Shown here in pieces: positions 1-34,437 of a stretch of DNA of 34,437 bases. The number at the start of each line of letters is the position of its first letter. The stretch's first letter is position 1. Source of the DNA: Bacteroidota bacterium (lineage in GTDB: Bacteria; Bacteroidota; Bacteroidia; Chitinophagales; LD1); assembly GCA_947461105.1 (NCBI GenBank), contig CANHIG010000012.1, forward strand, positions 1 to 34,437, written 5' to 3'. A program made the translations under genes and the position numbers. Under the pieces are notes generated by a model. It was not told the DNA's origin. It was given only the letters and a program-made list of their open reading frames with translations, and ran no database searches.

Positions 1-534
1 GTGGCAGCAGCTCACATGATTTTTGGGAATGCCGCTTCTATCATCATGGCAGTCCTGATTATGATTTCTACTTTCAGTTGCAACAATGGTATTATCCTTT
101 CTTCATCCAGATTATTTCAGGCAATGGCTGTAGATGGTTTGTTCTTCAAAAAAATGAAACACAATAACGAAAATGGCGTGCCGGGATTTGCCCTTTGGGT
201 TCAATGTATCTGGAGTACGGCACTTTGTCTTTCCGGGCAATACGGCACATTGCTGGATTATGTAATGTTCGCAGTAATGCTGTTTTATATTCTCACCATT
301 TCAGGAATAATAAGACTGAGAAAAAGACAACCGGAAACAGAAAGACCCTACAAAGTCATTGCATATCCGCTGATTCCGATTTTATACATCATTCTGGTTT
401 CATTGTTTTGTATCAACCTGCTTATCTTCAAACCAATGACCACTTATCCCGGAATATTCATTATGCTGATAGGTATTCCTGTTTATTACTTTACTAAAAA
501 AACAATGAGCAATGAGCCACACGCAAACCATTGA
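1..534 (+). CDS. APC-family amino acid permease, C-terminal part (5' end truncated by the window edge)
   Basis: Hydrophobic TM-rich protein with the APC-like segment 'STFSCNNGIILSSSRLFQAMAVDGLFFKKM...GVPGFALWVQCIWS'; the ORF is open at the left edge. Confidence 0.8.
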   Translation: MAAAHMIFGNAASIIMAVLIMISTFSCNNGIILSSSRLFQAMAVDGLFFKKMKHNNENGVPGFALWVQCIWSTALCLSGQYGTLLDYVMFAVMLFYILTISGIIRLRKRQPETERPYKVIAYPLIPILYIILVSLFCINLLIFKPMTTYPGIFIMLIGIPVYYFTKKTMSNEPHANH

Positions 535-1051
535 GCAGGAACTGAAACACGTAATAGCGGACATTCCTGATTTCCCTAAAGATGGAATCCTATTTAAAGA
601 CATATCTCCCATTTTTTTGGATGCAAATTTATGCTCAAAGATTACCGATTCATTTTGCAATTCGCTGGAAGAGGAACCAGATATGATTTGTGCTATTGAA
701 AGTCGAGGATTTTTCTTTGGTATTCTTATAGCCAATCAATTGAAAAAACCGCTGATTATGGTGAGAAAACAAGGGAAACTTCCGGGAGAGGTAGTTGCTG
801 TTTCTTATGATTTGGAATACAATAAAGGCGTATTGGAAATTCAAAAGAATAAGATTAAGAAAGATGCAAAGATAATGGTACATGACGATGTATTAGCCAC
901 AGGTGGCACAGCGGCAGCGGCAGCAAGACTCATCCAACAGGAAGGCGGCAATGTAATTAGTTTTTCTTTCCTGATGGAACTGGAGTTTCTGAATGGAAGA
1001 AATCTATTGAATGGTTTTGATGCAGATATTTTAAGCCTGGTGAGTTATTGA
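512..1051 (+). CDS. apt: Adenine phosphoribosyltransferase
   Basis: 'DIPDFPKDGILFKDISPIF', 'ESRGFFFG', and the PRPP-binding motif 'MVHDDVLATGGTAAAAARLI'. Start overlaps the end of the upstream permease ORF. Confidence 0.93.
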   Translation: MSHTQTIEQELKHVIADIPDFPKDGILFKDISPIFLDANLCSKITDSFCNSLEEEPDMICAIESRGFFFGILIANQLKKPLIMVRKQGKLPGEVVAVSYDLEYNKGVLEIQKNKIKKDAKIMVHDDVLATGGTAAAAARLIQQEGGNVISFSFLMELEFLNGRNLLNGFDADILSLVSY

Positions 1052-1070
1052 AAAAATTAATAAACATAAA

Positions 1071-1595
1071 ATGAATTACAGACCGACATTAAACAGAAAC
1101 AACAATAAAAAGAACGGCTTCAATCCCAAAATGTGGCTTGGATTTATTGCAGTATTGGCATTGCTGATTTATGCAGGAGTAGGTGCCACAGAAAATTATT
1201 CTGAAGGCGAGCGAATCGGATTTATTACAAAATTTTCCAACAAAGGGCGCTTCTGGAAATCATGGGAAGGCGAGCTGAACCTGACACAAACCGGCATGAA
1301 CACCAGCTCACTTTTTGATTTTTCGGTTGACAACGATACTGAAGCTCATCAAACGATTGCCATGATTGATTCAGCAGTAAACTTCGGATGGAAAGTGAAA
1401 TTAACTTACCATCAGGTATTTATGAAAAACTGGTTTAGCAATCGTGGTGAAACGGACTATTTTATCAAAGACATTCAAATTCTGGACAGACAAACTATAG
1501 GAAGTAATCAGGGCAACAACAACGCATATCAAGGCAGAGTAATAGATACTGTTTTTGTAGTCATTGACAAAAATGAATTCTTTAAAAGAAAATAA
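1071..1595 (+). CDS. Conserved hypothetical protein with one N-terminal TM segment
   Basis: Complete ORF 20 nt after apt, TM segment 'MWLGFIAVLALLIYAGVGA'; resembles small membrane-anchored proteins of Bacteroidota. Confidence 0.7.
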   Translation: MNYRPTLNRNNNKKNGFNPKMWLGFIAVLALLIYAGVGATENYSEGERIGFITKFSNKGRFWKSWEGELNLTQTGMNTSSLFDFSVDNDTEAHQTIAMIDSAVNFGWKVKLTYHQVFMKNWFSNRGETDYFIKDIQILDRQTIGSNQGNNNAYQGRVIDTVFVVIDKNEFFKRK

Positions 1596-1703
1596 GCAAG
1601 GATATTTTCGGCAAGCTAAATCACAAATTATTTAATCCCATTCCCATAAAGTTTTTCATCATCAATTTTCTATTACATTTAGTTTTGAAAACAACTACTT
1701 CTC

Positions 1704-2279
1704 ATGACAAAATCTATAAAAAACATAATTGCTCAATCCATAGCCGTTAAAAGCAAACTACTGGAAGATACCGCTACACATCAAAAAATCAGTAATGCGG
1801 TAGATACTATAGTGGCTACATTCAAAAATGGAGGACGACTTTATTTCTGCGGCAACGGAGGTAGCGCAGCAGATGCACAACATCTGGCAGCGGAATTTAC
1901 AGGTCGTTTTTACAAAGACAGAAAGCCACTTCCTGCTGAAGCCCTGCATGTGAATACCTCTTTTCTCACTGCTGTGGCAAACGACTACAGCTATGATGAA
2001 GTATATCAGCGCATGATAATTGCTCAGGGCAGAAAAGGCGATGTGCTTTTTGGTATTTCTACATCTGGCAATTCCAAAAATGTGGTTTTGGCTCAGGAAG
2101 AAGCAAAGAAAATCGGATTGCATGTAATATCCTTAACAGGCGAAGGTGGCGGAAAAATGAAAGAAAGCTGCGATATACTTTTTAATGTGCCAAGTAATGA
2201 TACTCCGCGCATTCAAGAATCACACATTCTTATCGGGCATATCATCTGTCAATTGGTAGAGGAAAAATATTTCGATTAA
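1704..2279 (+). CDS. gmhA: SIS-domain D-sedoheptulose-7-phosphate isomerase
   Basis: 'GGRLYFCGNGGSAADAQHLAAEFTGRF', 'GISTSGNSKNVV', 'SHILIGHIICQLVE', typical of GmhA. Confidence 0.9.
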   Translation: MTKSIKNIIAQSIAVKSKLLEDTATHQKISNAVDTIVATFKNGGRLYFCGNGGSAADAQHLAAEFTGRFYKDRKPLPAEALHVNTSFLTAVANDYSYDEVYQRMIIAQGRKGDVLFGISTSGNSKNVVLAQEEAKKIGLHVISLTGEGGGKMKESCDILFNVPSNDTPRIQESHILIGHIICQLVEEKYFD

Positions 2280-2996
2280 ATGAGCGACAGTGCAATAATA
2301 CTCGCTGGCGGTTTTGGGACACGACTGCATTCTGTGGTGAGTGATTTACCCAAGCCGATGGCTGATATTTCAGGCAAACCATTTTTACACTACCTCCTTT
2401 TATATCTCAAACATTTTGGAGTAAAAAATGCGATTTTGGCTACAGGTTATTTGCACGAAAAAATCGAATCCTACTTTGGCTATAATTATGAAGGTATTAA
2501 TATCCAATACTCCGTAGAAACTTATCCGCTGGGTACCGGTGGTGCAATAAAAAAAGCATTGGAATTGGTTAAAGGAAATTGCTTTATACTAAATGGAGAC
2601 TCATTCATAGCAGCAGATTTGAATCAACTTGCTAAATTTCACAGCAGTAAGAAAGCAGACTTCTCCATAGGCCTGAAAGCCATGCAACATTTCGACCGAT
2701 ACGGAACAGTTGTTTTAGATAAAAACCGGATCACGGCTTTCAAAGAAAAGGAATACACCGAATCGGGGCTCATAAATACCGGAATATACATCACATCGCA
2801 TCAAATTTTTGATGGATTAGATTTGCCGGAGAATTTTTCCATTGAAAAAGATTTTCTCGAGAAAAATCTGGAAAGATTAAATATTGCAGGAATGCCCGTA
2901 GATGGCTACTTCATAGATATTGGCATTCCTGAAGATTATCACAGAGCCTCAGCAGAACTTCCTGCCATGTTGAAAAACTTTCAATTGGAAAATTGA
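2280..2996 (+). CDS. hddC: Nucleotidyltransferase, probable D-glycero-alpha-D-manno-heptose 1-phosphate guanylyltransferase
   Basis: 'AIILAGGFGTRLHSVVSDLPKPMADISGKPFL' NTP-transferase signature; lies between gmhA and a gmhB-like phosphatase. Confidence 0.8.
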   Translation: MSDSAIILAGGFGTRLHSVVSDLPKPMADISGKPFLHYLLLYLKHFGVKNAILATGYLHEKIESYFGYNYEGINIQYSVETYPLGTGGAIKKALELVKGNCFILNGDSFIAADLNQLAKFHSSKKADFSIGLKAMQHFDRYGTVVLDKNRITAFKEKEYTESGLINTGIYITSHQIFDGLDLPENFSIEKDFLEKNLERLNIAGMPVDGYFIDIGIPEDYHRASAELPAMLKNFQLEN

Positions 2997-3021
2997 TAGT
3001 TAATTATACTTTAGATGAATC

Positions 3022-3576
3022 ATGAATATTTTAGAGCAACTTAAATTAGATAAAAGCTGGACATTATTTCTCGACAGAGATGGTGTTATCAATCTTCATT
3101 TTCCAAAAGACTATGTGAAGAACTGGAACGAATTTTACTTTCTGGAAGGTGCAATAGATGCCATAAAAAAACTATCAGATATTTTCGGAAAAATAATAGT
3201 TGTTACCAATCAGCAAGGTGTAGGCAAAGGCAAAATGACCGAGGATGCACTGCGCTGTATTCACCTCAATATGCTTGGCGAAATAGAAGCTGCCGGAGGC
3301 AGAATAGACTCTATTTATGCAGCTACTACTTTGGAATCAAACGATACGCTTGGTCTCCGCAAACCAAAAATTGGGATGGCGATGCAGGCGCAAAAAGATT
3401 TTAATGAAATTGATTTTACAAAATCAATCATAGTGGGCGATTCCCTTTCCGATATGCAGTTTGGTAGAAATGCCGGAATGTTCACCGTTCTTGTTTCTGA
3501 TAAAGAAAGCTCAGATGCTTCTGAAGCAGTACTTGTAGATTTTAAAATCAACAAGCTATCTGATTTGTTACAATAG
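3022..3576 (+). CDS. gmhB: HAD-family D-glycero-D-manno-heptose 1,7-bisphosphate 7-phosphatase
   Basis: 'LFLDRDGVINLHFPKDYVKNWNEFYFLEGAIDAIKKL', 'VTNQQGVGKG', 'IVGDSLSDMQFGRNAGM'. Confidence 0.83.
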   Translation: MNILEQLKLDKSWTLFLDRDGVINLHFPKDYVKNWNEFYFLEGAIDAIKKLSDIFGKIIVVTNQQGVGKGKMTEDALRCIHLNMLGEIEAAGGRIDSIYAATTLESNDTLGLRKPKIGMAMQAQKDFNEIDFTKSIIVGDSLSDMQFGRNAGMFTVLVSDKESSDASEAVLVDFKINKLSDLLQ

Positions 3577-3577
3577 T

Positions 3578-4342
3578 TTAGGCTTTTTTGCTCGATACAT
3601 AAGCATTTCGCTGAGCCGTAGGGGAAATTACCAGATTAGAAATATTGACATGAGGCGGTGTGTTGCAAACATACCAAACCGCATCAGCTATATCTTCTGG
3701 ATGAAGTGGCTCGTAGCCTTCATACACTTTTTTCGCCTTTGCTTCATCACCATGAAAACGCACAATGGAGAATTCCGTTTCGCAAGCTCCAGGATCTATA
3801 GAGCAGCAGCGAATATTGGTCCCTACCAAATCAAGATTAATCGCTTCATTCAATGCCTTCACCGCAAATTTTGTAGCGTTATATACATTCCCTTCGGGGT
3901 AAACCTGATGCCCGGCCACGCTACCGATATTGATAACATGTCCTTCATTTTTTGCAATCATCTTCGGAAGAAAAGTTCGGGTAATATGAAGCAAACCTTT
4001 CACATTGGTATCAATCATCGCATCCCAATCTTCATATTTCCCTTCATAGATTTTGTCTTTACCCGATGCAAGACCGGCATTATTCAGCAGGAAAAACGGA
4101 ACAATATTCATGGTATCAATCACTTCTGCAAATGCATTTACCGCATTTTTATCGCAGACATCTACATCATGAACTATCACTTCTACGCCATAGTTCTGTA
4201 GTATATCTGTGGCTATAGCTTCCAACTTTTCTTTACGCCTAGCTGCCAAAATCAAATTGATTTTTTCTGCTGCAAATTTATAAGCGATAGCTTTTCCTAT
4301 GCCTGATGAGGCTCCGGTGATGAGTGCGTATTTTTTATTCAT
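3578..4342 (-). CDS. SDR-family NAD(P)-dependent oxidoreductase (YdfG-like)
   Basis: 'ALITGASSGIGKAIAYKFA', 'LLNNAGLASG', 'VYNATKFAVKALNEAINLDL' (YxxxK), 'DPGACETEFS'. Confidence 0.9.
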   Translation of the reverse strand: MNKKYALITGASSGIGKAIAYKFAAEKINLILAARRKEKLEAIATDILQNYGVEVIVHDVDVCDKNAVNAFAEVIDTMNIVPFFLLNNAGLASGKDKIYEGKYEDWDAMIDTNVKGLLHITRTFLPKMIAKNEGHVINIGSVAGHQVYPEGNVYNATKFAVKALNEAINLDLVGTNIRCCSIDPGACETEFSIVRFHGDEAKAKKVYEGYEPLHPEDIADAVWYVCNTPPHVNISNLVISPTAQRNAYVSSKKA

Positions 4343-4352
4343 AATTGCGAAT

Positions 4353-5774
4353 CTAACATTCAGGCAATGAAAGTGGAATATTAACTGCCAATCCTCCGTC
4401 AGCAGTTTCTTTGTATTTGCTGTTCATGTCCTTAGCTGTTTCCCACATAGTTTTAATCACAGTATCTAAAGATACTTTTGCAAAATCGGGATCTCCTTGA
4501 AGAGCAAGCTGCGCAGCCGTGATGGCCTTTATAGCTCCCATTGTGTTGCGCTCTATACATGGAATCTGCACCAATCCGCCAATAGGGTCGCAGGTGAGCC
4601 CAAGATGATGTTCCATGGCTATCTCCGCTGCCTGAAGCACCTGTTGTGGTGTACCGCCCATACATTCCGCCAACGCACCTGCTGCCATAGCCGAAGACAC
4701 ACCAATCTCTGCCTGACAACCACCCATAGCTGCCGAAATAGTAGCACCATGCTTAAATAAAATTCCTATCTGCGCAGCAGTAGCCAAAAATTTCACCACA
4801 TCATCATCCGCTGAATCCATATGCTGTTGCTGATACATCAGCACAGCGGGAATTACCCCTGCAGCACCATTTGTAGGAGCCGTAACCACTCTGCCGAATG
4901 AGGCATTTTCCTCGTTTACAGCCAACGCAAAACAACTCACCCAATTCAGAATTTGAGGAAAAGAAGTAGCCGATTTTCTGATTTCACTACGCCACAATTT
5001 TTTATCGGTGTAAACATTGCCACCCAACAGTTTGCTGTGAATATCAAAGGCTCTGCGCTTCACATGCAGACCGCCAGGAAGAATTCCTTTAGTATTACAT
5101 CCTCTGAAAATACAATCTTCCATCACTTCCCAAATTCGGAATAATTCTTTGCGCGTATCTTCATCAGACCGCCAGGACTTTTCATTTTCCAAGACAATCT
5201 CTGAAATATCATTGCCCGAATTCATACAATTTTGCAGCAACTCATCAGAATCTTCATTCGCATATTTCACTTTAATGTGGCCTGTATTAGCCATTTCATC
5301 AGTGCCGTATTTCACTATGAATCCTCCGCCTACACTGTAATAAATCTCTTGCTTCAAAAGCACATCGCCTTTATAGGAAGAGAATCTGAGCGCATTCGGG
5401 TGATAGGGCAAGGTTTCTGATTTATGAAAAACAATATGCTGCTGAGGGTCAAAATCAATCACCTTTTTTGCGGCAAAAAATAGTTTCTTTTCTTCTTTGA
5501 TTTGCTGAATAAGCGGTTGCAATCTGTTAGTATCAAAAGTGTCGGGTTGCTCCAGCATCAGCCCCATCTGCACCGCAATATCAGTTCCGTGACCAATGCC
5601 CGTTTTCGCCAACGAGCCATATAAATCCACCACCACCCCGGTCACATCATCCGCAGCCTCCAGCTCAGCGATAAAATGAAGCGCAGCCTTCCACGGCCCA
5701 AGTGTATGAGAACTGGATGGCCCCACACCTATCTTAAACATATCAAAAACACTCAATGCTTCTACCTGACTCAT
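4353..5774 (-). CDS. sdaA: L-serine ammonia-lyase (L-serine dehydratase), single-chain type
   Basis: '[24 protein letters not shown]', '[15 protein letters not shown]', '[16 protein letters not shown]'. Confidence 0.93.
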
Positions 5775-5790
5775 ATTGATATTTAGAACT

Positions 5791-5821
5791 TAAATGTAGC
5801 GGAAAATCTGTGATGAGACAA
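5791..5821 (-). promoter_or_regulatory. Candidate Bacteroidota-type promoter for sdaA: TTG-N20-TAcaTTTa
   Basis: Minus strand: -33 TTG (5819-5821), 20-nt spacer, -7-like TACATTTA (5791-5798), just upstream of the sdaA ATG. Confidence 0.5.
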
Positions 5822-5975
5822 TATATTTGTAAAGCTATTAGCCCTGCTGCTTTGAATATTGGGATAAAAAAATTAATATATTTATAAAATGAAGGATTAT
5901 AGCTATCAGACCTATACAGCAAAATTAGGTTTGGAATTCCTATAAATAAAAGGGGCAATTATTTTAAAGAAATAT

Positions 5976-6006
5976 TTTGCTGTAACAGGAAATAAAATTA
6001 GCTTAG
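5976..6006 (+). promoter_or_regulatory. Candidate Bacteroidota-type promoter for the cys leader: TTTG-N19-TAgcTTaG
   Basis: TTTG at 5976-5979, 19-nt spacer, TAGCTTAG at 5999-6006 (one mismatch to TAnnTTTG). The -7-like box ends 4 nt before the leader-peptide ATG at 6011. Confidence 0.5.
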
Positions 6007-6010
6007 CCAA

Positions 6011-6076
6011 ATGATCACAAGTTCTAGCTGTTTATCTTGTTTTTGTTGTTGTTCCGATAGTGGAAGGGCTTTGTGA
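6011..6076 (+). CDS. Cys/Ser-rich attenuator leader peptide MITSSSCLSCFCCCSDSGRAL (21 aa)
   Basis: atg atc aca agt tct agc tgt tta tct tgt ttt tgt tgt tgt tcc gat agt gga agg gct ttg tga. It has 5 Cys (3 consecutive) and 6 Ser, lies upstream of cysE, and its 3' end overlaps the antiterminator arm. Confidence 0.8.
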   Translation: MITSSSCLSCFCCCSDSGRAL

Positions 6077-6110
6077 TACATTAGTGTTATATAATTGATA
6101 GAAAAGCCCT
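6065..6110 (+). promoter_or_regulatory. Candidate antiterminator hairpin of the cysE-cysK leader
   Basis: agggcttt (6065-6072) is the exact reverse complement of aaagccct (6103-6110). It shares 6107-6110 with the terminator stem, so the two structures are mutually exclusive. Confidence 0.7.
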
Positions 6111-6132
6111 CTTAGTTTTAAGAGGGTTTTTT
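6107..6132 (+). terminator. Intrinsic terminator in the cysE 5' leader (attenuator)
   Basis: ccctctta (6107-6114), gttt loop, taagaggg (6119-6126), then tttttt (6127-6132); A residues at 6102-6105 can extend the stem into the T tract. It ends about 24 nt before the cysE ATG. Confidence 0.9.
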
Positions 6133-6156
6133 GTTTAAAATAGGTTAAAAGTATAA

Positions 6157-6984
6157 ATGAGTTTAATTAACGACATAAAAGACCTGGATAGCAGATTGGT
6201 CCAAAAACTTCCCTCTATAGAAAGGGCGCAGAAGTTTGGGGATGATTTAATTGATTTCCTATTTCCTGTGAGAGCTAAAAACAGAGGTGCTTCTGTTCTG
6301 ATAGACTTGCAATATGAAATGCTGCAAAAAGAATTTATAGCATTAGTGGCACCCATCAGCGAGCAGTATAACCTTGAAGAAGCATCCCTTTCAAAAGGTT
6401 TTTTTGAAGAACTCCAATATGTTTTTGATTCGCTCAAAAAAGATGCTGAATCTATTCTCGAATTTGACCCGGCAGCATACTCACTGGAAGAAGTAATTTC
6501 AGCATATCCCGGATTTTATGCGGTAGCTATTTACAGAATTTCGCATGTGCTTTATACCTTAAAAGTGCCTTTACTGCCTCGTATTTTATCTGAAGCAGCG
6601 CACAGCAAAACAGGAATTGATATTCATCCGGGCGCTACAATCGGCAGCGAATTTTTTATTGACCATGGAACGGGAATTGTGATAGGTGAGACTTCGGAGA
6701 TAGGTAATGGCGTAAAAATTTATCAGGGCGTAACGCTTGGCGCACTTCAGGTGGCAAAATCAGAATCGAACAAAAAGCGTCACCCTACTATTGAAGATAA
6801 TGTTACCATTTATAGCGGGGCTACTATTCTTGGCGGAGAAACTGTAATAGGACACGATTCAGTAATAGGAGGAAATGTTTGGCTTACTTCCTCTGTTGTG
6901 CCATTTTCATTAGTGTTTGCAACTCACGCAGTGAAAGTTCGAAATGCCAAAAATTTCAATGAGCCATTAAACTTTGTTATTTAA
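6157..6984 (+). CDS. cysE: Serine O-acetyltransferase
   Basis: Hexapeptide-repeat enzyme: '[45 protein letters not shown]...[21 protein letters not shown]'. Followed by a cysteine synthase gene. Confidence 0.93.
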
Positions 6985-7001
6985 ATAAAAACCACATAAA
7001 A

Positions 7002-7913
7002 ATGAAAGTAAACAACATTCTCGCAGTGATAGGCAACACGCCTCACGTAAAAATCAACAAGCTTTATGGAGCTGATGCGCAGGTATATTTTAAGCTAGAG
7101 CGACAGAATCCTGGGGCATCGATTAAGGACAGAATTGCATTAGCCATGATTGAAGATGCCGAGGCAAAAGGATTGATCAACAAAGATTCTACCATCATTG
7201 AGCCTACCTCCGGGAATACCGGAATTGGGTTAGCGATGGTGGCTGCTGTGAAAGGCTACAAATTGATTCTAGTAATGCCGGAATCGATGAGTATCGAGAG
7301 ACGAAGATTGATGGCTGTATATGGAGCACAGTTTGAATTGACTCCAAGAGAAAAAGGGATGAAAGGTGCTATTGAGAAAGCAACTGAGCTTGTTGCCAGC
7401 ACACCAAACTCATGGATGCCGCAACAGTTTAATAATCCTGCAAATATTGAAGTGCATAAAAGAACTACTGCACAGGAAATTATCAATGACTTTCCTGATG
7501 GATTGGATTATGTAATTACAGGAGTAGGAACAGGCGGACATATCAGCGGAGTAGCTGAGGTATTGAAAGCTAAATTTCCAAACCTGAAAGTGTTCGCGGT
7601 GGAGCCGGCAGCTTCTCCTGTGATTAGCGGTGGTCAACCTTCTCCGCATCCTATTCAGGGAATTGGAGCAGGGTTTATTCCCGGTAATCTGAAAACAGAT
7701 TTGTTAGATGGTGTAATCACTGTTACAAAAGAAGAAGCGTTTGAATATGCACAGCGTTCGGCAAGAGAAGAAGGCATCTTTGTGGGTATTTCATCAGGAG
7801 CATCATTGGCTGCAGTTGCTAAAAAATTGCCTGAGCTGCCAGCCGGAAGTAAAGTGCTTACATTCTGTTATGATACAGGTGAGCGCTACTTAAGTATCGA
7901 AGGCCTATTCTAA
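7002..7913 (+). CDS. cysK: Cysteine synthase (O-acetylserine sulfhydrylase), PLP-dependent
   Basis: '[17 protein letters not shown]', '[16 protein letters not shown]', '[10 protein letters not shown]', '[13 protein letters not shown]', 'GISSGAS'. 17 nt after cysE. Confidence 0.95.
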
Positions 7914-7933
7914 ATTGTTGTTATTTGTTGGTT

Positions 7934-7967
7934 AAAAGAGCTGTATTTTCATACAGCTCTTTTTTTT
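7934..7967. terminator. Bidirectional intrinsic terminator between convergent cysK and amt
   Basis: aaaagagctgtat (7934-7946), tttc loop, atacagctctttt (7951-7963), then further T residues; a 13-bp stem with A/T tracts on both sides. Confidence 0.9.
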
Positions 7968-7968
7968 G

Positions 7969-9285
7969 CTACGCAATGGGTTTCTTGAGCTTATATGTTT
8001 CTCCATGTTGGGTGAAATCCAATCCGAAATCTTCATCAGCAACTGATACCCGCAAGGGCTCTATCTTATCAGTAATCCAATACAATAAGTATGAGCCTCC
8101 AAAAGTATATACGGTTACAATTAACAGCGCCAAAAGGTGATATAAAAAAGTAGTTGTTTCTCCATAAAACAATCCCACCTCTCTAGCAAAAACTGCTGTC
8201 ATTAGCATCCCTACAATTCCGCCCACCCCATGACACGGAAATACATCGAGAGTATCATCAAGGTTAGATTTGTTTTTAGCTCTTACAGCAAGGTTGGAAA
8301 TTAAAGCAGCAATAAATCCGATAAAAATACTGTGAGGTATAGACACAAAACCGGCAGCAGGGGTAATCGCAACGAGTCCTACTACTGAACCGATACAAGC
8401 ACCCATTGCCGAGGGCTTTTTACCACGAGCCGCATCAAAAAATATCCAGGCCATCATAGCCGTTGCTGAAGCAGCAATGGTGGTGGCAAATGCCTGCACT
8501 GCAATAAGATTGGCACCTAATGAGGAACCGGCATTAAAGCCAAACCAACCAAACCAGAGCATTCCTGTGCCAAGAATTACATAAGGAATGTTTGCCGGCT
8601 CTGTATGTTTACTATCGCCAAAAGAAGTTCGAGGACCCAAAAATAATGCTCCTGCAAGAGCAGCGTAGCCCGCACTCATGTGTACCACAGTGCCTCCTGC
8701 AAAATCGAGCACACCCCATTGACGAAGAAAACCATCAGGATGCCAGGTCCAGTGTGCCAGTGGACAATAGATGAATAAACTAAATAGTGTTATGAAAATG
8801 AGGTATGCATTAAATTTTACACGCTCAGCAAAACTACCCGTAATTAATGCCGGAGTGATGATAGCAAACTTCAATTGAAAAATAGCGAAGAGCAAAATCG
8901 GAATGGTAGGTGCAAGAGTTTCATTAATATTCAACCCGACATTTCTGAAAAAGAAATACTGAAAGGGATTGCCAATGATACCATGAAAGCTATCGCCAAA
9001 ACAAAGACTAAAACCAACAATCACATACAGCAAAGTCACCACACCTAGCGAAATGAAGCTTTGCAGCATGGTGGAAATAATATTTTTCTTACTCACCATA
9101 CCTCCGTAAAAAAATGAGAGCCCGGGAGTCATCAATAGCACCAACCCTGATGCGGTAAGCATCCATGCAATATCTGCTTTGTCAAATGCTGCATTATCTA
9201 CCGAAACTAATTCTTCTTTCAAAAAAATAGCGCCAAAGGCAATGATTGCTAAAATCAGAAAAGTAAAACGGTATCTGGACTTCAT
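7969..9285 (-). CDS. amt: Ammonium transporter (Amt/MEP family)
   Basis: 'TPGLSFFYGGMVSKKNIISTMLQS', 'DFAGGTVVHMSAGYAALAGAL', 'CHGVGGIVGMLMTAVFA'. Confidence 0.95.
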   Translation of the reverse strand: MKSRYRFTFLILAIIAFGAIFLKEELVSVDNAAFDKADIAWMLTASGLVLLMTPGLSFFYGGMVSKKNIISTMLQSFISLGVVTLLYVIVGFSLCFGDSFHGIIGNPFQYFFFRNVGLNINETLAPTIPILLFAIFQLKFAIITPALITGSFAERVKFNAYLIFITLFSLFIYCPLAHWTWHPDGFLRQWGVLDFAGGTVVHMSAGYAALAGALFLGPRTSFGDSKHTEPANIPYVILGTGMLWFGWFGFNAGSSLGANLIAVQAFATTIAASATAMMAWIFFDAARGKKPSAMGACIGSVVGLVAITPAAGFVSIPHSIFIGFIAALISNLAVRAKNKSNLDDTLDVFPCHGVGGIVGMLMTAVFAREVGLFYGETTTFLYHLLALLIVTVYTFGGSYLLYWITDKIEPLRVSVADEDFGLDFTQHGETYKLKKPIA

Positions 9286-9378
9286 ATTAATTAAATATAA
9301 TTATGTGTTATTTTTGACAAAAATACCATAATTGATAAGTCTTTGCGATAAAAAAATAAAACAAAGGAGAAAGAAAGC

Positions 9379-9407
9379 AAAAAACCTTGTCTAAGGTTAG
9401 AGACAAG
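9379..9407 (-). terminator. Intrinsic terminator downstream of mutS
   Basis: Minus strand: cttgtct, 8-nt loop, agacaag, then a T-rich tract (plus-strand aaaaaac at about 9379-9385); just after the mutS stop at 9415. Confidence 0.7.
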
Positions 9408-9414
9408 ACAATAA

Positions 9415-12030
9415 TTAATCGAGAATTCTTTTAAGTTCATTCAGCTTCATTAGCGCTTCAATTGGCGTAAGCGCATTTACTTCTACTTTTTGAAGAATGT
9501 CACCAATCTGCTTAAGTTTTGGATCTGTCATATCAAACATGCTGAGCTGAATTTTGGATGATGCTTGCTTCAGCGCTGCTTTGTTAGATGCTGTAGCGCG
9601 CTGGTCTTCAAGCTCCTTGAGTATTTCATTAGCACGGTCAATGATTAATCGTGGCATTCCGGCCATTTTAGCCACGTGAATTCCGAAGCTATGTTCGCTT
9701 CCGCCCGGAACTAATTTCCGAATGAATATAATTTTGTTTCCTGTTTCTTTTGTGCTGACATGATAGTTTTTGATGCGCTCAAACTTTTCAGCCAGTTCAT
9801 TCAACTCGTGATAATGCGTAGCAAATAAAGTTCGTGGATGAGCAGTAGGGTATTGATGCATAAATTCCGCAATGGACCACGCAATGGAAATGCCATCGTA
9901 GGTAGAAGTTCCGCGACCGATTTCATCGAGCAGAATCAGTGAACGGGCAGAAAGATTATTAATAATACTTGCTGTTTCATTCATCTCCACCATGAAAGTA
10001 GATTCTCCAGAACTCAGATTGTCGCTAGCGCCAACCCTTGTAAATACTTTATCAACCAATCCAATTGATGCACTTTTTGCAGGAACAAAACTTCCCATTT
10101 GGGCCATCAATACAATCAAAGCAGTTTGCCTGAGTAAGGCTGATTTCCCTGACATATTTGGACCGGTAATCATCAGGATTTGTTGCGAATCGCTATCCAG
10201 TAAAACATCATTTGGCACATAAGCATCTCCAGGATTCAGTTGCTGCTCAATCACTGGATGTCTGCCGTCTTTAATATCTATTACAAACGAATCATTAATC
10301 TCAGGCTGCGAGTAATTTCTCGAAGCCGCAATTTCAGCAAAAGACAACAGGCAGTCAATACGAGCTACCAGATTTGCGTTTTGCTGAATCAGTAAAGCGA
10401 AATCTTTTGTGTAAGCAATCAACTCATTGAAAATTCGCTCTTCTATAATCACAATGCGCTCTTCTGCGCTTAAAACTTTTTGCTCATACTCTTTGAGTTC
10501 TTCTGTAATATAGCGTTCAGCATTCGCCAATGTTTGTTTGCGAATCCAGTCAGCAGGAACTTTTGATTTATGCGTGTTAGTCACTTCCAGATAATAGCCA
10601 AACACATTATTAAATCCTACCTTAAGCGAAGAAATTCCTGTGCGCTCTGTTTCTTTCTGCTGAATCTGTGCAATATAGTTTTTGCCGTTTGTTCTTATGT
10701 CTCTCAACTCATCCAGCTCAATATCCACAGCTGATTTAATGATATTCCCTTTTGCAATCACAGCTCCGGCATCATCCATCAATACATCTGCAATGCGTCC
10801 AACTACTTGCGGCAATAACACTAACTTCAGTGCAATTTCCTTGAGGGCTTTATTATCAGTTTTGCTTAGCAACTCATGAATGGGTTGCAGCGCAGCAAGT
10901 CCATAACACAATTGCACCATTTCGCGAGGATTGATTTTATACATCGCTACTTTGGAGATAATGCGTTCTATATCTCCGATAGATTTAATAATGCCTCTCA
11001 ATTCCTGCGCATGTTCGATTTGGGTTACAAAGAATGAAACCGCAGAAAGCCTTTCATCAATAGTAGTTTTGCTAATCAATGGCATGGTTACCCAGCGCTT
11101 CAGCAATCTGCCGCCCATTGGAGAAACTGTTTTATCCATCACATCAATCAGCGATTTGCCATCAGGATGCGAAGGATACACTAGTTCTAAATTTCTTATG
11201 GTAAATCTGTCAAGCCAAACGCAATCCAGTTGATTGATGAGTGAGATTTTAGCGATATGCGCTAAGCGATGATGCTCGGTGTCTTTAAGATACTGTACTG
11301 CAGCTCCTGCTGCAATAGTCGCGGCATATTGCCCTTCGAGTCCGAAGCCTTTCAATGAGTTTGTCTCAAATAGTTTCGTCAGCAATTCCTGGGTATGGTC
11401 AAAAGTGAACACCCAATCTTCAAGACGATTGGAGAATATTTTGCTTCCTAATAAATCAAGAAGCAGCTTTTCTTTACTACGCTGAAAAATAATTTCCGAA
11501 GGCGAAAAAGTCTGAATCAATTTTTCTATATAATCATTATTTCCTTCAGCTGTCAAAAACTCTCCGGTCGAAATATCAATGAAGGCTACTCCTGTTTTTT
11601 CTTTATCAAAATGAACGGCTGCGAAGAAGTTATTTGTTTTACTGTTAAGAATATTGTCGCCTGTAACCACTCCCGGAGTCACCATTTCTGTGACACCTCG
11701 CTTCACAATAGTCTTGGTCATTTTCGGATCTTCGAGCTGATCACAGATGGCAACACGAAATCCTGCTCGCACTAATTTAGGTAAATAAGTATCGAGTGCA
11801 TGATGCGGAAATCCGGCAAGTGCAATTTCAGATGCTTTGCCATTTGAACGCTTGGTGAGCACAATGCCAAGCACAGCCGCTGCTTTATGGGCATCTTCAC
11901 CAAAAGTTTCATAAAAATCGCCCACTCGAAAAAGCAATATAGCATCAGGATATTTGCTTTTTATCTGATTATATTGCTTCATGAGCGGAGTTTCCGACTC
12001 AATGGTATTGATTTGCTGTTTTTCGGACAT
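9415..12030 (-). CDS. mutS: DNA mismatch repair protein MutS
   Basis: 'TPLMKQYNQIKSKYPDAILLFRVGDFYETFGEDA', Walker A 'MITGPNMSGKSALLRQ', 'LLDEIGRGTSTYDG', 'FATHYHELNEL'. Likely start is MSEKQQINTIESETP at 12030, not the ORF-track start at 12147. Confidence 0.95.
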   Translation of the reverse strand: MSEKQQINTIESETPLMKQYNQIKSKYPDAILLFRVGDFYETFGEDAHKAAAVLGIVLTKRSNGKASEIALAGFPHHALDTYLPKLVRAGFRVAICDQLEDPKMTKTIVKRGVTEMVTPGVVTGDNILNSKTNNFFAAVHFDKEKTGVAFIDISTGEFLTAEGNNDYIEKLIQTFSPSEIIFQRSKEKLLLDLLGSKIFSNRLEDWVFTFDHTQELLTKLFETNSLKGFGLEGQYAATIAAGAAVQYLKDTEHHRLAHIAKISLINQLDCVWLDRFTIRNLELVYPSHPDGKSLIDVMDKTVSPMGGRLLKRWVTMPLISKTTIDERLSAVSFFVTQIEHAQELRGIIKSIGDIERIISKVAMYKINPREMVQLCYGLAALQPIHELLSKTDNKALKEIALKLVLLPQVVGRIADVLMDDAGAVIAKGNIIKSAVDIELDELRDIRTNGKNYIAQIQQKETERTGISSLKVGFNNVFGYYLEVTNTHKSKVPADWIRKQTLANAERYITEELKEYEQKVLSAEERIVIIEERIFNELIAYTKDFALLIQQNANLVARIDCLLSFAEIAASRNYSQPEINDSFVIDIKDGRHPVIEQQLNPGDAYVPNDVLLDSDSQQILMITGPNMSGKSALLRQTALIVLMAQMGSFVPAKSASIGLVDKVFTRVGASDNLSSGESTFMVEMNETASIINNLSARSLILLDEIGRGTSTYDGISIAWSIAEFMHQYPTAHPRTLFATHYHELNELAEKFERIKNYHVSTKETGNKIIFIRKLVPGGSEHSFGIHVAKMAGMPRLIIDRANEILKELEDQRATASNKAALKQASSKIQLSMFDMTDPKLKQIGDILQKVEVNALTPIEALMKLNELKRILD

Positions 12031-12082
12031 CGGAGCAAAATAAAATTCTAATTTCGAAACTCTAAATATTCTGAGCGATTTT

Positions 12083-12619
12083 ATGACAAATAACAGAAAA
12101 CTAAGCATGGATGAATTGGGGAGGATGAATCCAGAGGAATTTGACAAGGCGCAGAAAACTCCGTTGATTGTGATTCTGGACGATGTTCGTTCACATTTGA
12201 ATGTAGGCTCGGTTTTTCGCTCGGCTGATGCTTTTCGGGTTGAAAAGATTTATTTGTGCGGTATTACAGGCTGCCCGCCACACCGCGATATTCAAAAAAC
12301 AGCACTTGGCGCAACTGAAACTGTAGCATGGGAATACAGAGAGAACATTAATACTTTGATTGATGAGCTAAAGCAAAACGGCATTGTAATAGCCAGTGTG
12401 GAGCAAACAGAAAATGCCGTAAAGCTACAGGAAATTGACATTGAGCACTCATTGAAATATGCTGTAGTATTCGGCAATGAAGTAGAGGGTGTAAAACAGG
12501 AAGTTATTAATCAAAGCAATTTTTGCATTGAGATTCCGCAGTTTGGTACAAAGCACTCGCTGAATATTTCTGTTTGTGCCGGAATAGTAATGTGGGAGTG
12601 GGTGAGAAAGCTTATCTGA
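12083..12619 (+). CDS. TrmH/SpoU-family RNA methyltransferase
   Basis: 'VILDDVRSHLNVGSVFRSADAFRVEKIYLCGITGCPP', 'VVFGNEVEGV', 'IPQFGTKHSLNISVCAGIVMWEW' (SpoU motifs). Confidence 0.9.
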   Translation: MTNNRKLSMDELGRMNPEEFDKAQKTPLIVILDDVRSHLNVGSVFRSADAFRVEKIYLCGITGCPPHRDIQKTALGATETVAWEYRENINTLIDELKQNGIVIASVEQTENAVKLQEIDIEHSLKYAVVFGNEVEGVKQEVINQSNFCIEIPQFGTKHSLNISVCAGIVMWEWVRKLI

Positions 12620-12637
12620 TATTGATGGCTCAATAGC

Positions 12638-13657
12638 TCATTTCAGCTCACCAATAAACTTTAGCATTCCTGAAAAGTATGTTTGCTGATCATCCCACAT
12701 ACATAAGTGGCTTCCCTTGTCACAGTATAAGTAAGAACCTTGTTGCACCAGTTTGCTCATTCTTTCCATAAACTCAGGATCCATAGAATCAAAGTGTGCT
12801 CCAATCATTAGGGTTGGCGTACTAATTTCTTTTAACCTATCGGTTACATCCCACTTTTCTAATAATCCCCCAGGCACAAATTCACTTGGCCCTTGAATTA
12901 GTTCATAAACATGTGAATTGATATGTTCTAAGCTTCTTGTAATGGGCTCAGGCCATTCATCTGCATGCATTCTACAAATATGCTTGGTGTAAAATTCATC
13001 GAAAACCAATTTTTGATAAGTAGCGTTTGCATAATCGCCTTCTGATTCATATTGCTTCAAACTATCCAACAATGAGGGTCTTAATTCCTGACGTAATCTC
13101 TCATTATACTTTCCATATTCAGGATAACTGGACATCATGTTTGAAATAATCAGTCCCTTAAGATTTTGCTGATATTTTAATGCATACTCCATAGCCAAAA
13201 TTCCGCCCCATGATTGACCAAGTAAAATGAAATTATCTTTATTCAAACCAAGCTGAGTACGCACTTGTTCCACCTCATCCGTAAATCGCCCTAGAGTCCA
13301 AAGAGAATCGTTTTTAGGCTGGTCGCTATAGTAAGAACCTAACTGGTCGTATTCATAAAACTCAATTCCTTCAGGCTGAAAAAGACTTTGATAGCATTCC
13401 AAATATTCATGAGTAAGTGCCGGACCACCATGTAGAATCAATACTTTCAGCTTGGAGTTGTTTCCATATCGCTTTGTCCAGACTTTGTATATTCCAAATT
13501 TTGTTTGAATAGGAATCATTTTTACTCCTCCAGATTGATAGCCGCTCTCGTTGTATGTAAAGTATTCTCTCAGGTTATTTTGTGCGCAGCACTTTTTTTT
13601 ATCGTTGCACGACGCAAGGAGAAGATAAATAGAGGAATACAAAATTAAATACTTCAT
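12638..13657 (-). CDS. Alpha/beta-hydrolase lipoprotein, proline iminopeptidase-like (peptidase S33)
   Basis: Lipobox-like N-terminus 'LYSSIYLLLASC', 'LHGGPALTHEYLE', nucleophile elbow 'GQSWGGILAMEYAL', C-terminal 'DKGSHLCMWDD'. Confidence 0.85.
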   Translation of the reverse strand: MKYLILYSSIYLLLASCNDKKKCCAQNNLREYFTYNESGYQSGGVKMIPIQTKFGIYKVWTKRYGNNSKLKVLILHGGPALTHEYLECYQSLFQPEGIEFYEYDQLGSYYSDQPKNDSLWTLGRFTDEVEQVRTQLGLNKDNFILLGQSWGGILAMEYALKYQQNLKGLIISNMMSSYPEYGKYNERLRQELRPSLLDSLKQYESEGDYANATYQKLVFDEFYTKHICRMHADEWPEPITRSLEHINSHVYELIQGPSEFVPGGLLEKWDVTDRLKEISTPTLMIGAHFDSMDPEFMERMSKLVQQGSYLYCDKGSHLCMWDDQQTYFSGMLKFIGELK

Positions 13658-13732
13658 GGAATTATTTATCCGGTAAAAATAGTAAAATAAAATCCAATAT
13701 ATTCAATGTGCTTTTCAAAAGCTAAAACAAAA

Positions 13733-13753
13733 TGGGCTGCAAATTGCAGCCCA
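13733..13753 (-). terminator. Intrinsic terminator downstream of clpB
   Basis: tgggctgca (13733-13741), aat loop, tgcagccca (13745-13753); on the minus strand followed by ttttgtttt. Confidence 0.75.
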
Positions 13754-13775
13754 CTAAAAAAAATTATATGCTTAA

Positions 13776-16376
13776 TTATTTCGCTTTAAAACTCAACAAC
13801 CCTCCCTTTTCATCTATCTGAATTGTTTGTCCTTTCCTCAATGTACCTCCAAGTATAAGCTTGGAAAGTTGATTTACAATTTCTTTTTGTATCAATCGTT
13901 TTAGAGGTCTTGCTCCATATTGAGGGTCATAACCTTGCTCTCCAAGCCAGTCCAATGCCTTATCCGTAAGCTCCAGATTCATTTCCTTATCTCTAAGAAG
14001 ATTTCTGATTTGAGTTAACTGTAAATCCACAATAGCTCTGATTTGCTTTTTCATTAATGGCTTGAACATTATAATATCGTCAATCCTATTAATGAATTCC
14101 GGTCTTACAGATTGCTTCAACCTTTCGACAACCTCGACTTTAGTAGTTTCAGTAACTGCCATAACCTCATCCTCAGTGATATTTTCAAAATTTCTTTGAA
14201 TAATATCAGAACCGATATTTGATGTCATGATGATGATGGTATTTTTAAAATTGACTGTTCGTCCTTTATTGTCAGTAAGCCTTCCATCATCTAATACCTG
14301 GAGTAGAATATTAAAAACATCCTGATGTGCCTTTTCAATCTCATCAAACAAAACAACAGAATAAGGTTTCCTTCTAACTACCTCAGTCAACTGCCCCCCT
14401 TCGTCATAACCCACATATCCGGGAGGTGAACCAACCAATCTCGAGACTGAATGCTTCTCCTGATATTCACTCATATCAATTCTTATCATTGCATTTTCAT
14501 CATTGAAAAGCACCTCGCAAAGCGCCTTACTCAGTTCAGTTTTACCAACTCCCGTAGTTCCGAGGAAAAGAAAAGAGCCTATCGGTTTACGCTCGTCTTG
14601 CAATCCTGATCTTGCTCTTCTGATTGCATCAGAAACGGCTTCTATTGCTTCTTCCTGCCCTTTCACTCTTTGTCCAAGCCTTTCCTCCAGCTGAAGTAGT
14701 TTTGCGGACTCGCTTTCCAACATTCTTGTAACAGGGATTCCTGTCCATTTCGCAACAATAGCAGCTATATCATCAGCATTTACTTCTTCATTCAGCATTC
14801 TTTTTTCTGGCGAAATAGTTGCAAGCTTTTCTTCAAGTCTCTTTATGTCTTCCTCTGCTTCCTTAATCTTACCATAACGAATCTCAGCAACTTTACCATA
14901 ATCACCTACTCTCTCCAACTGCTCTGCTTCTATCTTAAAGGCCTCAATGGTTCTCTTTTTACTTTGTATGCCATCCAAAATTTCTTTTTCAGAATTCCAT
15001 TTCGCTTTTATCTGATTCCGCTTTTCACTTAACTCTGACAACTCAGACTTCAAATCGTTAAACTTCTTATCATCATTTTCTCTTTTAATGGCTTCTACTT
15101 CTATTTCAAACTGCATAATCTTTCTTTCAATTTCATCCAGCTCTTCAGGCATAGAGTCCATTTGCAAACGAAGCTTTGCAGCAGCTTCATCAATAAGATC
15201 AATTGCTTTGTCAGGTAAAAATCTATCGCTGATATACCTATCAGAAAGTGTAACAGATGCTATTATAGCCTCATCTTTTATCCTCACTTTGTGATGTGTT
15301 TCATATCTCTCTTTCAAACCTCTGAGAATTGAAATTGCATCTTCCACTGAAGGTTCATCCACCATCACTTTCTGGAAACGTCTTTCTAAAGCTTTATCCT
15401 TTTCAAAATGTTTCTGATATTCATTGAGTGTGGTTGCTCCTATTGCTCTCAGTTCACCCCTAGCCAACTCCGGCTTTAAAATATTTGCGGCATCCATTGC
15501 ACCATCAGTAGCTCCTGCACCCACCAAAGTATGAATCTCATCAATGAATAGGATAATATTTCCTGCTGATTCTTTCACTTCCTTTACAACAGCCTTTAAT
15601 CGCTCTTCAAAGTCTCCGCGATATTTTGCACCTGCCATCAGTGCTCCCATGTCAAGAGAAAAAATGATTTTGTTTTTTAAATTCTCAGGGACATCTCCTT
15701 TTATAATTCTATGTGCAATTCCCTCTGCAATGGCTGTTTTACCTACTCCCGGTTCTCCGACAAGTAAAGGATTATTTTTAGTTTTTCGAGAAAGAATATG
15801 CATTACTCTCCTGATTTCTTCATCTCTTCCAATCACCGGATCGAGTTTACCTTTTCTAGCTTGCTCACAAAGATTAATCGCATATTTTTCTAAAGAATTG
15901 TATGATGCATCAGCATTCTGATCACTCACCTTATTGCCTTTTCGCAGTTCTTCAATTGCCGCAATCAACTGCTTTTCTTCTAATCCCAAAGATTTAAGAA
16001 GTTTGGTTGTATCATCGTTTACCTGGAGTAATGCAAGCATAAGATGGTCAACCGCTACATAACTATCGCCCATCTCTTTTATTAATTTGTTTGCCTGCAA
16101 TACCAGCTGTGCAAATTTATGAGAAGGTTGAACTGAGCCTTCAGATGCTCCCGATACTTTAGGTAATTTACTCAACTGCTCTTCTACCTTTCCAAGTAAT
16201 ATATTCTTGTTCACTCCTGCTTTCTCAAGCAAATATGGGAGTCCATCAGGATCTGTATCAAGCAATCCCTTTAGCAAGTGTAAAGTATCTAAACTTGGGT
16301 TTGAAAGATTATAAGCAGTTTGCTGTGCACTACTTAATGCTTCCATGGCTTTGGTTGTGAAATTATTTACATTCAT
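13776..16376 (-). CDS. clpB: ATP-dependent chaperone ClpB
   Basis: Two AAA+ modules ('GEPGVGKTAIAEGIAHRI', 'GTTGVGKTELSKALCEVLF'), coiled-coil middle domain, Clp_N domain 'FTTKAMEALSSAQQTAYN'. Confidence 0.97.
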   Translation of the reverse strand: MNVNNFTTKAMEALSSAQQTAYNLSNPSLDTLHLLKGLLDTDPDGLPYLLEKAGVNKNILLGKVEEQLSKLPKVSGASEGSVQPSHKFAQLVLQANKLIKEMGDSYVAVDHLMLALLQVNDDTTKLLKSLGLEEKQLIAAIEELRKGNKVSDQNADASYNSLEKYAINLCEQARKGKLDPVIGRDEEIRRVMHILSRKTKNNPLLVGEPGVGKTAIAEGIAHRIIKGDVPENLKNKIIFSLDMGALMAGAKYRGDFEERLKAVVKEVKESAGNIILFIDEIHTLVGAGATDGAMDAANILKPELARGELRAIGATTLNEYQKHFEKDKALERRFQKVMVDEPSVEDAISILRGLKERYETHHKVRIKDEAIIASVTLSDRYISDRFLPDKAIDLIDEAAAKLRLQMDSMPEELDEIERKIMQFEIEVEAIKRENDDKKFNDLKSELSELSEKRNQIKAKWNSEKEILDGIQSKKRTIEAFKIEAEQLERVGDYGKVAEIRYGKIKEAEEDIKRLEEKLATISPEKRMLNEEVNADDIAAIVAKWTGIPVTRMLESESAKLLQLEERLGQRVKGQEEAIEAVSDAIRRARSGLQDERKPIGSFLFLGTTGVGKTELSKALCEVLFNDENAMIRIDMSEYQEKHSVSRLVGSPPGYVGYDEGGQLTEVVRRKPYSVVLFDEIEKAHQDVFNILLQVLDDGRLTDNKGRTVNFKNTIIIMTSNIGSDIIQRNFENITEDEVMAVTETTKVEVVERLKQSVRPEFINRIDDIIMFKPLMKKQIRAIVDLQLTQIRNLLRDKEMNLELTDKALDWLGEQGYDPQYGARPLKRLIQKEIVNQLSKLILGGTLRKGQTIQIDEKGGLLSFKAK

Positions 16377-16449
16377 TGTATTCTGATTTTGCGTTCAGTT
16401 ACATTGAATCAAATTACTAACCAAGAGTACATTTCGGAAAAAAAAGCAG

Positions 16450-16477
16450 AAAAAAACAAAAGCCCCTGCCCTTTTGT
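16450..16477 (-). terminator. Intrinsic terminator between the OmpH-like gene and clpB
   Basis: acaaaag (16456-16462), cccctgcc loop, cttttgt (16471-16477); on the minus strand followed by a T run. Confidence 0.65.
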
Positions 16478-16542
16478 CGCGTGGCTGAATACGTTTCGGA
16501 AAAATTAGCAGATAATGTTCGGAAAAAACTCGTAGGTATTTA

Positions 16543-17136
16543 TCAATCCTTTTTAAGTTTTGCATTCATACCATCAACTACTTCCTTTGTAATATCAAGA
16601 GTTTCATCTTTGTACAGAATAGAACCTCCTTTAGTGTATGAAAGTATATATGCAAAACGCTTATCACTGTTGTACTCTGTAAGGAAAGAGTCCAGCTTTT
16701 GAGTCAATTCATTGTTAAATTTAGTTTGCTCAGCTAAAAAAGATTCAGCCAACTGGTTCTTTTTATTTTCCAAATCATATTGTTTTCTCATAAGCTTTTC
16801 CTGAGCAGCTTCACCTTCTGACCTTGTCATGGTGGATGCTCTGTCCTGAAGTTCATACGCTTCTCTTTGCAATGTTTCGGCATCGCGCTGCAAAATACTC
16901 TCTATATTTTTTTGCCTTTTTTCCAGTTCGCCCTTTTTCTCTTTAAAAAAAATGTAGTTTGTTTCCAGCGAATCAATATTGACATAAGCAATAGAGGAAG
17001 ATGCTGCACCAGCAACTGCTGAAGAAGTCTTCCCTGCTTTGGCCGGACATGATTTACAACTGGTAAAATGCAAATAGAACAAAACACCTACAGCTATTGC
17101 CAATAAACCAGATATGATATAATTAAGATTTTTCAT
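16543..17136 (-). CDS. OmpH/Skp-family periplasmic chaperone-like protein
   Basis: N-terminal membrane anchor, then 'SIAYVNIDSLETNYIFFKEKKGELEKRQKNIESILQ...' long helical region typical of OmpH/Skp. Confidence 0.82.
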   Translation of the reverse strand: MKNLNYIISGLLAIAVGVLFYLHFTSCKSCPAKAGKTSSAVAGAASSSIAYVNIDSLETNYIFFKEKKGELEKRQKNIESILQRDAETLQREAYELQDRASTMTRSEGEAAQEKLMRKQYDLENKKNQLAESFLAEQTKFNNELTQKLDSFLTEYNSDKRFAYILSYTKGGSILYKDETLDITKEVVDGMNAKLKKD

Positions 17137-17192
17137 TTTCTCTGTTTTAGATTTTAATATTTCGATTCAAGTTTAGTAATAAAAAGCAATTA

Positions 17193-20100
17193 TCATTCAG
17201 GTGGACCGTCATTTGATTTCGCTTTTTTATCTTTTTTAGTTTTGCCCAGAGTAACAGAATCATCCGAATTTGTATCAGGAGTCTGTGATTTTGGAGCCTC
17301 TTCAGTTTTTGGTGCTACCGGTTTAGACTGCTCTCCACCGGGAGTTTCCTTAGTAGGATTATCTTTTTTAGGCTCTATAGATTTATCTTCACCTTGTTTT
17401 GGTGCCACAGATGGTAGTTTCGCTTTAAGAGCGGCACTGTCCACTGGTACTTTCTTCTTAAGCGCATTTTTATCTTCAAGCAATACAGGATTTTTCTTCT
17501 CTTTCATCCTGTCTACAAATTCTTCCTTATTTAAAGAGGAGCCTATTGAATAGGAATAGAATTTGCCCTTGTCACCTTCTACTCTTCGCTTATCAGGAGA
17601 AACTGCAGCTATTGTCCTTCCAAAATCGTCATAGGATGAAACCATTCCGAGTATACCCGGCTTGTACTCGAAGAAGAACCATTCGCCTGAAGCAGTCTTT
17701 AAATAGATATTAAAATAATCTCCGGTAGAACGAGGTGCAAATTCAATATAGCCATCAAGTTTATGATGAATAGCTCTCTCTCCCACAAATGAAAGTCCAA
17801 TTTTTCCATAAGACCTGAATGTAAATTCATCAGGATCGTATACAAAGTTAACATCAGTAAATACTAAATAATGAAACAATGATTTAGTTCTTTTGAACGC
17901 TCCTGTAAGTTCATATTCCTTGAGCATTTTAGCATCATCTTTTTCATCTACCAAATGCTTCAAAACAGTTCTAAACTTAGCTGTTTCATAATTTATTTCA
18001 CTCAAATCCATGTTATCATTAAACATGTATGTTTCCAGCTTCTCTTCAACAGTTTTAGCAAATGTTCTTGCATCTAAACCAAATGTCAGATTAAATGCAA
18101 ATTCCTTTTGTGCCATATCCTGCTTAAATGTACCAACAGCGTCCATTTTCAAAGCTCCAAAATCAACAGCAAAACTGATTGGTCCTTCAGCAGTTACATT
18201 TCCTTTAGCATCATCCAATTTCATGATTGGCCCAATACCTAATTCACCTTTTACCCGTTGCTCCGTTCCAAAAGAATACTCCCCGGTCTTATTATTGTAT
18301 GCAACTGCTCCGATAGGTCTGATAAGAGCTTTATCATCAGAATTTTTCAAAGGCGCAAAAAACGATGTATAAGGTGCCGGAGTTTCGCTTGATTTATCAA
18401 TAAAGAGACCTACACCCAAAGCTCCATCATCAGAAGCTTTAACTATTGAATCATAGTGAATCAAAAATTTGTCAGGATTGATATCATCTACCATTGCAAA
18501 CTCAGACGTTGTAATTGCAGGATTTTTGAACAAGATTTTTGAAAACCCTTTAAAATACACATCAGTGTTTCGTCCAAATAGATTAGCCTGCCCAAAGTAT
18601 TTCATATTAGGATATAAATAGAAGTTATTATTAACATCAATATCCCCGCTTGCAACCAAACTATAGTCTGTTTTTTCCTTTTTCTTCATCCCTGTCACTT
18701 CCTTTTTACAGCTGATATCACTTAACGTAATAATTTGATTTGCATGCTCTGCACAACTGTATTTATAAATACCATTACCTCTGAGTTCCGCTTTGCTAAT
18801 AATTTCAAGATTACATTTTTCAATTTGATGTTTGCGAGAAGTAGTATCTACCCATATTGTTGCATTTTTCAATGGGTCCATTTTTGCTTCAGCACGTATC
18901 AAAACCCGATTACTATCTGGAATCACAAGTGCATCAGCTATTTGGATAAAAGAAATTTTTTCAATTTTCAGAATCGCTGTTTGCAAATCATAAGTTGCTC
19001 TTCTTGCCGGGAATTTCAAACCAAGCTGATCTGGTCTGGCAGATTCAAAATATTCATCTGCAACACCTTCGGGAACTCTGAAATCAAGAAATTTCTTATC
19101 CATATCCCACTTAAACTCTCTGATATTTGTCTTATACTGATTATAAGCAAAATCTGTAGGGTTGTTAGGTATATTCGATTTGAAGTCACCAATTCTATCT
19201 TTGAAATTTACATAAGCCTTTACATTAGGTGTTTGAAAAGTAACTTTATCTCCAAATTGTGATTTAATGTTCAATGATGCGGTATCAGCAAACATCTCCT
19301 CTGTTTTGAAAGTGATATCTTTTGAACTTAAGCGCGCTTCTGCCCAGTCAAAAGTACCGCTTCCTTTCAATCCTTTACTTGTAAGAACTAAATCACCTTT
19401 AAAAGATGTCATGTTATCATACATCGTAAATGGCTGATTAATCATTTTAATCACCATTGAATCTGATTTAGGTTTCCAAACCACATCATTTCCTGAACTG
19501 GCTACACTTGGAGTTTTGACACCATCAAATACTTTTGCAATAGTAAATGTGTCTGTAATAGCTTTCATAGAATCAGGAAGAAAAGTCATATCACTGGAAT
19601 TCATTGAAGCGGTATGATGCTGCATATTACCTTTAGCTGTAAGCCCCTTCATATTCAGCGTCAACTCTCCTTTATATTTACCATTGCCTTTATAGGTATC
19701 CAAATAATTTGGTGTATTGGAGACAAAACCCAATGAAAGATCGGGTTGAATTTTCAGATACTCAGGATAATCGGGGAAAATACCAGCTGATACAAGCTTT
19801 CCTTTCCAGTTAATTACTGAAGGGGTAAAATTATTGAGCGAATCCATTTTGAATGGTTCCAGTTCAAAGTAAAAGTCCTTTTTCTTGTAAGCCTTTCCAT
19901 AAATATTGGGATATTCATAAGTAGCATAGGACTTATCTTTGCTGATAAGCTTTGGATATTGTAATAGACGAGCTCTTCCTGATTTATTTATAGGCAAATC
20001 TACATCTAATCTTCCGTTTACACCTTCAATATTTGTCTTGAGTGTTACCAGTTCAGGATTACCATATTTATCTAACTTATCTCCATTTGGAATATTTATC

Positions 20101-21962
20101 CTTAATGAATCCACAATGTTAAGGTGCACTAAAAACGAGTCATACTTGAAATTGTAGTTGTTTCCAAAAAAATCTAACCTCCCTCCATAAATCATGCCGT
20201 TAAATTTCATATTCCGATTCTTCGCAATTTGCATGTAACCGTTTTTGGGATAAAACGTAACACTGGCTGTATCACTTATAGGCACCTGGCTTACTCCATT
20301 TAGTTCCATAGTATTTTTCGCAAGGTCGATATAATCTTGACCATCTTTTGAAACTGACTTCATGTGAATAATGTCATAATCTTTCTTTTTCCCATTTGAC
20401 AAAACATAATGAAACACTTTATCGCGAACTAAAACAGTACTAGTGGCTTCATCATAAACTATAAATCCTTCCTGAGCCAATTGATAGTATAATGTTTTCG
20501 CCTGATTCTCAGATAGATTTTTGCCTAATGCCTTTGCTAATTCAGCCGCATCTAATACTCTGCTTTGGCTCTTTTCAGTGGCGTTCTTAATTACAGCTAA
20601 TGGTTCATAAGATGCAGTACCTTGAATCATCCTGACTCTTTCCCTGTCAAAATAATTATTAGACTCTACATTGGGGCCAGTCACACCAACTCCCACTAAT
20701 GTTTTTAAAAGTATCTTAGAAGAGTCCAAATCCCATATAAGCGCATCTATATCAAACTCGCAATTATGATAAGTATCCACAAACTTTGATTTTGACATAG
20801 CTGCTTCACCTCTGATAAGCCTAAGCTCTCGTTTAGCTGCTTTATAAATCAAACTGAGTTCAGGATGGAAGATGGTATCCTTATTTACAAATAGAAGCAC
20901 TTGGGCTCTTAGTGCAGATAAGTCACCATCTTTTTTGATAGGCATTTCGGTGAAAAATGCTGTTGCAATTTTTGTGACCTTATCTTTTTGGTAAATATTA
21001 ATTGATGCTTTTTGATCTGCAGTTCCGTATCCGATAATCTTGTTCCCATGGAAATTGAAGCCCCCGGTAAATTCAACATATGGAACAACTTCCTTAATAT
21101 TGATAGTCAATTCTTTTGAGTCAAATCTTGGATATGTACTACTTGCAGAATCGCCTTGACCCAACTTATCGCTATATTTACCAAGTAAAGGTGCTTTGAA
21201 AAAATCTTTATGAATAAACTCTACAGAATCAATTGAAAACATGAAGCTATTAAACTTCAGCGTATAGTCTTTTTTGAAAGTAGCATAAACTCTCTCTCTT
21301 GCAATATTTGCCTTAGTCCAGTATAACAAGGCATTTTTCCCTTGCCATTCATTTTCCAAAGGGTAATAATCTCCTGAAGTATTAAGGATTTCCATAGAAT
21401 CAAGATGAGAATAACACACAAGTCGAGTAGAAGGAAATGAAACTTTCAAAACCCCATTTACATTACTCAAAGAAAATGATCGTGTGTCAACTTTCCATTT
21501 TTTAGAGTTAGTCGAATTCAGAGAGCCATCTTCGAAATAAGCTTGAGTAAACTCAACAAATTTCAAGAAATCCTTATTGTCCCCTTTCTTTTTGGAAGAT
21601 ACTGAGGAAACTGCAACATCATTCCATTCATTAAATTTTCCGGGATCTCCTTTTGCTTTTACATAAGCATTAACAGACGCTATATAGTTATAAAAATATG
21701 GGAAAGATGACATCGTTCTCGATAGCATAAAATTAGATACTTCAACAACCTTGGCAAACTCATTGGGTTCAATCTGGTTCTTCTTTACAATAGTTTGAAA
21801 TTCATTAAATACTTCAATACACTTATCTAGTTTTTGAGCATTCATATATTCCTCCAATGCCTTCATGTACTTTTCCTTCTCTGTCGGAAAGGCAGTTACG
21901 AGTTGTGCTTTCACATTGGCTGTTGTGAGGAATACAATTGCAATTAATACTATCTTCTTCAT
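17193..21962 (-). CDS. Very large (1589 aa) exported protein of unknown function, beta-rich with internal repeats
   Basis: Signal peptide 'MKKIVLIAIVFLTTANVKAQ', uninterrupted 1589-codon ORF, Lys/Pro/Glu-rich low-complexity C-terminus. Confidence 0.85.
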   Translation of the reverse strand: MKKIVLIAIVFLTTANVKAQLVTAFPTEKEKYMKALEEYMNAQKLDKCIEVFNEFQTIVKKNQIEPNEFAKVVEVSNFMLSRTMSSFPYFYNYIASVNAYVKAKGDPGKFNEWNDVAVSSVSSKKKGDNKDFLKFVEFTQAYFEDGSLNSTNSKKWKVDTRSFSLSNVNGVLKVSFPSTRLVCYSHLDSMEILNTSGDYYPLENEWQGKNALLYWTKANIARERVYATFKKDYTLKFNSFMFSIDSVEFIHKDFFKAPLLGKYSDKLGQGDSASSTYPRFDSKELTINIKEVVPYVEFTGGFNFHGNKIIGYGTADQKASINIYQKDKVTKIATAFFTEMPIKKDGDLSALRAQVLLFVNKDTIFHPELSLIYKAAKRELRLIRGEAAMSKSKFVDTYHNCEFDIDALIWDLDSSKILLKTLVGVGVTGPNVESNNYFDRERVRMIQGTASYEPLAVIKNATEKSQSRVLDAAELAKALGKNLSENQAKTLYYQLAQEGFIVYDEATSTVLVRDKVFHYVLSNGKKKDYDIIHMKSVSKDGQDYIDLAKNTMELNGVSQVPISDTASVTFYPKNGYMQIAKNRNMKFNGMIYGGRLDFFGNNYNFKYDSFLVHLNIVDSLRINIPNGDKLDKYGNPELVTLKTNIEGVNGRLDVDLPINKSGRARLLQYPKLISKDKSYATYEYPNIYGKAYKKKDFYFELEPFKMDSLNNFTPSVINWKGKLVSAGIFPDYPEYLKIQPDLSLGFVSNTPNYLDTYKGNGKYKGELTLNMKGLTAKGNMQHHTASMNSSDMTFLPDSMKAITDTFTIAKVFDGVKTPSVASSGNDVVWKPKSDSMVIKMINQPFTMYDNMTSFKGDLVLTSKGLKGSGTFDWAEARLSSKDITFKTEEMFADTASLNIKSQFGDKVTFQTPNVKAYVNFKDRIGDFKSNIPNNPTDFAYNQYKTNIREFKWDMDKKFLDFRVPEGVADEYFESARPDQLGLKFPARRATYDLQTAILKIEKISFIQIADALVIPDSNRVLIRAEAKMDPLKNATIWVDTTSRKHQIEKCNLEIISKAELRGNGIYKYSCAEHANQIITLSDISCKKEVTGMKKKEKTDYSLVASGDIDVNNNFYLYPNMKYFGQANLFGRNTDVYFKGFSKILFKNPAITTSEFAMVDDINPDKFLIHYDSIVKASDDGALGVGLFIDKSSETPAPYTSFFAPLKNSDDKALIRPIGAVAYNNKTGEYSFGTEQRVKGELGIGPIMKLDDAKGNVTAEGPISFAVDFGALKMDAVGTFKQDMAQKEFAFNLTFGLDARTFAKTVEEKLETYMFNDNMDLSEINYETAKFRTVLKHLVDEKDDAKMLKEYELTGAFKRTKSLFHYLVFTDVNFVYDPDEFTFRSYGKIGLSFVGERAIHHKLDGYIEFAPRSTGDYFNIYLKTASGEWFFFEYKPGILGMVSSYDDFGRTIAAVSPDKRRVEGDKGKFYSYSIGSSLNKEEFVDRMKEKKNPVLLEDKNALKKKVPVDSAALKAKLPSVAPKQGEDKSIEPKKDNPTKETPGGEQSKPVAPKTEEAPKSQTPDTNSDDSVTLGKTKKDKKAKSNDGPPE

Positions 21963-21980
21963 TGATACTATATTTAAAAG

Positions 21981-22793
21981 TTATTTCTGTAGTTCAATCA
22001 AAATCCACCCATTCAACTTGTTGGTCTTAATGTGTTTCATTCCTTGATCTGTTTTTTTGATTACCTGCTCATCATCCTCCAATAAGCCACTGAGCAACAA
22101 AACGCCTCCAGGCTTAACAAGATTGCACCAATTTGCCAGATTTTGGGATATAATGTGAAGATTGATATTTGCTAACACAACAGCAAATTGCTCTTTCCCT
22201 TCAAAATCTGCATCACCCAAAATTGGATTCGCATTTTGAATGTTATTCAGCGAACAATTTTCTATGCAATTTTCAAAAGCCCATTCTTCATTGTCAATAG
22301 CATCAATTTTTGACGCTCCTAACATAGAAGCATAAATAGAAAGTATTCCAGTTCCCGATCCAATATCCAAAACAGTTTTTCCTTTAAAATCCATTTGACT
22401 CATAGCTCTTATCATTAACTCAGTAGTGGCATGATGCCCTGTGCCAAACGACATTTTAGGGTCAATTATTATTTCATATTTCTGAGTTGATTTGGGATGA
22501 AAGGACGCCCTTATACACAAATCATTAATAATTACAGGCTCAAAAGAGCTTTCCCAAACACTATTCCAATTTGTGTCAGGCAACTCCAGATAATCATATT
22601 TAATAAAGTCAAGTTGATGCTGTTGCAAGATATTATCCACCTCAGTTTTATTTAAAACAGACGCGTTAACATATCCAATCAAATTATCAGACTCTTCCAA
22701 AAATCCATTAAAGTCGTAACCCTGCAAAACAGCTACCAAGAGATTGCGTTCTAATTTATCGCTCGTAAAAAATTTATATTGTGAATACATCAA
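21981..22793 (-). CDS. prmA: Ribosomal protein L11 methyltransferase
   Basis: 'IDPKMSFGTGHHATTELMIRAM', 'GKTVLDIGSGTGILSIYASMLGASKIDAIDNEEWA', 'VLANINLHII'. Confidence 0.92.
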   Translation of the reverse strand: MMYSQYKFFTSDKLERNLLVAVLQGYDFNGFLEESDNLIGYVNASVLNKTEVDNILQQHQLDFIKYDYLELPDTNWNSVWESSFEPVIINDLCIRASFHPKSTQKYEIIIDPKMSFGTGHHATTELMIRAMSQMDFKGKTVLDIGSGTGILSIYASMLGASKIDAIDNEEWAFENCIENCSLNNIQNANPILGDADFEGKEQFAVVLANINLHIISQNLANWCNLVKPGGVLLLSGLLEDDEQVIKKTDQGMKHIKTNKLNGWILIELQK

Positions 22794-22799
22794 CAGTTT

Positions 22800-23567
22800 T
22801 TAAATAATATCCATCATAATTTTGAAAAAATCTTCTGCAACAAGCGAAGCCCCTCCTACTAATGCTCCATCAATATTCTGCTGAGAAAAAAGAGAATTTG
22901 CTGTTTTAGGATTTACACTACCTCCGTATAAAATACTAATTGCTTCTGCTGTCTCCGGAGAATATTTTTGCTCCACTTTGGTTCTTATAAAACGATGCAT
23001 TTCCTCCGCCTGCTCAGGAGTAGCTGTTTGTCCGGTACCTATAGCCCAAATTGGTTCATAAGCAATAATTACATTTTTTATCTGCGCTTCCTCCAAATGA
23101 AACAAACTCTCATCTAACTGCCTCAGCACAAAATCCATTTCGGTGTTATTCTCCCTCACATCCAATGGTTCTCCGCAACAAAATATCGGACTAATTTGAT
23201 TGGCAATAGCCAAATTAATTTTACTCTTAAGCATCTCATTGCTCTCATGAAAAAGTAATCGTCTTTCACTATGTCCAATGATGGCATATTTAATTTCAGC
23301 AGATGCAAGCATAGCTGCTGACACCTCTCCTGTAAAAGCGCCTTTTTCTTTATCTGAAATATTTTGAGCAGCTAACACAAACACACTTCGGTCACTTATT
23401 TCTTTGAGCGAAAGAAGGTGTAAAAAAGAAGGAGCCAAAATAAATGTGGTATCAGAGTAGTAAATAGTATTAGAACTCAATAGTTTTTGCAAGTCTTCTG
23501 CCAACTTTAATCCTTCCTTAACAGTAAGGTTCATTTTCCAGTTACCCGCTACAATCCGCTGTCTCAT
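22800..23567 (-). CDS. tpiA: Triosephosphate isomerase
   Basis: 'VAGNWKMNLT', 'AIIGHSERRLLFHE', 'IAYEPIWAIGTGQTATPEQAEE', 'ILYGGSVNPKTA', 'DGALVGGASL'. Confidence 0.97.
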   Translation of the reverse strand: MRQRIVAGNWKMNLTVKEGLKLAEDLQKLLSSNTIYYSDTTFILAPSFLHLLSLKEISDRSVFVLAAQNISDKEKGAFTGEVSAAMLASAEIKYAIIGHSERRLLFHESNEMLKSKINLAIANQISPIFCCGEPLDVRENNTEMDFVLRQLDESLFHLEEAQIKNVIIAYEPIWAIGTGQTATPEQAEEMHRFIRTKVEQKYSPETAEAISILYGGSVNPKTANSLFSQQNIDGALVGGASLVAEDFFKIMMDII

Positions 23568-24784
23568 AAAGTATTTTTTTTTGCAAGCTGCTCACGGTAT
23601 TTTTGATCGCGATGATATATTTCCTGCAATACACTTTTCTCAGCTTCTGAGAGAATTAAACTACGTCTCTCCATCACACGTTCTGCTACTTCAATTGCTT
23701 TTTCAAAATTGAATGTACGTAACCATGCTGTACCTCCCCAAGAAAAAGAAGGAATAAATTTAGGAGGAAAATCTCCTCCGAAAATATTTGCAGAAACTCC
23801 GACTACTGTTCCTGTATTAAACATAGTATTAATTCCGCATTTGGCATGATCCGCCATAATCAATCCATGAAACTGCAAGCCTGTATCTTCACTTTTTGAG
23901 CTGGTATAACTCCAAACATCAACATTCGAATAATTATTTTTAAGGTTAGAGTTATTTGTATCTGCGCCAAGATTACACCACTCGCCAATTACTGAATTGC
24001 CTATAAAACCATCATGTGCTTTGTTGCTATAACCAAAGAATACAGAATTATTCACCTCCCCGCCTACTTTACAATGAGGGCCAATTGTAGTTGCTCCATA
24101 AATCTTAGTACTCATTTTCAATGTTGCGTGTTCGCAGAGCGCAAACGGCCCACGAATAGCACAATTCTCCATAATTTCAGCATCCTTGCCAATAAAAACA
24201 TAGCCGCTTTTAGTATTAATCACAGAAGCTTCCACAACTGCGCCCTCCTCAATAAATAACTTTTCTCTAGGTCCAATAAGCCTATTGGAGTCCGATAAAT
24301 CTGAGCTTGTCTTTCCTGAAGTGATAAGATGAAAATCATCTTCAATAGCAGAAGCATTGTAGCTAAATATATCAGCTGCTTTATCAATAATTAAAAGCGA
24401 ATCTTCGAAGTTAATTTTATTGAATCCTGAAATTATTAACTCAAGATTTTCAAAATTAATTTGAGGTTTAAGCGTCCTGAATGCAAGTAATTTGTCATTA
24501 TGAAAAAGCGCTTCTTCATGCTTCAAAGCATTTATTGCAGCTATAAAAGACTCTGTCGGCAACACAGCTGCAAATGCGAAAATACGCTCTGAAACAGAAT
24601 CTGTATAGTTATAGACACTTTGCAAATAAGACTCAGTGAGCACCTGAGGTTTTTCACCTAATCGGTGTTCCCATTTCTCTGCAATGGTAAGGATACCCAC
24701 CCTAAAACCCGCCACTGAGCGTGTATATGAAAGCGGCAACAATCCCTTGCGAGAAGCGAGCGTGTCAAACAAAACAATTCCCAC
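23564..24784 (-). CDS. GlmU-like sugar nucleotidyltransferase/hexapeptide acyltransferase (Bacteroidota-type)
   Basis: 'VLFDTLASRKGLLPLSYTRSVAGFRVGILTIAEKWE' degenerate NTase N-terminus plus left-handed beta-helix C-terminus 'IYGATTIGPHCKVGGEVNNSVFFGYSNKAHDGFIGNSVIGEWCNLGADTNNSNLKNNY'. Confidence 0.85.
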   Translation of the reverse strand: MGIVLFDTLASRKGLLPLSYTRSVAGFRVGILTIAEKWEHRLGEKPQVLTESYLQSVYNYTDSVSERIFAFAAVLPTESFIAAINALKHEEALFHNDKLLAFRTLKPQINFENLELIISGFNKINFEDSLLIIDKAADIFSYNASAIEDDFHLITSGKTSSDLSDSNRLIGPREKLFIEEGAVVEASVINTKSGYVFIGKDAEIMENCAIRGPFALCEHATLKMSTKIYGATTIGPHCKVGGEVNNSVFFGYSNKAHDGFIGNSVIGEWCNLGADTNNSNLKNNYSNVDVWSYTSSKSEDTGLQFHGLIMADHAKCGINTMFNTGTVVGVSANIFGGDFPPKFIPSFSWGGTAWLRTFNFEKAIEVAERVMERRSLILSEAEKSVLQEIYHRDQKYREQLAKKNTL

Positions 24785-24886
24785 TAATTCACTTTTGCTC
24801 TAATGTAGAAAAATATTTTAAATGTGATAAAGTAAGGTGTGAACAACAGTAGATATTACAATTACTTAATAAAAATTGAAAGTGTA

Positions 24887-25282
24887 CTATCTGGATATTA
24901 AAAGTTGAGTAGCAAAACTTTTGTTGCAGATTTCAAAACTCAATACATATAAACCATTTTCTAACGAACTATCAATCACAAAAGTACGATGATGATATCC
25001 TTCTTCATCCATCCCTCTTATCATCATTATTCGCTCTCGACCTACATTATCATACAGACTCGAATAGATACAAGCTGTATCAGCTAATTGATAATCTACA
25101 ATAAAGAAATCTGATGCCGGATTTGGATAGCGCTAAAAATGTATCCCATCTCTAAGATTAGTTACTGAATCGCAAAAAGGAATGTGAGGTTTTGACTCAT
25201 CTCCTTTACCCTTTTTACAAGATGAGTATAAAGTTGTAAAGATTATAAGAAGTAAAAACAATTTTGGGATGACCAAGCGCAT
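24887..25282 (-). pseudogene. Short lipoprotein with C-terminal T9SS type A-like sorting domain, interrupted by one in-frame TAG (25133-25135)
   Basis: Manual minus-strand translation: MRLVIPKLFLLLIIFTTLYSSCKKGKGDESKPHIPFCDSVTNLRDGIHF*RYPNPASDFFIVDYQLADTACIYSSLYDNVGRERIMMIRGMDEEGYHHRTFVIDSSLENGLYVLSFEICNKSFATQLLISR*. Lipobox SSC, 'YPNPASD...LYDNVGR...LENGLYVL' sorting-domain pattern. Confidence 0.7.
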
Positions 25283-25375
25283 TAAACAAAACTAAAGAAA
25301 TTGGACGAATCGATTTTTCATATTTTACAAATTAATACTCTAATCCTTTTCCTATCTTGCGCTAAACAATGTATC

Positions 25376-26326
25376 ATGAATCAAAAAGGAGGTATGCAAC
25401 TCAATAAATTTATCAGTGAAAGTGGATTGTGTTCCAGACGAGAAGCTGACAGGTATGTTGCACAGGGCAATGTATATCTCAATGGCCGCAAAGCAATAGC
25501 AACTGATAAAGTCAATTTCGGTGACCAGGTGCGTGTAAACGGTCATGAACTGGAGCCTCGAGAGAAAGAAGATATTGTTTTCATTGCACTCAATAAACCA
25601 ACGGGTATCACTTCTACAACAGAGAAAAATGTGCGCGACAACATCATTTCTTTTGTCAATCATCCCAAAAGAATTTTCCCAATTGGTCGCCTTGATAAAG
25701 ATTCTCAAGGATTGATTTTCCTGACCAATGATGGCGATATGGTAAATAAGATTCTGAGAGCCGGAAACAAGCACGAAAAAGAATATGTAGTTACCGTAAA
25801 TAAAGCATTAACGGATACCGCCATTACAGGGATGGCAAATGGAGTGCCGATGATGGGCGTAACAACGAAAAAATGCCGAATAGTTCAGGAAGGACCAAAA
25901 ACTTTCCGTGTGATTTTGATTCAAGGACTCAACCGCCAAATACGCAGAATGTGCGAATACTATGATTATGAAGTGATAAAACTGGAGCGTGTCCGAATTA
26001 TGAATATCGGGCTAAAAGGTCTTCCTGTGGGCGATTGGCGGGATTTGAAAGAGGCTGAATTAAAATCTATTTACAGTCTGGTAGAAGGCTCTTCCTCTGA
26101 TGTGGCCGGCAAATCCAAAAAGACGTCTTACTCAAAAAAGAGAAAAGTCCAAAAAGCAGATGAGGCGCCTTTCTCTAAAAAAAGCTTCTCAGCTCACAAA
26201 TCAAAAACCGAGAAACCAGCCTACAACAAATTTGAAAAACAAAGTGGGGAAAGCCCGATAAAGAAAAGTAGAAATGCAGCAGGGAAACCAAAAAATAAAT
26301 CCACATCAAGGCGGAAGAGCTTTTAG
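25376..26326 (+). CDS. rluF: 23S rRNA pseudouridine synthase, RluF/RsuA family, with Lys/Ser-rich C-terminal tail
   Basis: S4 domain '[31 protein letters not shown]', catalytic '[22 protein letters not shown]', '[14 protein letters not shown]'. Start chosen at [11 protein letters not shown], not the ORF-track start at 25301. Confidence 0.88.
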
Positions 26327-26382
26327 CGATTAGTATATGATTTGAACATTCCATTCACCAGCGAAAATTTCATCACAAAAAA

Positions 26383-27651
26383 ATGACAGCACCCAAACAA
26401 AAAACTAATATCCTGCTCCGATTTTGGAAAAAGCTTGGTCCCGGATTAGTGACTGGATCAAGCGATGATGACCCATCAGGAATTGCCACCTATTCACAGG
26501 CTGGAGCAGCATATGGATTAACCACGCTTTGGGCTACATTGATCACTTTCCCGCTGATGGCTTCTATGCAGGAAATGTGCGCCAGAATTGGATTGGTAAC
26601 TTCACAAGGGTTGACAGGCACATTGAAAAAGCATTATTCGAAACCTATTTTGTATTTGATGTTGATTTTCAGTTTCCCTGCCATTGTATTGAATATTGGT
26701 GCAGACATTGCCGGTATGGGTGCAGTGGGCAATTTGCTATTCCCGGCCATTGATGCTACCTACTTCAGTGTTCTTTTTACTTTCATTCTTTTGGTAATGA
26801 TTATTTATTTACCCTATCAGAAAATCGCTTCTGTATTAAAATACCTCTGCATTGTTTTATTGGTTTATCTCATAATTCCATTTCTATATCATCAGGATTG
26901 GCTTGCAATAGTGAAGGCTACAGTAATACCTACCATAAAGTTTGACAAGAATTTTATCAGCATTCTGGTTGGAATTTTTGGAACAACCATTTCTCCCTAT
27001 CTTTTTTTCTGGCAGGCAACTATGGAAGTGGAAGAACAAAAACATAAAAAGCAACACCTCATGGTGAACAAAAAAATCATACACGAGATGAAGCAGGATG
27101 TTGACTTTGGAATGATGTTTTCCGGAGTGGTAGCATGGTTTATTATTCTTACAACCGGCACTGTTTTATTCAATGCAAACATCCATCAGATTGACACTGT
27201 AGAGCAAGCCGCAATGGCGCTTCGTCCTCTTGCAGGACAGTCTGCTTATCTGCTGTTTGCAGTTGGAATTATCGGTACCGGCTTTCTGGCTATACCAGTT
27301 TTAAGTGGCTCGCTTTCATATATTTTTTGCGAAACTTTTGGCTGGAAAGAAGGTCTGGATAATAAATTTAATGAAGCCCGTCCATTCTATTTGATTATTG
27401 CGGTATCCCTGATCTTAGGATTATCACTAAATTATGTGGGAATTAGCCCCATAAAAGCTTTAATTTATTCAGCGATTCTGTATGGAGTTACTGCACCGGT
27501 AATCATTGCCATAATACTTCACATTTGCAACAATAAAGAAGTGATGGGGAGATTTACCAATAACAGAATACAAAATATTTTAGGTTTAACGGCATTTTTC
27601 ATCATGTTTATTGCTGCATTGACATTACTCTATTTACAAATAGCCAGTTAG
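26383..27651 (+). CDS. NRAMP-like divalent metal cation transporter
   Basis: 'KLGPGLVTGSSDDDPSGIATYSQAGAAYG' (TM1 region) and 'IFGTTISPYLFFWQATMEVEEQ' (TM6 region), multiple TM segments. Confidence 0.87.
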   Translation: MTAPKQKTNILLRFWKKLGPGLVTGSSDDDPSGIATYSQAGAAYGLTTLWATLITFPLMASMQEMCARIGLVTSQGLTGTLKKHYSKPILYLMLIFSFPAIVLNIGADIAGMGAVGNLLFPAIDATYFSVLFTFILLVMIIYLPYQKIASVLKYLCIVLLVYLIIPFLYHQDWLAIVKATVIPTIKFDKNFISILVGIFGTTISPYLFFWQATMEVEEQKHKKQHLMVNKKIIHEMKQDVDFGMMFSGVVAWFIILTTGTVLFNANIHQIDTVEQAAMALRPLAGQSAYLLFAVGIIGTGFLAIPVLSGSLSYIFCETFGWKEGLDNKFNEARPFYLIIAVSLILGLSLNYVGISPIKALIYSAILYGVTAPVIIAIILHICNNKEVMGRFTNNRIQNILGLTAFFIMFIAALTLLYLQIAS

Positions 27652-27663
27652 CAGTTTGAAAAA

Positions 27664-28836
27664 ATGAAACCCATAACTCGCATAGTCTGGATTCTTTCGC
27701 TTATTAGCTTGTTTACCGATATGGCAAGTGAAATGCTTTATCCCATTATGCCTATTTACTTGAAAAGTATCGGTTTTTCAATTATTCTGATTGGGGTGCT
27801 CGAAGGCTTTGCCGAAGCTATTGCCGGACTGAGCAAAGGTTATTTTGGAAAGCTCTCAGACAATAGCGGCAGAAGAGCACCCTTTGTGCGATGGGGATAT
27901 ATGCTTAGTGCTATTTCAAAACCCATGATGGCAATTTTTGTGTTTCCGGTTTGGATTTTTTGGGCACGTACCATTGACCGAATTGGCAAAGGGTTGAGAA
28001 CAGGAGCCAGAGACGCCATGCTTTCTGATGAGGCTACTACTGAAACAAAAGGAACAGTTTTTGGATTCCATCGCTCTATGGATACTCTCGGTGCAGTCTT
28101 GGGACCTTTGCTGGCATTAATTTATCTACACTATAATCCTGAACAATACAAACTACTTTGCTTTATTGCTTTTGCTCCTGGCATCTTCGCTGTTATCCTC
28201 TCTTTTTTCCTAAAAGATAAAAAGACTACAGAAAGCAAAATTAAAAGAGCCTCTTTTTTTGTATCATTTGCTTATTGGAAAAACAGTCCACTCGAATACA
28301 AAAAACTACTCATTGGACTGCTCGCTTTTGCTCTGTTCAACAGTTCCGATACTTTTTTATTACTAAGGGCAAAGCAGTCAGGACTTAGCGATAGCGGTGT
28401 AATTATGATTTATATTTTTTACAATCTGGTTTATGCATTATTTGCTTTCCCTATTGGCATCATTGCCGATAAAATTGGATTGAAAAATATTTTTATTGCG
28501 GGCTTATTGCTCTTTGCTGCGACTTATTTTGGAATGAGCATAAACACAAATTACTACTTGTACTTCATTTTGTTTTTTGTGTATGGGATTTATGCCGCAG
28601 CAACTGAAGGCATAGCCAAAGCATGGATTTCAAACATTACTGATAAAAAAAATACCGCTACAGCTATTGGCACCTATGCAGGCGTTCAGAGTATTTTTGC
28701 ACTTTTAGCCAGTTCTTTCGCAGGGCTTATCTGGTTTTATTTCGGAGCATCTACGACAATGTTTATTTCCGGTTTGGCTACGGCATTAGTTGCCCTTTAT
28801 ATTTTTGTTGTAATTCCTAAACCATCAAAGGTTTAA
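27664..28836 (+). CDS. MFS transporter
   Basis: 'SLFTDMASEMLYPIMPIYLKSIGFS', 'GYFGKLSDNSGRRAPFVRWGY', 12-TM-like hydrophobicity. Confidence 0.88.
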   Translation: MKPITRIVWILSLISLFTDMASEMLYPIMPIYLKSIGFSIILIGVLEGFAEAIAGLSKGYFGKLSDNSGRRAPFVRWGYMLSAISKPMMAIFVFPVWIFWARTIDRIGKGLRTGARDAMLSDEATTETKGTVFGFHRSMDTLGAVLGPLLALIYLHYNPEQYKLLCFIAFAPGIFAVILSFFLKDKKTTESKIKRASFFVSFAYWKNSPLEYKKLLIGLLAFALFNSSDTFLLLRAKQSGLSDSGVIMIYIFYNLVYALFAFPIGIIADKIGLKNIFIAGLLLFAATYFGMSINTNYYLYFILFFVYGIYAAATEGIAKAWISNITDKKNTATAIGTYAGVQSIFALLASSFAGLIWFYFGASTTMFISGLATALVALYIFVVIPKPSKV

Positions 28837-28989
28837 GCATTGTGTGAATCGGTTGAATCCTTACAACAGACACAAACAAAATCCTTTATTTATTGTCATA
28901 ATATGCGATTTAATAAATTATCCTCTGCCAAATTGTCCCTAATCAAGCATTGGCAAAGATTTTGATAAAATTGAGGAAAGTTTAAAAGC

Positions 28990-29556
28990 ATGAGTCAGGA
29001 AGAAAACCCAATTGAAAATAACGAAAACGAAAAGCTGTCTCAGGAACAAACAGATGAGCTGCTGCGTGATATAGAGCAAGCTACCACAGATCAAAGGGAT
29101 CAGCAAATCGCAGAACTCAAAGCACAAATTGATGAGCAAAAAGACAAGTATCTCAGACTTTTTGCGGACTTCGATAATTTCAAAAAAAGAACCGCAAAGG
29201 AACGTTTAGAGCTATTTCAGACAGCAGGCAAGGAAATTATTCTGTCACTTTTGCCTGTTTTAGATGATTTCGAACGCGCATCCAAAGCCACTGAAAATAT
29301 GACAGACATCAATGCAGCAAGAGAAGGAATGAGTTTAATTCACAACAAACTGCTAAGCAATCTGCAACAAAAAGGACTGAAAAGCTTTGATGCTATTGGT
29401 ACAGAATTTAATGTGGAATTGCATGAGGCTGTTACTGAGATTTCCGCTCCAAATCCCGAGCTGGAAGGGAAAGTAGTAGATGAATTAGAAAAAGGATATT
29501 ACTTAAACGATAAAATTATCCGCTTCGCAAAAGTGGTTGTAGGAAAAAAATCATAA
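28990..29556 (+). CDS. grpE: Nucleotide exchange factor GrpE
   Basis: 'YLRLFADFDNFKKRTAKERLELFQTAGKEIILSLLPVLDDFERA', 'NVELHEAVTEI'; followed by dnaJ. Confidence 0.95.
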   Translation: MSQEENPIENNENEKLSQEQTDELLRDIEQATTDQRDQQIAELKAQIDEQKDKYLRLFADFDNFKKRTAKERLELFQTAGKEIILSLLPVLDDFERASKATENMTDINAAREGMSLIHNKLLSNLQQKGLKSFDAIGTEFNVELHEAVTEISAPNPELEGKVVDELEKGYYLNDKIIRFAKVVVGKKS

Positions 29557-29578
29557 GCCCAAAGCAGAAAGATAAATT

Positions 29579-30751
29579 ATGGCAAAGAGAGATTATTATG
29601 AGATACTGGAGGTGGCTAAAACTGCTTCAGCTGATGAAATAAAGAAAGCATACCGAAAAGTGGCACTCAAGTATCACCCCGACAGAAATCAGGGCGATAA
29701 AGCAGCGGAAGAAAAATTTAAAGAGGCCGCGGAGGCCTATGAAGTGCTAAGCGATCCTGATAAAAAAGCGCGCTACGATCAATACGGTCATGCAGCGGCT
29801 GATATGGGAGGCTTTGGTGGTGGCGGACAGCATGCAAATATGGAAGATATATTCCGCAACTTTGGCGATATATTTGGTGGCGGAGGCGGTGGTGGATTCG
29901 AAGATTTCTTTGGAGGTGGCGGACGCTCAAATGGTGGTAGAAGAACAAGAGGAAGAAAAGGAGCAAGCCTGCGAATCAAAGTAAAATTAGATTTGAGAGA
30001 AGTGGTGAATGGCGCTTCGAAAACGATTAAAGTAAAAAAGCAAGTAAAATGTGGCACCTGCGATGGTTCAGGCGCTAAGGATAAAAGTTCAGTAGGACGC
30101 TGTTCGCATTGCGGAGGATCTGGCGTTGTCAGAAAAGTGACCAACACTTTTCTAGGGCAAATGCAAACACAATCTACCTGTCCTTATTGCAATGGTTCGG
30201 GAGAAACAATCACCAAAAAATGTACTACCTGCAATGGTATCGGTACACAGTACGGAGAGGAAACGCTGAATATTGATATACCTGCAGGTTTGCAGGACGG
30301 CATGCAGTTGTCAGTTTCAGGCAAAGGAAATGCAGGAGAACAAGGCGGACCAAATGGCGATTTAATCATTCTGATTGAAGTAGAAAAAAATGCTGAATTA
30401 GATATAGAAGGGCAAAATGTAGTCTATCATCTGTTCCTCAACTTTGCAGATGCTATTACAGGTTGCAATGTAGAGGTGCCAACTATAGAGGGCAAGGCAA
30501 AAATAAAAGTAGCCCCTGGTACACAGGCAGGAAAAATTCTTCGCCTTAGTGGTAAAGGACTTCCTTCGGTAAATAGCTATGGCAAAGGCGATCAGCTGAT
30601 TATTGTAAATATTTATACGCCACAAAATCTCTCGGCCGAGGAGAAAAAAATAATTGAACAGCTCCGAGAATCACCCAATTTCAAACCTAAAGCAGGACTG
30701 AAAACAGAGCGTGGTTTCTTTGATAAAATGAAAGACATATTTAACGATTAG
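29579..30751 (+). CDS. dnaJ: Molecular chaperone DnaJ
   Basis: J domain '[33 protein letters not shown]', G/F-rich region, four CxxCxGxG zinc-binding repeats. Confidence 0.97.
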
Positions 30752-30821
30752 ACTGCTCCAAAGCAAAATACGGACTAAAGTTTTTCCATATATTATTTAT
30801 CTTCGGGGAAAAGATTCATCA

Positions 30822-31412
30822 ATGAAGAAGATTGCTTCACTAGCGCTACTCATCACTATCTTTCATTTTTTAAATGCCTCCGAAAGAATGGTTTTCGATA
30901 TGTATCTAATGGGTACAAATATCGGGCAAATCTCTGTGTCGCATGAAAAACTGGAAGATGGCAGCGATCGCTATTTTCTTACTTCAAGGGCAAAAGCAAA
31001 AGTGATGTGGATAGAGCGCAATCAAAAAACTTCATACGAAATCGTTTACAAAAACAATATGCTTGTTAGATCATCCTACTCATATATAGAAAATACAGGC
31101 AACAATGTGATTTGTGATATAACATTTGATGGCACAAAATATCAGGTAAAGCGCAACGGAAAACTTTTTTCAATATCAGAAAAACCAACGCATTCAATAA
31201 TCACAGTATATTTCAGTGAACCGCAAAATCTAAAGAAAGTATTCTACGAACCTGATGCTGTATTTGCAGAATTGAAAGCTACAGAGCCGCATACCTATGA
31301 GTTTAAAAGCCCTGATGGCACAAAGAATGTATACTTCTATCAAAACGGTAAACTATCGGGCATGGAGTTTCATCAATCCCTTTTTGTGGTAAAAGTGAAA
31401 CGTGTTCAATAA
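30822..31412 (+). CDS. Exported conserved hypothetical protein (DUF6134/DUF3108-like)
   Basis: Signal peptide 'MKKIASLALLITIFHFLNA', then a beta-rich domain 'MVFDMYLMGTNIGQISVSHEKL'. Confidence 0.6.
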   Translation: MKKIASLALLITIFHFLNASERMVFDMYLMGTNIGQISVSHEKLEDGSDRYFLTSRAKAKVMWIERNQKTSYEIVYKNNMLVRSSYSYIENTGNNVICDITFDGTKYQVKRNGKLFSISEKPTHSIITVYFSEPQNLKKVFYEPDAVFAELKATEPHTYEFKSPDGTKNVYFYQNGKLSGMEFHQSLFVVKVKRVQ

Positions 31413-31459
31413 TTCACTTAATTTCCCAACCATTCTCTCTTTAGTTTATAAATTTGGAA

Positions 31460-32356
31460 ATGGCCTTTTTAGAAATCAATAACGTATCGAAAAAGTTTGG
31501 CGATTACGAGGCAAACAATAATATATCACTATCCATAGAACGCGGAAAGGTATTTGGACTACTTGGTCCAAATGGTGCCGGGAAGACTACTCTGATAAGA
31601 ATTATTACGCGAATTCTGATGCCTGACAGTGGTGAAATATTTTTCAATGGCAAAAGGCATCAGGATGCTTTTACTGAGCAAATCGGATATATGCCTGAAG
31701 AACGAGGGCTATATAAAAACATGACCATTTACGACCAGCTGCTGTATCTAGCTCGCCTCAAAGGAATGAAATCCTCAGAAGCTTCCACCACAGTGAACAG
31801 CTGGATTAGAAAATTTGAAATCGAAAGCTGGAAAACAAAAAAAATAGATGAGCTGTCTAAAGGTATGAGCCAGAAAGTGCAGTTCATAGCTACCATTTTA
31901 CATAATCCTGAATTAATCATTCTTGATGAACCTTTCTCCGGTCTGGATCCTATCAACAGCAAACTGATAGAAGATGAAATTTTTCAGCTTGCCAAAGCAG
32001 GCAAAACAATTATATTTTCTACACACCGTATGGAGCAAGTAGAGCAAATATGCAATGACATTGCACTGATAAATAAAGGCAAAAATATATTATCGGGCAA
32101 CGTGACAGAGCTTCGAAATAATTTCAAAAAGAATCTATTTGAATTGCACTTTTCCGGTGATACAGTGCCGCAAAGTTGCGATGCTTTTTCAGTAATCAGA
32201 CATAGTGGAAATGAGGCAGTATTGAGTTCATCACTGCTGCCAAATCAAATCATAAAATCCATATTGGAACAGCATGTTGCGCTCAATTCATTCAAGGAGC
32301 TATTGCCAAGTATTCAGGAAATATTTATTGAACAGGTAAATGCGGCAAATGCGTAA
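31460..32356 (+). CDS. ABC transporter ATP-binding protein (NatA-like)
   Basis: Walker A 'GPNGAGKTTLIRI', 'LSKGMSQKVQF', Walker B 'LIILDEPFSGLDP'. Start likely MAFLEINNV. Confidence 0.93.
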   Translation: MAFLEINNVSKKFGDYEANNNISLSIERGKVFGLLGPNGAGKTTLIRIITRILMPDSGEIFFNGKRHQDAFTEQIGYMPEERGLYKNMTIYDQLLYLARLKGMKSSEASTTVNSWIRKFEIESWKTKKIDELSKGMSQKVQFIATILHNPELIILDEPFSGLDPINSKLIEDEIFQLAKAGKTIIFSTHRMEQVEQICNDIALINKGKNILSGNVTELRNNFKKNLFELHFSGDTVPQSCDAFSVIRHSGNEAVLSSSLLPNQIIKSILEQHVALNSFKELLPSIQEIFIEQVNAANA

Positions 32357-33659
32357 AACACTTTTTATAATACAACGTGAATATCTGACCAGAGTAAAGA
32401 CAAAATCTTTTTTGCTCACTACTATTGGCGCTCCGCTTCTATTCCTGATTTTACCATTTGCACTAATATTGATTTCAGAATATGCCGATAAGTCTGTTAC
32501 TAATATTTTAGTAGAAGACAAAAGCAGTTTGTTTGATGATGTAGTTTTCCCTGATAAAGAAGATGGAAGCATCTATTTCATCAAAGAAAAGCTCAATATT
32601 TCTGCTGATAGTGCAATAAATTCAGGAGTTTACGATGCAGCAGTCCTTATACCCAAAGACTTTGATCTGATACACACTGGACGCTCCCCTATTCGTTTTA
32701 TTTCTAAGAAGAGAATCGGAATTACAGACAGAATTCATATTAAGGATGAAATTTCGAAAGCAGTAAGCAATAAAGTAATGCAACAATTTATTGAAGACTC
32801 TTTATTAGCAGATATTCAGAAAACAGTTCCCATAAATTTTGAACGAATTGGAAGCGGAGATGATAAAAGTTCTTTCATCACAATAGCCTCAGCTATTGGC
32901 TACGGCATTGGATTTTTGATTTACATGACCATTACAATCTATGGCAGTATGATTATGAGAGGCGTGATGGAAGAAAAGAATAACAGAATTATGGAGGTGC
33001 TTATCTCCAGCGTGAAGCCCTGGCAGTTGATGATTGGAAAGATATTTGGCATTGGTGCTGTTGGACTTACGCAGTTTATAATCTGGGGATTCATTTTAGT
33101 GATTGGGAATTTAGTGCTCATGCCAATTTTGGGAGTGACAATGGCGGGAGGAATGGCAGAACCACAGATAATTAATGCGTCTCAGTCCTCAGTAGATGTA
33201 TCTGAAATTCAGCAAATATTAAATGGATTGAAAGACATCAATTTTTCATCTATCGGTCTTGGGTTTGCATTTTATTTCACCGCAGGATTTTTTCTGTACG
33301 GCAGTTTGTTTGCGGCAATAGGAGCTGCCGGCAGCGATGAAACAAATGCTCAGTCCCTTATTATTCCTATTATGATGCCCATAGTAATTTCATTTTTTGT
33401 ATTAATCACTGCCCTTGGAAACCCTGATGGAAAGCTGGCTTTCTGGGGAAGCATTATTCCGTTTTCATCGCCCATTATTATGCCGGCACTGATGGCTTTC
33501 GATATTCCGGGATGGCAAATTGCGTTGTCAGTTGTTCTGATGATAATTACAATTTTCTTCATTGCAGCCATTGCAGCCAAAATATACAGAACAGGCATTT
33601 TGATGTATGGGAAAAAAGTAACTTTGGCAGAAATAGGGAAGTGGATTTTGAAAAAATAA
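32340..33659 (+). CDS. ABC transporter permease (NatB-like ABC-2 type)
   Basis: 'LFIIQREYLTRVKTKSFLLTTIGAPLL', 'MIMRGVMEEKNNRIMEVLISSVKPWQLMIGKIFGIGAVGLTQF'; overlaps the upstream ATPase gene. Confidence 0.92.
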   Translation: MRQMRKTLFIIQREYLTRVKTKSFLLTTIGAPLLFLILPFALILISEYADKSVTNILVEDKSSLFDDVVFPDKEDGSIYFIKEKLNISADSAINSGVYDAAVLIPKDFDLIHTGRSPIRFISKKRIGITDRIHIKDEISKAVSNKVMQQFIEDSLLADIQKTVPINFERIGSGDDKSSFITIASAIGYGIGFLIYMTITIYGSMIMRGVMEEKNNRIMEVLISSVKPWQLMIGKIFGIGAVGLTQFIIWGFILVIGNLVLMPILGVTMAGGMAEPQIINASQSSVDVSEIQQILNGLKDINFSSIGLGFAFYFTAGFFLYGSLFAAIGAAGSDETNAQSLIIPIMMPIVISFFVLITALGNPDGKLAFWGSIIPFSSPIIMPALMAFDIPGWQIALSVVLMIITIFFIAAIAAKIYRTGILMYGKKVTLAEIGKWILKK

Positions 33660-33727
33660 AATCATTATTTTATAGTATTATTTACTTATTTATATTTAAT
33701 CAAACTTAATCATCACAATAGCACTTT

Positions 33728-34437
33728 ATGAAAGGTATCATTTTAGCAGGCGGCTCAGGTACGAGACTCTATCCGATTACTTATGCGATTAGCAAACAAA
33801 TAATGCCTATATACGATAAGCCGATGATTTATTATCCGCTATCAGTACTTATGAAAGCCGGCATCAATGAAATATTAATCATTTCCACTCCGGCTGACTT
33901 GCCCAACTTTGAAAGACTACTTGGCAATGGCGAAAAATACGGCTGCAAGTTTTCATATAAAGTTCAGGAAGTTCCCAATGGACTTGCTCAGGCTTTTGTA
34001 TTGGGAGAAGAATTCATTGGAAAAGATAAAGTCGCACTCATACTTGGCGATAATATTTTCTATGGTACCGGTCTGGAACAATTGCTTCAGGCTAACAACA
34101 ACCCTGAGGGTGGCGTTGTATATGCATATCACGTTTCTGACCCGGAGCGATATGGCGTAGTTGAATTTGATGAAAGCGGTAAGGCTATTTCCATCGAAGA
34201 AAAACCAAATCAACCTAAATCGAACTATGCAGTTCCAGGTCTTTATTTCTATGACAATACTGTGGTTGAAATTGCAAAGCAATTGAAACCAAGCCCCCGA
34301 GGTGAATATGAAATTACAGATGTAAATAAAGAGTATCTGAAAAATGGTAAACTCAAAGTAGGAATTTTAGACAGAGGAACTGCCTGGCTTGACACAGGCA
34401 CTTTTGATTCGCTGATGCAGGCTTCTCAATTTGTGCA
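33728..34437 (+). CDS. rfbA: Glucose-1-phosphate thymidylyltransferase (3' end truncated by the window edge)
   Basis: Manual translation from atg at 33728: [53 protein letters not shown]...LGDNIFYG...YGVVEFDE...[21 protein letters not shown]. Not in the ORF track because there is no stop in the window. Confidence 0.95.

Follow-up and report, generated by a model that had tools for sequence, protein, structure and literature searches.

A predicted cysteine-responsive transcription attenuator with a poly-cysteine leader peptide ahead of cysE-cysK in Bacteroidota

Introduction

In a Bacteroidota bacterium, a short open reading frame (sORF) rich in cysteine codons and a terminator-like hairpin stand directly ahead of the cysteine biosynthesis genes cysE and cysK. 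The question raised by this locus is whether the sORF acts as a leader peptide through which cysteine supply controls transcription of the two genes. Such control is familiar from the trpL and hisL attenuators of enterobacteria, in which the operon that makes the sensed amino acid is preceded by a leader ORF carrying regulatory codons, by two competing helices (2:3 and 3:4) and by a U-tailed terminator. Bacteroid-trp (RF01692) is an attenuator of this type in Bacteroidetes. The kind of mechanism is already known from these systems, and cysteine versions are on record in mycobacteria and, as a prediction, ahead of cysS in Rhodobacterales.

Mycobacterial polycysteine sORFs were predicted first in PMC1262725, where no intrinsic terminator was found, and also in PMC4633059. 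The precedent invoked by the original prediction for our locus is real, and the mycobacterial sORFs are themselves leaderless (Canestrari et al. 2020, doi 10.1111/mmi.14498, as cited in PMC13236596, PMC9094748 and PMC9031893). Within Bacteroidota, leader-peptide attenuators have been described in 5' UTRs ahead of amino-acid operons of Flavobacterium psychrophilum; conserved structured leaders there include those of pheA and hisG, and the main text names no cysteine operon (PMC9723704). We found no report of a cysteine attenuator in Bacteroidota among the open-licence papers searched, in line with the original prediction, which was aware of none.

Results

The cysE-cysK leader contains the parts of an attenuator

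The locus lies in a contig stretch of 34,437 nucleotides (the window) from an assembly of 2.5 Mb in 197 contigs. Its features are as follows.

5976..5979, + strand: -33 promoter element TTTG, with the -7 box 19 nt downstream
5999..6006, + strand: -7 box TAGCTTAG, Bacteroidota sigma-A type (TAnnTTTG), spanning -12 to -5 (position rule from PMC9723704)
6011..6076, + strand: leader ORF MITSSSCLSCFCCCSDSGRAL, predicted leaderless; poly-Cys sORF kept in relatives
6044..6052, + strand: putative sensor codons TGT TGT TGT (Cys-Cys-Cys), in frame with the promoter-defined ATG
6065..6072, + strand: segment 2, the predicted antiterminator 5' arm AGGGCTTT, within the final sORF codons; complement of 6103-6110, supported by covariation
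6103..6110, + strand: segment 3 AAAGCCCT, common to antiterminator and terminator (sequence, covariation, folds)
6107..6132, + strand: predicted intrinsic terminator, 3:4 hairpin with a U6 tail (fold; T-tailed hairpin also in relatives)
6157..6984, + strand: cysE, serine O-acetyltransferase (EpsC type, NF041874), proposed regulated gene 1
7002..7913, + strand: cysK, cysteine synthase A (TIGR01139), proposed regulated gene 2, 17 nt after cysE

Rechecking of the original prediction against the sequence revealed a base-exact match for the 21-codon ORF, in which Cys takes 5 of the 21 codons, and for its Cys triplet. Segments 2 and 3 are complementary at all 8 of 8 bases, the terminator reads ccctctta and taagaggg around gttt followed by TTTTTT, the two helices overlap at 6107-6110 and are mutually exclusive, and the cysE ATG is at 6157. 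The target genes had been named as serine acetyltransferase and cysteine synthase; both products scored over the profile cut-offs, with cysE at 157 bits against NF041874 (just above the cut-off of 150) and cysK at 416 bits against TIGR01139 (cut-off 351). It had also been claimed that there is no room for a separate cysE promoter. The claim is right for 6133-6156. The leader itself, however, contains a weak match to the -7 box (TACATTAG, 6077-6084), downstream of the sORF stop codon and upstream of the terminator. A hypothetical internal promoter at that box would skip the sORF and not the terminator.

The upstream neighbour is an L-serine ammonia-lyase gene (4353-5774, - strand). Because this gene is divergent from cysE, the terminator is not part of it and would act only on the cysE transcript. 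The ammonia-lyase, which uses up the CysE substrate, shares its intergenic region with the cysE leader.

Analysis of RNA folding revealed a structured leader, with a full-length fold of -39.3 kcal/mol compared with -23.9 for shuffled sequences (z -5.1) and a fold of -20.6 kcal/mol for 6077-6140 (z -4.8). We also folded the stretches that each ribosome position would leave free: the 2:3 antiterminator alone reached -14.0 when segment 4 was withheld, and the terminator reached -17.2 when segment 2 was masked. Adding segment 4 makes the terminator more stable than the antiterminator, and the switch must therefore be kinetic, like the classical systems. Segment 2 begins 13 nt past the last Cys codon and finishes right before the stop codon. 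This spacing fits attenuation, since a ribosome at the Cys codons would leave segment 2 free and a ribosome at the stop codon would cover it. From the sORF stop to the cysE start the distance is 80 nt. No Rfam family reached threshold in the leader or the whole window, and the Bacteroid-trp family of Bacteroidetes (RF01692) gave no match at E<=1. Matches to Phe_leader and AbsR25 were weak, under the gathering score, and were rejected.

The poly-Cys sORF is conserved across the family in frame, not in peptide

To examine conservation we used a family sample of 30 genomes, 24 of which had a cysE match. The original prediction depended on a Cys-rich sORF being present upstream of cysE in close relatives, and it was present almost everywhere: a strict script identified a Cys-cluster sORF in 21 of 23 upstream regions, compared with 0.48% of dinucleotide shuffles of the same regions (n=4400) and none on their opposite strand. 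One further Cys sORF (MHFIITAYCCIISPQKRSV, L016) was missed by the script and recognised by eye. A U-tailed hairpin then follows the sORF in the family leaders examined. Among the family cysE genes for which upstream sequence was available, L010 (genome G001) alone had no leader; a GC-rich repeat-like insertion occupies the leader's place there. The upstream region of L020 ends at a contig edge, and the same genome has a leader (L114) on another contig. A family-wide pattern search also returned matches in G001, G006, G019 and G027, which on inspection were judged to be chance.

Outside the Cys run the leader peptides are little alike (for example MISTNLNSCNICCCTYYPEGCW, MKNIPTCCCCCCGATGGGILFLLA and MLFIQTIFCCCCCSVLKGR). 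With the start set by the promoter, the Cys run kept its frame in all 19 loci, although its offset took six values in the range 15-30 nt. The combination of in-frame Cys-Cys-Cys at six distances with divergent peptides indicates selection on the codons, not on the peptide.

A consensus promoter places the predicted transcription start at the sORF

A sigma-70 promoter scan was uninformative for Bacteroidota, and our promoter calls rest instead on the Bacteroidota -7/-33 motif, in which the Flavobacterium sigma-A box TAnnTTTG occupies -12 to -5 (PMC9723704). A -7 box ending 4-9 nt ahead of the sORF ATG was found at 21 of 21 family loci; of the 86 remaining ATGs in these upstream regions, 2 had one. 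The TTG of the -33 element lay 17-22 nt upstream of the -7 box at 16 of 22 family loci (background 13%). In about half of the loci, the window included, the gap from box to ATG is exactly 4 nt, so that the RNA is predicted to begin with the start codon itself (its A is 6011 in the window). Two distant carriers, L054 and L059 (the latter from a MAG labelled Rikenella), have -7 boxes at 5 and 4 nt, respectively. A stronger-looking -7 box at 5926-5933, without a -33 TTTG at the correct distance, could yield a longer 5' UTR. Judged by the position of the consensus promoter, the leader ORF is probably leaderless, a feature overlooked by the original prediction.

The competing helices covary

The original prediction had named covarying 2:3 and 3:4 helices in relatives as the comparison to make; both helices are kept. 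The 2:3 pair is retained while its letters change, from AGGGCTTT/AAAGCCCT in the window to CTGAAGGG/CCCTTCAG in genus g3, CGAAGGG/CCCTTCG in part of g2, GCGCAGCGTGT/GCACCCTGTGT and CAAATGCAGTGTGC/GCGCCCTGTGTTT in g4, and GTGGA/TCCAC before cysM. Among 20 diverse representatives, true arm partners paired with a mean of -11.55 kcal/mol compared with -9.22 (sd 0.50) for swapped partners, and none of 20000 permutations paired as well as the true set. An ungrouped cross-genus swap is ambiguous because AAGGG/CCCTT is common to most arms. A short 2:3 helix, with 4-5 contiguous bp and energies of -5.8 to -7.3 kcal/mol, is seen in six leaders (L014, L015, L018 and L022-L024).

Related leaders precede other cysteine and sulfur genes

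Outside the family, 5 of 40 cysE regions from a spread of 247 class genomes had a leader; further leader-bearing loci are L035 (Flavobacterium tegetincola), L054 and L059. A search of 197 class genomes with the strict pattern gave matches of which nearly all looked like chance, which indicates that few members of the class combine the exact leaderless spacing with a fourth Cys codon.

Although only cysE leaders went into the training of our covariance model, it also matched leaders directly before an operon of a cysM-like synthase and Mec in 8 genomes, as well as leaders before DUF4395 genes. At the cysM-like + Mec/JAB loci (L229-L236), 8 of 8 with upstream sequence combine a Cys run with a terminator of the GCTCCAC type (three read by eye). 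The terminator sequence of the cysM-like leaders differs from that of the cysE leaders. This operon occurs in several genomes with no cysE match (G002, G005 and G011); the Prok-JAB/Mec gene downstream of its cysteine synthase was seen in L126. Terminator-bearing leaders before DUF4395 encode MCCCSHRQGLGYSWT, MCCCSVRQGVGYSWM and MKLNSQNITICCCCCCCKAQWISYWWA; poly-Cys leaders ahead of DUF4395 membrane-protein genes were seen at L238, L246, L247, L248 and L252. Their position suggests a role for DUF4395 in cysteine or sulfur metabolism. As judged from these matches, the predicted device would be a multi-operon regulon and not a curiosity of cysE, which the original prediction had overlooked.

In a second form of leader, identified at L214, L215, L223, L247 and L248, the Cys codons lie at the stop codon and a terminator is missing. 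Leaderless MKEIYLSHSCCCC, MKRINLIYSCCCC and MKEIFRSHSCCC precede paired Sulf_transp (YeeE/YedE) genes at L214, L215 and L223 (genomes G013, G017 and G003), and second-form peptides MFISKTYSIQSNTFMCCCCCN and MNSHNTYSFSCLHACCCCCMC precede DUF4395. A pyrimidine-rich spacer follows the sORF in L214 and L215. L216 is a weaker example whose peptide ends in SCSC. The leaders at L214, L215 and L223 may sense cysteine to control sulfur transport, either through Rho or at the level of translation.

Discussion

We are confident that the leader ahead of cysE-cysK is a ribosome-mediated, cysteine-responsive transcription attenuator, as originally predicted; conservation, covariation and spacing all support this reading. 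Weighing against it are the short 2:3 helix in six leaders, the lack of a leader at L010 and at most of the cysE loci sampled across the class, and the -7 box at 5926-5933. From the parts, their conservation, the reading frame, the covariation and the promoter position we infer how translation, stalling, termination and the response to cysteine would proceed. The first transcribed base would be the A of the sORF start codon (6011) or one very close to it, and the leaderless AUG would be loaded with a ribosome. If little Cys-tRNA is available, this ribosome would stall at TGT TGT TGT and leave 6065-6072 unpaired; this segment would pair with 6103-6110 once that is made, blocking the terminator so that cysE-cysK is transcribed. 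If Cys-tRNA is abundant, it would reach the stop at 6074-6076 and cover 6065-6072, and the terminator at 6107-6132 would form. Most likely, then, cysteine synthesis in this bacterium and its relatives is raised by way of the leader only under shortage of cysteine.

Other explanations would account for some of these features. One is that the leader works on translation, through ribosome loading on cysE or through coupling, with an incidental hairpin. The mycobacterial polycysteine sORFs are described as acting in this way (PMC13236596, PMC9031893), and the second form found here (L214, L215, L223, L247 and L248) resembles them. In the cysE leaders, however, a U-tailed hairpin and a competing arm are conserved, and the 80 nt between the sORF stop and cysE are too far for direct coupling; we regard a translational mode at this locus as very improbable. 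Slightly less likely still, in our assessment, is a functional small protein, for instance one binding metals or thiols, with a hairpin that just ends its own short transcript. Metal-binding peptides typically contain Cys clusters, and the ORF is indeed followed by a terminator, but the non-Cys residues are unconserved, the Cys position moves by whole codons, the final codons double as an RNA arm that covaries with the terminator, and the targets are consistently cysteine or sulfur genes. A metabolite-binding riboswitch or T-box that contains a Cys-rich frame by chance would also place a structured 5' leader ahead of an amino-acid operon; given that no Rfam family was detected at threshold in the window and that the conserved structure consists of two competing helices only, with variable spacers, we consider this chance next to nil.

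The attenuator proposed for cysE-cysK resembles trpL and hisL in its leader ORF, competing helices, U-tailed terminator and cognate biosynthetic operon. It differs in that it would sense cysteine, is predicted to be leaderless and has segment 2 in the last codons of the ORF. With the mycobacterial polycysteine sORFs it shares a leaderless start (here by promoter position), contiguous Cys codons and a place ahead of cysteine or sulfur genes. In the mycobacterial sORFs the Cys codons lie near the stop and regulation is described as translational, whereas the cysE leaders have a conserved terminator and antiterminator, and their main Cys run lies several codons before the stop. The second form (YeeE/YedE, some DUF4395) is nearer to the mycobacterial type and alone combines Cys codons at the stop with the lack of a terminator. 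In Rhodobacterales, uORFC-8-2 before cysS is a predicted Cys-codon uORF with an intrinsic terminator (PMC8632094), the same combination from which attenuation by cysteine is predicted here. That uORF has two tandem Cys codons and a cysteinyl-tRNA synthetase target in alpha-Proteobacteria, and the passage on it in PMC8632094 mentions no leaderless feature or biosynthesis regulon; our leader precedes cysE-cysK in Bacteroidota. The F. psychrophilum leaders are alike in belonging to Bacteroidota and in placing leader peptides ahead of amino-acid operons.

On balance we favour a wider reading, in which leaderless poly-Cys leader peptides of two forms would run a cysteine regulon in Bacteroidota. 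One form would be the attenuator with a terminator (cysE-cysK, cysM-mec and DUF4395); the other would lack the terminator, carry its Cys codons at the stop and perhaps work through Rho or on translation (YeeE/YedE). The regulon would have an origin independent of the mycobacterial sORFs. If this is true, Bacteroidota would sense cysteine without a regulator protein, joining genes of cysteine synthesis, sulfur carrier and sulfur transport, and would provide a second case of leaderless poly-Cys sensors beside mycobacteria, as well as a lead to the function of DUF4395. The leader mRNA would start at the start codon of its own sensor ORF. Leaderless mRNAs are reported to be rare in the phylum, with 5' UTRs of <10 nt accounting for ~3.7% in B. 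thetaiotaomicron (PMC7366714). Leaderless initiation and ribosome-polymerase coupling in Bacteroidota could therefore be studied naturally on a leader peptide of this conserved, leaderless kind.
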